This document shows, in pieces, positions 1 to 64,000 of a stretch of DNA of 64,000 bases. The first letter of the stretch is position 1. Every line of letters starts with the position of its first letter. The position numbers and the translations under genes are program-made. The DNA lies in the NCBI RefSeq assembly GCF_003385215.1, contig NZ_PQHW01000005.1:62001-126000 (forward strand), in the 5' to 3' direction. The notes beneath the pieces were generated by a model that was not told where the DNA came from, did not search any database, and was given only the letters and a program-made list of their open reading frames with translations. The DNA is from Amycolatopsis thermalba (GTDB lineage Bacteria > Actinomycetota > Actinomycetes > Mycobacteriales > Pseudonocardiaceae).

Positions 1-612
1 GGGCTGATCGTGCGCGGCCGGGTGCTGCGCGGCCAGCAGGGCGCGGCCGGCGACATCGGGCACATCCACGTGACCGACGACCCCGCCGCCGGGTGCCGGT
101 GCGGCCGCACCGGGTGCCTGGAAGCCGTCGCCAGCGGGTGGGCCATCCTCCGCCGGGCCACGGAGCGCGCGGCGGACAGCCCGGTGTTGTCGGCGGTGCT
201 GCGGGAACGCGGCGAGATCAAGGGCGGCGACCTCGGCGAGGCGGTGCGGGCGGGAGATCCGCTGGCGGTCCGGCTGGTCGACGAGGCGTCCGAGGTGATC
301 GCCGGGGTGACCGCGAACCTGCTGAACTTCTGCAACCCCGGCGTGCTCGTGGTGGGCGGCGGCGTGCTGCGCACCGGGACGCGGTTCCTGGACCAGTTGT
401 CGCGCACGGTGCTCCAGCGGTGCACCGACCTGGTGCGGCGTGACCTGACCATCCGGGCCGCGTCACCGGACCACCTCGAAGGCGTCACCGGCGCCGGTCT
501 GCTGGCCGCGGAGAACCTGCTCGCCCCGCCCGCGCTCAGCCGGTGGATCGACCGGGGCACCCCGCTCGGGCAGGCCGCTCTGCTCCAGCGGTTCTCGGCC
601 GACCTGGCCTGA
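1..612 (+). CDS. ROK family protein, C-terminal part (5' end outside window)
   Basis: The reading frame is open from base 1, so the N-terminus lies outside the window and what is seen is about the last 200 residues. The ROK signature is clear: GHIH followed by CRCGRTGCLE (codons at about 94-123), the zinc-binding Cys motif shared by bacterial sugar kinases and ROK repressors, then a glycine-rich GVLVVGGGV stretch of the second nucleotide-fold lobe. Whether it is a glucokinase-like enzyme or a repressor with an N-terminal HTH cannot be decided without the upstream part. Next to a glycoside-catabolism island a regulatory role is attractive, but that is inference. Its 3' end overlaps the convergent LysR gene by about 150 bases. 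Confidence 0.85.
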   Translation, partial: GLIVRGRVLRGQQGAAGDIGHIHVTDDPAAGCRCGRTGCLEAVASGWAILRRATERAADSPVLSAVLRERGEIKGGDLGEAVRAGDPLAVRLVDEASEVIAGVTANLLNFCNPGVLVVGGGVLRTGTRFLDQLSRTVLQRCTDLVRRDLTIRAASPDHLEGVTGAGLLAAENLLAPPALSRWIDRGTPLGQAALLQRFSADLA

Positions 613-1539
613 CCGCCCGTCCCGGCCCGGCGGCACGAGCGCGCGCCCGGCCTCGCCGAACACCTCGCGCATCCAGCGGTGCTCCGGGTCGTCCTCGTGC
701 ATCGGGTGCCACCACAGCGCCTCCACCAGCGGAACCGGTTCGAACGGGCACGGCAGCACCCGCACCCCGTCCACACCGGACAGCCGCGCGGCGAGGTGCC
801 CCTGGATCAGGCCGATCCGCTCCGTGCCGGCGACCAGGTGGGGCAGCGCGAGGAAGCTCTCCACCACGGCGGTCACCCGCGGCTCGACCCCGAGCGCCTG
901 CAGCTGCCGCGCGACCGTGGTGAACGCCGTCGCCGACAGGTAGGTGAACACCCACGGCAGCTTCCGCAGGTCGTCCATCGTCAGGACGTCGCCGACCCGC
1001 TCGTTGCCCGTCGCGACGACGCAGCACCACGTGTCGGAGAACAGGTCGGCGTGCGGGGTGCCGTGCAGGAACCCGTGCGGCAACAGCACCGCGTCGGCCC
1101 CGCGCAGGCTCTCCGGCGCCTGGTCCACAACGGACGGTGTGGTGGGCTCGAACCGCAACCGCATCCCCGGCGCGCGCTCGTCCAGGATCGCGCCGACCGC
1201 GCCGCCCAGGACGGCCATCACGTAGTCCGACGCCAGGATCCGGAACTCCCGTCCGGAGGTGGCCGGGTCGAAGCCCGGGTGACGGCTGAACGCCTGCCGG
1301 ACCCCGGTCAGCGCGGCCTCGGCGCGCGGGCGCAGCTGCGCGGCCAGCGGAGTCAGCTCGTAGGCGTTGCCGTTGCGGACCAGCAGCTGGTCGCCGAAGT
1401 GCCGGCGCAGCCGGGCGAGCGAGGAGCTGAGCGCGGGCTGGCTGAGCTCCAGCCGCCCGGCGGCGCGCGTGACGCTCTTCTCGCGCAGCAGCGCGTCGAG
1501 CGGGACGAGGAGGTTCAGGTCCAGGTTCGTGAGGTTCAC
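463..1539 (-). CDS. LysR family transcriptional regulator (NodD-like)
   Basis: A 358-residue LysR protein. The winged helix-turn-helix is at residues 3-62 (SVTRAAGRLELSQPALSSSL in the recognition region), followed by the effector-binding domain; the wording DLNLLVPLDALL is typical of the NodD-type branch. GTG at 1539 is chosen because GAGAGGGAGAC lies just upstream; the frame is open 18 codons further but without a ribosome binding site. The C-terminus is odd: LysR homologues normally end soon after the WHPMHEDDPEHRW segment, while here about 60 low-complexity residues follow and run antisense to the ROK gene, so either the stop was lost or the convergent overlap is real. It is divergent from the flavin oxidoreductase at 1644 and could control it. 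Confidence 0.85.
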   Translation of the reverse strand: MNLTNLDLNLLVPLDALLREKSVTRAAGRLELSQPALSSSLARLRRHFGDQLLVRNGNAYELTPLAAQLRPRAEAALTGVRQAFSRHPGFDPATSGREFRILASDYVMAVLGGAVGAILDERAPGMRLRFEPTTPSVVDQAPESLRGADAVLLPHGFLHGTPHADLFSDTWCCVVATGNERVGDVLTMDDLRKLPWVFTYLSATAFTTVARQLQALGVEPRVTAVVESFLALPHLVAGTERIGLIQGHLAARLSGVDGVRVLPCPFEPVPLVEALWWHPMHEDDPEHRWMREVFGEAGRALVPPGRDGRSGQVGREPLEQSGLPERGAPVDPPAERGRGEQVLRGQQTGAGDAFEVVR

Positions 1540-1593
1540 GGTCTCCCTCTCCGTTCGCCGTTGACTCGGGGACGCGGAGCAGTCTAACCTCAA

Positions 1594-1625
1594 ATCAGAA
1601 TCATCATGTTAAATTTATTTCTGAT
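1594..1625. promoter_or_regulatory. AT-rich operator/promoter site A (AGAATC-N8-AAATTT)
   Basis: In otherwise GC-rich DNA the divergent LysR/oxidoreductase spacer contains AGAATC (1597-1602), eight bases, then AAATTT (1611-1616). The same arrangement occurs at 8604-8623, 10143-10162 and 12871-12890, each ahead of another transcription unit of the island. This copy is also bracketed by an inverted repeat ATCAGAA (1594-1600) and TTCTGAT (1619-1625). It is read as a shared operator; which regulator binds is unknown. Confidence 0.55.
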
Positions 1626-1643
1626 CGACCACTGGAGGTCGCC

Positions 1644-2747
1644 GTGCACTTCTCCGCGTTCCTGACCACCCGGTCCTCCGGTCCCGCCGACGACCGGCCC
1701 GTCATCAGGGCGATGGTCGACCACGCGGTGGAGGCCGAGCGGCTCGGTTTCGACGCCGTCTTCCTGCCCGACCACCACTTCACCGGCTACGCGCCGCCGG
1801 CCAGCGACCCGATGATGTTCGCGGCCTACCTCGCCGCGAAGCTGCCCCGGTTGCACTTCGGGTTCTCCGTGCAGACCATCCCGCTGCACCACCCGGTGCG
1901 CTTCGCCGAACGGCTCAACCTCATCGACCAGCTCACCGACGGCAAGGTCCTCGTCGGCACCGGCAGCGGGACCACGCCCGAGGAGATGATCGGCCTGGGG
2001 ATCAACTACCGGGACACGGCCGGACTGTCGGTGTCCAATCTGGAGATCGTGGAACGCCTGTGGGCCAAGCAGATCTCCGATCCACCGGTCGAGTTCGACA
2101 ACGGGCACTACCGCGGCTCGGTCGTCTCCCGGATCGTGCCCGCCCCCTATTCCCCGGAGGGCCCGCGGCTGATGTCGGTCGCGGCCCGCCCGTCGAGCAC
2201 GCAGCGCGCCGCGGACAAGGCGCAGCCCGCGTTCATCCTGGCCTTCACCCCGCCGACCATCGACGACGGACGGCCGCTGGAGCACCTGCGCCGCTACTTC
2301 CAGGCCTACCGCGAGGCGCTGGAGGCGGCCGGGCACGACGAGGCACGCGTGGCCCGTGCCATCGACTGGACCACCCACACCTACCAGCACGTGCACGTCG
2401 CCGAGACCGACGAGCAGGCCGAGGAGGAGCTGCAACTGCTCATGGAGCAGTACCAGGAGGCCATCGAGCGCGAGCACGTGGCGAACCTGGCCGCGGAGCG
2501 GATCACCGGCGTGACCATGCCTCCGCCGCCGGACGCCCGCAAACCCGGCTACCAGCGCACCTGGTGCCTGTGGGGCAGCCCGGAGACCGTCACCGAGCAC
2601 CTGCGTGAGATCGCGGGCATCGGCATCGGCAACGTGCTCGGCGGGTTCCTCGGCGGCCCGCTGACCCCGGAGCGGGTCGCCCTCGGCCGCCGGTCGATGG
2701 AGCTGTTCGCCACCCGCGTCATGCCGCACTTCCGGACGGCGGCGTGA
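1644..2747 (+). CDS. LLM class flavin-dependent oxidoreductase (bacterial luciferase-like)
   Basis: A 367-residue luciferase-like monooxygenase fold. Typical features are the N-terminal AERLGFDAVFLPDHHF stretch, the VQTIPLHHPVRFAERL segment and the DGKVLVGTGSGTTPEE loop, which in this family shape the flavin or F420 pocket. Such enzymes use reduced FMN or F420; a flavin reductase is encoded in the same island at 11637. The GTG start follows the run CTGGAGGTCGCC, a good ribosome binding site. The stop overlaps the start of the GH3 gene (GTGA), so the two are translationally coupled and probably act on the same glycoside or its aglycone. The substrate cannot be told from sequence. Confidence 0.85.
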   Translation: MHFSAFLTTRSSGPADDRPVIRAMVDHAVEAERLGFDAVFLPDHHFTGYAPPASDPMMFAAYLAAKLPRLHFGFSVQTIPLHHPVRFAERLNLIDQLTDGKVLVGTGSGTTPEEMIGLGINYRDTAGLSVSNLEIVERLWAKQISDPPVEFDNGHYRGSVVSRIVPAPYSPEGPRLMSVAARPSSTQRAADKAQPAFILAFTPPTIDDGRPLEHLRRYFQAYREALEAAGHDEARVARAIDWTTHTYQHVHVAETDEQAEEELQLLMEQYQEAIEREHVANLAAERITGVTMPPPPDARKPGYQRTWCLWGSPETVTEHLREIAGIGIGNVLGGFLGGPLTPERVALGRRSMELFATRVMPHFRTAA

Positions 2748-5095
2748 CCGGCGCCCTGGATCCGGCGCGCCGGGCGGCCCTGACGGCGGGGGAGACCGGG
2801 TACCGCACCCCGGCCGAGCCCGCCGCCGGGCTGCGGCCGATGTACCTGGTGGACGGTCCGCTCGGCCTGGTCAGCCCCACTTTCGACGAGCGCGAGACGT
2901 CGCTGCTGCTGCCGAGCGGGATCGCGCTGGGCGCCACCTGGGACCCGGACGTCGTGCGGTCGGTCGCGGCCGCCGAGGGGGCGGAGGCCCGCCGCCGCGG
3001 CTTCGACGCGGTCTACGCCCCCAACCTCAACCTGGCCCGCACCGGGTTGTCCGGGCGGACGTTCGAGATGCTGTCGGAGGACCCGCTGCTCGCCGGGGTG
3101 CTGGGCGCGGCGTTCGTCGAGGGCCTGCAGGGGCAGGGCGTCGCCGCGGTGCCGAAGCACCTGGTGTGCAACGACACCGAGACCGAGCGGCAGCGGATGA
3201 GCGCCGATGTCGACGACACGGCCCTGCGCGAGGTGTACCTGCGGCCGTTCGAGCTCGCCGTGCGCGCGGGGGCCTGGGCGCTGATGACCGCCTACAACCG
3301 TCTCAACGGGACGCCGTGCGCGGCGCACGCCGAGCTGCTGGCGATCGTCAAGGGCGAATGGGGGTTCGACGGGCTGGTGATCTCCGACTACTTCGCCCTG
3401 CACGAAACCCTCGGGCCCGCGCTCGCCGGGCTCGATCTCGAGATGCCCGGCCCGGCGATCCACTTCGGAGCCCGCTTGGCGGAGGCCGTCGAGCGTGGGG
3501 AAGTGCCGCAGGCGCGTGTCGACGACGCCGTGACCCGGTTGCTGCGGCTCGCCGGGCGGGTGGGCGCGCTCGAGGGCAGCGAGCGGCAGGTCAGCGCTCC
3601 GGCCGTGCCCGCGGGCCGCGCACATGAGGTGCTGGTGGAGGCGGCCGTGGCGGCGTTCGTCCTGTGCCGCAACGAGGACGTGCTCCCGCTGGACCCGGCG
3701 GTCCGGCGGCTCGCGGTGATCGGGCCGAACGCCGACCGGCCGTGCTTCCAGGGCGCGACGTTCGGCCGCATCCGTCCCGGCGGGGGTGTCACCACCCCGG
3801 TGGAGGCGGTGCGCAAGCGCTTTCCCGGCGAGGTGGTGCACGAGCGCGGGGTGCCACCCGCGCCGCTGGGCGGGTTCGCCGTGTCCACTCCGGACGGACG
3901 GCCGGGTGTGCTGCTGGAGCACTTCCGGGGCGGGGAGCTGGTGCTGTCCGAGGTGCGTGCGGACAGCACGTTCATCTGGTTCGGTGACGTGCCGGGCGCC
4001 GGGCCGACCACCGAACCGGGGACGCTGCGGCTGACCGCGGTGTTCACGCCTGCGGACAGCGGGCGGTGGACCTTCGGGGCGGGTGGTTCCGGCGCCACCA
4101 CGCTGTCGGTCGGCGGGACGGTGCTGGCGTCGCGGCCGGCCCCCGCCCCGGGTGACCTGATGGGGCAGGTCGCGCGCGCGGAGACCACCGGCGCCGGCAT
4201 CGAGCTGCGGGCCGGGGAACCGGTGACCGTGGTCGCCGAGATGGTCTCGGCGGGCAGCCGGGTGCAGGCGCTGACAGTGTCCTGCACGCCGCCCTCGGCG
4301 CCCGGGGCGCTGGAGCGGGCGCGGCGGCTGGCGGCGGAGGCCGACGCGGTGGTCCTCGTGGTCGGGGACGAGCTGGAAACCTCGCGGGAGAGCCGGGATC
4401 TGGCCTCCTCGGCGCTGCCTGCCGCGCATCGGGAGCTGATCCGCGAGGTCGGCCGGGTCAACCCGCGGACCGTGGTGGTCGTGAACGCGGGCCGGCCGGT
4501 GGACGCGCCGTGGGCCGGGGACGTCGGCGCGGTGCTGCAGGGCTGGTTCGCCGGGCAGGGCTTCGGGGAAGCGCTCGCGCGGGTGCTCGCGGGCGACGAC
4601 GAGCCCGGCGGGCGGATGCCGGTGAAGATCCCGCTGCGCGACGAGGACCGGTCCACGCACGGGGAGGTGCTGGACGCGGACCTGCGCCGGGACTACACCG
4701 CCGCCGAGCCGACGGGCTACCGGCACCTCGCACGCAGCGGCGCGCGGGCGCGGTTCGCGTTCGGCTCCGGGCTCGGTTACACGACGTTCCGCTTCGGTCC
4801 CGCGGCGGTGGACCGAGCCGGGGTGCGGGTGCCGGTGACCAACACGGGATCGCGGCGGGGGCGCGAGGTGGTGCAGGTCTACGTCCGGGCACCAGGAAAG
4901 GAGGATGCGCGACTGGCGGGATTCACCGGCGTGCGACTGGACCCGGGCGAGACGGCGGAGGTGACGGTCCCCCTGGACGAGCGAACGTGGCACCGCTGGC
5001 GCGAGGGCCGGTGGGTGGTGCCGCCCGGGGTGCACGAGGTGCTGGTGGCACGATCCGCAGAGGAGATCACCCAGGTCCTGCACCGCGAGTGGTGA
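2744..5095 (+). CDS. Glycoside hydrolase family 3 beta-glycosidase with inserted PA14 domain
   Basis: A 783-residue GH3 enzyme. The N-terminal (beta/alpha)8 barrel carries the KH pair (K138, H139) and the nucleophile motif VISDYFA (D215); a PA14 module is inserted at about residues 385-525, as in many GH3 beta-glucosidases that trim plant glycosides; the C-terminal sandwich and fibronectin III-like domain complete the family. No signal peptide is visible, so it acts in the cytoplasm on imported glycosides. It starts at the GTG overlapping the upstream stop. The last about 30 codons, with the stop, are repeated just downstream (see repeat at 5001-5206). Confidence 0.92.
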   Translation: MTGALDPARRAALTAGETGYRTPAEPAAGLRPMYLVDGPLGLVSPTFDERETSLLLPSGIALGATWDPDVVRSVAAAEGAEARRRGFDAVYAPNLNLARTGLSGRTFEMLSEDPLLAGVLGAAFVEGLQGQGVAAVPKHLVCNDTETERQRMSADVDDTALREVYLRPFELAVRAGAWALMTAYNRLNGTPCAAHAELLAIVKGEWGFDGLVISDYFALHETLGPALAGLDLEMPGPAIHFGARLAEAVERGEVPQARVDDAVTRLLRLAGRVGALEGSERQVSAPAVPAGRAHEVLVEAAVAAFVLCRNEDVLPLDPAVRRLAVIGPNADRPCFQGATFGRIRPGGGVTTPVEAVRKRFPGEVVHERGVPPAPLGGFAVSTPDGRPGVLLEHFRGGELVLSEVRADSTFIWFGDVPGAGPTTEPGTLRLTAVFTPADSGRWTFGAGGSGATTLSVGGTVLASRPAPAPGDLMGQVARAETTGAGIELRAGEPVTVVAEMVSAGSRVQALTVSCTPPSAPGALERARRLAAEADAVVLVVGDELETSRESRDLASSALPAAHRELIREVGRVNPRTVVVVNAGRPVDAPWAGDVGAVLQGWFAGQGFGEALARVLAGDDEPGGRMPVKIPLRDEDRSTHGEVLDADLRRDYTAAEPTGYRHLARSGARARFAFGSGLGYTTFRFGPAAVDRAGVRVPVTNTGSRRGREVVQVYVRAPGKEDARLAGFTGVRLDPGETAEVTVPLDERTWHRWREGRWVVPPGVHEVLVARSAEEITQVLHREW

Positions 5096-5206
5096 CCCGG
5101 TGGTGGCGGCGCGAGGGCCGGTGGGTGGTGCCGCCCGGGATGCACGAGGTGCTGGTGGCACGATCCGCAGAGGAGATCACCCAGGTGCTGCACCGCGAGT
5201 GGTGAC
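5001..5206 (+). repeat. Tandem duplication of the GH3 3' end (96-bp units, period 110)
   Basis: Bases 5001-5096 (the end of the GH3 coding sequence including its TGA) recur at 5111-5206 with only two mismatches. The second unit is shifted by 110 bases, so it is out of frame with the gene and is not translated as part of it. It looks like a recent slipped or unequal duplication. Confidence 0.9.
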
Positions 5207-5233
5207 GGTGGGGGGACCCCGCGTCCCCCCACC
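5207..5233. terminator. Bidirectional hairpin terminator between convergent genes
   Basis: A perfect 11-bp stem, GGTGGGGGGAC (5207-5217) with GTCCCCCCACC (5223-5233), around a five-base loop lies between the convergent GH3 and lipoprotein genes. No U-tract follows, which is usual for actinomycete terminators. Confidence 0.75.
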
Positions 5234-5239
5234 CACCGG

Positions 5240-5746
5240 TCAGCCGAAGCTCATCTTCACGTCGCTGACGTACCAGGTCGCGTCCAGTTGCCGCAGCGCG
5301 AGGCTGAGCCGGACCGACTCGGCCCCGGTGGCGCCGATCGACTGCAGGTCCCGCAGCGAGTGCCCGTTCACGAGCACGTCCGTGTCCGGCACGAGAGCGG
5401 TCGCGCCCTGCGGGGTGACCTCGGCGACCGTGACCTGCGCCGGCAGGGTCACGACGTCCTTCCGCCACGCCTCGCGCAGGCCGTCGAGCGTGGAGCCGGC
5501 TTGGGCGCACGTCTCCGGGCTCACCCGCTTCGGGGGCTCCGTGCCCTCGTCGACCATCAGCTCACACGCCGCGTCGTACCGGTTCTCCAGCACCGCGCTC
5601 ACCCACGCCGCGGTCACCGCCGCCGGCGTCGTGGCAGCGGCGCCGGCCGCCGGGGACGAGGGCGCGGTGGCCGCCGGCGCCTGGCTGCCACAAGCCGTCA
5701 CGACGAACACCGTCGCGACACCGAGGACCATGCGTACGCCCCGCAC
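5240..5746 (-). CDS. Putative lipoprotein of unknown function
   Basis: A 168-residue protein with a lipoprotein signal: two arginines (R2, R5), a hydrophobic stretch and the lipobox VTAC with Cys19, then an Ala/Pro/Ser-rich linker of about 25 residues typical of exported actinomycete lipoproteins. The mature part (from about residue 43) resembles small SnoaL/NTF2-type folds in its opening AAWVSAVLENRYDAACELM and WYVSDVKMSFG ending, but this is only a pattern impression. GTG at 5746 is preferred over ATG at 5731 because it includes the charged n-region. It is followed on the same strand by nothing; its role is unknown. Confidence 0.7.
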   Translation of the reverse strand: MRGVRMVLGVATVFVVTACGSQAPAATAPSSPAAGAAATTPAAVTAAWVSAVLENRYDAACELMVDEGTEPPKRVSPETCAQAGSTLDGLREAWRKDVVTLPAQVTVAEVTPQGATALVPDTDVLVNGHSLRDLQSIGATGAESVRLSLALRQLDATWYVSDVKMSFG

Positions 5747-5896
5747 GCGGCCGGGGCTGTCATTCCTGGAAATGGGACTTCTCCGCTCGAACTCGGGTTG
5801 GGGAAGCGGACGATACTCCGCCCCCGATCGCGTCCTTAGTGGACCAGCGACCGCGCGGCAGGCGGCGTAAGCGGTGCGCCCGAACAGCTCAGCGGG

Positions 5897-6673
5897 TCAG
5901 AGCCCGGCCGCGATCTCGCCGATCGCCCGCAACGACGTCATCGAATCGGTCGTCGGCACGTACTCCAGCCCGAACGGTCCCGCGTAGCCCAGCTCCCGCA
6001 GCTCGCGCAGCCGCGCCGCCCAGTCGACCGTCCCGGTGCCCGGTTCGGTGCGATCGGGCAGGTCGGCGATCTGCACGTGCGACACCAGATCCATCGCACC
6101 GGCCACCTCCCGCGCCGGCGTCTCGCCCATCTGCAGCGAGTGGTAGGCGTCGTAGAGCAGGGCGAGCCCGGGCGAGCCGACCTCGCGCACCGCGGCCAGG
6201 CACTCGGCCGTCGTGTCGAACAGGGTGCCCGGGTGGTCCACCTTCGTGTTCAGGTTCTCCAGCACGATCGTGACACCGCGCGCGGCGGCGATCTCGGCGC
6301 CGGCCTTCAGCGCCTCGACCACGATGCCGTGCTGCACGGCCCGCTTCAGGTACGGCAGGCCGACGCCGGAACCGGTCACGATCCGGGTGCAGCCCAGCCG
6401 GTTCGCCACCGCCACCGCCTCGCGCACGTGCGCGAGGAACCCCTCGTGCGTCTTCGCGTCCGCGAGCGTCAGCCGTCCCTCGATCAGCATCGTGTGCAGC
6501 GTCGAACCGGTGGACGCGAGGGCCTTTTCGAGGTGGTCGAGGTCCTTGTCGCTGTGCGACCAGATCTCCACGACGTCGAAACCGTGGTCGGCGGCCGCGC
6601 GGACGCGGTCCCCGGGGTCGTCCCCGGCTTCGCGGAACAGCAGCTCGATGTTGACGGACAGGGGAAGTGACAC
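5897..6673 (-). CDS. Sugar phosphate isomerase/epimerase-like TIM barrel (hydroxypyruvate isomerase-like)
   Basis: A 258-residue xylose-isomerase-like (AP endonuclease 2 superfamily) barrel. The layout SVNIELLFRE near the N-terminus, VLENLN, LYDAYH, VQIADLPDR and GLEYVPT matches the hydroxypyruvate isomerase branch, with Glu, Asp, His and Glu as the expected metal ligands at the ends of the strands. GTG at 6673 is chosen from GGGAG seven bases upstream; it lies 15 bases after the stop of the next gene upstream, so it is the last gene of a three-gene operon with 7626 and 6688. It may rearrange the 3-keto or free sugar released by the island; this is inference. Confidence 0.82.
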   Translation of the reverse strand: MSLPLSVNIELLFREAGDDPGDRVRAAADHGFDVVEIWSHSDKDLDHLEKALASTGSTLHTMLIEGRLTLADAKTHEGFLAHVREAVAVANRLGCTRIVTGSGVGLPYLKRAVQHGIVVEALKAGAEIAAARGVTIVLENLNTKVDHPGTLFDTTAECLAAVREVGSPGLALLYDAYHSLQMGETPAREVAGAMDLVSHVQIADLPDRTEPGTGTVDWAARLRELRELGYAGPFGLEYVPTTDSMTSLRAIGEIAAGL

Positions 6674-6687
6674 GGGATCTCCCAGTT

Positions 6688-7629
6688 TCAGTTGCGGTCG
6701 AACAGACGTTGCGCGTACCAGCCGTTGAGCATCGCGCTGCGGGCCGGGTTGGGCGTCTGCTCGCTTTCGAACACCGCCCAGCCGGACCAGTCGCGCAGCA
6801 GCGCGGCCACCGCGGGGAAGTCCACCAGGCCGCCGCGCGTGCCGCATTCGTAGAACCAGCGCTCGATCTCCCGGGCGCCGCCTTCGGACAGCATGCTCGC
6901 CTCGGCGTGCGGGGCGAACCGCTCACCGGTCTCGTCGACGTGACGGGTGTCCTTCAGGTGCAGGTGGTCCACGCGGTCGAGGTGGTCGCCGAGCACCCGT
7001 ACCGGGTCGAGCCCGGCGACCGTCAGCTCGGCGGTGTCCACGGTGAGCCCGACCAGGGCCGGGTCGGTGCCCTCCAGTAGCCCGGCGAGCACCTTCTCGT
7101 CGGCCGCCGCGGACAGGCAGTCCACGTGCAGCGACACGCGCACCCCGGACTCCGCCGCCATCGCGCCGACCACGTTCCACCCGTCGGCCGCGTCGGAAAG
7201 GCGGCCGTCGGTCAGCGTGCCGTGCGCGGGCAGCGCCCGCACCACCAGCCGGTCGGCGCCGGCGTCGGCGAGGAACTCCGCGAACGGCCGCAGGGACTCC
7301 GCGATCGCGGCGTGCTGGGCGTGGTCCAGAATGGACCGTCCGCGGCTCAGCTCCTCGTCCACCGGCTCGCCCGGATCGACGTAGTAGGAGCACACCCGCA
7401 GCCCGATGTCCCGCACCAGGGCGAGGAAGGCGGCGGTGGACCCGTAGGTGGCCGCGATCGAGGAGGGCCGGCCGAGCGGGTCCCAGCGGCCGGTGCCCGC
7501 CCGCAGCTCGACGCCGGTGAAGCCGCACGCGGCGATCACCTTCAGCGCGCGCCGGTGCTGCTCGGGCCGGGTGAAGTCGTCGAAGTTCGGCTTCCACTGG
7601 TTGATGGCGTATCCCAGGCGGACGGTCAT
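6688..7629 (-). CDS. Sugar phosphate isomerase/epimerase family protein
   Basis: A 313-residue xylose-isomerase-like TIM barrel. Visible family motifs are GFTGVELRAGTG near the N-terminus, SLHVD and VDTAEL in the middle strands, HLHLKDTRHV and the late FESEQTPN that supplies the last acidic metal ligand. The sequence layout (KDTR, then GGLVDFP, then SEQTPNP) closely parallels the gene immediately upstream, so the two are ancient paralogues. ATG at 7629 overlaps the stop of the upstream gene (ATGA). It belongs to the 8564-to-5897 operon; the substrate is likely a keto-sugar or inosose-type compound. Confidence 0.85.
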   Translation of the reverse strand: MTVRLGYAINQWKPNFDDFTRPEQHRRALKVIAACGFTGVELRAGTGRWDPLGRPSSIAATYGSTAAFLALVRDIGLRVCSYYVDPGEPVDEELSRGRSILDHAQHAAIAESLRPFAEFLADAGADRLVVRALPAHGTLTDGRLSDAADGWNVVGAMAAESGVRVSLHVDCLSAAADEKVLAGLLEGTDPALVGLTVDTAELTVAGLDPVRVLGDHLDRVDHLHLKDTRHVDETGERFAPHAEASMLSEGGAREIERWFYECGTRGGLVDFPAVAALLRDWSGWAVFESEQTPNPARSAMLNGWYAQRLFDRN

Positions 7630-8564
7630 GCGGAGATCTCCGAGAGGACGGTGCGGGCGTACCACATGGACAGTGCGGTGGCCTCGGCGTAGTCGCCGCC
7701 GATGTTGGCCTTGTCGTGCTCCACGGTGATCCAGCCGGTGTAGCCGGTGTCCCGGATCGCGCGCATCAGCCGCGGGAAGTCGACCAGCCCGCCCTCGGTG
7801 CCCATCTCGTGGAACCAGCGGTCGGTCTGCGGAGCCATCAGCTCGGCGTCCGGGCTGTGCCGGTACGCCTGTGTGGTGTCCACCTGGCGGGTGTCCTTGA
7901 AGTGGAAGCCGGAGCAGCGCTCGTGCAGGTCGAGGAACAGCGCGACCGGGTCGATCCCGGCGATGCAGTGCTGGGCGGTGTCGCAGAAGAAGCTCACGTA
8001 CCGCGGGTCGGACCAGTCGTAGAACTTGCGGATGTCGGCCTCGGTGCGGATGGCGCAGAAGAACTCGTGGTGCGCCGTGGTCCGCACCCCGAACTCGGTC
8101 AGCGTCATCTCGCCGACGCGGCTCCAGCACTCCGCCGCGGCCTTGATCTTGTCGTCGGTCACCGGCGCGGCCGCGGTGTAGAGGCTCGCCGGCATCACGA
8201 TCAGGTTCTCGATGTCGAGCGCCTGCCACATCCCCAGCATCCGCCGCGTGCTCTCCACGATCTCGTCGTGCGTCTCGCGCACGTGCGGATCGGCCAGGCG
8301 CGGGTCGTACATGATGCCGCGGAACAGGTTGACGATCTTGTCGATGCCGTGGCCGCGCAGGTAGTCCTGGTAGTTCGCGACCGAGCCGAACATGCCGCTC
8401 AGCGCGAAGACCTGGAAGTCGAACATGTCCAGGCCCGCGAAGCCGACCGCGCTGATCTGCTTCACGAAGTCGTCCATGTGGCGGCGGGCCGAGTACTGCG
8501 TCACCGGGCCACGCGGGCTGTCCACCCGCCAGTGGTCCATGTAGCTCCAGCGGAGCGTGGTCAT
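7626..8564 (-). CDS. Sugar phosphate isomerase/epimerase family protein
   Basis: First gene of the isomerase operon, 312 residues. Candidate metal ligands are in TTAHHEFF (E167), CDTAQH (D195), FHFKDTRQ (H221) and ITVEHDKA near residue 283. Similar proteins are often annotated as inosose dehydratase or IolE/IolI-like, and others occur beside glycoside 3-dehydrogenases where they handle 3-keto sugars. The gene lies 40 bases downstream of AT-rich site C (8604-8623), a likely operator or promoter shared with other units of the island. The stop overlaps the next start. Confidence 0.85.
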   Translation of the reverse strand: MTTLRWSYMDHWRVDSPRGPVTQYSARRHMDDFVKQISAVGFAGLDMFDFQVFALSGMFGSVANYQDYLRGHGIDKIVNLFRGIMYDPRLADPHVRETHDEIVESTRRMLGMWQALDIENLIVMPASLYTAAAPVTDDKIKAAAECWSRVGEMTLTEFGVRTTAHHEFFCAIRTEADIRKFYDWSDPRYVSFFCDTAQHCIAGIDPVALFLDLHERCSGFHFKDTRQVDTTQAYRHSPDAELMAPQTDRWFHEMGTEGGLVDFPRLMRAIRDTGYTGWITVEHDKANIGGDYAEATALSMWYARTVLSEISA

Positions 8565-8603
8565 CGTCGATCAACTCCGAAACGTCGGGTGCACCAGTGA
8601 AAC

Positions 8604-8623
8604 ATAATTATTATTTTGATTCT
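8604..8623 (-). promoter_or_regulatory. AT-rich operator/promoter site C (AGAATC-N8-AATTAT)
   Basis: Read on the minus strand, AGAATC (8623-8618), eight bases, AATTAT (8609-8604). It lies about 40 bases ahead of the isomerase operon and overlaps the last codons of the upstream MFS gene. The shared spacing with sites A, B and D is the reason for the call. Confidence 0.5.
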
Positions 8624-9963
8624 AGTCTGCGGTCCGGCAGGGCCAGCGCGCACGCGAACCCGGCCGCGAAGCACATCGCGGCGGTCGCGAACACCGGCGC
8701 GTAGGACCCGCCCGCGGCCCGGGCGACCAGGGCGCCGAGCACGGCCGCGCCGACCGTGACCCCGGCCTCCCGCACGAACGCCAGTCCCGCGGTGACCGCC
8801 CCGGCCCGCCGGGCCCCGCCCGCGTCCTGCGCCACCACGACGACGATCTGCATGAACAGCCCGGTGCCGAGCCCGAGCAGCGCGAGCAGCGCCGCGACGA
8901 CCGGCAGGGGTGCCTCGCCGATCGACGCCAGTGCCGCTGCCGCGCCGCCGGACAGCGCGCACCCCGCGACGGGGAAGGGCCGCCACGCGCCCCATCGGCG
9001 TACCGCGAACCCGGACGCGTTGACCCCGGCGACGATCCCGGCGGTCACCGGCAGCAGCAGGAGACCGCCGGTGGTCGCCGAGGTCCGGTACACCTCCTGC
9101 ACCCAGGTCGGCACGTAGGCCAGCACCCCGAACAGGCCGATCCCGCCGGCCAGGGCCAGCAGGCAGCACAGCAGCACCGTGCGGTCCCGCGCCAGCGTCA
9201 CCGGCAGGACCGGATCGGCGGCCCGGCGCTCCCAGGCCAGCGCGGCCGCCGCGACCACCGCCGTGCCCGCGGCCGCCGTCACCGTGGCCGCGTGCCAGCC
9301 GGTTTCGGCGACCGCGGTGGTGACCAGGACGAGCCCGTTGGCCGCTGCGGCGAGCAGTACGGCGCCGGTGGTGTCGAACCGCGCCTGCGCGTCCGGCCGC
9401 CGCCCGGCCGGGACCGCGGCGATCACCGGCGCCGCCGCGGCCGCGCCGAGCGGGAGGTTCAGCCAGAAGATCCAGCGCCACGAGGCCAGGTCGGTCAGCC
9501 AGCCGCCGAGCAGGGGCCCGGCCACCGTCGCCACGGCGTACACCGCGCCGAGCGGCCCCAGGAACGCGGTCCGCTCCCGGGCCGGCACCGCCCCGGCGAC
9601 GACCGCCTGCGGGAGCACCAGCAGCCCGGCGCCGCCGAGCCCCTGCGCCAGCCGCGCGGCGGCCAGGAACTCGACGTTCCCGGCGAGCCCGCAGGCGCCG
9701 GAGGAGATCACGAAGACGCCGATCGACAGCGCCAGCACCCGGCGGTGCCCGAAGCGGTCGCCCAGCGCCCCGGCGGCCGGCATCGCGGCGGTCAGGGCCA
9801 GCGCGTACGCGGTGACGACCCACGAGACGCGCGACGGCGCGCCCAGTTCGGTCACGATCGCCGGCAGGGCGGTGGCGACGATGGTCTGGTCGAGCGCGCC
9901 GAGTGCGGTGACGAGGACGAGGCAGGCGAACAGGGCACGGCGCCCGGTGGCGGTCGTGGACAC
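8611..9963 (-). CDS. MFS transporter, DHA2/EmrB-type
   Basis: A 450-residue, strongly hydrophobic carrier with about 12-14 membrane helices. The DHA2 signatures are present: LDQTIVATALPAI in helix 1, GALGDRFGHRRVL in loop 2-3 and the RLAQGLGGAG helix-4 motif. Such exporters remove toxic small molecules, here perhaps an aglycone set free in the cytoplasm. GTG at 9963 follows AGGAG at good spacing; the frame is open further upstream but that part is low-complexity. It is divergent from the GPH transporter and its TAA stop lies inside site C, so it directly abuts the isomerase operon. Confidence 0.85.
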   Translation of the reverse strand: MSTTATGRRALFACLVLVTALGALDQTIVATALPAIVTELGAPSRVSWVVTAYALALTAAMPAAGALGDRFGHRRVLALSIGVFVISSGACGLAGNVEFLAAARLAQGLGGAGLLVLPQAVVAGAVPARERTAFLGPLGAVYAVATVAGPLLGGWLTDLASWRWIFWLNLPLGAAAAAPVIAAVPAGRRPDAQARFDTTGAVLLAAAANGLVLVTTAVAETGWHAATVTAAAGTAVVAAAALAWERRAADPVLPVTLARDRTVLLCCLLALAGGIGLFGVLAYVPTWVQEVYRTSATTGGLLLLPVTAGIVAGVNASGFAVRRWGAWRPFPVAGCALSGGAAAALASIGEAPLPVVAALLALLGLGTGLFMQIVVVVAQDAGGARRAGAVTAGLAFVREAGVTVGAAVLGALVARAAGGSYAPVFATAAMCFAAGFACALALPDRRLESK

Positions 9964-10142
9964 GGGAAGACTCCTGGAACCGACGGCGGCGACCGGGCGC
10001 GGGGAGGGGTCGGCTCCCCGGCGGGCGGCTCGGCGGCACACCCCGCCGTCACCGGGAGTATGCACCACGTACGCACCGGTCCGGCGCGCTCGGCGACGCG
10101 TTTCCGCAGGTCAGTCCGGCGGCATCGCTGTCGTGGATAAGC

Positions 10143-10162
10143 AGAATCCGAACTACGAATTT
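10143..10162 (+). promoter_or_regulatory. AT-rich operator/promoter site D (AGAATC-N8-GAATTT)
   Basis: AGAATC (10143-10148), eight bases, GAATTT (10157-10162), in the 283-bp spacer between the divergent MFS and GPH transporters and about 85 bases before the GPH start. Fourth member of the shared motif, with a more diverged core than A and B. Confidence 0.45.
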
Positions 10163-10246
10163 CCTTTATGCTGTCGGCGTGCCGCATCGTGGTCGGTGTC
10201 TTCCCCGGCGCCACGACGGCGCCGTTGTGCGCAAAGGAGCGGCACT

Positions 10247-11635
10247 GTGGACATCACCAGCGACGTCACCGCCCGGGTGACGCCCGGGCGCGCGGTCCGG
10301 CTCGGATGGCGGGAGAAGCTCGGCTACGGAGCCGGCGACCTCGCCTCGAACCTCTCCTGGAACCTCGTCGGCGGGTTCCTGCTCTACTACTACACCGACG
10401 TGGCCGTGGTGCCGGTCGCCGCGCTCGGCACCCTGTTCCTGGTCGCCCGCCTGCTGGACGCGATCATCGATCCGGCGATCGGGGTCCTGGTCGACCGCAC
10501 GCGGTCGCGCTGGGGCAAGGCCCGTCCCTACCTCGTCTTCGCGTCGATCCCGTTCGGCGTCCTCGGCGTGCTCACCTTCACCGTCCCCGACCTCGGCGAC
10601 GCCGGGAAGCTGATCTACGCGTTCCTCACCTACCTCACGCTGGGCCTGCTGTTCTCGCTGGTCAACGTCCCGTACAGCTCGCTGCTGCCGATGATGACGC
10701 GGGATCCCCAGGAGCGGATGCAGATGGGCGGGCTGCGCGCGATCGGCAGCTCGGTCGGGTCGATCATCGTCACCGCGGGCACCACGCCGTTCGTGGCGCT
10801 GCTCGGCGGCGGCGACGAGCAGCGCGGCTGGACCATCGCCACGCTCATCTTCAGCGTGCTCAGCGTCGGCTTCTTCGTGTTCACCTTCCTGGTCTGCAAG
10901 GAGCGCTACGCCCTGCCGCCGGAGACCGACTCGCTGCGGCCGCGCGACGCGCTGCGCACCCTGTGGGGCAACCGCGTCTGGAAGATCACCTTCGTCTACG
11001 GGGTGCTCAACTTCGTGCGGCTGGGCATGGTGCTCGCGGTGACCGTCTACTTCGCACTCGCGGTGCTGCACGCGCCGTGGGCGATCTCGGTGCTGCTGCC
11101 GCTGGTGTCCGGCGCGATGATCGTCGGCGGTGTCGTGGCCCCGGCGTACTACCGCCGGTTCGGCAAGCGGCGCGGCAACATCCAGGCGCTGGGCGTCGGG
11201 TTCGTCTTCTGGGCCGCGATGATCCCGCTGGAGAGCAGCTTCCCGGCGTTCCTGACCTGCTACATCATCGCCACCCTGGCGATCAACCTGTCGATGGTCT
11301 CGATGTTCACCATGGTCGCCGACACCGTCGAGTACCAGCAGTGGCGGTTCGGCACCCGCAACGAGGGGCTGCTGTCCTCGGGCATCAGCTTCGCCACCAA
11401 GGTCGGCTCGGCGATCGGCGCGGCCGCCGTCGCCTACGGCCTGGGCGTCGCGGGATACACGCCGGGCGAGGCGAACGGCTCGGCGCTGACCGCGATCCGG
11501 GTGATGTTCTACGGCGCCCCGCTGCTGCTGATCGTGCTGCAGGCGCTGACGATGGCGTTCTGGGACCTCGACGGCAAGCACGAACGCATGGCCGAGGAGA
11601 TCGACCGCGCGACCCGCGCGAAGGAGGAGGGCTGA
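10247..11635 (+). CDS. Glycoside-pentoside-hexuronide (GPH) family sugar symporter
   Basis: A 462-residue MFS carrier of the GPH:cation symporter family. It opens with the family-typical REKLGYGAGDLASNLSWN, has VDRTRSRWGKARPYL after the first helices, and SMFTMVADTVEYQQWRFGTRNEG in the second half, all hallmarks of the MelB/XynB/YicJ group that imports glycosides. Twelve membrane segments can be followed. GTG at 10247 follows AAAGGAG. It leads an operon with the flavin reductase (next start one base after its stop) and TetR gene. It most likely imports the glycoside degraded by this island. Confidence 0.9.
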   Translation: MDITSDVTARVTPGRAVRLGWREKLGYGAGDLASNLSWNLVGGFLLYYYTDVAVVPVAALGTLFLVARLLDAIIDPAIGVLVDRTRSRWGKARPYLVFASIPFGVLGVLTFTVPDLGDAGKLIYAFLTYLTLGLLFSLVNVPYSSLLPMMTRDPQERMQMGGLRAIGSSVGSIIVTAGTTPFVALLGGGDEQRGWTIATLIFSVLSVGFFVFTFLVCKERYALPPETDSLRPRDALRTLWGNRVWKITFVYGVLNFVRLGMVLAVTVYFALAVLHAPWAISVLLPLVSGAMIVGGVVAPAYYRRFGKRRGNIQALGVGFVFWAAMIPLESSFPAFLTCYIIATLAINLSMVSMFTMVADTVEYQQWRFGTRNEGLLSSGISFATKVGSAIGAAAVAYGLGVAGYTPGEANGSALTAIRVMFYGAPLLLIVLQALTMAFWDLDGKHERMAEEIDRATRAKEEG

Positions 11636-11636
11636 C

Positions 11637-12116
11637 GTGAACCCCTTCGACGGCGCCGAGTTCCGGCGCGCGTTGAGCCACTACCCGACCGGTGTCTGCG
11701 TCATCACCGCCGGCACCGGCGCCGGGATGGTGGTCGGCACGTTCACCTCGGTGTCGCTGGACCCGCCGCTGGTGGGGTTCCTGCCCGACCGGGCCAGCAC
11801 GTCGTGGCCGCGGATCCGCGAGACCGGCCGCTTCTGCGCCAACGTCCTCGCCGCCGGCAGCGAACAGCTGTGCCGGGACTTCGTGCGCAAGGCGCCGGAC
11901 CGGTTCGCCGTGCACGGCCTGCCCGGCCCGGCGCCGTTCGGGCCGCGGCTGTCCGGCACGGTCCTGCGGGTCGGCTGCGACATCGAAGCGGTGCGGCCGG
12001 CCGGTGACCACGAACTGGTGCTGGGCCGGGTGCGTGAGCTGGAGGTCGAACCGGACGCGGGGGAGCCGATGGTGTTCCTGCGCGGCCGCTACGCCGCGGC
12101 GGCGGTGCCGGCGTGA
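11637..12116 (+). CDS. Flavin reductase family protein (FMN-binding split barrel)
   Basis: A 159-residue flavin reductase. The opening ALSHYPTGVCVIT, the GTFTSVSLDPPLVGF core and the FCANVL strand are standard for the HpaC/RutF-type NAD(P)H:flavin reductases that hand free FMNH2 to a monooxygenase. The start is one base after the transporter stop behind AAGGAGGAGG, and its stop overlaps the TetR start. The only flavin monooxygenase of the same putative regulon is the luciferase-like protein at 1644, which makes the two a candidate two-component system. Confidence 0.88.
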   Translation: MNPFDGAEFRRALSHYPTGVCVITAGTGAGMVVGTFTSVSLDPPLVGFLPDRASTSWPRIRETGRFCANVLAAGSEQLCRDFVRKAPDRFAVHGLPGPAPFGPRLSGTVLRVGCDIEAVRPAGDHELVLGRVRELEVEPDAGEPMVFLRGRYAAAAVPA

Positions 12117-12826
12117 TCCCGGTGTCGCCCGCGGTGACCGCGGTGCCGTACGGTCGGCCCGTGGAGAGCGTCAACGCCCGGGTCCGGGAGCCCAAGCAGG
12201 AGCGCAGCCGGCTGTCGTTCGACAAGGCCCTCGACGCGGTGATCGCGTTGCTGGTCGAACGCCGCTCGGACTCCTTCACCCTCGCCGACGTCGCCCAGCG
12301 CGCCGGGGTGTCCACCGGGTCGATCTACGGCCGGGTGAGCAGCAAGGACGACCTGATCCGCACCGCGCACGCCCGCGAGATGGAACGGATCGGCGACGAG
12401 CAGCGCGCGGCGTTCGCCGAGCCGGCCCCGGCGGGCGAGACGTTCGGCGAGGCGGTCGAGCGGGTCATCGGCACGGCGGCCGAGCTGCTGCGCCGCAACG
12501 CGCCGGTGCTCGGCCCGTTCATGCTGCTGGCCAACACCGACGCACAGATCGCCGAGCTGGGCGGGGCCGCGCACGCGGAGCTGCGGGAGGCGTTCGTCGC
12601 CGCGCTGGCCGAGCGGGCGGACGAGATCAGCCACCCTGAGCCGCGCCGGGCGCTGGAGTGGAGCTTCACCGTCGTCTACAGCGTGCTCGCCCGCTGGCTC
12701 GCCCTGGGCAGCACGCAGCAGGCGTCCGGCGAGGGGGAGTGGTCCGGCATCCTGGCCGACCTCGCCCGGATGGTGCTGGCCTTCCTCACCCAGCCCGCGG
12801 CACCGCGGAAGAGCCGCCGGCGCTGA
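12113..12826 (+). CDS. TetR family transcriptional regulator
   Basis: A 237-residue TetR protein with the N-terminal HTH (FTLADVAQRAGVSTGSIYGR at about residues 55-74) and an all-alpha ligand domain. The chosen GTG overlaps the flavin reductase stop (GTGA); an alternative GTG lies 16 codons in, just before ESVNARV, and may be the true start. It lies last in the transporter operon and directly upstream of site B and the C-deglycosidase genes, so it is the best internal candidate for the regulator of the AGAATC motif, although that motif lacks the tight palindrome usual for TetR sites. Confidence 0.85.
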   Translation: MIPVSPAVTAVPYGRPVESVNARVREPKQERSRLSFDKALDAVIALLVERRSDSFTLADVAQRAGVSTGSIYGRVSSKDDLIRTAHAREMERIGDEQRAAFAEPAPAGETFGEAVERVIGTAAELLRRNAPVLGPFMLLANTDAQIAELGGAAHAELREAFVAALAERADEISHPEPRRALEWSFTVVYSVLARWLALGSTQQASGEGEWSGILADLARMVLAFLTQPAAPRKSRRR

Positions 12827-12870
12827 CGCTTCCCGCGGGGAGACCCTGGCTTTTCCCGGCGCTGGAAATT

Positions 12871-12890
12871 AGAATCATCATGCTGAATAT
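12871..12890 (+). promoter_or_regulatory. AT-rich operator/promoter site B (AGAATC-N8-GAATAT)
   Basis: AGAATC (12871-12876), eight bases, GAATAT (12885-12890). It shares AGAATCATCATG with site A 11 kb away, in a genome where such AT-rich words are rare. It ends 18 bases before the first gene of the C-deglycosidase set, so a bound protein would cover the promoter or the ribosome binding site. Confidence 0.55.
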
Positions 12891-12908
12891 GAAAGTAGAG
12901 GAGAACCC

Positions 12909-13904
12909 GTGAGCGCCCCTCCCGACCGCCCGCGCCGCGGCGTGAGCCTGTACTCCTTCCAGGAGGAGTACTTCCTGCGCACGATGTCCGTCGAGGACTG
13001 CGTGGCCGCCTGCGCGTCCCTGGGCGCACTGGGGATCGAGATCATTCCGGAGCAGTCGATCCCGGGCTACCCGGTGCTGACCGGCGAGTTCGTGGCGCGC
13101 TGGCACGACTGGATGGCGACCTACGGGACGACCCCGGTGGCCACCAACGCCTTCCTCGACACCAAGCTCCACGCCGGCCGCTGGCTCACCCTCGACGAGC
13201 AGGTGGCCTCGGTGCGGCGCGACATCGACATCGCCGTCCGGCTCGGGGCCGGCATCGTCAAGGCCACCATCAACTTCTCGCCCGAGGTGATGGCCGCCGC
13301 CGCGCCCTACGCCGAGGACCGCGGCGTGCGGCTGCTGCTCGAGGTGCACGCGCCGTTCCACTTCACCCACCCGTGGATCCTCGAACACCTCGCAGTGATG
13401 CACCGGTGCGGCCCGCACGTGCTCGGGCTGATGCCGGACATGGGCGTGCACGTCCGGCGGTTCCCCCGCGTGGTCAGCGAACGGGCGCTGCGCGACGGCG
13501 CCCGGCCGGATCTCGTCGACTACATCGTGCGGACCTACGACGACCACGGCGACACCCACGCGCTGATGGACATCGTCAACTACCGCGGCGGCGGGCCGGT
13601 CGAGTTCGGGCTGGCGCGCCAGGCCACCCACTACATCTGGACCGAACCGAAGGACATGCTGGAGCACCTGCCGTTCATCGGGCACGTGCAGGCGAAGTTC
13701 TACGAGATGACCGACGAGGGCACCGAGTACAGCATCCCCTACGAGGAGATCGTGCCGGTGCTCGCCGGCGGCGGGTTCACCGGCTACCTGTCCAGTGAGT
13801 ACGAGGGCAACCGGCACATCCAGGACGCCTTCCCCGTCGACAGCGTCGAGCAGGTGCGCCGCCAGCAGGAGATGCTGGCGCGGCTGCTCGGCGAGACCCC
13901 CTGA
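12909..13904 (+). CDS. C-glycoside deglycosidase large subunit (DgpC/CarB-like TIM barrel)
   Basis: A 331-residue protein of the sugar phosphate isomerase/epimerase superfamily. Candidate metal ligands are E145 and H147 (LLEVHAPF), D177 (LMPDMGVH), H259 (FIGHVQAKFYE) and E297 (YLSSEYEGNR). The YLSSEYEG ending and the following small gene are the signature of the heteromeric C-deglycosidation enzymes (DgpB/DgpC, CarB/CarC) that cut the C-C bond of 3-keto-C-glycosides by metal-assisted elimination. GTG start follows AGAGGAGAACCC. The next gene begins 10 bases after its stop. Family assignment rests on motifs plus gene order; O-glycoside substrates are also possible. Confidence 0.8.
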   Translation: MSAPPDRPRRGVSLYSFQEEYFLRTMSVEDCVAACASLGALGIEIIPEQSIPGYPVLTGEFVARWHDWMATYGTTPVATNAFLDTKLHAGRWLTLDEQVASVRRDIDIAVRLGAGIVKATINFSPEVMAAAAPYAEDRGVRLLLEVHAPFHFTHPWILEHLAVMHRCGPHVLGLMPDMGVHVRRFPRVVSERALRDGARPDLVDYIVRTYDDHGDTHALMDIVNYRGGGPVEFGLARQATHYIWTEPKDMLEHLPFIGHVQAKFYEMTDEGTEYSIPYEEIVPVLAGGGFTGYLSSEYEGNRHIQDAFPVDSVEQVRRQQEMLARLLGETP

Positions 13905-13914
13905 GGAGATCGCA

Positions 13915-14286
13915 GTGTTCGACCAGTACATCGTGTGCGGCCTGCGCGCCCGTGGCCGGTCCGGCGGGGAGGTGGAGGTGCGGATGCCCTACTACCGCGG
14001 GCTCTTCCTGTCCATGGTGGAGGCCGTCGACCTCGTCCTGGACGGCACCCCGGTGCCGCCGGAGCGCACCACCTTCACCGTGCACGGCAACACCTACACC
14101 TTCGCCGAACTGCCCCGGATCACCGACGATCGGTGGGAGATGGGGGAGCGGGCGGTGCTCGGCTTCACCACCGGCGAGCCGCTGGCGCCGGGCGAGCACG
14201 ACGTGGCCGTCTCCGTGCGGCTGCGGATCTCCTACATGCCGGTGCCCGGTGGCGGGCGCGACCGCAAGCGGCTGGTCCTGGCATGA
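13915..14286 (+). CDS. DUF6379-like small subunit of the C-glycoside deglycosidase
   Basis: A 123-residue beta-rich protein (MFDQYIVCGLRARG start, RMPYYRGLFLSMVEAVDL, RISYMPVPGG ending) matching the DgpB/CarC-type small subunit in length, composition and position. In characterised systems it forms a complex with the TIM-barrel subunit and shapes the active site. GTG at 13915 is chosen: the ribosome binding site GAGGAG overlaps the stop of the large subunit. The stop overlaps the ATG of the GMC gene (ATGA), so all three are coupled. Confidence 0.75.
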   Translation: MFDQYIVCGLRARGRSGGEVEVRMPYYRGLFLSMVEAVDLVLDGTPVPPERTTFTVHGNTYTFAELPRITDDRWEMGERAVLGFTTGEPLAPGEHDVAVSVRLRISYMPVPGGGRDRKRLVLA

Positions 14287-15740
14287 GGACGTTTCCCTCC
14301 ACAGTGGACGTGGCGATCGTCGGGAGTGGACCGTGCGGGGCTGCCTACGCGCGGATCCTGTCCGAGACGCGACCGCACCTGCGGCTCGCCACGTTCGAGG
14401 CCGGGCCGTTGCTCGCCGATCCGCCGGGCGTGCACGTGAAGAACATCGCCGACCCGGCCGCGCGGGAACGGGCGCAGCGGCGCTCGGAGGGGCCCGGTGG
14501 TCCGGGGCGGGGGCGCCCGGGGACCTTCCTGCTCGGGGGCTAGGAGCTGCCCGCCGCGGCCATGTCCAGCAACGTCGGCGGCATGGGCGCGCACTGGACG
14601 GCGGCCTGCCCGCGTCCCGGCGGCAGCGAGCGGATCGGGTTCCTGCCGGATCTGGACGACCTGCTCGACGAGGCCGAACGGCTGCTCGCGGTGTCCGCGC
14701 ACGCCTTCGACGACGCGCCCTTCGCCGCCGAGGTCCGCAAACGGCTGGCCGCGGCCTTCGACCCGGGCCGGAGCGAGGAGCGGCGGGTGTGGCCGATGCC
14801 GCTGGCCGTGCGGTGCGCTCCGGACGGCTCGCTGACCTGGTCCGGGGCCGACGTCGTGTTCGGCGAGGCGACCCGGCGCAACGAGCGGCACACGCTGTTC
14901 CCGGAAGCACTGGTGACGCGCGTGCTCGTGGCGGACGGGCGGGCCGCCGGTGTGCTCGTCCGCGACCTGCGGGACGGTGGCGAGCACGAGGTCCGCGCCG
15001 CGCGGGTCGTGGTGGCCGCGGACGCGCTGCGGACCCCGCAGCTGCTGTGGGCGTCCGGGGTGCGGCCGCCCGCGCTCGGGCGGTACCTCAACGACCAGCC
15101 GCAGGTGGTGTTCGCGGTGCGGCTGCGCGATGCCGGATCCCTGGAGACCGATCCCCGGGGCCGGTCCCGGATCGTGCGGCAGAGCGGGGTGAGCTGGGTG
15201 CCGTTCACCGACGCCGAACCCTTCCACGGCCAGGTGATGCAGCTCGACGCGTCCCCGGTGCCGCTCGCGCCGGACGACGTGCCCGCGCCCGGATCGATCG
15301 TCGGGCTGGGCTGGTTCTGCGCCAAGGACGTGCGGGCCGCGGACCGCGTCGCGTTCGACGACACCGCACGCGACGGCTACGGCATGCCCGCGATGCGCAT
15401 CCACTACCGGCTCACCTCGCGGGACGAGGCCGCGCTGGAGGCCGCCCGCGCCGCCGTGCGCCGGGCCGCGTCGGCGCTCGGCGACCCGCTGGACGAGGAG
15501 CCGATCACGCTCCCGCCCGGATCTTCCCTGCACTACCAGGGGACTGTCCGGATGGGACGGTCCGATGACGGGACGTCCGTGTGCGACCCGTCGTCGCGGG
15601 TGTGGGGTGTCGACGGCCTGCACGTGGCCGGCAACGGCGTCATCCCCACCGCGACCGCCTGCAACCCGACGCTGACCTCGGTGGCGCTGGCCGTCGCCGG
15701 CGCCCGGCACATCGCCCGCACCCTACCGGCAGGAGCCTGA
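14283..15740 (+). pseudogene. CarA-like GMC oxidoreductase (glycoside 3-oxidase) interrupted by an in-frame amber codon
   Basis: A single frame of 485 sense/stop codons reads as a full GMC/pyranose-oxidase-like flavoprotein: Rossmann motif VGSGPCGAAYA near residues 12-22, SSNVGGMGAHWT at about 94-105 (the stretch facing the flavin), and the C-terminal HYQGTVRMG and GNGVIPTATACNPTLT with the catalytic His and Asn. TAG at 14541-14543 splits it after FLLGG; the same frame resumes at once with ELPAAAMSSN. A CAG-to-TAG change fits. The downstream part could start at ATG 14562 but would lack the FAD Rossmann motif, so it would be inactive alone. It should supply the 3-keto-glycoside for the two preceding gene products. 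Confidence 0.8.
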
Positions 15741-15741
15741 C

Positions 15742-16083
15742 GTGGACATCAGCAAGATCGCGACGGTCGTCCCGGTGACCGACCTGCCCGGCGCGGTGGC
15801 CGTGTGGTCGCGGCTGCTGGGCGCGGAACCGGCGTTCGTCGACGGCGACCGGTGGGCCCAGTTCGACGTGGCCGGGGCGCGGGTCGCGCTGTCCGGGACC
15901 GACAGCGTGACGTCCCGGCCCGCGTTGCTGCTGCGGGTCCCCGACCTGGCCGCCGCCCGAGCCGAGGCCGCGGCAGCGGGCCTGAAGACCGGCGAGGTCG
16001 AGGAAGGCCCGCACGAGCTGCGGTGTCTGGTGTGGACGGCGGAGGGCACCGAGATCGTGCTGCACAGCGCGAAGGCGGGCTGA
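15742..16083 (+). CDS. VOC family (glyoxalase/dioxygenase-fold) protein
   Basis: A 113-residue single-domain VOC protein with the paired beta-alpha-beta-beta-beta modules (VPVTDLPGAVAVWSRLLG opening, RCLVWTAEGTEIVLH ending). The metal-ligand pattern of true glyoxalases is not obvious, so an enzyme or a binding protein are both possible. GTG start lies one base after the GMC stop, behind GGCAGGAG, so it is the fourth gene of the C-deglycosidase operon. It may act on a keto-sugar or on the freed aromatic aglycone; this is inference. Confidence 0.75.
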   Translation: MDISKIATVVPVTDLPGAVAVWSRLLGAEPAFVDGDRWAQFDVAGARVALSGTDSVTSRPALLLRVPDLAAARAEAAAAGLKTGEVEEGPHELRCLVWTAEGTEIVLHSAKAG

Positions 16084-16206
16084 CCCCACCCGTTCGTGGG
16101 CATGTGGGCCACCGCGACCGGCGACGTCCGCGACCGCGTGCTCCACCACGAGCACCTCGTCCTCTGCCGGGAAGGGTGACCCGCTCGCCCGGGTTACCCT
16201 GGCCGC

Positions 16207-16707
16207 ATGAAGAGGACGTCGTTCGCGAACTGGCCGTGCTCGATCGCCCGCACCGTCGACCTGCTGGGCGACGCGTGGACGCCCCTGGTGCTGCGCGAGG
16301 CCTTCTACGGCGTCCGCCGGTTCGACGACTTCCAGCAGTCGCTGGGCATCGCCCGCAACACGCTCACCGACCGGCTGCGCCGGCTCGTCGAGCAGGGGCT
16401 GCTGGAGCGGCGGCCCTACCAGGACGAGCCGCGCCGCCACGAGTACCTGCTCACCGAGAAGGGGCGGGACTTCTTCGGCGTGCTGGCCGCGTTGTCCCGG
16501 TGGGGCGACCGGTGGCTCGCCGGTGACGAGGGCGCGCCGATCACCTTCCACCACGAGCCGTGCGGCCACGACACCCACGCCGAGGTCGTCTGTGCGCGGT
16601 GCGGCGAGCCGCTGCGCGCCGACGACACCCGGATGCGGCTCGGCCCCGGGTTCCCGGAGCGGCTCCGGAGCAGGCCGGACGTGCGCGACAGGTTCTTGAC
16701 AGGCTGA
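16207..16707 (+). CDS. HxlR family transcriptional regulator with C-terminal zinc ribbon
   Basis: A 166-residue winged-helix regulator: CSIARTVDLLGDAWTPLVLR and GIARNTLTDRLRRLVEQGLL are standard HxlR helices. After residue 115 comes an extension HEPCGHDTHAEVVCARCGEP whose Cys/His spacing suggests a small zinc-binding site, seen in some actinomycete members. The ATG is leaderless: TACCCT (16195-16200) stands six bases before it. It lies just upstream of the SRPBCC/luciferase-like pair and may control it. Confidence 0.88.
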   Translation: MKRTSFANWPCSIARTVDLLGDAWTPLVLREAFYGVRRFDDFQQSLGIARNTLTDRLRRLVEQGLLERRPYQDEPRRHEYLLTEKGRDFFGVLAALSRWGDRWLAGDEGAPITFHHEPCGHDTHAEVVCARCGEPLRADDTRMRLGPGFPERLRSRPDVRDRFLTG

Positions 16708-16760
16708 GTCTTATTACGCAACTCTAGTGGCCGGACCCCGCGACGAGGAGGACGGCCGCG

Positions 16761-17267
16761 ATGGAGTGGACGGGCGCGCGCTACGCGGACACGCCGACGG
16801 TGGAGGTGCGCACCTGGATCGACGCGCCGCCCGAGCGGGTGTGGGCGCTGGTCTCCGACATCGGGCTGATGCCGGAGATGAGCGACGAGTTGCAGTCCGT
16901 CGACTGGCTCGACGGCGCCACCGGCCCCGCGCCCGGCGCCCGGTTCGTCGGGCGCAGCAAGCACGAGGCGTTCGGGGAGTGGGTGACCACGTCGGAGATC
17001 GTCGAATTCGAGCCGGGCCGGGTGTTCGCCTGGGCGGTCGGGGACCCGGACGAGCCCAGCGCGACCTGGCGGTTCCGGGTGGAACCGCGGGACGGCGGCA
17101 CGGAGCTGTCGCAGTGGATGCGCCTGGGGCCGGGGCGGTCCGGGTTGTCCGTGGCGATCGACCGGATGCCGGACAAGGAACAGAAGATCGTCTTCGTGCG
17201 GCTGCGCGAGTTCGAGCGCAACATGACCGCGACGCTGGAGTGCCTGAAGAAGCGGGCGGAGGCCTGA
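16761..17267 (+). CDS. SRPBCC family protein (polyketide cyclase/START-like)
   Basis: A 168-residue START-like protein: VRTWIDAPPERVWALVSDI is the usual first strand and helix, and TWRFRVEPRDGGTELSQWM the late strands. The fold binds hydrophobic ligands in a deep cavity; some members are cyclases or aromatases. The stop overlaps the ATG of the next gene (TGATG), so it is coupled with a flavin-dependent oxidoreductase. Function beyond ligand binding is not visible. Confidence 0.85.
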   Translation: MEWTGARYADTPTVEVRTWIDAPPERVWALVSDIGLMPEMSDELQSVDWLDGATGPAPGARFVGRSKHEAFGEWVTTSEIVEFEPGRVFAWAVGDPDEPSATWRFRVEPRDGGTELSQWMRLGPGRSGLSVAIDRMPDKEQKIVFVRLREFERNMTATLECLKKRAEA

Positions 17268-18307
17268 TGCGCACCGCGACGACCGTCGAAGCGTCGAGCG
17301 GCTTCGGCGAGGTCGCGGATTTCGTGGTGGAGGCGGAGAAACTCGGCCTCGACATCTGCTGGGTCGCCGAGGCGTGGGGCTCCGACGGCCCGTCCGCGCT
17401 CGGCTACTTCGCCGCGCGCACCGAACGGATGCTGCTCGGGTCCGGCGTCATGCAGGTCGGCACCCGGACGCCGGTGGCGGTGGCGCAGAGCGCGATCACA
17501 CTGTCCAATCTGTCCGGTGGACGGTTCGTGCTGGGGCTGGGCGCGTCCGGGCCGCAGGTGATCGAGGGCCTGCACGGGGTGCCGTTCGCGCGGCCGCTGG
17601 CCCGGGTGCGGGAGACCGTGGAGATCGTGTGCCGGGTGATCGAGGGCGGCAAGATCTCCTACTCCGGCACGGAGTTCCGGATTCCGCTGCCGGGCGGGGA
17701 GGCGGTGCCGATGCGGCTGTCGATGCGCGCCGAGCACGAGATCCCGGTCTACCTGGCGACCCTGTCCCCGGCGATGCTGCGGCTGACCGGCGAGATCGCC
17801 GACGGGTGGCTGGGCACCAGTTTCGTGCCCGAGGGTGCGGGTGAGGCGTATTTCGCGCACCTGGACGAGGGGCTGGCGCGGAGCGGGCGCACCCGCGCGG
17901 ATCTGGACGTGTGCCAGGGCGCGGAGGTGGCGTTCGCGCCGGACGAGGACGCGCTGCGGGCGATGGTGGCCGGCCGGAAGAAGGAGCTGGCGTTCAGCCT
18001 GGGTGGGATGGGTTCGGCGTCGGCCAACTTCTACAACCGGGCCTACAGCAGGCAGGGCTGGGCCGAGGTGGCGGCCGAGGTGCGGCAGCGGTGGCAGGCC
18101 GGGGACCGCGACGGGGCGGCCGCACTGGTGACCGACGAGATGGTCCTCGGCACGACGCTCATCGGCACCGAACCGATGGTGCGCGACCGGTTGCGTGTCT
18201 GGCGGGACGCGGGCGTGGACACGGTGCGCCTGTACCCGGCGGGGGACACCCTGGAGGCGCGCCTGGCAACCCTGGCCCGGGCGATCGAGCTGGTGCGTTC
18301 GGTGTGA
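17267..18307 (+). CDS. LLM class flavin-dependent oxidoreductase (F420-type)
   Basis: A 346-residue luciferase-like protein with FVVEAEKLGLDICWVAEAWG, the GVMQVGTRTPVAVAQSA segment and RFVLGLGASGPQV, wording found in actinomycete F420-dependent members rather than in FMN monooxygenases; the cofactor call is an inference. ATG overlaps the stop of the SRPBCC gene. Its terminal codons, stop and terminator are duplicated downstream (18281-18442). Confidence 0.85.
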   Translation: MRTATTVEASSGFGEVADFVVEAEKLGLDICWVAEAWGSDGPSALGYFAARTERMLLGSGVMQVGTRTPVAVAQSAITLSNLSGGRFVLGLGASGPQVIEGLHGVPFARPLARVRETVEIVCRVIEGGKISYSGTEFRIPLPGGEAVPMRLSMRAEHEIPVYLATLSPAMLRLTGEIADGWLGTSFVPEGAGEAYFAHLDEGLARSGRTRADLDVCQGAEVAFAPDEDALRAMVAGRKKELAFSLGGMGSASANFYNRAYSRQGWAEVAAEVRQRWQAGDRDGAAALVTDEMVLGTTLIGTEPMVRDRLRVWRDAGVDTVRLYPAGDTLEARLATLARAIELVRSV

Positions 18308-18442
18308 GGTTTCGCTTGCAGCGAAAGGGCTTTTGTTGGCTCGGCCTTGCTGTCGCCCGGTCGCTGTTGGTCTAGCTTCTCTGGCAGAGGCGATCGAGCT
18401 GGTGCGTTCGGTGTGAGGTTTCGCTTGCAGCGAAAGGGCTTT
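18281..18442 (+). repeat. Exact 53-bp direct repeat duplicating a gene end and its terminator (period 109)
   Basis: Bases 18281-18333 (the last nine codons and stop of the LLM gene plus the following hairpin) recur identically at 18390-18442. The 56 bases between carry no gene. A second event of nearly the same period (110) affects the GH3 gene end at 5001. Confidence 0.92.
18310..18334 (+). terminator. Intrinsic terminator after the LLM gene (second copy at 18419-18443)
   Basis: TTTCGCT (18310-18316), loop TGC, AGCGAAA (18320-18326), then GGGCTTTT. The stem is perfect and a short T-run follows. The duplicated copy has the stem at 18419-18425 and 18429-18435. Confidence 0.75.
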
Positions 18443-18486
18443 CCCCATCGTCGCCCCGGTGTCTAGGGTGGACGTTGGGGGTGGTC

Positions 18487-19296
18487 ATGGAAACTCTGAC
18501 CGGAAGTGCCGCTGGGGTCCCGTACACGGCGTTGCCGCCGGCCGTCGACGGTCCCGCGCCGTTGATCGTCACCTGGCACATGCTCGACGCGCCCCGCACG
18601 GACGCGGCGTTCGCGGCCGCGCTGCCGATGCGCGGGGTGCCGGCGTGGCGGGTGCACCTGGGCATGCCGATGTGCGGCGCGCGGATGGTCGACGGCCGGG
18701 TCGACGCGGTCGTCGAACTCGCCCGGCGGGATGCGTTGCTGGCGTTCCTGGCGCCGTTCGCCCGGCAGGCGGCCGAGGAGTTCCCGGCCGCGTTGGAGGC
18801 GCTGCGCCGTCAGTTGCCGGTCGACGACGGTCCGGTGAGCGTGCTCGGCGCCTCACTGGGTGGGGCGGTGGCGCTGAACGTGCTTGCCACGCAAGCGGTC
18901 CCGGTCCGCGCGGCGGCGCTCGTCAACCCCGCGGTGCGGCTGCGATCGGTGGTCCCGCTGACCGACGGGCTCGCCGGACACCCGTACCACTGGACCGAGG
19001 AGGCGCACCGGGTGGCGGAGGAGTTCGACTTCGTCGCCCGCGCCGGAGAGATCACGGCCGACTTGCCGCTGCTGGTCGTCAGCGGGGAGCGGGACCACCC
19101 CGTCCTGCGCGCGGACGCCACCGCGCTGGTCGGGGAGCTGCGCGCCCACTCTGGTGGGGCCGAGCTGGTCACGGTGCCGGAGCTGGCGCACCCGCTGGCC
19201 GAGGAACCGGGCCTGGACCCGGCACCGCAGCTACCCACGGCCGAGTCGGTGGACGAGATCCTGACGAGGTGGTTCTCCCGGCAGCTCACGAACTGA
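18487..19296 (+). CDS. Alpha/beta hydrolase family protein
   Basis: A 269-residue alpha/beta hydrolase. The nucleophile elbow GASLGG (about residue 124) gives the Ser; the acid is probably in VVSGERDHPV and the His in ELAHPLAEEP. No signal peptide is seen, so it is cytoplasmic. ATG at 18487 is used; in-frame TTG at 18475 and GTG at 18481 are closer to a TAGGGT -10-like box (18464-18469) and one of them may be the start of a leaderless transcript. Substrate unknown. Confidence 0.78.
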   Translation: METLTGSAAGVPYTALPPAVDGPAPLIVTWHMLDAPRTDAAFAAALPMRGVPAWRVHLGMPMCGARMVDGRVDAVVELARRDALLAFLAPFARQAAEEFPAALEALRRQLPVDDGPVSVLGASLGGAVALNVLATQAVPVRAAALVNPAVRLRSVVPLTDGLAGHPYHWTEEAHRVAEEFDFVARAGEITADLPLLVVSGERDHPVLRADATALVGELRAHSGGAELVTVPELAHPLAEEPGLDPAPQLPTAESVDEILTRWFSRQLTN

Positions 19297-19614
19297 AAAG
19301 CCGCCCGACGGGATCCCGGCCGAGCAACGCACCACCCATGAAGCACGGTTCCCGCCGGCCCGGAAGGCGCCGGCCCGGAAGACGGTGGTCCGGAAGGCGC
19401 CGGCCCCCAGGAGCAACGGCGGGGCCGGCATCCCGCACCTCGGCTGCCCACGTCGTGGGGCCGAAACGGGCGCCCCCGACCGGCGGCGGCAGGTGAGCAG
19501 CGCGCGGTTCGGGCCCGCGGCGCGGGCCGCCCGGCAGGCGAGCAGCGTGCACCCCGGCGCTGGCTCGCTCCGGAGCACCCCGCCAGCGGGCGCCCCAGGC
19601 GCACCGTCCGGCGA
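19297..19614. repeat. Gene-free GC-rich stretch with a 16-bp direct repeat
   Basis: No convincing gene in 318 bases. The 16-mer CGGAAGGCGCCGGCCC occurs at 19361-19376 and 19391-19406 (period 30), with a degenerate third unit between. The reverse strand reads as low-complexity Gly/Pro/Ser or Arg/Gly text in all open frames, so it is taken as non-coding between the convergent hydrolase and P450 genes. Confidence 0.6.
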
Positions 19615-20817
19615 TCACTGCTCCCAGGTCACCAGCAGCCGCTCCGGGCCGCGGGTCGACAGGCCCTCCTTCCAGTCCACTCCGGACTCGCCGTCGGCGA
19701 GGCGCAGGTCCGGCAGCCGGCGCAGCAGCGTGTCCAGCGCGACCTGCAGCTCCATCCGCGCCAGTGGCGCGCCCAGGCAATGGTGCACCCCGTGCCCGAA
19801 GCCGATGTGCGAGGTGTCCTCCCGGCGCAGATCGAGCACGTCCGCATCGGGGAAAACGCTTTCGTCCCGGTTCGCCGACGCCAGCGCGGGCAGCACGGCC
19901 TCCCCGGCGCGCACCAGCACCCCACCCAGCTCGATGTCCTCCGTCGCGTACCGGGCGATGCCCGCGCCGATCCCCAGCGGCACGAACCGCATCAGCTCCT
20001 CGACCGCCTTCGGCACCAGGCTCAGGTCCGCGCGCAGCATCGCGAGCTGGTCCGGGTGCGTCAGCAGCGTGTAGACGAAGTTGGGGATCTGCGACGCGGT
20101 CGTCTCGTGCCCGGCGATCAGCAGCGCCATCGCGAGCCGGACCAGTTCCTCTTCGGACAGGCGATCCTCGTTGTCCCGCGCGGCGACCAGGCCGCTGAGC
20201 AGATCGTCGCGCGGCTCGGCGCGGCGCTGGGCGATCAGGCCCTCCAGGTAGGCGTGCATCTTCCCCGCGCAGTCGGCCACCTCCTCCGGCGGGAACCTCG
20301 TCGTGGACAGGAACGCGTCCGACCAGTACCGGAAATCCCCGCGGTCCGCGTACGGGACGCCCAGCAGCTCGCAGATCACGGTCACCGGCACGGGCAGCGC
20401 GAACGCCTCCACCAGATCGGCGGGCGGGCCGGCGGCCAGCATCCCGTCGACCAGCTCGTCGGCGATCTGCCGCACCCGCGGCCGCAGCTGCTCGATGCGC
20501 CGCACCGTGAACGCCTTCGTGACCAGGCGGCGCAGGCGGCTGTGGTCCGGCGGATCCATGCTCAGGATGCTGCCGGGCAGCGAGGGTTGCGGCCGCATCC
20601 GCGGCTCGTCGTGCTCCAGGCTCGCCGCGCGGCTGAACCGCGGGTCGCCGAGGACGACCTTCACGTCCTCGTAACGGGTGGCGAGCCAGCCCGGCTCGCC
20701 GTAGGGCAGCCGGACCCGGCTCAGCGGCTGGTTCGCACGCAGCTCGGCGAACATCGGCTCCACCTCCAGCCGTTCCGGCGTGCTGAACGGGTAGTTCCGG
20801 GGCTCCGCGGTGGTCAT
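19615..20817 (-). CDS. Cytochrome P450 (CYP105/107-like)
   Basis: A 400-residue P450. Visible landmarks in order are DPPDHSRLRRLV (helix C), LLIAGHETTASQ (I-helix oxygen-activation motif), the K-helix EELMRF with ExxR (VEELMRFVP shows the E-L-M-R), and the heme loop FGHGVHHCLGAPLAR with the Cys thiolate. The soluble, short N-terminus fits bacterial class I enzymes that take electrons from a ferredoxin; no ferredoxin gene is adjacent. ATG at 20817 follows GAGGAG. It is divergent from a TetR gene with a clear palindrome between, so it is probably TetR-repressed. Confidence 0.93.
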   Translation of the reverse strand: MTTAEPRNYPFSTPERLEVEPMFAELRANQPLSRVRLPYGEPGWLATRYEDVKVVLGDPRFSRAASLEHDEPRMRPQPSLPGSILSMDPPDHSRLRRLVTKAFTVRRIEQLRPRVRQIADELVDGMLAAGPPADLVEAFALPVPVTVICELLGVPYADRGDFRYWSDAFLSTTRFPPEEVADCAGKMHAYLEGLIAQRRAEPRDDLLSGLVAARDNEDRLSEEELVRLAMALLIAGHETTASQIPNFVYTLLTHPDQLAMLRADLSLVPKAVEELMRFVPLGIGAGIARYATEDIELGGVLVRAGEAVLPALASANRDESVFPDADVLDLRREDTSHIGFGHGVHHCLGAPLARMELQVALDTLLRRLPDLRLADGESGVDWKEGLSTRGPERLLVTWEQ

Positions 20818-20871
20818 CACCAACTCCTCGGCAGTCAACTTCGCCCGAAATATTCCGACATGTGGTGTTTT

Positions 20872-20887
20872 TCCAACACCTGTTGGA
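20872..20887. promoter_or_regulatory. Palindromic operator TCCAACA-CC-TGTTGGA
   Basis: A perfect 7-2-7 palindrome in the P450/TetR spacer, 18 bases upstream of the TetR GTG and near the expected -35 of that gene. Likely the binding site of the TetR protein at 20906. Confidence 0.65.
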
Positions 20888-20905
20888 GTCAATGAGACTG
20901 ATCCG

Positions 20906-21490
20906 GTGTCCGCGCCGCAAGTACCCGATCGCCGCAGCCGCCGGTCACGCTCCGCGCTCGAGGCCGCGCTGCTGGAGCTGATCGCCGAGCGCGACCTCAC
21001 CCAGATCTCGGTGTCCGACCTGACCAAACGCGCGGACGTGAACCGTTCCACGTTCTACGAGCACTACGCCGACGTGCACGACCTGGCGGCCGCCGCGTGC
21101 ACGGACATGTTCGACGAGCTGGTCGCCGCGGCGCACGTGCTGCTGCCGAACGAGGACCCCGCGCCGATCGCGGCGCTGGCGCGGATCTTCGAGCACGTCG
21201 CCGCGCACGCCCGGCTGTACGGCGCGTTGCTCGCCGGCAGCGCCCGGGTGATCAACCACCTGCACCACCGCCTCGCCATCGCGATCCACGTGCACCTGAC
21301 CGGCACCGGAGCGCCCACCCACGCCGACGACCCGGCGGAGATCCCGCACGACCCGGCCGCGGCGCTGCTGGCGGACGCGCTGCTGGGGACGGTGATGGAC
21401 TGGCTGCGCCGGGGCTGCCCCGGCACAGCGGAGGGCATCGCGGCGGAGATCTGGCCGCACCTGGTGGCGGCGGGATCGGCCGGCCGCTGA
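20906..21490 (+). CDS. TetR family transcriptional regulator
   Basis: A 194-residue TetR protein: SVSDLTKRADVNRSTFYEHY is the HTH (about residues 35-54), followed by a helical ligand domain with a C-terminal TetR_C-like part. GTG at 20906 is chosen because GAGACT sits six bases before it, the leaderless arrangement seen at several genes here; the frame is open to 20810 but that would cover the operator. Divergent from the P450, which it probably represses. Confidence 0.85.
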   Translation: MSAPQVPDRRSRRSRSALEAALLELIAERDLTQISVSDLTKRADVNRSTFYEHYADVHDLAAAACTDMFDELVAAAHVLLPNEDPAPIAALARIFEHVAAHARLYGALLAGSARVINHLHHRLAIAIHVHLTGTGAPTHADDPAEIPHDPAAALLADALLGTVMDWLRRGCPGTAEGIAAEIWPHLVAAGSAGR

Positions 21491-21586
21491 CTCACGGTCC
21501 ACTGTGGACTTCGGCGGCGGAGTGTGGCGCCGTGGGTGTTTCGCGGTCATGATGCTCGTTCACCGTTTTCACTGGGGGAGCGTGAA

Positions 21587-22684
21587 ATGGGTGGATACGA
21601 GGTAGATCCCGGCGCGCTCGAATCGGGGATCGGCCAGGTCGTCGAACCGGCGATCGGCCTCGCGCGGGAGCTGATCGCGCGGCTGGAGCAGTTCGCCCAG
21701 CTCGACCGGAACCACCTGACGGGCCTGGGTGCCCTGTCCGGGCCGGCACTCGACACGGTGTGCCGGATCGCGGGTGCCCACTACGAGCAGGTCGCGGCCG
21801 AGTCCGGGCGGGCGCAGCGCGATCCGGTCCAGACGCTGGAGATGTTCCGCGAGAGCCTGCGGCAGGTCGTCGCGCGCTACCAGGGCGCGGAAGAGCAGCA
21901 CGGGGAGCGGTTGCACAGCCTGGCCCGGTCGTCGCGGACGCCGCGCCGGACTGGCTTCCCGGCTGGGCCATCGCCACCAAACCGCTGGAGGGCTACGACT
22001 TCTACACCTTCTTCGATCCGGCCGCCGCGCTGTCCGGGCAGGACCTGGACACGATCGCCGCGGTCTACGACATCGTCGGCGGGGTCTGGACTCCGCCGAC
22101 GACGGCATGGAGGCGTTCCAGTCCGGGATGGCGCAGGTGCTCGGTGATCCCCACGCTCAGACCGGCCGCCTCCACCTGCTTGCTCACCTGCGCGAAGCCG
22201 TCGGCGCACGCGGTCATCAGATCCACGAGGCCGCGCCGCGCCTCTTCGATGATGGTGGAGTAGGCGACGAGCACCTGGGCGAGCACGAGCAGGCTGTCCC
22301 GTTGCCCCTCGGAGTGCTCACCGCGATCACCGGCGCGGTCGTCACGGTGGCCACGGGCGGCGCGGCGCTGCCGGCGTTCGCCACGGCCGTGCTCGCGGCC
22401 GGCGACGAGGCCGGCAAACAGGCGGTCGCGCTCGACGGCGTCTCCTACGCTTCCGTGGCCGACACCTTCCTCGCCAAGTCCGCCGACCTCGTCGGCCAGA
22501 CCGCCGCCGCGATCCGGGCCAACGTGGTCCCCCGGCTCGAGCAGGCGCGCAGGCGATCCCCCGAATCCCGCCGATGCCGACCGGGCTCGGCGACCCCGGG
22601 GAGTTCCACCCGCGGTCCGCCCCGGCGGAGCCCTCCGGCGTGGCCGCGCCCGCCGGGCCGATCCAGGCGCGCCTGAACGGCTGA
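21587..22684 (+). pseudogene. Type VII secretion-like substrate gene, broken by three -1 frameshifts and an internal inversion
   Basis: Starts at ATG 21587 behind GGGGGAG with a WXG100-like helical N-terminus (VDPGALESGIGQVVEPAIGL, coiled helices to about residue 110). Coding then passes through three frames: a shift near 21925 leads into VVADAAPDWLPGWAIATKP, another near 22090 into DDGMEAFQSGMAQVL, and a third near 22550 into AIPRIPPMPTGLGDPGEFHP and the final QARLNG-stop at 22682-22684. The three shifts add up to a whole codon and each is repaired by adding one C. A hydrophobic segment VLTAITGAVVTVATGGAALP lies after the invertible part. Length if restored is about 366 residues. A LXG/polymorphic toxin-like secreted protein is possible, but no toxin domain is recognised. 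Confidence 0.6.
22134..22277. repeat. 144-bp segment bounded by inverted repeats, in frame in both orientations
   Basis: CAGGTGCTCG (22134-22143) and its exact complement CGAGCACCTG (22268-22277), with two more matching bases outside, enclose 124 bases. Both ends lie on codon boundaries of the local frame and the length is 48 codons. As it stands the segment has many A/T third positions and reads as poor protein; when flipped it reads with G/C third positions as an amphipathic helix (STIIEEARRGLVDLMTACAD) that joins both flanks without a stop. The flipped form is therefore taken as the coding form. Confidence 0.65.
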
Positions 22685-22757
22685 GCAACGCCCCGGTGGC
22701 ACCGGTCGTGGGCCTGCCGCGGCGTGGCGACACCGCGACCGCGGTTAAGGTGGCCGG

Positions 22758-24395
<1,638 letters not shown>

Positions 24396-24899
24396 GCCGG
24401 TCGGGCTCGGGCTGAGGACCCGGCGCGCGCCCGGGGCAGGTGCACGTCGGCGGCCGGGTGGAGGGCGAGGCCGCCGAGGTGCCACCTGGTCTCGGTCGCA
24501 TCTGGCGCGGGCTGGTCCCGCGCGGTTGGCCGTGTGCTCGGGGCAGGTGTGCGCGGCGGGTGGAGGACGGCACGGTCGCCGAGATCCGCGCCGATCGGGC
24601 TCGGGCGTGGCGGCCGGGTGCGGGGCTCGCCTGCTCGGGGCAGGTGCAGGCCGGTGACTGGAGGCTGGCCCGGTCGTCGAGGGCTGCGCCCGCTGGGCTC
24701 GGGCGTTGCGGCGCCCACGGCCCGCCGCCTGGTCGGCGCACTGGCCGGCCGGGCCCGGTAGCCGGGCGAGCCCGCCTCACACCCACGGCCCGCCGCGCGC
24801 CCGCCGCGCCCGAGGCGCATCGCGGGCTGAAACATCCGCTTCGCGCTCTGTTCATCCGGATGACCGGCCCGCTCCACCGGCGGCGGTTAGACAGTGTCC
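24396..24899. repeat. Gene-free 504-bp stretch with about 98-bp degenerate repeats
   Basis: No supported gene. Two short words recur at similar spacing: GGGCTCGGG at about 24403, 24597 and 24695, and GGGGCAGGTG near 24434, 24539 and 24638. The repeats share partial text such as GGTGGAGG and are clearly degenerate copies. Open frames here are low complexity on both strands. It separates the ABC-F gene from the PhoD gene; TAGACA at 24888-24893 is the -10 of the latter. Confidence 0.55.
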
Positions 24900-26483
24900 G
24901 TGCCGATCACTCCATCAGGTGAGTTCCACCGCCGCCGGTTCCTGGCTTCCGTGTCCGCCGTCGCCGGGGCTGCCGCGCTGTCCCAGCTGCCCGTCGGCCC
25001 CGCGGCCGCCGCGCCCCGGCCGGGCGGTGGCGAGTACCCCTTCAAACTGGGCGTCGCCAGCGGGGAACCGGCCCCGACCGGCGCCGTGCTGTGGACGCGG
25101 CTGGTGCCGGAGCCGTTCACGCCGGGCGGTGGCATGCCGCCCAAGGCCGCGCCGGTCGACTGGGAGGTCGCCGCCGACGAGCGGTTCACCCGCGTCGCCG
25201 CGCGGGGGAGCACCTGGGCGCTGCCGCAGCTGGCCCACTCGGTGCACGTCGAGGCACGCGGCCTCGCGCCCGACCGCGAGTACTTCTACCGGTTCCGCTA
25301 CCGCCACGACATCTCCCCGGTCGGCCGCACCCGCACCACCCCCGCGCCGGGCTCCCCAGGCGGCACGCTCGGCTTCGCGTTCGCCTCCTGCCAGTCGTGG
25401 GACAGCGGCTACTACCCCTCCTACCGCCACATGGCGCAGGAGGACCTCGACCTCGTCCTGCACCTCGGCGACTACGTGTACGAGGGCGGCATCCCGGCCG
25501 ACGGCGGCTACCGCAAGGTGACCACCCCGGACGTGCTGCGCACCGTGCCGCAGGACCTGGAGCGCTGGCGCATGCAGTACGCGCTCTACAAGAGCGACCC
25601 CGACCTGCAGCTCGCGCACGCGCGCTTCCCGTGGCTGGTGGTGTGGGACGACCACGAGGTCAAGAACGACTACGCCAGCACCCGGCAGGAACACGCCGGC
25701 GACATCGCCGCCCTGCGCGCCGCCGCCTACCAGGCCTGGTACGAACACCAGCCGGTGCGCCCGCCCGCGAACCCGGCGTCGGCGGGCGGCCCGCGGATCT
25801 ACCGCCGCCTGCACTGGGGCGGGCTCGCGCAGATCGACATGCTCGACGGCAGGCAGTACCGCGACGTCCCGCCGTGCGGCTGGGGCGAGGCCGACGCGTG
25901 CCCGGCCGCCTACGACCCGTCGGTCACCATGCTCGGCGCGACCCAGGAACGGTGGCTCTACGAGGGTTTCGCCGCGTCCCGCGCGCGCTGGAACATCCTG
26001 GGCAACAACGTCATGCTCGCCCGCCTCGACCACGACGGCCCCGGCGGCTCCCGGCTGTGGCACGACGCGTGGGACGGCTTCCCCGCCGCCCGCAAGCGCC
26101 TGACCGACGCGTGGCAGCAGCACGACGTGCGCAACCCGGTCGTCGTCACGGGCGACTGGCACTCCACGTTCGTCAACGACATCCACGCCGACTTCGACCG
26201 TCCAGGCTCGCCGGTGATCGGCACCGAGATCGTCGGCACCTCGATCTCGTCCAATGGGGACGGTGCGGTGTACGGGCCGTACTACGGGCCGATGATCCAG
26301 TACAACCCGCACATCAAGTTCTTCGACGGCGACCGCCGCGGCTACGTGCGCTGCCGGGTCGGCAAGAAGGAGTTCCGCAGCGACCTGCGGATGGTCTCCA
26401 CGGTGAGCCGCGCCGACGCGCCGGAATCCACCGTGGCCTCGTTCGTGGTCGAGGACGGCCGTCCCGGCGCGGTCCGGGTCTGA
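24900..26483 (+). CDS. phoD: Alkaline phosphatase D (PhoD) family, Tat-exported
   Basis: A 527-residue secreted phosphodiesterase/phosphatase. The N-terminus has a twin-arginine signal (HRRRFLAS, then a hydrophobic stretch and AAAAPRPG cleavage region). An N-terminal PhoD_N fibronectin-like domain is followed by the metallophosphatase domain: CQSWDSG, HLGDYVYEGG, VWDDHEVKNDY and TGDWHSTFVND supply the Fe/Ca ligands. GTG at 24900 is chosen because TAGACA stands exactly six bases before it. It would release phosphate from nucleotides or teichoic acid outside the cell. Followed closely by a second exported phosphodiesterase-like protein. Confidence 0.93.
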   Translation: MPITPSGEFHRRRFLASVSAVAGAAALSQLPVGPAAAAPRPGGGEYPFKLGVASGEPAPTGAVLWTRLVPEPFTPGGGMPPKAAPVDWEVAADERFTRVAARGSTWALPQLAHSVHVEARGLAPDREYFYRFRYRHDISPVGRTRTTPAPGSPGGTLGFAFASCQSWDSGYYPSYRHMAQEDLDLVLHLGDYVYEGGIPADGGYRKVTTPDVLRTVPQDLERWRMQYALYKSDPDLQLAHARFPWLVVWDDHEVKNDYASTRQEHAGDIAALRAAAYQAWYEHQPVRPPANPASAGGPRIYRRLHWGGLAQIDMLDGRQYRDVPPCGWGEADACPAAYDPSVTMLGATQERWLYEGFAASRARWNILGNNVMLARLDHDGPGGSRLWHDAWDGFPAARKRLTDAWQQHDVRNPVVVTGDWHSTFVNDIHADFDRPGSPVIGTEIVGTSISSNGDGAVYGPYYGPMIQYNPHIKFFDGDRRGYVRCRVGKKEFRSDLRMVSTVSRADAPESTVASFVVEDGRPGAVRV

Positions 26484-26496
26484 GGGAAGGAAACCG

Positions 26497-27339
26497 ATGA
26501 AACGACTGCTGGTGCTGATCTTCGCCCTGGTGGTGGCCGGTGGCGCGCTGCCGGCCGCGGCGGCGTCGCGGGTGCAGCCGCTCGAGCACGCCCACGCCCA
26601 CAACGACTACGAGCACGACCGCCCGCTGGCCGACGCCCTCGGCCACGGGTTCACCTCCGTCGAGGCGGACGTGTGGCTGGTGGACGGCGAGCTGCGGGTG
26701 GCGCACGACCTGGTCGACGCCCGGCCCGGCCGGACCCTGACCAGCCTGTACCTCGAACCGCTGGCCGAGCGGGTGCGCGCCCACGGCGGCCGGGTGTACC
26801 CGCGGTGGCGCGAGTCGTTCCAGCTGCTGATCGACATCAAGAGCGACGGCCCGTCGGCCTACCAGGCGGTGGACGCGGCGCTGCGTGAGTTCCGGTTCAT
26901 GCTCACCCGGTGGACCGGCGGGCGCGAGCACGACGGCGCCGTCGAAGTGGTCATCAGCGGCAACCGGCCACGCGCGGAAATGCTGGCGCAGCGCACCCGT
27001 TTCGCGGGTTACGACGGGCGCTTGGGCGACCTCGGCACCGGGACGCCGGCCACGTTCATGCCGCTGGTGAGCGACAACTGGGCCAACGCCTTCACGTGGC
27101 GGGGCGTGGGCCCGATGCCGGCGGCCGAGCGCGCCAAGCTGCAGGGCATCGTCGCGCAGGCGCACGCCGCCGGGTACCGGGTCCGGTTCTGGGCCACCCC
27201 CGACACCCCGGGCGCCGCGCGGGAGGCCGTGTGGCGGGAACTGCTGGCCGCCGGGGTGGACCACATCAACACCGACGACCTGGCCGGCCTGCGGGACTTC
27301 CTGCTGACCCACGACCCGGCCGAGCGCCGGGCGGCGTGA
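26497..27339 (+). CDS. Exported PI-PLC/GDPD-like phosphodiesterase (AIM6-type)
   Basis: A 280-residue protein with a Sec signal peptide (MKRLLVLIFALVVAGGALPA, cleavage after AAA). The mature part opens with EHAHAHNDYEHDRPL, then FTSVEADVWLVDG and ELRVAHDL: the His, Asn, Glu-x-Asp and His of the PLC-like TIM barrel. The family resembles glycerophosphodiester phosphodiesterases and the yeast Aim6 group. It lies 13 bases after phoD with GAAGGAAA as ribosome binding site, so the two form an operon, presumably for phosphate scavenging from phosphodiesters. Confidence 0.85.
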   Translation: MKRLLVLIFALVVAGGALPAAAASRVQPLEHAHAHNDYEHDRPLADALGHGFTSVEADVWLVDGELRVAHDLVDARPGRTLTSLYLEPLAERVRAHGGRVYPRWRESFQLLIDIKSDGPSAYQAVDAALREFRFMLTRWTGGREHDGAVEVVISGNRPRAEMLAQRTRFAGYDGRLGDLGTGTPATFMPLVSDNWANAFTWRGVGPMPAAERAKLQGIVAQAHAAGYRVRFWATPDTPGAAREAVWRELLAAGVDHINTDDLAGLRDFLLTHDPAERRAA

Positions 27340-27435
27340 TCGCGCGCCGAGGGGCACGCGGCGGGTAGCGCTCTTGAGCCGCACGCCGGGGATGGCTACT
27401 CTCCAGTAGGTAGCCGCTTCCCACGGAGGAAGACC

Positions 27436-28656
27436 ATGCGCGCTCCCGCCTTCCTGCTCGGCGCCGTCCTGCTGGCCGGTCTCCTCACCGGGCCGCCGGC
27501 CGCGACCGCGGCGCCCGCGCTGCGGGAGGTCCTGCTCGTCGGCAACAACTGGGAGGGCACGGCCGACGTCCTCGCCGCCACCGGGGACTTCCACCGCATC
27601 GGCCGCATCGACGTCATCCCGGACCGGGACGAGCGGCTCCGCGAGATCCACCTCGACCCGGTCCGGCTCGCGTTCTTCCTGGGCATCCGGCACACCGTCG
27701 GGGAGGGGCACGACCAGTTCGCCGACGACATGTACGCCACGCCCGACGGCTCGGCGATCGTGGTGTCCCGCCCCAGTTTCGCCGACGTCGTCTCGATCGA
27801 CGCCGGCACCGGGGCGATCAACTGGCGCTTCCCCGTCTCCGGTTTCCGGGCCGACCACATGGCGGTCTCGCCGGACGGGCTGCGCGTGGCGGTGTCGGCG
27901 TCCACCAGCAACCGGGTGCACGTGCTCGACATCCGCACCGGCGCCGAACTCGGGTCGTTCGCCACCGGGGACAAGCCGCACGAAAACGTGTTCTCGGCGG
28001 ACGGGCGGTACCTGTGGAACATGTCCATCGGGGAGGTCAACAACGACCTCGACGCGCCGATCCTCGACCCGCTGAAGGGCGACCGCCGCATCACCGTGGT
28101 CGACGCCGCGACCTTCCGGCAGGTGCGGATCATCGACATGCGGCCGCGGCTGGACGCGTTCGGCCGTGCCGACCACTCGGACGCGGTGCGGCCGGTCGCG
28201 TTCAGCCCGGACGAGTCCACTTTGTACTTCCAGGTTTCGTTCTTCAACGGGTTCTTCGAGTACGACGTGCGCGGTGACCGGATCACGCGCATGAAGACGC
28301 TGCCGGAGAACCCGGCGACGAGCGACGACCGCACGACCTTCGTCAACGACTCGCGCCACCACGGCCTGTCGATGAACCCCGCGGGCACGAAGCTCTGCGT
28401 GGCCGGCACGATGGACGACTACGCGACGATCGTCGACCGCGCGACGCTGCGGGAGGGCCCGCTGGTGACGGCGAGCAAGCCGTACTGGGCCACGGTCAGC
28501 GGGGACGGCGCCGCGTGCGTGATCTCGGAGAGCGGGACGGACCAGGTGACCGCGATCGACTTCGCGACCGGGCGGAAGATCACCTCGGTTCCGGTGGGCG
28601 ATCACCCGCAGCGGGTGCGGCTGGCGCGCCTTCCCGCGAACTGGCCGGGCCGGTGA
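27436..28656 (+). CDS. Exported YncE-like beta-propeller protein
   Basis: A 406-residue protein with a Sec signal peptide (MRAPAFLLGAVLLAGLLTGP, AAPA). The rest is built of about seven YVTN-type blades: FADVVSIDAGTG, HMAVSPDGLRVAVSAS, NRVHVLDIRTG, AFSPDESTLYF, ATVSGDG and DQVTAIDFATGRKI. Such propellers bind other macromolecules or act as scaffold outside the cell; no catalytic motif is seen. A good ribosome binding site CGGAGGAAG precedes the ATG. Part of its last codons recurs 73 bases downstream. Confidence 0.85.
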   Translation: MRAPAFLLGAVLLAGLLTGPPAATAAPALREVLLVGNNWEGTADVLAATGDFHRIGRIDVIPDRDERLREIHLDPVRLAFFLGIRHTVGEGHDQFADDMYATPDGSAIVVSRPSFADVVSIDAGTGAINWRFPVSGFRADHMAVSPDGLRVAVSASTSNRVHVLDIRTGAELGSFATGDKPHENVFSADGRYLWNMSIGEVNNDLDAPILDPLKGDRRITVVDAATFRQVRIIDMRPRLDAFGRADHSDAVRPVAFSPDESTLYFQVSFFNGFFEYDVRGDRITRMKTLPENPATSDDRTTFVNDSRHHGLSMNPAGTKLCVAGTMDDYATIVDRATLREGPLVTASKPYWATVSGDGAACVISESGTDQVTAIDFATGRKITSVPVGDHPQRVRLARLPANWPGR

Positions 28657-28711
28657 TCGGTGCGGGCGTCTCGCCGCCGGTGACCACCCGCGGCTGGCGC
28701 GCCTTCCCGCG
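28618..28711 (+). repeat. Exact 21-bp direct repeat at a gene end (period 73)
   Basis: Bases 28618-28638, within the last codons of the propeller gene, recur at 28691-28711 at the end of the convergent MarR gene. Third example in this window of the end of a gene being copied a short way downstream, here short enough that chance similarity in GC-rich DNA cannot be excluded. Confidence 0.6.
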
Positions 28712-28717
28712 GGCTGG

Positions 28718-29212
28718 TCAGGCCTTCGGCTTGCGGCGTGAGGTCGCCGAGCGCGGCGGTGCCGCGCGCATCCGCTCGCGCACCCCGCTCAGGATGCCGC
28801 TCAGGGTGGTGAGGTCGCGCCGCGACAGCCCCTCGAACAGCATCGTCCGCACCACCTCGACGTGCCCGGGCAGGACGCGCGCCACCATGTCCCGGCCGGC
28901 GTCGGTGATCGTCACCGTCACGCTGCGCTCGTCGTCCTCGGACGGGCGGCGCGTGACCAGCCCGGCCTTGTCCAGCAGCCCCGCCTGGTAGGTCAGGCCG
29001 CTGCGGCTGTAGACCACCCCGTCGGCCAGGTCCGTCATCCGCTGGCCGCCGCCGGGGGAGTTCGCGAGCCGGGCGAGGATCTGGAACTGCACCCAGCTGA
29101 GCGGCCCGGCGGCACGCAACTGCTGTTCCACCGCGTGCTGCAGGAGGCTGCTGACCTCCATCAGCGCGAAGTAGGCGTCCAGCTGCTCGGCGTCCAGTGC
29201 GTCGTGGCTCAC
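28718..29212 (-). CDS. MarR family transcriptional regulator
   Basis: A 164-residue winged-helix protein: LSWVQFQILARLAN, RMTDLADGVVYSRSGLTYQA (recognition helix) and the wing RRPSEDDERSVTVTIT are all standard MarR. Divergent from a quinone-reductase-like gene, with two palindromes between the genes; regulation of itself and of the reductase is the obvious reading. GTG or ATG near 29212 is the start. Confidence 0.9.
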   Translation of the reverse strand: MSHDALDAEQLDAYFALMEVSSLLQHAVEQQLRAAGPLSWVQFQILARLANSPGGGQRMTDLADGVVYSRSGLTYQAGLLDKAGLVTRRPSEDDERSVTVTITDAGRDMVARVLPGHVEVVRTMLFEGLSRRDLTTLSGILSGVRERMRAAPPRSATSRRKPKA

Positions 29213-29227
29213 ATCCGGATTCTACTT

Positions 29228-29277
29228 GCTTCGACTTCGAAGCGTGCTACGGTCTACATATGCTTCGAATTCGGAGC
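29228..29277. promoter_or_regulatory. Two 16-bp MarR operators
   Basis: GCTTCGA-CT-TCGAAGC (29228-29243) is a perfect palindrome; GCTTCGA-AT-TCGGAGC (29262-29277) has one mismatch. Their centres are 34 bases apart in the divergent MarR/reductase spacer, the typical double-operator layout of MarR autoregulation. Confidence 0.75.
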
Positions 29278-29295
29278 AAGAATCGAGGAGAGATC

Positions 29296-30207
29296 ATGCG
29301 AGCAGTGCGGTACCACGAGTACGGCGGAGCCGAAGTCCTGCGTCCCGAGGAGGCCGAGCGCCCGGCGCCCGGGCCGGGCCAGGTCCTGGTGCGGGTCGCG
29401 GGCACCAGCTTCAACGGCGCCGACGCCCTGATCCGCGCCGGTGTGCTGCGGGAGGTCTTCCCGGTGCGCCTGCCCCACATCCCCGGCGTGGACGTGTCCG
29501 GCACCGTCGCGGAGACCGGGGACGGCGTGACCGGCTTCCGGGCCGGCGACCCGGTGATCGGGTTCCTGCCGATCATCGACGGCGGCGCGGCCGCCGAGTA
29601 CGTCCTCGCCCCGGCCGAGGTGCTCACCGCCGCGCCGGAGTCCGTCCCCGCGGCCGACGCCGCGGCCCTCCCGGTGGTGGGGCTCACCGCCTGGCAGGCC
29701 CTGTTCGAGCTGGGCGAGGTGCGGGCCGGGCAGCGCGTGCTGGTCAACGGCGCGGGCGGCGCCGTCGGCGGGTACGCGGTGCAGCTGGCCGCCCAGGCCG
29801 GGGCGACGGTCGTCGCCACGGCTCGCGAAGCCCATGCCGAGCGGCTGCGGTCCTACGGCGCGGCGCGGGTCGTCGGCCACGGCGACTGGGACGCGGTGCG
29901 CGAACCGGTCGACGTGGTGGTGAACCTGGCGCCGGCGACCCCGCCGGAGCTGACCGCGCTGGTGCGCGAGGGCGGCATCGTGGTGAGCAGCGCGACGCCG
30001 CCGGAGCCGGACGAGTCCCGCGGGGTGCGAGCCGCCCGCGTCTTCGTCCGCAGCGACGCCGGGCAGCTGCGCCACCTGGTGCGGGAGGTCGACGCCGGAC
30101 GGCTGCGCATCCACGTCGCCGACCGCCGCCCGCTGCACGAACTGGCCGCGGTCCACGAGGAGGCCGCCGCCGGGAAACTCGCCGGCAAGACGGTGCTGCT
30201 GCCCTGA
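29296..30207 (+). CDS. Quinone oxidoreductase-like medium-chain dehydrogenase (zinc-free)
   Basis: A 303-residue MDR enzyme: GGAEVLRPEEAERPAPG opening, GVDVSGTVAETGDGV in the catalytic domain and VLVNGAGGAVGGYAVQLA as the NADPH Rossmann motif. Catalytic zinc cysteines are absent, as in QOR-type reductases. ATG at 29296 follows GAGGAGAG. Under MarR control it probably deals with quinones or other electrophiles. Confidence 0.9.
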   Translation: MRAVRYHEYGGAEVLRPEEAERPAPGPGQVLVRVAGTSFNGADALIRAGVLREVFPVRLPHIPGVDVSGTVAETGDGVTGFRAGDPVIGFLPIIDGGAAAEYVLAPAEVLTAAPESVPAADAAALPVVGLTAWQALFELGEVRAGQRVLVNGAGGAVGGYAVQLAAQAGATVVATAREAHAERLRSYGAARVVGHGDWDAVREPVDVVVNLAPATPPELTALVREGGIVVSSATPPEPDESRGVRAARVFVRSDAGQLRHLVREVDAGRLRIHVADRRPLHELAAVHEEAAAGKLAGKTVLLP

Positions 30208-30232
30208 CCGGCGCTGGAGGGGTGGCCGTGTC

Positions 30233-30266
30233 GTGACTCCTGGTCCGGCGCCGGACCAGGAATCAC
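30233..30266. terminator. Bidirectional hairpin terminator
   Basis: TCCTGGTCCG pairs with CGGACCAGGA around GCGC, extended after one mismatch by GTGA (30233-30236) with TCAC (30263-30266). It lies between the convergent reductase and sigma factor genes. Confidence 0.75.
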
Positions 30267-30283
30267 GAGTCCACATCGGACGA

Positions 30284-31144
30284 TCACCGGCGCAGTTCGG
30301 CCACCTTGTCCAGCCAGCCCAGCTTGTGCGGGTTGTTGATCCCGTAGATGCGGGTGATCCGGCCGTTTTCGACCACCAGGCTCAGCGCGGCGGCCGAGCC
30401 CTCGACGTCGAGCCGGACGCCCGGCATCCCGTTGACCCAGGTGGCGCTCGCGGTGAACCCGGTGCGCTCGGCGGCGTGGGCGAGCAGCGTCGCGACCCGC
30501 TCGGCGCCGATGACCGGCTTGCGCGCCGCCGGCACCACGCCACCGCCGTCGGAGATCACCACCACGTCCGGGGCCAGCACGTCCACCAGAGCGCGCACGT
30601 CACCGTTGGACACGGCGGCCAGGAAGCGGTCCACGGCCGCCTGCTGCTGCGCCCGGTCCACCTGCATCCGCGGCCGCCGCGCGGCGACGTGCTCCCGGGC
30701 GCGGTGCGCGATCTGCCGCACCGCCGCGGTGCTCTTCCCGACCGCCTCGGCGACCTCCGCGTAGGACAGGTCGAACACGTCGTGCAGCACGAACACCGCC
30801 CGCTCGGCCGGGCCGAGCGTCTCCAGCACGGTGAGCATCGCGATCGACACGTTCTCCGCCAGCTCCACGTCCTCGGCCACGTCCGGGGTGGTCAGCAGCG
30901 GTTCGGGCAGCCATTCGCCGATGTAGTCCTCGCGCCGCCGGGACACCGACCGCAGCCGGTTCAGCGCCTGCCGCGTCACCACCCGCACCAGGTACGCCCG
31001 CGGGTCCCGCACCTCCGCCTGGTCCACCTCGGCCCAGCGCAGCCAGGTCTCCTGCACCACGTCCTCGGCGTCGGCCGCGGAGCCGAGCATCTCGTAGGCC
31101 ACGGTGAACAGCAGGCTGCGATGGGTGACGAACGGGTCGGTCAC
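30284..31144 (-). CDS. sigJ: SigJ-type ECF sigma factor with SnoaL-like C-terminal domain
   Basis: A 286-residue sigma-70 family protein. Region 2 (about 5-75: AYEMLGSAADAEDVVQETWL) and region 4 (LSYAEVAEAVGKSTAAVRQIAHRARE cut as LSYAEVAEAVGKS plus AAVRQIAHRA) are followed by a SnoaL/NTF2-like domain (DRFLAAVSNGDVRALVDVLA) as in M. tuberculosis SigJ. Such sigma factors lack a linked anti-sigma gene and are thought to be controlled through this C-terminal domain. GTG at 31144 follows GAGGAGGAACC. Confidence 0.9.
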   Translation of the reverse strand: MTDPFVTHRSLLFTVAYEMLGSAADAEDVVQETWLRWAEVDQAEVRDPRAYLVRVVTRQALNRLRSVSRRREDYIGEWLPEPLLTTPDVAEDVELAENVSIAMLTVLETLGPAERAVFVLHDVFDLSYAEVAEAVGKSTAAVRQIAHRAREHVAARRPRMQVDRAQQQAAVDRFLAAVSNGDVRALVDVLAPDVVVISDGGGVVPAARKPVIGAERVATLLAHAAERTGFTASATWVNGMPGVRLDVEGSAAALSLVVENGRITRIYGINNPHKLGWLDKVAELRR

Positions 31145-31206
31145 GGTTCCTCCTCGGGTCGCTCGGCATGCAGACACCGCCCGGCGCGCGGATGTGACAC
31201 CCCGGT

Positions 31207-31617
31207 TCAGATCCGGTTCAGGTAAAGGAACAGCCGCCGCGCGATGGCCTGGTCGGACAGCCCCTCGGCCATCAGGGCGAGCACCGGGTGCTCGCGTTCG
31301 GTGAGCCGCGCCAGCCGCCGGTCCGGGCCGGCCAGCAGCTCGCGGGCGTAGAGCTGCTCGACGTGCTGGGAGAGCACCAGAACCGGCAGCCCGGGCACCT
31401 CCCGGCGCGCGGCGAGCGCGGCTTTGAGCCCCTCGTCGGACTGGGTGGGCGGCATGCGGACGTCCACGACGGCGGCGTCCGGCCGCCACTTCAGCAGCGC
31501 GTCGAGCGTCTCCGGTCCGGTGGCCGCCGTCGCCACCACCTCGTGCCCGTAGGCCTCGAGCAGGCGGACCAGCCCGTCCCGCAGCAGGTAGAGGTCCTCG
31601 GCTACCACGATTCGCAC
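31207..31617 (-). pseudogene. NarL/LuxR-type response regulator, decayed (internal deletion, truncated HTH)
   Basis: The receiver domain starts well (VRIVVAEDLYLLRDGLVRLL, phosphoacceptor Asp in AAVVDVRMPP, VLVLSQHVEQLYARELLA). After ELLA the usual end of the receiver and the linker, about 60 residues, are missing and the text jumps to RLARLTEREHPVLALMAEGL. The HTH then stops at RRLFLYLNRI, before the recognition helix. No single-base change restores it, so it is a true remnant. It overlaps the end of the histidine kinase gene by 16 bases, the partner it has presumably lost. Confidence 0.8.
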
Positions 31618-32813
31618 GGCACCATCATCCTCACCGTGGTCGGACCGCCCGCGGGGCTGGTGATCGCCAGCGTCCCGTCGAACACCGCGAGGCGGCGGCG
31701 CAGCCCGGCGAGACCGCCGCCGTCCGGCTCGCGCGCGCCGCCCCGGCCGTCGTCGGAGACCTCGGCGACCAGCCCGGCCCCGTCGTGGGCGAGGCGGACG
31801 TGCGCGCCGGTCGCGTGGCCGTGCTTGACCGCGTTGGTCAGCAGCTCGGCGATGCCGAAGTACACCGCCGACTCGACCGGCGGGTCCAGACGCAGCTCGT
31901 CGGCCTCGACGGTCACGTCGAGCGGCGTGTCCAGCGTGAGCGCGCGCACCGCGTCGGCGAGGCCGCGCTCGGTCAGCACCGGCGGGCTGATGCCGCGGAC
32001 CAGGTCGCGCAGTTCGGCCAGGGACGACACGGCCCCGGCGCGGGCTTCGCGCAGCAGCGCCCGAGCTCTGTCCGGATCGGACTCCATCAGTTTCTCCGCG
32101 GTGGCCAGCGAAAGCCCGAGCGCGACCAGCCGTGCCTGCGCGCCGTCGTGCAGGTCCCGTTCGATGCGGCGGATCTCCGCGGCCTGCGCGATCGTGGTGT
32201 CCGCGCGCTGGGCGGTCAGCTCGCCGACCCGGTCCGCGAGCGCCATCGCCGGGGTGGGGCGCAGGAAGCGGACGGCGACCGGTCCGGCGACGCGCCAGGC
32301 GAACGGTGCGCCGGCGAGGGCGACCGCCACCCCGAGAACCACCGCGGGCACCGAGAACCACCGGACCGCGGCGGCGATCCCGGCCGGCGGCACGGCCGCC
32401 GCCAGGCCCGCGGTCACCGGGGCGATCGCGGTGAAGCGCAGGTCGCGCCACCGCGCCGGATCCCGCCACCGGAGCCGCCACTGCTGGTCCAGGCGGGCGT
32501 CGCGCTCGGTGCGCTCGTAGGAGTGACCGTTCCACCAGAAGCCGGTGGACAACCGCACCACCGGCGGCATCTCCCGGTAGCCGGCGGGGATGACGGTGCC
32601 CGTCCACTTCGCCACGAGCGACCGGAAGATCCGGCACACCGGCCGGGCGAGCAGCAGCGTCGCGACGGCCGCCCACAGCACCGGCGGTATCCACGTCCAC
32701 GGACCGTCCCACCACAGGGCCAGCGCCACGGCGGCCGCCCACACGGCCGGGACCAGCATGCTGACGACCAGGACCACCACCGCTCGCCAGAATCCCACCA
32801 CCACGTTTCGCAC
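31602..32813 (-). CDS. Sensor histidine kinase (HisKA_3/NarL-system type)
   Basis: A 403-residue membrane kinase. About six hydrophobic segments (VVVLVVSMLVPAVWAAAVAL first, more around residues 160-215) precede the dimerisation box RRIERDLHDGAQARLV with the phosphoacceptor His and the ATPase boxes LLTNAVKHGHA and SDDGRGG. GTG at 32813 begins RNVVVGFWRAVV; in-frame GTGs at 32828 and 32921 are possible starts, the last one only four bases after the ABC-F stop. Its cognate regulator gene is broken, so it is an orphan kinase now unless it signals elsewhere. Confidence 0.85.
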   Translation of the reverse strand: MRNVVVGFWRAVVVLVVSMLVPAVWAAAVALALWWDGPWTWIPPVLWAAVATLLLARPVCRIFRSLVAKWTGTVIPAGYREMPPVVRLSTGFWWNGHSYERTERDARLDQQWRLRWRDPARWRDLRFTAIAPVTAGLAAAVPPAGIAAAVRWFSVPAVVLGVAVALAGAPFAWRVAGPVAVRFLRPTPAMALADRVGELTAQRADTTIAQAAEIRRIERDLHDGAQARLVALGLSLATAEKLMESDPDRARALLREARAGAVSSLAELRDLVRGISPPVLTERGLADAVRALTLDTPLDVTVEADELRLDPPVESAVYFGIAELLTNAVKHGHATGAHVRLAHDGAGLVAEVSDDGRGGAREPDGGGLAGLRRRLAVFDGTLAITSPAGGPTTVRMMVPCESW

Positions 32814-32925
32814 GGGTCCACTGTGCACCGCGGAAAGCCGGGCCGGTACCGGATCGGCGCGGAAGTGGGGCTGGACCCACCCGGCTGGGCGCCCACCCGC
32901 ACCCCCCGGGGGCGCGGTCACCGGC

Positions 32926-34533
32926 TCACGCGCCCTCCAGCAGCCGGCCCCCGTCCAGGTGCAGGCGGCGCTCGATTCCGATGCCGGCCAGGAAGCGTTC
33001 GTCGTGGCTGACGACCACGAACGCGCCCCGGTAGGCGTTCAGCGCGGCCTCCAGCTGGCCGGTGCTCACCAGGTCCAGGTTGTTCGTCGGCTCGTCCAGC
33101 AGCAGCAGCTGCGGCGCGGGCTCGGCGAACAGGACGCACGCGAGCGTCGCGCGCAGGCGTTCGCCGCCGGAGAGGGCCCGCGCCGGCAGGTGCACCCGCG
33201 CGCCGCGGAACAGGAAGCGCGCCAGCAGGTTCATCCGATCGGCCGGGAGCATGCCGGGCGCGGCCGCGGCCAGGTTCTCCGCCACCGTGCGGTCGTCGTC
33301 GAGCAGGTCCAGCCGCTGCGACAGGTACGCGACCCGCCCACCGGCCCGCCGGATCGACCCGTGGTCGGGCTCCAGATCACCGCTGATCAGCCGCAGCAGC
33401 GTCGACTTGCCCGACCCGTTGGGCCCGGTCAGCGCGATGCGTTCCGGCCCGCGCACCGCCAGGTCCACGCCCGCGCCGAACAACTCCCGCTTGCGCAGGC
33501 CCTCACCGAGGAACAGCGTGCGCCCCGCGGGCACCGCGGTCCGGGGGAGTTCCAGGACGATCTTCTGGTCCTCCCGCAGCGACCGCTCCGCCTGGTCCAG
33601 CTTCGCCTTCGCCGCGCTGACCCGCGCGGCGTGCGTGCCGTCGGCCTTGCCCGCCGACTCCTGCGCGTTGCGCTTCAACGTCCCCGCGACGATCTTCGGC
33701 AACCCGGCGCTGGCGATGTTCCGCTGGGCGGTGCTCGCCCGCTTCGCGGCCCGCTCCCGGGCCTGCTGCATCTCGCGCTTCTCCCGCTTGACCTCCTGCT
33801 CGGCGTTGCGGATGTTCTTCTCGGCGACCTCGCGCGCGGCCTGGACGGCCTGCTCGTACTCGGTGAAGTTCCCGCCGTGGAAGGTGATCCCGCCGGCGTC
33901 CAGCTCCGCGATGCGGTCCATCCGGTCGAGCAGCGCCCGGTCGTGGCTCACCACGAGCAGGCAGCCGGGCCAGTCGTCGAGCACGGCGTGGAGGCGGCGG
34001 CGGGCGTCCAGGTCGAGGTTGTTGGTGGGCTCGTCGAGCAGCAGCAGGTCGGGCCGCTTGAGCAGCTGGGCGGCGAGCCCGAGCGACACGACCTGGCCGC
34101 CGGACAGGGTGTCCAGCCGCCGGTCGAGCGCGACGTGCCCGAGCCCGAGCCGGTCCAGCTGGGCGCGCGTGCGTTCCTCGACGTCCCAGTCGGTGCCGAT
34201 CGTGGTGAAGTGCTCCTCGGCGACGTCCCCGGCCTCGACCGCGGCGAGCGCCCGCAGCACCGGCGCGATGCCGAGCACCTCGGCGACGGTGAGGTCACCG
34301 GTCAGCGGCAGGTCCTGGGGCAGGTAGCCGAGCAGCCCGTCCACGGACACGCTGCCCGCCGACGGCCGCAGCTCACCGGCGACGAGCCGGAGCAAGGTGG
34401 ACTTCCCGGCGCCGTTGGGCGCGACCAGACCGGTGCGCCCGTCCGGGAAGGTGACGGACAACCGGTCGAACACGGGGGTGTCGTCCGGCCAGGAGAAGGA
34501 CAGGCCGGACACGACGATACGAGCATCGGACAT
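32926..34533 (-). CDS. ABC-F family ATPase, antibiotic-resistance type
   Basis: A 535-residue twin-ABC protein without membrane helices. Domain 1: Walker A APNGAGKST, LSGGQ, LLLDEPTNNLDLDA. A long basic coiled linker (about 225-310, rich in EKNIRNAEQEVKREKR) is followed by domain 2: GPNGSGKST, LSGGERLRA, LLLDEPTNNLDL. The long linker and the leader region upstream with a possible leader peptide and hairpin are features of resistance ABC-F proteins that displace ribosomal antibiotics. ATG at 34533 follows GAGGTTTCTCCGTC. Confidence 0.9.
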   Translation of the reverse strand: MSDARIVVSGLSFSWPDDTPVFDRLSVTFPDGRTGLVAPNGAGKSTLLRLVAGELRPSAGSVSVDGLLGYLPQDLPLTGDLTVAEVLGIAPVLRALAAVEAGDVAEEHFTTIGTDWDVEERTRAQLDRLGLGHVALDRRLDTLSGGQVVSLGLAAQLLKRPDLLLLDEPTNNLDLDARRRLHAVLDDWPGCLLVVSHDRALLDRMDRIAELDAGGITFHGGNFTEYEQAVQAAREVAEKNIRNAEQEVKREKREMQQARERAAKRASTAQRNIASAGLPKIVAGTLKRNAQESAGKADGTHAARVSAAKAKLDQAERSLREDQKIVLELPRTAVPAGRTLFLGEGLRKRELFGAGVDLAVRGPERIALTGPNGSGKSTLLRLISGDLEPDHGSIRRAGGRVAYLSQRLDLLDDDRTVAENLAAAAPGMLPADRMNLLARFLFRGARVHLPARALSGGERLRATLACVLFAEPAPQLLLLDEPTNNLDLVSTGQLEAALNAYRGAFVVVSHDERFLAGIGIERRLHLDGGRLLEGA

Positions 34534-34615
34534 GACGGAGAAACCTCGGAATGCGTGGCGGAACGAGTGGACGACGAGACGGCCACGACGGCAATATCCG
34601 CCGGTGGCCAGCTAG

Positions 34616-34634
34616 CTCCGGGGCTCACCCGGAG
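34616..34634 (-). promoter_or_regulatory. Leader hairpin upstream of the ABC-F gene
   Basis: CTCCGGG and CCCGGAG (seven perfect pairs) around a five-base loop that contains the stop codon of a ten-codon reading frame. A ribosome stalled on that frame would sit on the 5' arm, so this can act as an attenuator switch. TACGAT at 34694-34689 on the minus strand is a possible -10. Confidence 0.5.
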
Positions 34635-34654
34635 ATGTCGTCTTCACCTGCCAC
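34625..34654 (-). CDS. Putative leader peptide (9 residues)
   Basis: GTG at 34654 preceded by AAGGAG at ideal spacing, then codons for MAGEDDISG and TGA. It ends in the loop of the hairpin above and 91 bases before the ABC-F start. Leader peptides of this kind regulate resistance ABC-F and Erm genes by ribosome stalling; here it is deduced from layout only. Confidence 0.45.
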   Translation of the reverse strand: MAGEDDISG

Positions 34655-34754
34655 GACGGGTCTCCTTCGCACGAGTCACTCCACCTTGATCGTAGCAGCT
34701 CCGGCGATCACCGCACGGCGTTAACGCGCGGCCCGGACCGCGCGACTCAGTGAC

Positions 34755-35354
34755 ATGGACGACGCCGACCTGTGGCGGGCCGTCGACACCCAGCGCGTGG
34801 CGATCGCGGACCTGCTGGACGGGCTGACCGGCGACGAATGGGCCCGCCCGTCGCTGTGCGAGGGGTGGACGGTGCGCGACGTCGCGGCCCACCTGGCCAC
34901 CCAGTACCGGACCAGCCTCCGGGACGCGCTGGCCGCCGCGGTCCGGGCGCGCGGCGACATGAACCGGGCGATCCGCGACTCCGCGTGCACCTACCCCGGC
35001 ACGGACGGGCTCGCCACGGAGATCCGCGCCCTCGCCGGGTACCGGCGGACCCCGCCGAGCATCGGCGTGCACGAGGTGCTGCTCGACATCCTCGTGCACG
35101 GCCTGGACATCGCGCTGCCGTTGGGCAAGCACCTCACCGTGCCGCCGGAAGCCGCCGCGCACGCCGCGCAGCGGCTGTGGGACAAGCCGCGGATGTTCCA
35201 CGCCCGCCGCCGTTTCGGCGGGCACCGCTACCGCGCGACCGACAGCGGCTGGGCGGTGGGCGAGGGCCCCGAGGTGAGCGGCCCGGCGTGGGCGATCATG
35301 CTGCTGTTCGCGGGCCGCCCCGCCGCGCGGGCACACCTCACCGGCTTGCGTTAG
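34755..35354 (+). CDS. Maleylpyruvate isomerase family (mycothiol-dependent DinB-like) protein
   Basis: A 199-residue helical-bundle protein of the TIGR03083/MDMPI group: ADLLDGLTGDEWARPSLCEGW opening (cut in the text as DGLTGDEWARPSLCEGW), VRDVAAHLATQYR and HEVLLDILVHGLDIA, with the His residues expected to hold the metal. Such proteins are mycothiol-dependent transferases or isomerases of actinobacteria. Substrate unknown. The stop is TAG. Confidence 0.8.
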   Translation: MDDADLWRAVDTQRVAIADLLDGLTGDEWARPSLCEGWTVRDVAAHLATQYRTSLRDALAAAVRARGDMNRAIRDSACTYPGTDGLATEIRALAGYRRTPPSIGVHEVLLDILVHGLDIALPLGKHLTVPPEAAAHAAQRLWDKPRMFHARRRFGGHRYRATDSGWAVGEGPEVSGPAWAIMLLFAGRPAARAHLTGLR

Positions 35355-35445
35355 GCGGCGACGTCGAGCGCGGCGCGAGTTCGAGGGGACGTTCGTAGCT
35401 CGGCGAGAAGCGTTGCCCTGGCGGGGAGCCGGACCCGGGGCCGGC

Positions 35446-35724
35446 TCAGGCGAGTTCGGCCGAAACCACCGCGGGCAGCTCCCGCAGGCGGGCCAGCAGG
35501 TGGTCGATCTCCTCGCCCGGCAGCAGGACCGCGCAGACCATGCTGCTCTCCCGGACGCCCTCGCGGATGTCGACCGACAGTTCGTGCACCGGGCGGCCCT
35601 GCTGCGACAGCGCGCCGATCAGGGCGGGGACCTGCGGGGCCCCGCCGGTGAAGTACGTGGCGATCCGGCGCCGGACGAGCAGAGCCGAACGCGGGGCCGG
35701 GGTGTCGAACGTGCTGACGGACAT
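35446..35724 (-). CDS. Small ACT-domain-like protein
   Basis: A 92-residue protein; RIATYFTGGAPQVPALIGAL and VHELSVDIREGVRESSMVCA give the beta-alpha-beta pattern of an ACT domain, like the small subunit of acetolactate synthase but with no neighbouring biosynthetic gene. ATG at 35724 follows GGAGATCCGCC. The frame continues upstream into a stretch that would encode SLFFFGTWPGS with three successive Phe codons, which may be an accidental or leader-like read. Function unknown. Confidence 0.6.
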   Translation of the reverse strand: MSVSTFDTPAPRSALLVRRRIATYFTGGAPQVPALIGALSQQGRPVHELSVDIREGVRESSMVCAVLLPGEEIDHLLARLRELPAVVSAELA

Positions 35725-35954
35725 GGCGGATCTCCAGGAAGATCGAAAAGACCGGATGGATCCGGGCCAGGTCCCGAAGAAGAAGAGCGATCGCCGAACT
35801 GCGCGCCGGCGACCTGGGTTCAGCCGGCGCGCCGGGTTACGAGTCGCTGGGACGTCAGGCGCTGCACGGCGCAAGATTAACACGACCCCGCACCGATCGC
35901 CGAGACCCGTGATCGGGACGGGCCCGAGACCGGCCGGTTCCCGCTGGCCGTGCG

Positions 35955-36521
35955 CTATCCGGCCACCCGGTACCGCAGGTGTGTCACGCCGTGGCCGTCC
36001 AGCCGCCGGATCGGTTCGAGCTCGACCGGGGCGTCCTCGCGCGTGCCGAACAGGCGACGGCCCGCGCCGAGCAGGACCGGGACGAGGTGGATCTCCATCT
36101 CGTCCAGCTCCCCGGCGGCGAGCAGCGCCTGCGCCGCGCCCGCGCCGTGCACCAGGATCGCGCCGTCGCCCGCCGCGGCCCGGGCGTCGGCGGCGCACGC
36201 GGCCACGTCGGTGTAGAACCGGGCGCTGCCGGGCGGCTCGTCGCCGGGGTCGACGTGGTGGGTGAGGACGTGGATCGGCACGCCGTCGTGGTGGTCGCCC
36301 TGCCACCGCCCGGCGAGCTCGAACGTGCGCCGCCCGGCGATCACGGCCCCGGTGGCCAGGGCCTCGCCGAACACCTGGCCGTCGGGCCCGGGGGAGTCGC
36401 GGTGGTCCAGCCAGTCGAACAACCGCCCGCCGCCGCGCCCCAGCTCCTGGCCGGGCCGGTCGTCGGGGCCGGCGATGTAGCCGTCGAGCGACATGGACAT
36501 GTAGAGCCGGGTGGTCGCCAT
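35955..36521 (-). CDS. Dihydrofolate reductase family protein (RibD C-terminal-like)
   Basis: A 188-residue RibD_C/DHFR-fold reductase: LYMSMSLDGYIAGPDD opening, VIAGRRTFELAGRW and the late LHLVPVLLGAGRRLF (read here as IHLVPVLLGAGRRLF) are standard. Such enzymes use NADPH; the substrate is unknown. Stands alone between convergent or same-strand small genes. Confidence 0.9.
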   Translation of the reverse strand: MATTRLYMSMSLDGYIAGPDDRPGQELGRGGGRLFDWLDHRDSPGPDGQVFGEALATGAVIAGRRTFELAGRWQGDHHDGVPIHVLTHHVDPGDEPPGSARFYTDVAACAADARAAAGDGAILVHGAGAAQALLAAGELDEMEIHLVPVLLGAGRRLFGTREDAPVELEPIRRLDGHGVTHLRYRVAG

Positions 36522-36588
36522 GGGACCGTCCTTCCGTTCGGGTGTCTCACCACCACGTCGGACGGCGGCGCCGCGGTTCGACAGGTTC

Positions 36589-37077
36589 CTAGGCCTCGTT
36601 TCCGGGGGAGAGGCCGCGCACCGCCTGGAACCCGAGCTGCGGGCCGAGACCGGTGGCGGTGGTGGCGGCGACCGGGCGCAGCAGCAGGCCGACGTGGTCG
36701 CCGGTGTCGTGCCGGGACAGGATGTCGCCCGCGAACCAGCCGGCGCAGTCGTCGAGCACCGGGGCGCCGCCCGGGCCGGGATGCCAGGCGCAGCGCGCGA
36801 ACTTGTCGGTGTCGAACCCGGTGTGGCTGCCGAACAGCTCGGCCAGTTCGTGGGCCGAAGCGTCGAGCCGGTGCACGACGAGCGTGGCGGCGCGGGCGGC
36901 GACTTCGAAGGTGTGGTTGTTCTTCGACAGCCACACCATGAACCGCGGCGGGTCGATGCTGCACTGCGCGGCGAACCCGACGAGGCACCCGGCGTGCCGC
37001 CGCCCGTCGGTCGTCGTCACGACGAACATCGGGTAGTCCAGCGCGCCGACCACCGTCTCGAATCCGTCACCTGCCAC
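36589..37077 (-). CDS. Flavin reductase-like FMN-binding protein
   Basis: A 162-residue split-barrel protein: MFVVTTTDGRRHAGCLVGFA, SIDPPRFMVWLSKNNHT and LVVHRL correspond to the FMN-binding strands of the flavin reductase domain. It lies 67 bases upstream of the DHFR-like gene on the same strand, so the two may be cotranscribed. Confidence 0.85.
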   Translation of the reverse strand: MAGDGFETVVGALDYPMFVVTTTDGRRHAGCLVGFAAQCSIDPPRFMVWLSKNNHTFEVAARAATLVVHRLDASAHELAELFGSHTGFDTDKFARCAWHPGPGGAPVLDDCAGWFAGDILSRHDTGDHVGLLLRPVAATTATGLGPQLGFQAVRGLSPGNEA

Positions 37078-37158
37078 CGCTCAGTTCTACCCCGTCGTGT
37101 CACACGGGGAGCGGTCGCGGTGTCTGGTGAGCGAACTCGGACAACGAAGGAGAACTCC

Positions 37159-37539
37159 ATGAACGTCGCCCTGTGGATCGCCGCCGGGGTGCTCGCCGCC
37201 GTCGCCCTCGCCGGGGGCTTCACCAAGTCGGTCCTGCCGGTGCGGAAACTGGCCGCGGCGCACGGCGGGGAGTGGGCCGGTGACGCCCCCGGCGGGCTGG
37301 TGCGGACGCTCGGCGTGCTGGAGATCCTCGCCGCGATCGGGCTGATCCTGCCCGCGCTGACCGGGATCGCGCCGGTGCTGGTGCCGGTGACCGCGGTGTG
37401 CTGGATCGCGCTGATGATCGGCGCGATGGTCACGCACCTCCGCTACGCGGGCGGCGCCAGGTTCGCCCTGCTGAACCTGACCTACCTGGCGATCGCGGCG
37501 TTCCTCGCGCTCGGCCGCTTCGGGTTCGAGCCGTTCTGA
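37159..37539 (+). CDS. DoxX-like membrane protein
   Basis: A 126-residue protein with four membrane helices (MNVALWIAAGVLAAVALAGG, then around residues 50-68, 73-92 and 103-120) and the DoxX-like words FTKSVLPVRKLA and MIGAMVTHLR. Good ribosome binding site AAGGAGAA. Function in electron transport or redox stress is known for a few relatives only. Confidence 0.85.
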   Translation: MNVALWIAAGVLAAVALAGGFTKSVLPVRKLAAAHGGEWAGDAPGGLVRTLGVLEILAAIGLILPALTGIAPVLVPVTAVCWIALMIGAMVTHLRYAGGARFALLNLTYLAIAAFLALGRFGFEPF

Positions 37540-37965
37540 TCAGCGTCCCAGGATCATCTCGATGTTCTCCATGATCCCGGCCGTGTCGCCCAGCCCGCCC
37601 AGCACGATGACCTTCATCCGCGCCCGCTCCTCGTCGTAGGCGGTTTCCAGGCGCAGCGGCTGGTCCTCCGAGCTGCGGTTGGCCGTGGCGGCCATCAGCA
37701 GCGTCGCCAGGCGGCTCGCCGTCTCGGGGCTGATCGCGTCGATCTCCACGATGCTCGACACGTCCACGTGCCGCGCGCCCGGTTCGCGCGGCGCGGCGGT
37801 CGCGGTGCGGCCGGTGAAGGCATCCAGGTCCTTCTGCGCGATGCGGTACTGCTTGCCGATCCGGACCGCGTGCAGGCGCCCGTCGCGGACGTACCCGCGC
37901 ACGGTCCGGACGTGCAGGCCGAGCATCGAGGCGACCTGGTCCACCGAGTACAGCTTTTCTTCCAC
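37540..37965 (-). CDS. Helix-turn-helix (excisionase/MerR-type) regulator
   Basis: A 141-residue protein with an N-terminal HTH_17 domain (SVDQVASMLGLHVRTVRGYV, then RIGKQYRIAQKDLDAF) and a C-terminal part of unknown fold (about residues 70-141). Often annotated as DNA-binding excisionase-like, but no phage or integrase is present, so a chromosomal regulator is more likely. Its stop abuts the DoxX-like stop. Confidence 0.82.
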   Translation of the reverse strand: MEEKLYSVDQVASMLGLHVRTVRGYVRDGRLHAVRIGKQYRIAQKDLDAFTGRTATAAPREPGARHVDVSSIVEIDAISPETASRLATLLMAATANRSSEDQPLRLETAYDEERARMKVIVLGGLGDTAGIMENIEMILGR

Positions 37966-38009
37966 AACCGGACCCTACACAGGAGGATGGGGAATGTTAG
38001 GGAGCGTCC

Positions 38010-38993
38010 TCACGGGTCCACGGTCAGCACGAGCTTGCCGAACTGGTCACCCGCCGCCAGTCCGGCCAGCGCGCGTGGGCCGTCGTCCAGGGGGAAGGTG
38101 CCGTGGACCACCGGCCGGATCCGGTGTTCGGCCACCAGGGCGAGCATCCGCTCGAACTCCCGCGCGCTGCCCATCGACGTGCCCAGCACGCTGATCTGGC
38201 GGAAGAACATCTCGCGCAGCGACAGACCGACCTCCGCGCCCGTCGTCGCCCCGAGCGACACCAGCCGCCCGCCCGGGCGCAGCACCGACAGGCACTTGCC
38301 GAACGTGGCCGAGCCGACGCTGTCCACGACGAGATCCACCGGCCCCAGCGCGGCACGCCAGTCCTCGGCGCTGCCGATCGCGTGATCGGCCCCCAGTTCC
38401 CGTGCCCGGCGGCACTTCCCCGGACTGCGCGAGGTCACGCTGACCGTCGCGCCGGCGGCCTTGGCCATCGCCAGCGCGAAGGTGGCCACCCCGCTGCCGA
38501 TGCCGGGCAGCAGCACGTGCTCGCCCGCGCGGAGACCGCCGCGGGTGAAGAGCGCGCGGTAGGCCGTCAGCGCCGCCAGCGGCAGGGCGGCCGCCTCGGC
38601 CCAGCCGAGGTGCGCCGGCTTGGGCGCCACGTTCTTCGCCGGCACCACGACCTGCTCGGCGAACGTGCCGTCGGTGGGGACCCCGAGGATGGCGGGGACC
38701 TCCGGCACGTCACCGGGCTCGTCCCAGCCCAGCGACGGGTTGACGACGACCTCGGTGCCGGGAGCCACCGCGGCCCCGGGCCCCGCCGCGACGACCACGC
38801 CCGCGCCGTCGGAACCCAGCACGACCGGCGCGTCACCCGGACCACGGGCGTCGACGAGGAACAGGTCGCGGTGGTTGAGACCAGCCGCGCGGAGAGCGAC
38901 CACGACCTCACCCGGCCCCGGCCGCGGCGCGGGCACCTCCGCCACCCGCACACCTTCCAGTCCCGCCGCGTTCCCGTGCACCACCGCCGTCAT
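38010..38993 (-). CDS. Medium-chain alcohol dehydrogenase/quinone oxidoreductase family protein
   Basis: A 327-residue MDR protein: AAGLNHRDLFLVDARG, VLGSDGAGVVVAAGPG in the catalytic domain, and LLPGIGSGVATFALAMAKAA as the nucleotide-binding motif. The segment lacks the full structural zinc Cys set. ATG at 38993 is used; a GTG three codons earlier is possible and neither has a strong ribosome binding site. It lies downstream of the TetR-controlled exporter on the same strand. Confidence 0.85.
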   Translation of the reverse strand: MTAVVHGNAAGLEGVRVAEVPAPRPGPGEVVVALRAAGLNHRDLFLVDARGPGDAPVVLGSDGAGVVVAAGPGAAVAPGTEVVVNPSLGWDEPGDVPEVPAILGVPTDGTFAEQVVVPAKNVAPKPAHLGWAEAAALPLAALTAYRALFTRGGLRAGEHVLLPGIGSGVATFALAMAKAAGATVSVTSRSPGKCRRARELGADHAIGSAEDWRAALGPVDLVVDSVGSATFGKCLSVLRPGGRLVSLGATTGAEVGLSLREMFFRQISVLGTSMGSAREFERMLALVAEHRIRPVVHGTFPLDDGPRALAGLAAGDQFGKLVLTVDP

Positions 38994-39140
38994 CGTTGTC
39001 ACGCCGGCGAAACTAGCAGCGGCCCGGCGCCCGCCTCGACGCATCGCGAAGTGGGTCACAGCAGGGAATTTCCAGATGGTGAAGCGTGCGCGCGATGCCC
39101 GCACGGCGGTTCGGACAGTCGCATGCGGACGGTGGCGCCG

Positions 39141-40523
39141 TCAGACCGGCACGGCCGCCCGGCCCGGGGACAGCACCCCGGCCGCGATCGCGGCCACCGC
39201 GGCGGTCACGGCGAACACGACGAACCCGCCGCGGAACCCGGTCAACGTTTCCCCGACCAGGCTCGCCGCCGCGACGCTCGACACCACCGCCGCCCCCAGT
39301 GACGCGCCGAACTCGTGGAACGTGCTCACGATGCCCGACGCGATCCCGGCCTCGTGCGGCGCGACCTGTCCCAGCGCCGTCGCCGACGCCACCACGAACA
39401 GCACCCCGGTGCCGGCGCCCGCGACCGCGATGCCGATCGCCACGACCGCGGCGTTCATCACCAGCGCCGGGATCGCCAGGCCGATCGCGGCGACCAGCAA
39501 CCCGGCCACGGCCAGCGGGCGCGCGCCGAAGCGGCCGATGACCCGCCCGGTGAGGTTGGCCGCGGCCATCGTCAGCAGCGCGACCGGCAGGAACAGCAAC
39601 CCGGTCACCAGCGCGCCGAACCCGCGCTCCTGCTGGAAGTAGAAGGTGCCGAGGAAGAACACCGCGACCGTCAGCGCCGTCGCCATGAGGATGAGGAACG
39701 TGCCGGTCGCCACCGGACGACGGGCCAGCAGCCGCACGTCCATCAGCGGCGCCCGCGTCCGCCGCTGCCACGCCGCGAACACCACGTAGCCGACGGCGGC
39801 CGCCGGCACCAGCCAGCCCGTCGTCGCCGTCAGCCAGCCCTGGTCACCGGCGTTGATCAAGGCGTACACCAGCGCCCCGGACGAGGCGGTGACGAGCAGC
39901 GCGCCCAGCACGTCCAGCCGCCCGCCCGGGGCCGCGGCCGCGCCACGCGGCAGCATCCGCGCCAGGGCGGCGACGATGACGAGCCCGATCGGCACGTTGA
40001 TCCAGAACACCCACGGCCAGCCCGGCCCGGCGGTGAGCAGCCCGCCCAGCAGCACGCCGAGGGCCGCGCCCCCGCCGCCCAGCGCCGACCACACACCGAG
40101 CGCCTTGTTCCGCTCGTCACCGTCGAACAACGTCACGACCAGCGACAACGCCGACGGCGACAACAACGCGGCGCCGACACCCTGCGGGACCCGCCCGCCC
40201 AGCAGCACGCCGGAGCTTTCGGCGAGCCCGGTCGTGAGCGAGGCCAGGGTGAAGATCAGCAGGCCGGCGAGCGCGATCCGCTTGGCGCCGGCGAGGTCGG
40301 CGAGGCGGCCGCCGAGCAGCATCAGGCCGCCGAAGGTCAGCGTGTACGCGCTGACCACCCAGGTCATCGCCGCGCGGCTCATGCCCAGGTCGGTCTCGAT
40401 GTGCGGCAGCGCGATCGCCACCACGGTGACGTCGAGGATCAGCATCAGCTGGGCGACGCCGAGGAAGCCGAGGATGCGCCACCGCAACGGGTGCCCGCCA
40501 GGTGCCGCGAAGGAATCCGACAT
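39141..40523 (-). CDS. MFS drug exporter, DHA2 type (14 helices)
   Basis: A 460-residue exporter with the DHA2 family words LILDVTVVAIALPHI (helix 1), GGRLADLAGAKRI (loop 2-3), GRVPQGVGAALLSPSALS (helix 4-5, motif C region) and fourteen hydrophobic segments. ATG at 40523 follows GGAGTTGATC. It is divergent from a TetR gene, with two CTCGTAC-N6-GTACGA(G) operators in between, so it is very probably induced by an exported drug or dye. Confidence 0.9.
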   Translation of the reverse strand: MSDSFAAPGGHPLRWRILGFLGVAQLMLILDVTVVAIALPHIETDLGMSRAAMTWVVSAYTLTFGGLMLLGGRLADLAGAKRIALAGLLIFTLASLTTGLAESSGVLLGGRVPQGVGAALLSPSALSLVVTLFDGDERNKALGVWSALGGGGAALGVLLGGLLTAGPGWPWVFWINVPIGLVIVAALARMLPRGAAAAPGGRLDVLGALLVTASSGALVYALINAGDQGWLTATTGWLVPAAAVGYVVFAAWQRRTRAPLMDVRLLARRPVATGTFLILMATALTVAVFFLGTFYFQQERGFGALVTGLLFLPVALLTMAAANLTGRVIGRFGARPLAVAGLLVAAIGLAIPALVMNAAVVAIGIAVAGAGTGVLFVVASATALGQVAPHEAGIASGIVSTFHEFGASLGAAVVSSVAAASLVGETLTGFRGGFVVFAVTAAVAAIAAGVLSPGRAAVPV

Positions 40524-40540
40524 GATCAACTCCGAGTTAA

Positions 40541-40598
40541 CTCGTACGACTCAGTACGACTTGCAACCGGAATGCTAACTCGTACATTCCAGTACGAG
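40541..40598. promoter_or_regulatory. Two TetR operators CTCGTAC-N6-GTACGAG
   Basis: Copy 1: CTCGTAC (40541-40547), six bases, GTACGA (40554-40559). Copy 2: CTCGTAC (40579-40585), six bases, GTACGAG (40592-40598), a perfect palindrome. They are 38 bases apart between the exporter and TetR starts; copy 2 overlaps the promoter TAGACT of the TetR gene. Confidence 0.8.
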
Positions 40599-40611
40599 CT
40601 AGACTGTGGTG

Positions 40612-41193
40612 GTGAGCACTTCCGCACGACTGCGGCGGCGCGCCGACGCCGAACGCAGCATCGCCCGCATCGTCACCGCCGCCCGGGAGGTCCTCGGCCG
40701 GGATCCGGACGCGAGCATCGACGACATCGTGAAGGCCGCCGGGGTCGGCCGGATGACGCTGTACGGGCACTTCCCGAACCGGGCGGCGCTGGTCGAAGCC
40801 GCCCTCGCCGACGCGCTGCGGGCCGGGGAGGAGGTCCTGTCCACGGTCGACCTCGACGGCGACGCGCGTGACGCGCTGGCCCGGCTGATCGCGCCCAGCT
40901 GGGCGCTGGTGGCCGAGTCGACGAAGCTGCTGCAGGCCGCCGAGGGACTCCTGCCGGCGGCCCGGATCCGCGAGCTGCACGGGGAAGCCGCCGACCGGGT
41001 CGAGGACCTGATCCGAAGGGGGCAGCGGCAGGGCGTGTTCCGGACCGACCTGCCGATCACGTGGCTGGTCAACGTCGTGCACTACGTCCTCAACGGAGCG
41101 GCGGAGGAGACCCGCGCCGGGCGGCTGAGCGCCGACGACGCGCCGGGCGTGGTGGCCGCGACGGTCCGGTCGTTGCTGTCGGACTTGCCTTGA
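40612..41193 (+). CDS. TetR family transcriptional regulator
   Basis: A 193-residue TetR protein: SIDDIVKAAGVGRMTLYGHF is the HTH and the rest an all-helical ligand domain. Of three successive GTG codons the third (40612) is chosen because TAGACT (40600-40605) stands six bases before it. It is the likely repressor of the divergent exporter and of itself. Confidence 0.9.
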   Translation: MSTSARLRRRADAERSIARIVTAAREVLGRDPDASIDDIVKAAGVGRMTLYGHFPNRAALVEAALADALRAGEEVLSTVDLDGDARDALARLIAPSWALVAESTKLLQAAEGLLPAARIRELHGEAADRVEDLIRRGQRQGVFRTDLPITWLVNVVHYVLNGAAEETRAGRLSADDAPGVVAATVRSLLSDLP

Positions 41194-41213
41194 CGTGCGC
41201 GTCAACCCGCAGA

Positions 41214-41603
41214 ATGGCGCCGGTGTTCACACGAGCAGAACTGGATTACCTCGCCACGCAGCGCATCGGACGGCTCGCCACGGTGTCGCCCGGCGGGCAG
41301 GTGCAGAACAACCCGGTGAACTTCTTCGTCGACGACGGCACGATCGTCATCGGCGGGCACGCGCTGGGGGCGTCGAAGAAGTTCCGCAACATCCAGCGGG
41401 GCAGCACGGTCGCGTTCGTGGTGGACGACCTGGCGAGCGTGGACCCGTGGGTGCCGCGGGGCATCGAGGTGCGCGGCACGGCGGCGGCGCTGACCGGCCA
41501 GGAGCCGCCGGTGCCGTACTTCTCGCGGGAGACCATCCGGATCACCCCGGAGCGGATCATCGCCTGGGGACTGGACGGCCCCAGGGTGAGCCGCAGAGCG
41601 TGA
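41214..41603 (+). CDS. PPOX class F420-dependent oxidoreductase
   Basis: A 129-residue split-barrel protein: FTRAELDYLATQRIGRLATV, NNPVNFFVDDGTIVIGG and FRNIQRGSTVAFVVDDLA are typical of the actinobacterial F420-binding PPOX group (the N-terminal YL-x-QRIGRLAT form). These reduce diverse substrates with F420H2. Starts 20 bases after the TetR stop. Confidence 0.88.
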   Translation: MAPVFTRAELDYLATQRIGRLATVSPGGQVQNNPVNFFVDDGTIVIGGHALGASKKFRNIQRGSTVAFVVDDLASVDPWVPRGIEVRGTAAALTGQEPPVPYFSRETIRITPERIIAWGLDGPRVSRRA

Positions 41604-41959
41604 CCCGGCGCGGCACCTGCTGAGGAACCGAGGCCGATGGAGGGCCGCAACGGGCGCGTGCGCGCGCCGCGTGGGGCTTTGTGGCGCTGCTGGGCGAGTG
41701 CGCGCCGCATGGGGCTTTGTGGCGCTGCTGGGCGAGTGCACGCCGCGCGTGGCTTTGTGGCGTGGCGCGGATGCGCGCCGTGCGGCGTGGCACGGTGCGC
41801 GTGCCCGCGGGACCTTGTGGCGCTGCGGCGGCGTGCACATCCGGTGGGTTGCCGCGCGCGTGCGCATCCGGCGGGGCCTGGTGGCCCTGCCGCGCCGCAA
41901 GGCCCCGCGCCTTGACGGGCCCCTCGGTGTTCGGCTTCCGCGCCGTCGCGGTGCGTTCC
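41604..41959. repeat. Gene-free 356-bp stretch with a 38-bp tandem repeat
   Basis: From about 41662 to 41775 a unit built around GGGGCTTTGTGGCGCTGC recurs with a period of 38 bases: two near-identical copies, then two degraded ones with GTGGCTTTGTGGCG and GACCTTGTGGCG. Frames through it give Ala/Arg/Gly/Trp-rich text only. It lies downstream of the PPOX and AfsR genes, which converge here, and has no CRISPR-like spacer structure. Confidence 0.65.
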
Positions 41960-44900
41960 TTACGCGGGTTGGGTTTCCGTGATCAGCTCCTCCAGTTCCA
42001 GCCGGGCGCCGGTCTCGTGTTCGGCGGTGTAGGTCTTCTCGCCGAGGGCTGTGCGGGCCGCGTGTTCGATGCGGTCCACGTCGCCGCGTTCGGCGGGGGG
42101 CAGGGGGGCTCCGACGGAGCGGCGGGCGGCGTCGGCGGCGCCCAGCAGCCGTGCGGCCAGTGCGTGATCCCCGGCCAGGGCGTGCGCGCCGGCCAGGCCC
42201 TCCAGCGCCAGCGCGACCGCCCGCGGGTCCGTGCCGCGCCGGGCGATCTCCAGCGCCCGCCGGTGCCAGGTGAACGCGCCCTCGGCGTCGCCGCGCAGCT
42301 CGGCCACGAAACCGAGCTCGTCGCACACCAGCGTGTTGCCCGGCTCGTGTTCGACGAGCCCGTGCCACTCCAGCAGCACCCGCAACTGCCGCTCCGCCTC
42401 GTCGAGCGCGCCCTCCCGGCGGGCACCGAGCGCGAGACCCGTGCGCGCGTACATCTCGCCCGGCGTGAACCCGCTCTCCACCGCCACCCGCCGCGCCCGC
42501 TCGTGCAGGCGCCGCGCCTCCGCGAAATCCCCGGCGAGCAGCGCGGTGCGGCCCAGCCACGACAACTGGTAGGACACCTCCGGCCACAGCCCCAGCTGTT
42601 CGGCCCGCTCCAGGCTCTCGGTGTGCAACCGCTCCGCGTCGGCGTAACGGCCCTCGAACGACGCCAGCGTGCCCAGCACGAACGACGCCTGCACCTGCCC
42701 CCACCGGTCACCGACCTCGGCGAAGATCGCGGCGCTCTCCGCCGCGGCCGCGGACGCCCGGCCCAGCTCGCCGCGCGCGATCAGCTGGCTGGCCGACTCG
42801 GCGAGCCCGGCCGCCGTGCCCCAGCGGTCACCCAGCGCGGCGAACCCGTCGAGAGCCGCTCCGGTCAGCTTCGACGCCCCCGCCAGATCCGCGACCGTGC
42901 CCAGCACGTACCCGAGGAACCACAGCGCCCGCGACCGCACCGCCACGTCGGGAATCCCCGCGGCCTCCTCGGCCACCGCCGGGTCGACACGCCCGCCGGC
43001 CAGCACCTCGAGCCCCGCCAGCCACGCCCGCGCGCCGGCCCGCCGGCCGGGCGCCACCTCACCCGGCACCGCGAGCGCCGCCCGCAACGACCGCAGCGCC
43101 TCGCCCAGCCGCCCGCGCAGGAACCAGTACCACGCCAGGCTCGTCACCAGCCGCAACGCCGCGTCCGCGGCGCCCTGCCGGACGAGCGTGTCGAGCGCCG
43201 CGCGCAGGTTCGCGGCCTCCGCGTCCAGCCTCTCCAGCCAGTGGCACTGACCGCTGCCGCGCAGCAACGGATCGGCCCGTTCCGCGAGCGCCGCGTAGTA
43301 CCGCGCGTGCCGCGACCGGACCGGCTCGGCCTCGTCCGCCTCGATCAGCCGCTCCAGGCTGTACGCGCGCACCGACTCCAGCAGCCGGTACCGCGGGCCC
43401 AGCTCCCCGTGCTCGGACACCACCAGCGACCGGTCGACCAGCCGCCCCAGCACGTCGACCACCGTGCCCGGCTCGTCCCCGCACACCTCCTCGGCGGCCT
43501 CCAGCCCGCACCCCTCGGCGTGCACCGCGAGCCGCCGCAGCACCCCGCGCTCCGAAGTGGACAGCAGCTCCCAGCTCCAGTCGATCATCGCGCGCAGCGT
43601 GCGCTGCCGGGCCGGCGCGCCCCGCGCCCCGGTGGCGAGCAACCGGAACCGATCACCCAGGCGCGCGAGCAGCTCGTGCACCCCCAGCGCCCGCACGCGC
43701 GTGGCCGCGAGCTCCAGTGCCAGTGGCAGCCCGTCCAGGGTGCGGCAGATCGCGGCGACCGCGTGCACATTGCCTTCGGTGAGCGCGAACCCGGGCGCCG
43801 TGGCCGCCGCCCGCGCGACGAACAGCCGCACCGCGCTGAACTCGCGCACCGACGGCAGCACCTCCGCGGCCGGCCGCTCCGGATCGGCGTGGCCCGCGGC
43901 GGGAATGCCCAGCGGCGGCACCGTCCACAGTGTCTCGCCGGTGAGGCCGAGCGGTTCCCGGCTGGTGGCGAGGATCCGCAGGTCCGGCGCCGCGGCGAGC
44001 AGCCGGGCCGCCAGCGCGGCGACGGGCTCGACGAGGTGCTCACAGTTGTCCAGCACCAGCAGCAGCCGCCGGCCCCGCACCGCGTCCGCCAGCCGCGCCG
44101 TCAGATCACCGGCGTCGTCCCGCACCCCGAGCACCGCGGCGACGGCTTCGGCGGGCCGCGCCGGACCGTGCTCGTCGAGCCCCGCGAGCTCCACCAGCCA
44201 CACCCCGTCGGGCGCGGTCAGCCCCGCCGCGATCTCCAGCGCCAGCCGGGTCTTCCCGACCCCGCCCGGACCGGTCAGCGTCACCAGCCGCGACCGCTCC
44301 AGAACCTGCCGGACCTCCCGCACCGCCGTCTCCCGGCCGATCAGATCCGTCAGCGGCACCGGCAGGTTCGACCGCGCGGCCGCGGGCGGCGGGTCCAGGG
44401 CCGGGTCCTGCCGCAGGATCGCCTGCTGCAGCTCGCCCAGCTCCGGCCCCGGCTCCAGGCCCAGCTCGTCGGCCAGCCGCTCGCGCAGATCCGTGTAGGA
44501 CGCGAGCGCCTCACTCTGCCGCCCCGACCGGTACAACGCCCGCATCTGCAGCGCCCGCAACCGCTCGCGCAGCGGGTGCTCCGCCACGAGATCACCCAGC
44601 TCGCCCGCCAGCTCCGCGTGCTCGCCGAGCGCCAGCCGCGCTTCGGCCAGCTCCTCGACCGCCGCCAGCCGCTCCTCCTCCAGCCGCTGCGCGTACCCGG
44701 CCGCGAACGGTTCCTCCGCGAAATCCGCCAGCGCCGGCCCCCGCCACAGCGCCAGCGCCTCCCGCAGCAACGCGGCCGTGCTCGCCGGATCCCGGCTCGC
44801 CTTGGCCCGCCCCACCAGCGCCCGGAACCGGCGGGCGTCCACGGCGTCCTCCGGCACCCGCAACGCGTAGCCCGGCGGCTGCCGCACCACCAGCTCGCGG

Positions 44901-45142
44901 GCGCCCGGCTCGGCCCGCTCCAGCGTGCGGCGCAGCTGCGAGATCTTCGTCTGCAACGTGTTGGCCGGGTTGCCCGGCAGCCGCTCGCCCCACAGGTCGT
45001 CGGCCAGGCGCGCCACCGAGACCGGCCTGCCCTCGTGCACGAGCAGGTCGGCCAGCAGCGCGCGCACCTTGGCCTCCGGCACCGCCACCGCGGCGCCGGA
45101 GGCCGCCTGCACGGCGAGCGGACCCAGCACTGAAAACCTCAC
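41960..45142 (-). CDS. AfsR/SARP-type regulator with NB-ARC and TPR domains
   Basis: A 1060-residue protein. Residues 1-95 are an OmpR-like winged helix (AVAVPEAKVRALLADLLVHE), 100-245 a bacterial transcriptional activation domain (BTAD), then an NB-ARC/STAND ATPase with Walker A GPGGVGKTRLALE and Walker B LLLVLDNCEHL, and the C-terminal third is TPR-like repeats. Such regulators activate specialised metabolism. GTG at 45142 is chosen (RFSVLGPLAVQ follows). It is divergent from the imine reductase pair, 74 bases away, and probably controls it. Confidence 0.92.
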   Translation of the reverse strand: MRFSVLGPLAVQAASGAAVAVPEAKVRALLADLLVHEGRPVSVARLADDLWGERLPGNPANTLQTKISQLRRTLERAEPGARELVVRQPPGYALRVPEDAVDARRFRALVGRAKASRDPASTAALLREALALWRGPALADFAEEPFAAGYAQRLEEERLAAVEELAEARLALGEHAELAGELGDLVAEHPLRERLRALQMRALYRSGRQSEALASYTDLRERLADELGLEPGPELGELQQAILRQDPALDPPPAAARSNLPVPLTDLIGRETAVREVRQVLERSRLVTLTGPGGVGKTRLALEIAAGLTAPDGVWLVELAGLDEHGPARPAEAVAAVLGVRDDAGDLTARLADAVRGRRLLLVLDNCEHLVEPVAALAARLLAAAPDLRILATSREPLGLTGETLWTVPPLGIPAAGHADPERPAAEVLPSVREFSAVRLFVARAAATAPGFALTEGNVHAVAAICRTLDGLPLALELAATRVRALGVHELLARLGDRFRLLATGARGAPARQRTLRAMIDWSWELLSTSERGVLRRLAVHAEGCGLEAAEEVCGDEPGTVVDVLGRLVDRSLVVSEHGELGPRYRLLESVRAYSLERLIEADEAEPVRSRHARYYAALAERADPLLRGSGQCHWLERLDAEAANLRAALDTLVRQGAADAALRLVTSLAWYWFLRGRLGEALRSLRAALAVPGEVAPGRRAGARAWLAGLEVLAGGRVDPAVAEEAAGIPDVAVRSRALWFLGYVLGTVADLAGASKLTGAALDGFAALGDRWGTAAGLAESASQLIARGELGRASAAAAESAAIFAEVGDRWGQVQASFVLGTLASFEGRYADAERLHTESLERAEQLGLWPEVSYQLSWLGRTALLAGDFAEARRLHERARRVAVESGFTPGEMYARTGLALGARREGALDEAERQLRVLLEWHGLVEHEPGNTLVCDELGFVAELRGDAEGAFTWHRRALEIARRGTDPRAVALALEGLAGAHALAGDHALAARLLGAADAARRSVGAPLPPAERGDVDRIEHAARTALGEKTYTAEHETGARLELEELITETQPA

Positions 45143-45216
45143 GGAAGCGACAGTAGCGGGCACCACCGACAGAAAACCGTGCGTGAACCGTGCGAGGCCA
45201 CCGGCACGGTGATCAC

Positions 45217-46095
45217 ATGACCACAGACAAGCCATCCGTCACGGTGCTCGGCCTCGGCGCCATGGGCACCGCACTCGCCGGAGCGCTGCTGTCCGCGGGC
45301 CACCCGGTGACCGTGTGGAACCGGACCGCGGCCAAGGCCGACGCCCTCGTCGAACGGGGCGCCGCGCGGGCCGCCAGCCCCGCGGAGGCCGTCGCCGCGA
45401 GCCAGATCGTCGTCGCGTGCCTGCTCGACTACGACTCCGTCCGCGAGGTGCTCGGCACCGAGTCCCTGCGCGGCCGCACCCTCGTCAACCTCACCAACGG
45501 CACGCCCGGCCAGGCGCGCCGGTTCGCCGAGTGGGCCGCCTGCCAGGGCGCCGACTACCTCGACGGCGGCATCATGGCCGTGCCGCCGATGATCGGCACC
45601 CCGGCCGCGTTCGTGCTCTACAGCGGATCGGCCGGCGCGTTCGACCGCGCCCGCCCCGCGCTGGACACCTTCGGCGAAAGCATCTTCCTCGGCGAGGCCG
45701 TCGGCCGCGCCGCGCTGACCGACATCGCGCTGCTCACCGGCATGTACGGGATGATCGCCGGCTCCCTGCAGGCCTTCGCGCTCGTCACCGCCGACGGCGT
45801 GCCCGCCACCGACTTCGCGCCACTGCTGACCCGCTGGCTGCAGGCCATGAGCGGCTGGGCCGACGGCGCCGCGAAGCAGCTCGACAGCGGCGACTACGCC
45901 ACCGGCGTCGTCTCCAACCTCGGCATGCAGGCGGCCAGCTTCGACAACCTCCACCGCACCGCCGACGAGCAGGGCGTCCACTCCGGACTGTTCGCGCCGC
46001 TCGGCCGGCTCATGCAGCAGCGGGCCGCCGACGGCCACGGCCACGAGGACCTCACCGGAATCATCGAACTCCTCAGGAAGGACGACAACGCATGA
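45217..46095 (+). CDS. Imine reductase/6-phosphogluconate-dehydrogenase-like NAD(P)-binding protein 1
   Basis: A 292-residue two-domain reductase: TVLGLGAMGTALAGALLSAG is the Rossmann motif and TVWNRTAAKA binds the NADPH phosphate; LYSGSAGAF and FLGEAVGRAALTDIAL correspond to the hinge helix of imine reductases, in which an Asp or Tyr acts as proton donor (here D in ALTDIAL). ATG follows a short spacer divergent from the AfsR gene. Its stop overlaps the next start (ATGA). Confidence 0.82.
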   Translation: MTTDKPSVTVLGLGAMGTALAGALLSAGHPVTVWNRTAAKADALVERGAARAASPAEAVAASQIVVACLLDYDSVREVLGTESLRGRTLVNLTNGTPGQARRFAEWAACQGADYLDGGIMAVPPMIGTPAAFVLYSGSAGAFDRARPALDTFGESIFLGEAVGRAALTDIALLTGMYGMIAGSLQAFALVTADGVPATDFAPLLTRWLQAMSGWADGAAKQLDSGDYATGVVSNLGMQAASFDNLHRTADEQGVHSGLFAPLGRLMQQRAADGHGHEDLTGIIELLRKDDNA

Positions 46096-46955
46096 CCAGC
46101 ACGACCCTGATCGGCCTGGGCCCGATGGGACAGGCCATGGTGCGGGTGCTGCTCGACCACGGCACCGAAGTCACCGTGTGGAACCGCACGAAGAGCCGCG
46201 CCGACGACGTCGTCGCCCGCGGCGCCGTCCTCGCCGCCACCCCCGCCGAGGCGGTGAAGGCGGCCGAGCTGGTGATCCTCAGCCTCACCGACTACCAGGC
46301 GATGTACGACGTGCTCGCCGACGCCGGCGAGGCACTGGCCGGACGCGTCGTGGTGAACCTCAGCTCGGACACCCCGCAGCGCACCCGGGAAGCGGCGGCG
46401 TGGCTCGCCGAACGCGGTGCGACCCTGGTGGCCGGCGGGATCATGGTCCCGGCGCCGCTCGTCGGAGCGGAGGCCTCCTACGTCTTCTACAGCGGGCCCC
46501 GCGACGTCTTCGAGGCGCACGAGCCGGTGCTGCGGCACATCGGCCGGCCGGAGTACCTGGGGGAGGACCACGGCCTGGCGCAGCTGTTCTACCAGGCCGC
46601 GCTCACGATCTTCCTCACCTCGCTGTCGTCCTACCTGCAGGCGTTCGCGCTGCTGGAGGCCGAGGGCGCCGAGCCGGAGCGGCTGGTGCCGTTCGCGAAG
46701 GAGGCCGCGGGGCTGGGGGCGACGTACCTGGACGAGACCGTGGCGCACCTCCGCGCGCGTACCTACCCCGGCGACCTGAGCACGGCCACCATGATGGGCG
46801 CGACCGCGGACCACATCGTGCAGGCCAGCCGGGACGCGGGCGTGGACCTCGCCCTGCCCGAGGCCGTCAAGTCCCACTACGACCGCGCGATCGCCGCGGG
46901 CCACGGCCGGGACAACTGGACCAGCCTGTGGGAAGTCGTCGCCAAGCGCCGGTGA
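46092..46955 (+). CDS. Imine reductase-like NAD(P)-binding protein 2
   Basis: A 287-residue paralogue of the preceding protein: IGLGPMGQAMVRVLLDHG, VTVWNRTKSRADD, FYSGPRDVF and YLGEDHGLAQLFYQAALTIF. The proton-donor position is Tyr here (FYQAAL) where the first has Asp, which in imine reductases correlates with opposite stereopreference. The two coupled genes could form a heterodimer or serve two substrates. Confidence 0.82.
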   Translation: MTSTTLIGLGPMGQAMVRVLLDHGTEVTVWNRTKSRADDVVARGAVLAATPAEAVKAAELVILSLTDYQAMYDVLADAGEALAGRVVVNLSSDTPQRTREAAAWLAERGATLVAGGIMVPAPLVGAEASYVFYSGPRDVFEAHEPVLRHIGRPEYLGEDHGLAQLFYQAALTIFLTSLSSYLQAFALLEAEGAEPERLVPFAKEAAGLGATYLDETVAHLRARTYPGDLSTATMMGATADHIVQASRDAGVDLALPEAVKSHYDRAIAAGHGRDNWTSLWEVVAKRR

Positions 46956-46992
46956 TCGGTGACGGATTTTTTCCGGCGGGCTGTCGAATCCG

Positions 46993-47251
46993 GTGGTGCT
47001 CGATCGATGCAGTGGTGACAGCACCGCCGGATCCACCGCGGCCGCCTACGAGATCAAGGGCCGCGAGCAGGGCGAGGCCACCGCGATGCTGCTGGGGCGG
47101 GTCAGCTACCAGGCGTTCTCCCCGGTCTGGCCGGGCATGACCGAGGAGTTCGCCGGCTACCACGCGATGCCGAAGTACGTCGTGTCGGCGACGCTGCCCG
47201 CCAGTCCTGCTCGAACGGGATCCAGAAGCTGGTCTACGACGTGGTCCGGTG
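46993..47251 (+). pseudogene. Remnant of a DHFR/RibD-like reductase gene
   Basis: The translated text AYEIKGREQGEATAMLLGRV and YQAFSPVWPGMTEEFAGYHA and MPKYVVSATLP is the middle of a RibD_C/DHFR-family protein, but the N-terminal strand with the MSLDG motif and the C-terminal half are missing; after VSATLP it turns into low-complexity sequence and meets the GreA gene from the other strand. A decayed gene end is the best reading. Confidence 0.65.
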
Positions 47252-47710
47252 ATCCCGCCGGGGTTCTCCGGCGGACCGCTGGTGGGCGTGGCGCCCGTAG
47301 GGCACGGCGCTCACCAGCGTCACCCGCACCGTCGCGCCGCTGGGGACCGGGTACGTCCGGGACTCGCCCTGGCGGGCGCCGGTCAGGGCGCGGCCCAGCG
47401 GGGAGTCGGGGGAGTAGACCTCCAGGTCGTCGCCCGCCCCCTCGCGCACCCCGAGGAGGAAGGTTTCCGTCTCGGGGTCGTCGTCGAACCGGACGGTGAG
47501 CACCATGCCGGGTTCGGCGATGCCGTCGTCGGGCGGGGCCTGCCCGACGACGGCGCGGCGCAGCAGGTCCTCCAGCTCGCGGGTGCGCGCTTTCCGCCGC
47601 CGCAGCCCGGTTTCCCGGTCCTCCGGGTCGTGGTCGTGTGCGGCGCGCAGCGCGGTCAGCTCGGCACGCAGGCGCGCGTATGCTTCCTCGGTCAGCCACA
47701 CGGTGTCCAT
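47234..47710 (-). CDS. GreA/GreB family transcription elongation factor-like protein
   Basis: A 158-residue protein: an N-terminal coiled-coil part (TEEAYARLRAELTALRAAHD, then RKARTRELEDLLRRAVV) and a C-terminal FKBP-like domain (YSPDSPLGRALTGARQGESR is the GreA signature region). In GreA the coiled coil enters the RNA polymerase secondary channel; the acidic tip is poorly kept here, so it may be a Gre-like modulator rather than a cleavage factor. ATG at 47710 follows GAGGAAACCC. The frame is open upstream (see 47711-47872). Confidence 0.78.
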   Translation of the reverse strand: MDTVWLTEEAYARLRAELTALRAAHDHDPEDRETGLRRRKARTRELEDLLRRAVVGQAPPDDGIAEPGMVLTVRFDDDPETETFLLGVREGAGDDLEVYSPDSPLGRALTGARQGESRTYPVPSGATVRVTLVSAVPYGRHAHQRSAGEPRRDHRTTS

Positions 47711-47872
47711 CGGGTTTCCTCGTTCGTTCGGCCGGGCGGCGGTGCGCCGCCGGAGCAGGGTGGCGTTCGCGTCGCCGGCGAAACCGGCCGCGACGCGCAG
47801 CAGGATGTCTCGTTCCACGCGCAGCAACGCGTTCTCCGCGCGGAGGAACTCCAGGTCCTCTGTGGATCCCAT
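47711..47872 (-). other. In-frame coiled-coil segment ahead of the GreA-like gene (IS3 OrfA-like)
   Basis: From ATG 47872 the frame runs without stop into the GreA-like gene and encodes EDLEFLRAENALLRVERDIL plus LRVAAGFAGDANATLL. This resembles the leucine-zipper end of IS3-family OrfA transposase subunits (LRxENxxLRxERDIL). It could be a remnant of an insertion sequence, an N-terminal extension, or a short independent gene; the strong ribosome binding site at 47710 favours separate starts. Confidence 0.4.
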
Positions 47873-47880
47873 CGGCCGGC

Positions 47881-49140
47881 TCACCGCAGCGGGTCGAACG
47901 GCCGCAGTGCTTCCGGCTGTTTGCCGGTGACGATGCGCTCGGCGAGCAGCTTCCCGGTGACCGGCCCCTGGGTGAAGCCCCACATGCCGTGCCCGCCCGC
48001 GACGAACACGCCCGGCTCGGCGGTGGCGCCGATGACCGGGAGCCCGTCGCTGGTGACCGGTCGCGGGCCCACCCAGGTGTCGCTGCGCTCGTCCCAGCGC
48101 ACGCCCGCGAAAAACGGGGCCGCCGACCGGACGATCGCCTGCACGCGCCGCTCGTCGGGTGGATCGTCGGGACCGCGGAACTCCATCGTCCCGGCCACCC
48201 GCATCGCGTCCCGGTAGGGCGTGCACGCGACGCGGACGGTGGGCAGGTACACCGGCTGCCGCAGCGGTGTCTCCGTCGGGACCGTGAAGGAGTAGCCGCG
48301 CCCGGCCCGCACCGGTACGCGGACGCCGAGTTTCCCGGCCAGGCGGCTGATCCAGGCTCCCGTCGCGAGGACGGCGACGTTGGCCGAGAAGCTCACGTTG
48401 TCGCGGGAGACGACCGTGACCGCGTGCCGGTGGTGGCGGATCGACCGCACGTCGAACCCGGCGCGGATCGTGCCGCCGCGATGGCGCACCGAGTCGGCCA
48501 GCGCCCGCACGAACCGCGCGGGGGCGACGTAACGCTGGCCGGACAGCTGGATTCCGGCTCCGGCGCGTTCGGACAGCTGCGGCAGGCGCGCGCGGACCTC
48601 GCTCGCGGTCAGGCCGGTGTGATCGGCCCGCGCTCCGGCCGCGGCGAAGCGCCGCAGCTCGGCGAGCAGTGTCGCGGCCTCGCCTGCCGAGCCGAACACC
48701 GCGGTGACCGGGGCCTCGACGGTCTCGGCCACCACGCCGCCGCGGGTGAGGGTGTCGAAGGCGTCGAGGCAGTCGTCGTTCAGCGCCACGCCGGCGGAGA
48801 CCACCCGGCGCCACGCGGGCCAGGTGCAGTGGGCGGCGAAGCGCAGCAGGAACGACCACAGCGCCGGGTCGGCGGTCCGCGGCACGTGCAGCGGCGCGTC
48901 GCGCTGCAGGAGCGAGGCGAGCCCGGCCCGCCGCACGCCGGGTTCGTTGAGCGGGATCGCGAGCCCCGGCGAGAGCCAGCCGGCGTTGCCCCACGACGCG
49001 CCCGCGGCGACGCCCTTGCGGTCCAGCACGGTCACCCGCACCCCGTGTTCCTGCAGGAACCAGGCCGTCGACAGCCCGACGATCCCGGCGCCGACCACGA
49101 CGGCGGAGCGTGGTCCCGCACCTCGAGCGGCCTCGTTCAC
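47881..49140 (-). CDS. dadA: FAD-dependent D-amino acid dehydrogenase-like protein (DadA-like)
   Basis: A 419-residue DAO-family flavoprotein: VVVGAGIVGLSTAWFLQEHG (Rossmann), VTVLDRKGVAAGASWGNAGW, then a C-terminal VFVAGGHGMWGFTQGP near the flavin. The arrangement follows DadA, which oxidises D-amino acids to keto acids at the membrane. GTG at 49140 follows GGGAGG. Divergent from a PucR regulator with 107 bases between, which suggests induction by an amino acid. Confidence 0.82.
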   Translation of the reverse strand: MNEAARGAGPRSAVVVGAGIVGLSTAWFLQEHGVRVTVLDRKGVAAGASWGNAGWLSPGLAIPLNEPGVRRAGLASLLQRDAPLHVPRTADPALWSFLLRFAAHCTWPAWRRVVSAGVALNDDCLDAFDTLTRGGVVAETVEAPVTAVFGSAGEAATLLAELRRFAAAGARADHTGLTASEVRARLPQLSERAGAGIQLSGQRYVAPARFVRALADSVRHRGGTIRAGFDVRSIRHHRHAVTVVSRDNVSFSANVAVLATGAWISRLAGKLGVRVPVRAGRGYSFTVPTETPLRQPVYLPTVRVACTPYRDAMRVAGTMEFRGPDDPPDERRVQAIVRSAAPFFAGVRWDERSDTWVGPRPVTSDGLPVIGATAEPGVFVAGGHGMWGFTQGPVTGKLLAERIVTGKQPEALRPFDPLR

Positions 49141-49247
49141 CGGCAACCTCCCTGACTCGGCGTTCCGACCCGAGCATCGCGCCGCCGAGCCGGGCACAGG
49201 GTGTCCCGAACGCACAATTTGCCGGATTCGGTTTGTAGGATCCGCAC

Positions 49248-50756
49248 ATGGTCAAGCTCGACCGTCTGATCACGATCCTCGGCACCTACGGCGCCCGCCT
49301 GCTCGGGACCGCCGACCGCGAGGTCGAGCTGCGCAGCGTCGCCCTGCACGACCCGGTGCGGCAGGAGTCCGGGGTGGGCGACATCTTCCTCGCCGTCGGC
49401 GTGCCCACGGTGTCCGAGGCGATCCGGCTCGCCCGGCAGGCCCGGGCGGTGGTGCTGGTCGTGCGCACCACCGAGGAGCCCGCGCCGGACCCGGACGGGA
49501 TGGCCGTGCTGGTGGCCGACCCGAGCGTGTCCTGGAGCCAGGTCGCCGGCGTGGTGTACGGGCTGGTGCTGGAGGGGCGCGAGACCGAGTCCGGCCGCGG
49601 CCCGGCCGACCTGTCCGCCCTGGCCGACACCATCGCCGCGGCGGTCGGCGGACCGGTCACCATCGAGGACCAGCTGTCCCGCGTGATGGCCTACTCCAGC
49701 GAGCAGCGCGAAGCCGATCCGGCGCGGCACGACACCATCCTGGGCCGCCGCGTGCCGGACCGGGTGCGGGCCCTGTTCGAGCGGCAGGGCGTGTTCACGC
49801 ACCTCGCCCGCTCCGACGAGCCGCTGTTCGTGCCGGCCTCACCCGAGCACGGGCTGCACGGCCGCTCGGTCGTCGCGGTCCGGGCGGGCCGGGAGCTGCT
49901 GGGATCGGTGTGGGTGTCGTGCACCGCGCCGCTGGACGCCGCGCGGGCGCGCATCCTCACCGACGGGGCGCGCACGGTGGCGCTGCACCTGCTGCGCTGG
50001 CGGGTCAGCGCGGACCTGGAGCGGCAGGTCGAGTCGGAGCTGGTCATCCAGCTCCTCGAAGGCGATCCGGACGCGGACGCGGTGATCCGGAAGCTGGGCC
50101 TGCCCGCGTCCGGGCTGCGGGTCGTCGCGGTGCAGGCGCACACCGAGGCCGAGCGCAACGCCGGTCTGCTGCTCGCGTTCGAGCGCGCCACGACCGGCTT
50201 CGGGTGGTCGCGCGTCGGGCGCAGCACCCTGTTCGGCAACACCGTCTACACCGTGCTGCCCGCCGCCGATCCCGCCCCGGCGTTCCACTGGGTGCGGCAA
50301 CTCGTCACCGGCCTGCCCGCGCACCTGCGCGTCACGGCCGGGGTGTCCGGGGAGTGCGAGGTCGCGGAGCTGCCGGCCGGCCGCCGGGAGTCCGACGAGT
50401 GCCTGACGTTGCACGACCGCCTCGGCCACACCGAAGCCGTGTGCTACGACGATTCCTGGCACCAGGTGCTCCTGCAGCGCCTGCGTTCCGCCGCGGCGAC
50501 CGGCCGGATCCCCGCCCGCGGCCCGGTGGCGCGGCTGGCCGGACACGACGCCGCGCACGGCACCGAGCTGCTCCCGACGCTGCGGGCCTGGCTGGAGGCC
50601 CAGGGCGACCTGGTCGGCGCGGCCGCCGCGCTGGACGTCCACCAGAACACGGTCCGCAACCGTTTGCGCCGCGTCACGGCGGCGGTCCCCGGCCTGGACC
50701 TCACCGACCCCGCCCGGCGGCTGGCGATGCTGATCGCGCTGGCCGTGCACGAGTAG
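49248..50756 (+). CDS. PucR family transcriptional regulator
   Basis: A 502-residue regulator: N-terminal PucR domain (MVKLDRLITILGTYGARLLG start, about 1-120), a GGDEF-like middle part, and the C-terminal PucR HTH (GAAAALDVHQNTVRNRLRRV, near the end). ATG at 49248 is leaderless, with TAGGAT (49236-49241) six bases before it. Ends with TAG. Likely regulator of the divergent D-amino acid dehydrogenase gene. Confidence 0.9.
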   Translation: MVKLDRLITILGTYGARLLGTADREVELRSVALHDPVRQESGVGDIFLAVGVPTVSEAIRLARQARAVVLVVRTTEEPAPDPDGMAVLVADPSVSWSQVAGVVYGLVLEGRETESGRGPADLSALADTIAAAVGGPVTIEDQLSRVMAYSSEQREADPARHDTILGRRVPDRVRALFERQGVFTHLARSDEPLFVPASPEHGLHGRSVVAVRAGRELLGSVWVSCTAPLDAARARILTDGARTVALHLLRWRVSADLERQVESELVIQLLEGDPDADAVIRKLGLPASGLRVVAVQAHTEAERNAGLLLAFERATTGFGWSRVGRSTLFGNTVYTVLPAADPAPAFHWVRQLVTGLPAHLRVTAGVSGECEVAELPAGRRESDECLTLHDRLGHTEAVCYDDSWHQVLLQRLRSAAATGRIPARGPVARLAGHDAAHGTELLPTLRAWLEAQGDLVGAAAALDVHQNTVRNRLRRVTAAVPGLDLTDPARRLAMLIALAVHE

Positions 50757-50757
50757 G

Positions 50758-51417
50758 TCAGCAGCAGTGCTCGCCGCGCCAGGCTTCGCGGCCTTCCTTC
50801 ACCGCCACCGCGGCGATGACCAGCGCGACGACCGGATCGGCCCAGGACCAGCCGAACAGCGAGTTGAGCAGCAGCCCGATCAGCAGCACGCCGGACAGGT
50901 AGGTGCAGAGCAGGGTCTGCTTGGAGTCGGCGACCGCGCTGGCCGAGCCGAGTTCCCGGCCGGCGCGCCGCTGGGCGTCGGACAGGAACGGCATGACCAG
51001 CAGCGACACCGCGGCCAGCGCGATCCCCACCGTGGAGTGCTCGGCCGCCTCGGCGCCGAGCAGGCCGCGCACGGACTCGACGGTGACGTAGGCGGCCAGC
51101 GCGAAGAACGACACCGCGATCACCTTCAGCGCCACCCGCTCGCGGGCCTCCGGATCGGCGCCGGAGAACTGCCAGGCGACCGCGGCGGCCGAGGCGACCT
51201 CGATCACCGAGTCCAGCCCGAACCCGATCAACGCCGTCGACGAGGCGACCGTGCCGGCCGAGATGGCGACCACGGCTTCGATGACGTTGTAGGTGATGGT
51301 GGCGGCGACCAGCAACCGGACGCGGCGCTCGAGGGTGGCTCGCCGCCCGGTGGGGGCGGCGGCAGGGGCGCAGCAGTCGTCTTGCGTGGTCGCGGGCGGG
51401 TTGCGTGGCTCGGTCAT
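50758..51417 (-). CDS. Cation efflux-like (CDF superfamily) membrane protein
   Basis: A 219-residue protein with about five to six membrane helices; TITYNVIEAVVAISAGTVAS, SSTALIGFGLDSVIEVASAA and ADSKQTLLCTYLSGVLLIG hold the Asp/Glu/His residues usual in CDF metal sites, and Cys pairs occur at both ends (DDCCAP, GEHCC). It is coupled to the CmtR gene (ATGA), so the substrate is likely Cd or Pb. The C-terminal cytoplasmic CDF domain is absent. Confidence 0.85.
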   Translation of the reverse strand: MTEPRNPPATTQDDCCAPAAAPTGRRATLERRVRLLVAATITYNVIEAVVAISAGTVASSTALIGFGLDSVIEVASAAAVAWQFSGADPEARERVALKVIAVSFFALAAYVTVESVRGLLGAEAAEHSTVGIALAAVSLLVMPFLSDAQRRAGRELGSASAVADSKQTLLCTYLSGVLLIGLLLNSLFGWSWADPVVALVIAAVAVKEGREAWRGEHCC

Positions 51418-51752
51418 GCGGTCACGCTCGGGGCCGGCTCGTCCAGGCAGGGCTCGCCGGTGTCCACCGCCAGCACGACGTGCACCAGCTCGCTCAGCGC
51501 CTTCTCCAGGTGCGGGTCCGCCAGCTCGTACCGCACCTGCCGCCCCTCGTAGGAGGCCACCACGAGGCCGCACCCACGCAGGCAGGCCAGGTGGTTGGAC
51601 ACGTTCGAGCGGGACAGTCCCAGCTCCGCGGCCAGCCGTCCCGGGTAGCGCACGCCGTCCAGCAACGCGACCAGGATCCGGCATCGCGTCGGGTCGGCGA
51701 GCGCGCGGCCCAGCCGGGCCAGCGCGGCGCCCCGCGTCTCACAGGTCAGCAC
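51414..51752 (-). CDS. cmtR: CmtR-like ArsR family metal sensor
   Basis: A 112-residue ArsR/SmtB repressor nearly identical in plan to M. tuberculosis CmtR: MLTCE opening, LGLSRSNVSNHLACLRGCGL and VVLAVDTGEPC. The CmtR cadmium/lead ligands, two Cys in CLRGC and a third Cys near the C-terminus (GEPC), are all present. It should repress the coupled cation transporter gene until Cd or Pb binds. Confidence 0.93.
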   Translation of the reverse strand: MLTCETRGAALARLGRALADPTRCRILVALLDGVRYPGRLAAELGLSRSNVSNHLACLRGCGLVVASYEGRQVRYELADPHLEKALSELVHVVLAVDTGEPCLDEPAPSVTA

Positions 51753-51880
51753 ACGGCGAACAGTACAGCGGACGCTGACATGACGGCAAGGGGCACGGGG
51801 CCGGCGATGATCGGCGCGGGCGCGCTACCCGGGCCGCACCCCGGCGTGGGACCGTCACTGTCGTCCGGAAGTGCCGGGGG

Positions 51881-52960
51881 TCAGCGGCTGAGCGGGATGC
51901 GCATGAGGTCGTTGCCGACGATCACCTCGCCGTCGAAGCCCCGGCTCGCCTGAGCGTGCCAGGACGCGTCGGGGATCGCCTTGAGGCCGGGCGCCAGGTG
52001 AGACAGCACGAGGGTGCGGACGCCGGCCGGCTGGGCGATCTCGCCGCCGAGGCGGGTGACGTCGGAGTGGCTCTCCCGGTGGTGGCGCAGCTGTTCGGGG
52101 GTGAGGCCGCCGAACTGCTCGACGATCCGCAGGTCGATCGCCTCGTGCACGAGGATGTCGGCGCCCCGGGCGAGGGTGACCATGTTCGGGGTGATGGTGG
52201 TGTCGCCGCTGATCACGACCGAGCCGTAGGCGGTGTCGAAGCGGAAGGCGAACGACGGGAACACCGGCGGGTGCCGCACGAGGATCGCGCTGACCGACAC
52301 GTGATCGTCGGCCACGACCGGGAACGGCCGCATCGGCGGGGCCATCTCGCCGAGCGGGCTCGCACCGACGTCGGGCACCGCGATCTCGTGCACCCGGTAC
52401 AGATCGCGGATGTCGGGCCAGGCCTCGTCGCGCATGCGGAGGTTGACGTCGTAGGCGGTGGCGGCGAGCGAGTTCGCGAAGAAGCCCGCCAGCCCGGGCG
52501 TCGGGTTGCCCGGCTCGACGGTGCCGGCCGGCTTGCCGGACGAGGGCTCGGGCAGCGCGCCGGCCGGGCCGGGGCCGTAGAAGTCGATCGGGTGGGTCAG
52601 CCCGTTGACACCACCGAACCGCAGCCACAGCAGCGTGTACAGGTCCGCCAGGTGGTCGGAGTGCAGGTGGGTGACGAAGACCTTGCCGAGCGTGCCGATG
52701 TCCACACCGGACTGCTGGAGCCGGCCGAACGCGCCGTGCCCGAAGTCGACGAGGTAGGTGCGCCCGTCGACGACGAGCGCGGTGGCGATGCCGGAGCGGC
52801 CCGCCATCGGGACCGGGCCGGCGGCGGTGCCGAGCAGTACGAGATGGGCGCCGGTGCGGGGGACCGCGGTCTCGGCGGCGGCCTGCCCGGCGCCCAGGAA
52901 GGGGAGGGCGCCGGAGACCGCGGCGGCGGATTTGAGGACGCGGCGGCGGGAGATGATCAC
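51881..52960 (-). CDS. Tat-exported MBL-fold metallo-hydrolase
   Basis: A 359-residue metallo-beta-lactamase-fold protein. The N-terminus is a twin-arginine signal (SRRRVLKSAAAVSGALPFLG). Metal ligands: HLHSDHLADL, SGDTTI (Asp), and SHLAPGL (final His). Relatives include RNase Z-like and arylsulfatase-like hydrolases; substrate not visible. It lies downstream of a TetR gene on the same strand with an ATAC...GTAT operator in between. Confidence 0.88.
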   Translation of the reverse strand: MIISRRRVLKSAAAVSGALPFLGAGQAAAETAVPRTGAHLVLLGTAAGPVPMAGRSGIATALVVDGRTYLVDFGHGAFGRLQQSGVDIGTLGKVFVTHLHSDHLADLYTLLWLRFGGVNGLTHPIDFYGPGPAGALPEPSSGKPAGTVEPGNPTPGLAGFFANSLAATAYDVNLRMRDEAWPDIRDLYRVHEIAVPDVGASPLGEMAPPMRPFPVVADDHVSVSAILVRHPPVFPSFAFRFDTAYGSVVISGDTTITPNMVTLARGADILVHEAIDLRIVEQFGGLTPEQLRHHRESHSDVTRLGGEIAQPAGVRTLVLSHLAPGLKAIPDASWHAQASRGFDGEVIVGNDLMRIPLSR

Positions 52961-52970
52961 GAAGCCGACG

Positions 52971-53001
52971 ATACCCGTGGGTATTGAATACCGGCAAGTA
53001 T
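52971..53001. promoter_or_regulatory. Two ATAC-type operators upstream of the MBL gene
   Basis: ATACCCGTGGGTAT (52971-52984) is a perfect palindrome; ATACCGGCAAGTAT (52988-53001) is a half-degenerate neighbour. The reverse of the second, ATACTTGCCGGTAT, matches ATACTTCCGGTAT upstream of the TetR gene (53650-53662). Confidence 0.6.
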
Positions 53002-53007
53002 CGAAAC

Positions 53008-53610
53008 TCAGCGGATCAGGCCGCGCAGCGTGGTCGTGAAGACGGCGGCCACGGCGGCCCGGTCGACCTGCTCCGGATCGGTGCCGTGCTCCAGCGCGAG
53101 CCCGAGCCGCAGCGACTGCAGCGTCAGCGCGATCTGCTCCGGGGGCACGGCGAGTTCGATGCCGTACTCCTCGCAGGTCCGGGCGACCTGGGCGGCCAGC
53201 TCGTCGCGCAGCGCCCGGCGCACCTCCACGTAAACCGCACGCACGGCGGGATCGTGACCGGCCTGCTGGCCGATCTCGACCAGCAGCCGCCCCCAGGTGT
53301 CCTGCTCGACGATCCCGCGGGCGACGACCTCCGCGATGTCCTCCACGGCCCGCTCCGGCGCCTTCCCGGCGCGCAGTTCGAGCGCGCTCGCCGCGAACCG
53401 GGTGCGCACGTGCTGGTCGATCAGCTCCGCGAGCAGAGCCTGCTTGCTGGCGAAGTTGGAGTACACCGCACCCTTGGTGAACCCGGCGGCGTGCGCGATC
53501 TCGTCCAGCCTCGCCGCCTGGTACCCCCGCTCGGCGAACACCTTCGCGGCGGCCTCGAGCAGGCGCCGCCGCACCTCCTCGCGCGGGACGCGGGGAACCG
53601 GGCCGCTCAT
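53008..53610 (-). CDS. TetR family transcriptional regulator
   Basis: A 200-residue TetR protein: ARLDEIAHAAGFTKGAVYSN is the HTH, followed by a helical domain ending in FTTTLRGLIR. ATG at 53610 follows GAGGA. It is the likely ligand-responsive repressor of the metallo-hydrolase gene 48 bases downstream and of itself through the ATAC motifs. Confidence 0.9.
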   Translation of the reverse strand: MSGPVPRVPREEVRRRLLEAAAKVFAERGYQAARLDEIAHAAGFTKGAVYSNFASKQALLAELIDQHVRTRFAASALELRAGKAPERAVEDIAEVVARGIVEQDTWGRLLVEIGQQAGHDPAVRAVYVEVRRALRDELAAQVARTCEEYGIELAVPPEQIALTLQSLRLGLALEHGTDPEQVDRAAVAAVFTTTLRGLIR

Positions 53611-53649
53611 GTCGTCCTCGTCCGGGGCGCTGTGCACATGCGCAGGACG

Positions 53650-53662
53650 ATACTTCCGGTAT
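53650..53662. promoter_or_regulatory. ATAC-type operator upstream of the TetR gene
   Basis: ATACTTCCGGTAT, 40 bases before the TetR ATG on the minus strand. It matches the second site in front of the MBL gene over ATACTT-CCGGTAT, which points to autoregulation. Confidence 0.5.
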
Positions 53663-53727
53663 GCGCGCCGCGGATTCGCCTGGCAGCCGCTACTTCGGGT
53701 GCGCACACCGCATCCGGGTGACCACTC

Positions 53728-53757
53728 TTTACAGTCATGTCCGCTTTGCCGGATACT
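53728..53757 (+). promoter_or_regulatory. Sigma-70-type promoter of the terC transcript
   Basis: TTTACA (53728-53733), 18 bases, GATACT (53752-53757). It would start the RNA at about 53764, right at the first stem of the riboswitch. Confidence 0.6.
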
Positions 53758-53762
53758 GGATC

Positions 53763-53860
53763 GCGAGGGGAGTACTTCCCAAGGTCCTGACCGGTCAGTA
53801 CGGACACCCGTGTGTCCCCGGCAGGGCGCCCGGTCTCACCGGGTGAAGGAGACCTCGGAC
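53763..53860 (+). ncRNA. yybP-ykoY (manganese) riboswitch-like leader
   Basis: The leader opens with the family-defining GGGGAGTA (53767-53774) directly after stem P1 (CGAGG 53764-53768 with CCTCG 53853-53857) and closes with a GAAGGAGACC segment before the P1 3' arm; helices can be drawn for CCGGTCAGT/ACGG and GCCCGG/CCGGG in between. Riboswitches of this type sense Mn2+ and commonly precede terC-like genes, as here. Identification is by motif and position, not by covariance search. Confidence 0.7.
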
Positions 53861-53887
53861 GCTGACCGTGTTCGAGGAGGCCCCTCC

Positions 53888-54901
53888 ATGCCGGACCATT
53901 CCGCTGTCGCCGCTGCCGCGCCCATGTCGTCGATCGGCACGCCCTGGCTGTGGGGGATCAGCATCGCGGTGCTGCTGGCCCTGCTGGTGACCGACTTCCT
54001 GGTCACCCGGCGGCCGCACGAGGTGTCACTGCGCGAGGCCGCTGGGTGGTCGGTGTTCTACCTGACCCTGCCACTGCTGTTCGCCTTCTGGCTGTGGAGC
54101 GCGTTCGGCGGGCCCCAGGCGCTGGAGTTCGCCACCGGGTTCGTCGTCGAGAAGTCGCTCTCGGTCGACAACCTCTTCGTCTTCATGCTGCTGCTCGCCG
54201 CGTTCGCCGTGCCCGTCGAGGTGCAGCAGCGGGTGCTGCTCTACGGCATCGTCGGCGCGCTCGTGCTGCGCGGCATCTTCATCGCCGCCGGTGCCGCCCT
54301 GCTGCAGGCCGGCACGTGGGCCTTCCTGGTGTTCGGTGCGATCCTGTTCGTCTCGGCGATCAAGATCCTGCACGAGGCCCTGCGCGGCCCGGAACTCGAG
54401 CGCGACGTGTCGCGGATGCGTTCGGTCCGGCTGCTGCGCAAGCTGATGCCGGTCACCGACGACTACCGCGGCACGCGCCTGGTGGTCCGGGAACGCGGAC
54501 GCCGCGCCCTGACGCCGCTGACGCTGGTGGTGGTGGCCGTCTTCGCCACCGACGTGGTGTTCGCCGTCGACTCGGTGCCCGCGGTCTACGGCATCACCGA
54601 GGACCCCTACCTGGTCTTCACCACCAACGCCTTCGCGCTGCTCGGCCTGCGTGCGCTGTACTTCGTGCTGCACACCGCGCTGGCCAAGCTCGTCCACCTC
54701 AACCACGGCCTGGCCATCATCCTGGCCTTCATCGGGGTCAAGCTCGTGCTGCACTGGGCGCACGAGGTGTGGCCCGGGGTGCCGACCATCCCGACCCCCG
54801 TTTCGCTGCTGGTCATCGTGCTGATCCTCGCCACGGTCACGGTGACCAGCCTGCGCTCCCGCAACCGCAGCGAGGAACCCGCCACGCGGAGCCGATCATG
54901 A
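53888..54901 (+). CDS. terC: TerC family integral membrane protein (probable Mn2+ exporter)
   Basis: A 337-residue protein with seven to nine membrane helices and the TerC motifs: FVVEKSLSVDNLFVFMLLLA near residue 90 and VVAVFATDVVFAVDSVPAVY near 218, each with the acidic residues that bind metal. ATG at 53888 lies behind GAGGAGG. Control by the Mn-sensing leader agrees with a Mn export role. The stop overlaps the next ATG. Confidence 0.92.
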   Translation: MPDHSAVAAAAPMSSIGTPWLWGISIAVLLALLVTDFLVTRRPHEVSLREAAGWSVFYLTLPLLFAFWLWSAFGGPQALEFATGFVVEKSLSVDNLFVFMLLLAAFAVPVEVQQRVLLYGIVGALVLRGIFIAAGAALLQAGTWAFLVFGAILFVSAIKILHEALRGPELERDVSRMRSVRLLRKLMPVTDDYRGTRLVVRERGRRALTPLTLVVVAVFATDVVFAVDSVPAVYGITEDPYLVFTTNAFALLGLRALYFVLHTALAKLVHLNHGLAIILAFIGVKLVLHWAHEVWPGVPTIPTPVSLLVIVLILATVTVTSLRSRNRSEEPATRSRS

Positions 54902-54996
54902 TCGACACCCTCGTCGACGCCGGCCTCATCGCCCTGCTCGTCGTCGCCACCATCATCACGGCCGCGGTCCTGATCACCGCCCGGCCACCACGCTGA
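54898..54996 (+). CDS. 32-residue single-helix membrane peptide coupled to terC
   Basis: ATG at 54898 overlaps the terC stop (ATGA). The peptide is MIDTL, then one hydrophobic helix (DAGLIALLVVATIITAAVLI) and a basic tail TARPPR. Such small overlapping membrane peptides are often partner subunits of a transporter. G/C third positions and the coupling support translation. Confidence 0.6.
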   Translation: MIDTLVDAGLIALLVVATIITAAVLITARPPR

Positions 54997-55015
54997 CCGG
55001 GCGGCGCGATCAGGG

Positions 55016-56008
55016 TCAGTAGATGTTCGTGTCCGTGAACGAACTCTCGTGGCTGTTGATCTGCGCCCGCAGCGCGATCTGGTCGAACACGCGGATCTCG
55101 CGCGTGATCCGGCCGCCCTGGACCAGGAACTGCGACACCCCGATCAGGTCGACCGGCTGCCCGGTCAGCGGGCCGAACTCCGGCACGCCCCGGTAGGAGC
55201 CCTTCATCACCCACAGCGCGGCGATGCGCAGCCCGGCGTACCGCTCGGCGTAGTTGGTCTGGATGTCGCGCACCTCGAACCGCGCGTCCGGGAACGGGGC
55301 GACCTGGTTGAGCAGGTCGCGCTGGTAGCCGTCCGGGCGGAGGACCGTCCGGTCGCCGATCGTGTGCAGGAACAGGTCGCGCGGCATGAAGTCGGTGACC
55401 TTGTGCAGGCGCCGGGCGTTCCACACCTCCTCGATGAACTCCAGCACCATCTCGCACTCGGGCCGGTGGTCGTCGGGGCGCGGGCCGCTGTCGCCCGCGG
55501 TCAGCACGTCGGCCGGGGCCGGCTCGGTCATCGAGCCCTCGTACCCGCGGAACCGCAGGCCCCGCGCGACCTCCGCCGCGTCCAGCCCGAGCTGCAGGCA
55601 GTCGGCGAGGTCGTCGCGCACGACCCATTCCTCCACCATCCGCCCGCGGCGGTAGAGGCAGTTGGCGATGGTGCGCTTGCGGATCGGCGTCGGCACGCCG
55701 TTCACGATGTGCGTGTCGGCGGAGAAGACGAGGTGCGAGCTGAGGAAGGCGTCATCGCCGCGGGCCTCCCACACCACGTCCTCGGCCTGGCCCACGTGTT
55801 GCGGCACCTGCGCGATCCGCATCAGGCTGCCTTCGATCACCCCGTCCCGGCCGACGACGGTGCCGAGGCCACCGTGGACGATCGAGTCCGGCTCGTAGTT
55901 GTCCACGATGTAGGAGATGTCGCGCTGGACCCAGATCCGGTCGGTGACCTCGCGGATGAAGTCGTCCGGGTCCTCGTAGGGCTGGTAGGCGACCGGATCG
56001 AGGGGCAT
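55016..56008 (-). CDS. Double SnoaL/NTF2-like protein
   Basis: A 330-residue protein made of two NTF2-fold halves: ITDRIWVQRDISYIVDNYEP-type text in the first (about 15-150) and FIEEVWNARRLHKVTDFMPR with DLFLHTIGDRTVLR in the second (about 190-330). The fold serves ester cyclases and steroid isomerases; catalytic identity is unknown. ATG at 56008 follows GGAAAGGACCCAGCC. It is divergent from the MHS transporter with LacI operators between, so it belongs to the LacI regulon. Confidence 0.78.
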   Translation of the reverse strand: MPLDPVAYQPYEDPDDFIREVTDRIWVQRDISYIVDNYEPDSIVHGGLGTVVGRDGVIEGSLMRIAQVPQHVGQAEDVVWEARGDDAFLSSHLVFSADTHIVNGVPTPIRKRTIANCLYRRGRMVEEWVVRDDLADCLQLGLDAAEVARGLRFRGYEGSMTEPAPADVLTAGDSGPRPDDHRPECEMVLEFIEEVWNARRLHKVTDFMPRDLFLHTIGDRTVLRPDGYQRDLLNQVAPFPDARFEVRDIQTNYAERYAGLRIAALWVMKGSYRGVPEFGPLTGQPVDLIGVSQFLVQGGRITREIRVFDQIALRAQINSHESSFTDTNIY

Positions 56009-56049
56009 GGCTGGGTCCTTTCCGTGGAGCGGGCCGGGGCACGCTGACT

Positions 56050-56063
56050 GTATCCGTATGCAT
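56050..56063 (-). promoter_or_regulatory. LacI-type operator 1 (TGCATACGGATAC)
   Basis: On the minus strand TGCATACGGATAC, 42 bases before the SnoaL gene. It shares TGCATACG with the other three sites of the cluster. Confidence 0.65.
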
Positions 56064-56103
56064 GATCGTCGGCAAGAGCGAACTCCCCGCTGCGATCTGC
56101 GTC

Positions 56104-56151
56104 TTGACCGCACCACGTCACACACCTATGTTGCTCTCCATACGTATGCAA
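56104..56151 (+). promoter_or_regulatory. MHS transporter promoter with overlapping LacI-type operator 2
   Basis: -35 TTGACC (56104-56109), 17 bases, -10 TATGTT (56127-56132). CCATACGTATGCAA (56138-56151), with its perfect 10-bp palindrome CATACGTATG, sits on the expected start point. This is the layout of a repressed promoter. Confidence 0.75.
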
Positions 56152-56184
56152 ACGGCTCAGCCGTTGTGGCACAATGGAGGTGTC

Positions 56185-57521
56185 ATGTCCACCGTCGCGC
56201 CGACCACAGCCGCGCCCGCCGACGCGCCCGGACGCCGGAAGGTGATCCGCCGGACCATCGTCGCCGGCAGTATCGGCAACTTCGTCGAGCAGTTCGACTA
56301 CGGGTTGTACGGCTACATGGCGCCCGTCCTCGCCGCCTCGTTCTTCCCGGCGAGCGACCACACCGCCAGCGTGCTCAGCGCCTACGCGGTGATCGCGATC
56401 GCGTGCCTCGTCCGCCCGCTCGGCGGGACCATCCTCGGCCGCTGGGGCGACCGGTTCGGCCGCAAGAAGGTTCTGCTGTGGACGGTCGTGTTCATGGGCA
56501 TCTCGACGGCCGCGATCGGCGTCCTGCCCACCTACGACCAGATCGGCCTGGCCGCGCCGCTGATCCTGCTGGTGCTGCGGGTCGTGCAGGGCATGGTCGC
56601 GGGCGGTGAGTACGTCGGCGCCGTCGCGTTCGTGGTCGAGTGGGCCGAGCCGCGCCGCCGCGGGTTCTACACCTCCTTCGCGTCCAACAGCTGCTTCCTC
56701 GGCATCCTCGCCGGGGCCGGGGTGGCCGCGTTGATGAGCGCGGTGTTCACCGACGAGGCGCTGCGCAGCTGGGGCTGGCGGATCCCGTTCCTGGCGGTGC
56801 TGCCGCTGTGCCTGGTCGGGGTCTGGTTGCGGCGCCGGATCGAGGAGTCGCCGGAGTTCGTCGCCGCCACCGACCACGGCACCAACGTCGTCGCCGCGCC
56901 GTTCCGCGAGGCGCTGCGGTCCCAGTGGCGGCCCATCCTGGTGTTCTGCGGCGCCTCCATCATGCTGGCGATCCTGTCCTACACCTGGGTCACCTTCTAC
57001 CCGGAGTACCTGTCCGAGACGCTCGGCCTGTCCAAGTCGGCGGCCTGGCTGTCCAACATGATCTCGGTCGCCGTGCTGATCCCGCTGCTGCCGCTGGCCG
57101 GCTCGATCTCCGACCGGATCGGGCGCAAGCCGATGCTCGTCATCGGCGCGCTGTGCTGCATCTTCCTGGTGCCGCTGGCGTTCTGGGTCGGCCAGTCGGG
57201 CACGTTCGGCGGCGCCGTGGCCAGCCAGCTGATCTACATCATCCCGGAGTTCTTCCTGACCGGCATCGTCACCGTGTGCGCGGCGGAGCTGTTCGCCACC
57301 GCACCCGGTTCAGCGCCAGCTCGATCGCCTACAACAGCTCGTTCTCGATCTTCATGGGCATCACGCCGTTCGTCGCGACGCTGCTGGTGTCCACCTTCGG
57401 CACGATCTACGCCGTGTGGGTCTACCTCGCGGTGGCGGCCGTCCTGGCACTGGTGGTGATCACCTTCTTCATGACGGAGACCTACCGCAGCGAGCTGTCG
57501 GCCGACAAGTTCGCCCGCTGA
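56185..57521 (+). pseudogene. MHS/shikimate-type MFS symporter gene with one -1 frameshift
   Basis: A metabolite:H+ symporter-like carrier of about 445 residues: SIGNFVEQFDYGLYGYMAPV opening, GRWGDRFGRKKVLLW (loop 2-3 motif) and RVVQGMVAGGEYVGAVAFV (helix 4). The frame breaks near 57300: after AAELFAT the same protein continues in another frame as RFSASSIAYNSSFSIFMG to the stop at 57521. Adding one C in the ACC-GCACCCGG stretch (to ACCCGCACC) restores it. Behind a good ribosome binding site TGGAGGTGTC and a LacI operator. Probably imports the substrate of the cluster; if the lesion is real, the last two helices are lost. Confidence 0.75.
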
Positions 57522-57528
57522 GTTCCCC

Positions 57529-58482
57529 TCAGGGCACCGGCGGCTCCTCCCGCGCGGGGAGGGGCCGCCGGTGTTCGAGCATCTCGTTGCGCATCAACAG
57601 GTCCACGGCGAGCCGGGCGAGTTCGGCGGTGGCGGGGGAGAGCCTGCTGTGCCGCCGCCGGACGAGCGCGAACGTGTTGTGCAGCGGCGGGTCGAAGGGA
57701 GTGGTGTGCAGGCGCAGCCCTTCGGTGCGCAGGAGCCGTTCGGCCACCGCCCGGGACAGGAACGTGTCCCCGAGCCCGCGGGCGACCAGGTGCAGCGCCG
57801 CCTGGGCTTGCTCGACCTCGAGGAACGGCTCCAGCCGCACCCCGGCGATCTGCGCCCGCTCGGCCAGCTGCAGCCGGTCCGGGTCCGCCCAGCCCACGTG
57901 CGCGTCGTAGAGGACGAGCCGCCGCGCCGCCATGGTCGTGATGTCCACCGGCGTGGCCACGTGCGCCGGGTCCGCCGACACGTAGAGCACCTCGTCCCGC
58001 GCCAGCGGCGTGACCTCCAGCCCGGACGGGGTGACCGGCAGGACCACGATGCCCGCTTCCAGGTCCCCGGCCGCGACCGCTTCGGCCACGCGCGCGGCGT
58101 TGACCCCGACCAGCCGGACGCGCACGTCCGGGTGCGCGGTGGCGAACCGCTCGGCGAGCTCGGCCAGCAGGTAGAAGTCGGCGTTGCGGAACAGGCCGAA
58201 CGAGGCCACCCCGCCGGTCAGCCCGCGCACCGCCCGCACCGTGTCCTCGGCGTTCTGCGCCGCGCTCACCGTCTGCTGCGCGTGCGGCAGCAGCTGCGGT
58301 GCCGCGGGGGTGAGCGTCAGCTTGCGCCCGCCGCGGTGGAACAGCTGCAGACCGCACTCCTCCTCCAGGCGGCGCACCAGTTCCGAGACCGCCGCCTGCG
58401 TGTAGCCGAGCGCGTTCCCGGCCGCGGTGAAGGAACCGAGTTCGGCGGCCGCCACCAGGGCACGCAGCTGTGTCAGTGTCAC
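57529..58482 (-). CDS. LysR family transcriptional regulator
   Basis: A 317-residue LysR protein: FTAAGNALGYTQAAVSELVR is the HTH (about residues 18-37), LFHRGGRKLTLTPAA the following wing, then the effector domain. It is divergent from the HisD-like gene with a 72-base spacer, the classic layout for regulation of that operon, and it converges with the MHS transporter. Confidence 0.9.
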   Translation of the reverse strand: MTLTQLRALVAAAELGSFTAAGNALGYTQAAVSELVRRLEEECGLQLFHRGGRKLTLTPAAPQLLPHAQQTVSAAQNAEDTVRAVRGLTGGVASFGLFRNADFYLLAELAERFATAHPDVRVRLVGVNAARVAEAVAAGDLEAGIVVLPVTPSGLEVTPLARDEVLYVSADPAHVATPVDITTMAARRLVLYDAHVGWADPDRLQLAERAQIAGVRLEPFLEVEQAQAALHLVARGLGDTFLSRAVAERLLRTEGLRLHTTPFDPPLHNTFALVRRRHSRLSPATAELARLAVDLLMRNEMLEHRRPLPAREEPPVP

Positions 58483-58554
58483 AAGGAAAGGTTATAGGTG
58501 TCCCAACGGAAGACAAGGTGGTCCTGTGGCCGGAGCGGAACTAGCTTTCCGGGC

Positions 58555-59883
58555 ATGTACTTCACCGAAGCCACCCAGCGCCGCTTCGCCGGCCGGTTCA
58601 CCGTCGTCAAGGAGCCCGCGGCCGGCGGCGCCCCCGCCCAGCGCGACCCGGGCGTCATCGACACCGTGACGCGCATGCTCGGCCGGATCCGCGCCGAGGG
58701 ACTCGATGCCGTCACCCGCTACGCCGCCGAACTCGACGGCTACGACGGCAGGCCACTGGAGATCTCGCGCGAGGAGATGCGCCGCAGCGGCGAGGCGCTG
58801 CCGGACGACCTGCGCGCGGCCATCGAGCTCGGCGCCGCCCGCACCGCGGCGTTCGCCAAGGCGTCCCGGGACGCGCTCAAGGACCTGGAGATCGAACTCG
58901 AACCGGGCCTGGTCGCCGGATACCGCTACGTGCCGGTGCAGCGCGTCGGCGCCTACCTCCCGGCCGGCCGGTTCCCGCTGACCGCGAGCGCGTTCATGAC
59001 CGTCGGCGTCGCCAAGGCCGCCGGGGTGCCGTCGGTGGTGGCGTGCACCCCGCCGCAGCCCGACGGCGGCCCGAACCCCGCCGTGCTCTACGCCGCGTAC
59101 GTGTCCGGAGTGGACCGGGTCTTCCTGCTCGGCGGGGTGCAGGCGCTCGCGGCGATGGCCTACGGCCTGGTCGGCGACGCCCCGGTGGACATGCTCGTCG
59201 GCGCGGGCAACGCGTTCGTGGCCGAGGCCAAGCGGCAGCTGTTCGGCACCGTCGCGATCGACCTGCTCGCCGGACCGTCCGAAGTGGCCGTGATCGCCGA
59301 CGAGACCGCCGATCCCGAACTCGTCGCCGCCGACCTGCTCGGCCAGGCCGAGCACGGCCCGGACTCGCCCGCGGCGCTCATCACCACCAGCGCCGAGCTG
59401 GCGGCGCAGGTGGCCGCGGAGGTCGACCGGCAGCTCGCGACGCTGTCCACGGCACCGATCGCCGGCCCCGCCTGGCGCGACCACGGCTCGATCACGGTGG
59501 CGGCCGACCGGGAGACCGCGGCCGCGCTCATGGACGACCTCGCGCCCGAGCACCTGGAGATCCAGACCGCCGACGACGACTGGTACCACACGCACCTGAC
59601 CGCCTACGGGTCGCTGTTCCTCGGGCCGTGGAGCACCGTCGCCTACTCCGACAAGGGCATGGCCGGGACGAACCACGTGCTGCCCACCGCGGGCGGCGCG
59701 CGGCACAGCGCCGGGCTGTCGGTGTCCCGGTTCGTCCGGCCGCTGACCTACCAGCGGGTCGCCCGCGAAGCCACGCCCGCCCTCGCCGACGCGGTCGAGG
59801 TCATCTCCGCCTCGGAAGGCATGGCGGCCCACCGCGCCACCGCCACCCTGCGCACGCAGCGGCTGGCGCTGCAGGAGGTCTGA
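58555..59883 (+). CDS. Histidinol dehydrogenase-like NAD-dependent enzyme 1
   Basis: A 442-residue HisD-fold protein: FPLTASAFMTVGVAKAAGVP, GVQALAAMAYG, MLVGAGNAFVAEAKRQLFG, then the zinc and catalytic residues in QAEHGPDSPA (Gln, His), APEHLEI (catalytic Glu-His) and SDKGMAGTNHVLPT. A true hisD would lie in a histidine biosynthesis operon; here it is in a catabolic setting, like HpsN-type and other HisD paralogues that oxidise alcohol groups of other compounds. ATG at 58555 is used. The stop overlaps the next start. Confidence 0.85.
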   Translation: MYFTEATQRRFAGRFTVVKEPAAGGAPAQRDPGVIDTVTRMLGRIRAEGLDAVTRYAAELDGYDGRPLEISREEMRRSGEALPDDLRAAIELGAARTAAFAKASRDALKDLEIELEPGLVAGYRYVPVQRVGAYLPAGRFPLTASAFMTVGVAKAAGVPSVVACTPPQPDGGPNPAVLYAAYVSGVDRVFLLGGVQALAAMAYGLVGDAPVDMLVGAGNAFVAEAKRQLFGTVAIDLLAGPSEVAVIADETADPELVAADLLGQAEHGPDSPAALITTSAELAAQVAAEVDRQLATLSTAPIAGPAWRDHGSITVAADRETAAALMDDLAPEHLEIQTADDDWYHTHLTAYGSLFLGPWSTVAYSDKGMAGTNHVLPTAGGARHSAGLSVSRFVRPLTYQRVAREATPALADAVEVISASEGMAAHRATATLRTQRLALQEV

Positions 59884-60737
59884 TGGGACGGCCGCTCACC
59901 CTCGCGCTCGCCCAGGTCCCCGCCCGCCGCGACGTCGACGGGTTCGCCGGGCACGTCACCGCCACGCTGCGCCGGTTCCCGGGCACCCGGCTGCTGGCCT
60001 ACCCCGAGCTGCACGTGACCGGAGAGTCCGATATGGACGCCGAGCCGCTGACCGACGGGCCGCGGCACCGGTGTTTCGCCGAACTCGCCGGGGACCTGGG
60101 CGTGTGGCTGTGCCCGGGCACTGTCGCGGAGCTGGGCGCCGACGGCCACGTCTACAACACGGCCGTCGTGTACTCGCCCGGGGGTGAGCAGGCCGCCGCC
60201 TACCGGAAGGTCTTCCCCTGGCGCCCGCACGAGCCGTTCCGGCCGGGCCGTGAGTTCGTGGTGTTTCCCATCCCCGGGGTCGGCCGCGTCGGGTTGTCCG
60301 TCTGCTACGACGCCTGGTTCCCGGAGGTCACCCGCCACCTGGCGTGGCTGGGGGCCGAGCTGGTGCTCAACGTGGTGCGCACCGACACCGCCGACCGCGC
60401 CCAGGAGGTCGTGCTGGCCCGTGCCAACGCGACCGTCAACCAGCTGTTCGTGGCCAGCATCAACGCGGCAGGCCCGACCGGCGCCGGGCACTCGGTGCTG
60501 GCCGGGCCCGAGGGGCAGGTCCTCGCCGAGCTGCCCGGCTCCAGCGCGGGCGTGCTCACGGCGGTGATCGACCTGGACACGGTGACCGCGGTGCGCCGGC
60601 ACGGCAGCTTCGGCGTCACCCGGGTGTGGGAGCAGATGCGGGAGGACGACGAGCCGATCCCGATGCCGCTCTACGGCGGCGCGCTCACCCCGTGGGCCTG
60701 GGCCGCGGCGGAACGGCGGCGCACCGCGCCGTCGTGA
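59883..60737 (+). CDS. Carbon-nitrogen hydrolase (nitrilase superfamily)
   Basis: A 284-residue nitrilase-fold amidase with the full catalytic triad E42 (AYPELHVTG), K109 (AAYRKVFPW) and C141 (GLSVCYDAWFPE). Likely cleaves an amide or carbamoyl C-N bond. ATG overlaps the stop of the HisD-like gene, so the two act together. Confidence 0.9.
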   Translation: MGRPLTLALAQVPARRDVDGFAGHVTATLRRFPGTRLLAYPELHVTGESDMDAEPLTDGPRHRCFAELAGDLGVWLCPGTVAELGADGHVYNTAVVYSPGGEQAAAYRKVFPWRPHEPFRPGREFVVFPIPGVGRVGLSVCYDAWFPEVTRHLAWLGAELVLNVVRTDTADRAQEVVLARANATVNQLFVASINAAGPTGAGHSVLAGPEGQVLAELPGSSAGVLTAVIDLDTVTAVRRHGSFGVTRVWEQMREDDEPIPMPLYGGALTPWAWAAAERRRTAPS

Positions 60738-60740
60738 GGC

Positions 60741-61736
60741 TCACCGCGCCGCGTGCGTGCCCCGCGGCACCAGCTCCGGGGCGAACGTGACGCGGCGCGG
60801 TGCGTCGTCCGTGCCGCCGGCGAGGCGCTCGACCAGCAGGTCCGCGGCGGCCTGGGCCATGCCGTGCAGGTCGTGGCGGACCGTGGTGAGGTCGAAGGTC
60901 TCCCAGGACGCCATCGGCAGGTCGTCGAACCCGATGAGCGTCAGGTCGCCCGGCACGTCGACGCCCAGCCGCCGCGCCGCGTTCATCGCGCCGATCGCGA
61001 TCACGTCGTTGCCGCAGAACACCGCCGTGGGGCGAGGGTCCTCGGCCATCAGGTCGAGCAGGCCCTGGTAGCCGGTGCCGTAGTCGAACGGCCCGCGCCG
61101 CACGCGGTGCCGCGGCAGGCCGACCCCGGCCTCCGACAGGCCCACCCGGAACCCGAGTTCGCGGTCGCGGCCGGTGGTGGTCTCCGCCGGGCCGCCGATC
61201 AGGGCCACGTCGCCGTGGCCGAGGCGCACGAGTTCCTCGGCGACGAGCCGGCCGCCGGCCTCGTTGTCCACCACGGCGGCGTCGGCCTTGTCGTTGCCGG
61301 TCTCCCGGTTGAGGAACACGAACGGCAGGCCGCGGCGGTGCAGCTCGGCGGGCAGGGCGGACCCGATCACCGCGGTGGTGAGCACGACGCCGTCGATCGA
61401 GCGGTCGAGCAGCCGTTCGGTCTCCAGCGCGGTCTCGCTGCGCTCGGTGAACAGCATCATCCGGTACCCGTGCCGCTCGAGCGTGTCGTGCAGGGGGCCG
61501 ATCAGGTGCGGGTAGAACGGGTTGGTCAGGTCGGTGACGACCACCCCGATGCGGCGGGTCGAGCGCGTGGACAGGCTCCGGCCCGCTTCGCTGGGCACGT
61601 ACCCGAGCGCCTCGGCCGCCTCGCGCACCCGCGCGCGCGTGGCCTCGGACACCCGGTGGTCCCCGCGCAGCGCCCGGGAGACGGTCGGCTGCGAGACCCC
61701 GGCGAGCCGGGCCACGTCATGGCTCGTGATCGACAT
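60741..61736 (-). CDS. LacI family transcriptional repressor
   Basis: A 331-residue LacI protein: TSHDVARLAGVSQPTVSRAL is the HTH and hinge start, followed by a periplasmic-binding-protein-like sensor domain (VVVTDLTNPFYPHLIGPL). Four TGCATACG sites in this cluster, one 27 bases before its own start, are its probable operators. It is divergent from the bicupin gene, 128 bases away. Confidence 0.92.
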   Translation of the reverse strand: MSITSHDVARLAGVSQPTVSRALRGDHRVSEATRARVREAAEALGYVPSEAGRSLSTRSTRRIGVVVTDLTNPFYPHLIGPLHDTLERHGYRMMLFTERSETALETERLLDRSIDGVVLTTAVIGSALPAELHRRGLPFVFLNRETGNDKADAAVVDNEAGGRLVAEELVRLGHGDVALIGGPAETTTGRDRELGFRVGLSEAGVGLPRHRVRRGPFDYGTGYQGLLDLMAEDPRPTAVFCGNDVIAIGAMNAARRLGVDVPGDLTLIGFDDLPMASWETFDLTTVRHDLHGMAQAAADLLVERLAGGTDDAPRRVTFAPELVPRGTHAAR

Positions 61737-61762
61737 CGGCGCCCCTTCCCGTGGATCGGCCG

Positions 61763-61774
61763 TGCATACGCATC
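61763..61774 (+). promoter_or_regulatory. LacI-type operator 3 (TGCATACGCATC)
   Basis: Shared word TGCATACG in the divergent LacI/bicupin spacer, 27 bases from the LacI start; an autoregulatory site. Confidence 0.65.
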
Positions 61775-61800
61775 CTAGCCGAACTCCGGCCGCCTTGGGC

Positions 61801-61844
61801 TTGACACGCGGGTGTCCCCGATGGTGTTCTGCATACGTATTAAC
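61801..61844 (+). promoter_or_regulatory. Bicupin promoter with LacI-type operator 4
   Basis: TTGACA (61801-61806) as -35; a weak -10 lies around 61823-61830; TGCATACGTATTAA (61830-61843) overlaps the start region. The operator so placed would block transcription of the bicupin operon. Confidence 0.7.
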
Positions 61845-61864
61845 AACGAGCTGCGGAGGGTGTC

Positions 61865-63007
61865 ATGGTCAACGGTGAGGGGTGGGTCCCGGCGGCGGAG
61901 CTGGAACGCCGGACGATCCGGCGGGCCGATTTCGTGTCCTGCAACCAGGCGTTCATCGACTGCCGGACGCCGGGTTCGGACCGCAAGGAGAACTACTCGA
62001 TGATCGGCCCGGGGGTGACGCAGAACCCGAACCAGGTGGTGAACCTGCGTGAGCCGCACGGGTTCAACATCGGCGCGGCGGCGATGCCGCACGGCATCAC
62101 CAACAACCTGCACCTGCACTTCACGGCCGAGGTGTTCCTGTGCTTCCGGGGCGAGTTCCTGCTCCGCTGGGGCGCCGACGGCGACGAGGGCGAGCTGGTG
62201 CTCCGCGAGGGCGACATCGCCTCGATCCCGACGTGGATCTTCCGCGGGTTCACCAACATCGGCCCGGACGACGGCTGGCTGTTCACCGTGCTCGGCCACG
62301 ACGACACCGGCGGCATCATCTGGGGCCCGTCGGTGCTGCGCGAGGCCGAGCGGCACGGCCTGTACCTGAGCGCGGACAACCGGCTCATCGACACCGTCGC
62401 CGGGGACGAGGTGCCCGATCCGGCCGAGCTGGTCCGCCCGATGGCCGCGGCGGACATCGCCGCCCTGCCCTCCTACGACGTGGCCAAGCTGCGCCGCCGG
62501 GTGGCGACCACGGACGACCTCCGGTGGTCGTCGCGGGCTCTGCTGGGCAGCGCCCTGCCCGGCGGGCGCGCCGAGCTGGCCACGGTGATCGGCTTCGGCA
62601 TGACCGAGGACCGCGACCAGGAACCGCGGATCCACCAGCCGCACGGGCACAACCTGGCCTGGCTGCGCGCCGAGCCGGGCGAGGGCCTGCTGCCGCACCG
62701 CCACGACGAGACCCAGGTCCTGATGGTCAAGGACGGCGAGTGGGAGGTCACGCTCAACCGGCACGACGAGGTGAGCGTGCGGCTGGGGCCGTGGGACATG
62801 GTGTCCGTGCCGCGCGGGGCGTGGCGCAGCGTCCGCAACGTCTCCGACGACACGGCGACCCTGCTCGTCGTCAACGGCGGTGACGGCCGGGTGCGCCTGG
62901 AGTGGGACGAGGAGGTCGTCAAGGCGGCCGCCGACGCCGGGGTGGGCGTGGACCACAACGGTTACCTCGCGCCCTACCACCTGCTGCCGAAGCCGGTCGG
63001 GCGATGA
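61865..63007 (+). CDS. Bicupin protein (two cupin domains)
   Basis: A 380-residue protein with two cupin barrels, one at about residues 60-160 (HGITNNLHLHFTAEVFLCFR, His/His/Glu metal site) and one at about 255-350 (LLPHRHDETQVLMVKDGEWE, then SVPRGAWRSV). The plan resembles gentisate/homogentisate-like or quercetinase-like dioxygenases but the active-site text is not diagnostic. Ribosome binding site GCGGAGGGTG. Stop overlaps the next ATG. Confidence 0.85.
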   Translation: MVNGEGWVPAAELERRTIRRADFVSCNQAFIDCRTPGSDRKENYSMIGPGVTQNPNQVVNLREPHGFNIGAAAMPHGITNNLHLHFTAEVFLCFRGEFLLRWGADGDEGELVLREGDIASIPTWIFRGFTNIGPDDGWLFTVLGHDDTGGIIWGPSVLREAERHGLYLSADNRLIDTVAGDEVPDPAELVRPMAAADIAALPSYDVAKLRRRVATTDDLRWSSRALLGSALPGGRAELATVIGFGMTEDRDQEPRIHQPHGHNLAWLRAEPGEGLLPHRHDETQVLMVKDGEWEVTLNRHDEVSVRLGPWDMVSVPRGAWRSVRNVSDDTATLLVVNGGDGRVRLEWDEEVVKAAADAGVGVDHNGYLAPYHLLPKPVGR

Positions 63008-63684
63008 CCGTGCCGCCGGTGGTGCTGGTCCCCGGGATGCTCTGCGACGCCGATCTGTGGGCCGATGTCGAGCTGCCCGGGCCGGTGGTCCACGCGGAGA
63101 TCACCGCGCCGTCCATCGGCGGCATGGCCGCGTAGATCCTGGCCGCGGTCGACGGCCCGTTCGTGCTCGCCGGGCTGAGCCTCGGCGCGATCGCGGGCTT
63201 CGAGGCCGCCCGGCTGGCGCCCGGGCGGCTGGCCGGGTTCTGCGCGATCTCCACCAACGCCGGTGCGCCGCGGCCGGAGCAGCTCGGCGGCTGGGCCGAG
63301 TTCGGCCGCCGCACCGGCGAAGGCGGGTTCGCCGAGGTCGTCGAGCAGATCCTGCCCGCCATGTTCGCCGATCCGGGTCCCGCGCTGCGGCAACGGTTCC
63401 GGGAGATGGCCCACCGGGTGGGGCCGGAGACGTTCCGCGCCCAGCTCGCCGCCCAGGCCACCCGGCGGGACGCCGCCGCCGCGATCGCCGGGCTGTCCTG
63501 CCCGGTCCTGGTGCTGTGCGGCGAACGGGACGCGCTGTGCCCGCCCGCGTTCCACCACGCCATCGCCGCCCACGCGGCCGACGCCACCCTCCGGGTCCTC
63601 CCGGCGGCCGGTCACCTGCTGACGCTCGAGGAACCCGCCGTCGCGGCCACGGTGCTGCGCGACTGGCTCCAGTCAATCCGATGA
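63004..63684 (+). pseudogene. Alpha/beta hydrolase with an in-frame amber codon
   Basis: One frame from ATG 63004 to 63684 encodes a 226-codon alpha/beta hydrolase: VVLVPGMLCDADLW (oxyanion loop) before the stop and FVLAGLSLGAIAGFEAARLA (GLSLG elbow), LCGERDALCPP and GHLLTLEEP after it. TAG at 63133-63135 interrupts it after GGMAA; CAG (Gln) would restore the usual reading. The 44-residue product would be inert; a reinitiated product could keep the catalytic triad but lose the first strand and oxyanion loop. Confidence 0.75.
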
Positions 63685-63694
63685 AGGAGTTGCC

Positions 63695-64000
63695 ATGCCC
63701 AAGGTCCTGAAGTCCGCCGTCCCCGTCGAGCAGGTCGCCGCCCAGCGCACCGACGTCGCCGAGCGGGTGCGCGCGATCATCGCCGACATCCGCGAGCGCG
63801 GGGACGCCGCGGTCGCCGAGTACTCGGCCAAGTTCGACTCGTGGTCGCCGGAGTCGTTCCGCCTGTCGCCCGAGCGGATCCAGGAAATCGTCGCCCGGGT
63901 GCCGGACCAGGTGCTGGAGGACATCCGGTTCGTGCAGGACCAGGTGCGCACCTTCGCCCGGCACCAGCGCGACTCGCTGCGCGAGTTCGAGGTGGAGACC
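63695..64000 (+). CDS. Histidinol dehydrogenase-like enzyme 2 (3' end outside window)
   Basis: The first 102 residues of a second HisD-like protein: VPVEQVAAQRTDVAERVRAI and DIRERGDAAVAEYSAKFD match the N-terminal HisD helices, and it differs from the enzyme at 58555, so it is a paralogue and not a repeat. ATG at 63695 follows AAGGAG 10 bases after the hydrolase stop, so it is in the bicupin operon. Confidence 0.82.
   Translation, partial: MPKVLKSAVPVEQVAAQRTDVAERVRAIIADIRERGDAAVAEYSAKFDSWSPESFRLSPERIQEIVARVPDQVLEDIRFVQDQVRTFARHQRDSLREFEVET

Follow-up and report, generated by a model that had tools for sequence, protein, structure and literature searches.

The breakdown of glycosides by way of 3-keto intermediates has been described as oxidation at C3, β-elimination to 2-hydroxy-3-keto-glucal, hydration and reduction, in that order (PMC10628242, PMC13273386). 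In CarABC of Microbacterium and in the PsG3Ox cluster of Pseudarthrobacter siccitolerans, a GMC 3-oxidase adjoins the subunits of a C-glycoside deglycosidase, CGD (PMC8563793, PMC10646112). PurABC of the soil actinobacterium Paenarthrobacter sp. No. 37 (puerarin) likewise joins an FAD-dependent C-glycoside oxidase to a two-subunit deglycosidase (PMC12724307). PuCGE/DgpBC of the gut strain PUE is an α-β deglycosidase with a metal site and a catalytic His. The Agrobacterium GlycDH-OGE-HYD operon and the levoglucosan lgd pathway combine 3-keto-sugar oxidation, elimination, hydration and reduction and include PF01261 barrels (PMC10628242, PMC10066097); in levoglucosan breakdown, IolE-like PF01261 proteins have been proposed for the middle steps (PMC10066097). 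In aerobic soil bacteria, the fate of the released keto-sugar and aglycone and the induction of the genes are little covered in these papers.

The window analysed here is a stretch of 64,000 nucleotides from the draft genome of an Amycolatopsis (7.24 Mb, 222 contigs). It holds an island whose three-gene core is already known from CarABC, PurABC and the PsG3Ox cluster. The core is accompanied by importer, regulator, flavin-dependent and sugar genes, and one operator-like site recurs ahead of each of the four transcription units. The island is probably an actinomycete regulon under TetR control that serves the catabolism of aryl glycosides. These probably include C-glycosides, whose sugar is attached through a very stable carbon-carbon bond.

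Layout and recurrence of the island

The island consists of four transcription units: LLM1-GH3, ISO1-ISO2-HPI on the minus strand, GPH-flavin reductase-TetR, and CGD α-CGD β-GMC. The features are as follows.

1644–2747, plus strand: LLM1, luciferase-like FMN-dependent monooxygenase (LLM flavin oxidoreductase), from Pfam PF00296 and NCBIfam
2744–5095, plus strand: GH3, β-glucosidase-like, from Pfam and NCBIfam
5897–6673, minus strand: HPI, TIM barrel like hydroxypyruvate/2-oxo-tetronate isomerases, from sequence matches and Pfam
6688–7629, minus strand: ISO2, IolE-like TIM barrel, from NCBIfam and predicted fold (also near AtHYD)
7626–8564, minus strand: ISO1, IolE-like TIM barrel and paralogue of ISO2, from sequence and predicted fold
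8611–9963, minus strand: DHA2-type MFS exporter, island membership uncertain, from sequence and synteny
10247–11635, plus strand: GPH glycoside:cation symporter, from TIGR00792 (369.9 bits, above the cut-off) and PF13347
11637–12116, plus strand: flavin reductase, HsaB/FerA-like, from sequence matches and Pfam
12113–12826, plus strand: TetR-family regulator, proposed repressor of the regulon, from sequence matches
12909–13904, plus strand: CGD α, 331-residue TIM barrel, from sequence matches in the structure database and catalytic residues
13915–14286, plus strand: CGD β, 123-residue small subunit, from PF19906 and CGD β chains in the PDB
14283–15740, plus strand: GMC glycoside 3-oxidase gene, interrupted, from the ATG at 14283 and PDB matches
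14541–14543, plus strand: in-frame TAG, codon 87 of the GMC gene, from translation and comparison with relatives
15742–16083, plus strand: VOC-like protein, next gene after GMC, island membership uncertain, named from its own sequence

A preliminary description of this DNA had listed a GPH importer, a flavin reductase, three TIM barrels, a GH3 enzyme and a flavin oxidoreductase as neighbours of the core, and Pfam, NCBIfam and sequence matches identify every one of them. It had omitted the TetR gene (12113–12826), which stands after the importer unit and before the CGD genes, and had missed both the in-frame TAG of the GMC gene and the shared site.

LLM1 and GH3 overlap by 4 nt. The final 110 nt of GH3 form a tandem pair with a second copy (4998–5107 and 5108–5217, 93%); A. 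tucumanensis also has two copies of this gene end (locus L020, 799–909 and 1080–1177), and the repeat is therefore not simply an assembly fault. A second gene-end duplication is found close to the island, where the 3' end of an F420-type LLM gene with its hairpin (18263–18333) recurs 109 nt further on (18372–18442). At 41656–41769, three 38-nt repeats stand in tandem. The VOC-like gene, which has no NCBIfam match, evolves faster than its neighbours, with dN/dS of 0.59–0.62 against A. deserti and A. tucumanensis and 0.32 against A. sacchari.

By identity of the α subunit the nearest record is A. deserti (96%), the same-genus matches being at 91–94%, and on these values the assignment to Amycolatopsis is based. 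A. deserti carries the island set in the same order as the window. The set is present and rearranged in Streptomyces RB17, S. spongiae, Saccharopolyspora flava and Geodermatophilaceae (Klenkia and relatives). Together with the common operator-like site, this conservation upholds the earlier view of the set as one island, and extends it to a probable regulon. In Streptomyces RB17, the oxidase, two TetR genes and the flavin reductase follow at a more distant point of the contig, and the island includes ABC sugar transporter-like genes and a putative Gfo/Idh-type oxidoreductase, both named from sequence only. A P450-like gene, 36% identical to the P450 of the window, is inserted at differing island positions in A. 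sacchari (locus L024, 7764–7893, where the shared site immediately precedes it) and in A. tucumanensis (locus L020, 13248).

The deglycosidase subunits and the interrupted oxidase

The best eight PDB matches of CGD α are all CGD-type chains, 8qvc (378 bits) being one of them, and the first match after these eight stands at E = 1.7e-5. We take DgpC1, 8qrz, PuCGD, EuCGD and AgCGD2 to be present among the eight, the assignment of entries to enzymes following PMC10628242 in part. CGD β matches PF19906 (C-glycoside deglycosidase beta subunit, CGDB) with 97.5 bits, and in the PDB the CGD β chains, labelled with the older name DUF6379, rank ahead of all others. The matches of the three core proteins bear out the family assignment made in the preliminary description. 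That the large and small subunits are instead unrelated isomerases is rejected on the sequence evidence. CGD α does belong to the broad TIM-barrel family PF01261 (Pfam), but the top matches of both subunits are CGD proteins and the small subunit matches CGDB.

The metal ligands of AgCGD2 are Glu147, Asp179, His269, Lys271 and Glu305, and its catalytic residues are His149 and Glu307 (PMC8563793). Four of the five ligands are kept in CGD α (Glu145, Asp177, Lys263 and Glu297), the fifth position being occupied by Gln261 where AgCGD2 has His269. In 76 aligned sequences, this column contains Gln in 30 and His in 46. The catalytic His147 and Glu299 are present and invariant across the 76 sequences, and the remaining metal and catalytic columns are invariant or nearly so. 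Pairwise alignments place Gln at the same metal position in the solved fused chain 8qrz, and His in 8qvc. The Gln variant is a natural experiment on the strictness of metal binding in CGD. In the β subunit of PuCGE, Tyr39 is needed for the cleavage of C-C but not of O linkages (PMC10628242). Tyr27 of CGD β, placed at this position by alignment end-points only, is its likely equivalent, and 78 of 79 relatives have Tyr in this column.

The order of large TIM barrel, small DUF6379-like subunit and GMC oxidase given in the preliminary description is found on the plus strand. The GMC gene, however, is not one open frame, so that the earlier interpretation holds for the families and the co-organised set but not for the 3-oxidase, whose reading frame is broken in this genome. 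Translated from the ATG at 14283, the sequence around the stop reads LLGG*ELPAAAMSSNVGGMGAHWT; codon 87 is TAG in the window and GAG in A. deserti. The gene is whole in A. deserti and in three further Amycolatopsis genomes. The GMC protein is closer to PsG3Ox and CarA than to pyranose 2-oxidase, with PDB scores of 569 bits to 7qf8 and 539 to 7dve, which we take to be PsG3Ox and CarA, respectively; among the matches listed, pyranose oxidases score at most 170 bits, except 8qve (397). The motifs HYQGT and ACNPT, which presumably contain the His and Asn that act in catalysis in GMC enzymes, align with 7qf8.

The open frame downstream of the TAG spans 14562–15740. A working oxidase arising from a restart at 14562 is unlikely, because the product would lack the N-terminal FAD-binding GxGxxG motif. 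As no second 3-oxidase of the GMC type was found elsewhere in this genome, the first step is probably broken here, barring a sequencing error: either the pathway of this strain is stalled at that step or the base is misread. Comparison of the GMC gene with A. deserti, A. tucumanensis and A. sacchari reveals no frameshift or gap codon and a dN/dS of 0.18–0.23, like that of neighbouring genes, so that the nonsense mutation would be very recent, or else a draft error. A decaying island, with a genuine nonsense mutation at the TAG and an inactive pathway, has a little less than an even chance. The position of the TAG in the only such oxidase found and the missing motif of the C-terminal frame speak for it. 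The otherwise gap-free and constrained gene speaks against it, as do the intact neighbouring genes; any loss would have to be very recent, or the base is an error in a draft of 222 contigs.

An operator-like site ahead of four transcription units

An 18-bp palindrome-like site, GAATCA-N6-TGATTC, is found ahead of all four transcription units of the island.

1597–1614, plus strand: operator-like site before LLM1-GH3, AGAATCATCATGTTAAAT, from pattern scans of window and genome
8606–8623, minus strand: operator-like site before ISO1-ISO2-HPI, AGAATCAAAATAATAATT, from relaxed-form scans of window and genome
10143–10160, plus strand: operator-like site before GPH, AGAATCCGAACTACGAAT, from relaxed-form scans of window and genome
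12871–12888, plus strand: operator-like site before CGD α, AGAATCATCATGCTGAAT, from pattern scans of window and genome

At the site that A. deserti has ahead of ISO1, the 18-bp palindrome is perfect, GAATCATAATTATGATTC, and perfect or near-perfect 18-bp palindromes occur in A. deserti, S. flava, S. spongiae and Streptomyces RB17. The sequence AGAATCATCATG is present in two copies genome-wide, before LLM1 and before CGD α. The site emerged when the promoters were compared with one another and with those of relatives; it had not shown up when the promoter regions by themselves were scanned for inverted repeats. A 13-base pattern allowing three mismatches was found four times, a count reached in 8 of 100 shuffles and not significant alone.

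The case for a regulon is carried by a genome-wide count and by a held-out matrix. In its relaxed form, AGAATC-N8-RAWT, the site occurs four times in the window, once ahead of each transcription unit, against a mean of 0.02 expected per order-1 Markov sequence of the same length. The whole genome (7.24 Mb) contains six, of which four are the island sites and two lie on contigs C147 and C199, and the reversed control gave none. A matrix trained on the four sites of the window only was run, with a threshold of at least 14 bits, on loci of other genera. It returned 18 matches in six loci, and 13 of these matches lie at most 180 bp ahead of homologues of island genes. No match was returned in ten further loci with 71–79% identity in CGD α, two of which are short contigs. 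The zones ahead of island-gene homologues account for 7.2% of the sequence (nominal binomial P 9e-12), and a homologue of the island TetR accompanies 6 of 6 loci with the site and 0 of 10 without it; these figures overstate independence, since promoters of related loci are homologous and the loci were chosen or grouped with the site already known from some of them. The TetR protein is therefore only likely to be the binder of the shared site, as predicted here.

AGAATC-N8-RAWT might otherwise be a promoter box or the site of another regulator. AT-rich promoter stretches are conspicuous at high G+C, and TAGAAT resembles the actinobacterial -10 box. This origin is nonetheless improbable in view of the palindromes, perfect or nearly so, in the four relatives named above, of the rarity of the form genome-wide and of its co-occurrence with the TetR gene. 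A TetR operator is thus the preferred reading, and the TetR protein with its operator is a possible sensor of a glycoside or aglycone. Streptomyces RB17 has copies of the site ahead of the apparent ABC sugar transporter genes and of the flavin reductase, and also beside the start of a TetR gene (locus L021, 18416; locus L123). The regulon may be larger in that strain.

Proposed pathway and comparison with known systems

The roles given earlier to GH3, the flavin oxidoreductase and the isomerases were putative, and the chemical steps below are likewise what we infer for these proteins. The glycoside would be imported by the GPH symporter, and O-linked sugars would be trimmed by GH3. The GMC oxidase would use O2 to make the 3-keto-glycoside, which the CGD α-β complex would split into aglycone and 2-hydroxy-3-keto-glucal by metal-assisted β-elimination. 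The sugar would then be hydrated or rearranged by the IolE/AtHYD-like barrels, and the aglycone oxidised by LLM1, for which the flavin reductase is a possible supplier of FMNH2. Judged by family and shared site, LLM1 could pair with the flavin reductase as a two-component FMN monooxygenase for the aglycone.

ISO1 and ISO2 are paralogues with about 30% identity. Their NCBIfam scores are far under the IolE equivalog cut-off, and they are therefore not IolE itself. The best match of both predicted structures (mean pLDDT of 89 for ISO1 and 87 for ISO2) is IolE. For ISO2, the next functionally named match is AtHYD (8ro4, E = 1.3e-13), a solved 2-hydroxy-3-keto-glucal hydratase; for ISO1, it ranks lower. 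On these models, hydration of 2-hydroxy-3-keto-glucal is therefore the best guess for ISO2 and would be less favoured for ISO1. The sequence of HPI is similar to those of hydroxypyruvate and 2-oxo-tetronate isomerases.

Besides the limited independence of the promoter comparison, three features count against a regulon for aryl glycosides: the GMC gene is interrupted and no second copy was found, no 3-keto-glucose reductase of the Gfo/Idh type was recognised in the island of the window (the island of Streptomyces RB17 has a putative one), and Gln replaces the metal-binding His. The system may also act mainly on O-glycosides by the same 3-oxidation and β-elimination, C-glycosides being side substrates or unused. 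PuCGE cleaves both 3-keto-O- and 3-keto-C-glucosides, and O-glycosides are commoner in plants (PMC10628242); PurA is relatively active on O-glycosides (PMC12724307), and the regulon contains a GH3 glucosidase. Such a preference is nevertheless rather unlikely, as the two-subunit form of CGD is present and the Tyr specific to C-C cleavage is kept at its likely equivalent, Tyr27. The sequence is compatible with either a C- or an O-glycoside as substrate. Both this ambiguity and the stop codon make it less probable that this strain degrades C-glycosides. For the favoured regulon of aryl glycosides, a wider reading is put forward tentatively: a regulon governed by TetR, hitherto undescribed and common to Amycolatopsis, Streptomyces, Saccharopolyspora and Geodermatophilaceae, might combine import, C-glycoside cleavage by a CGD subclass with Gln as a metal ligand, hydration of the 3-keto-sugar and aglycone oxidation by an FMN monooxygenase of two components into end-to-end mineralisation of C-glycosides with an identified switch.

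Among known systems, PurABC has its oxidase gene downstream of purBC, as in the window, but the N-terminus of PurB (SGLTLYSF) differs from that of the α subunit here (RRGVSLYSF). A further difference is that three enzymes are covered, no wider regulon or operator being found in the text of PMC12724307. CarA and PsG3Ox are the closest solved oxidases to the GMC protein. The main texts on their clusters present oxidase and CGD genes, with no GPH-flavin reductase-TetR, LLM1-GH3 or paired IolE-like barrels under one site. In PuCGE/DgpBC the oxidant is DgpA (Gfo/Idh/MocA) and a metal ligand is His, whereas the window has a GMC oxidase and Gln. The GlycDH-OGE-HYD operon and the lgd pathway, to which ISO2 is related by its AtHYD-like fold, use other oxidases and have no two-subunit CGD, while the island has no recognised reductase. 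The preliminary description had held the whole set to be undescribed; in agreement, no description of the wider regulon or of its site was found in the main texts of the open-access literature. The shared DNA switch and the co-regulated extension thus appear new, and a regulon under one site names candidate enzymes for each missing step, which can be tested as a set.
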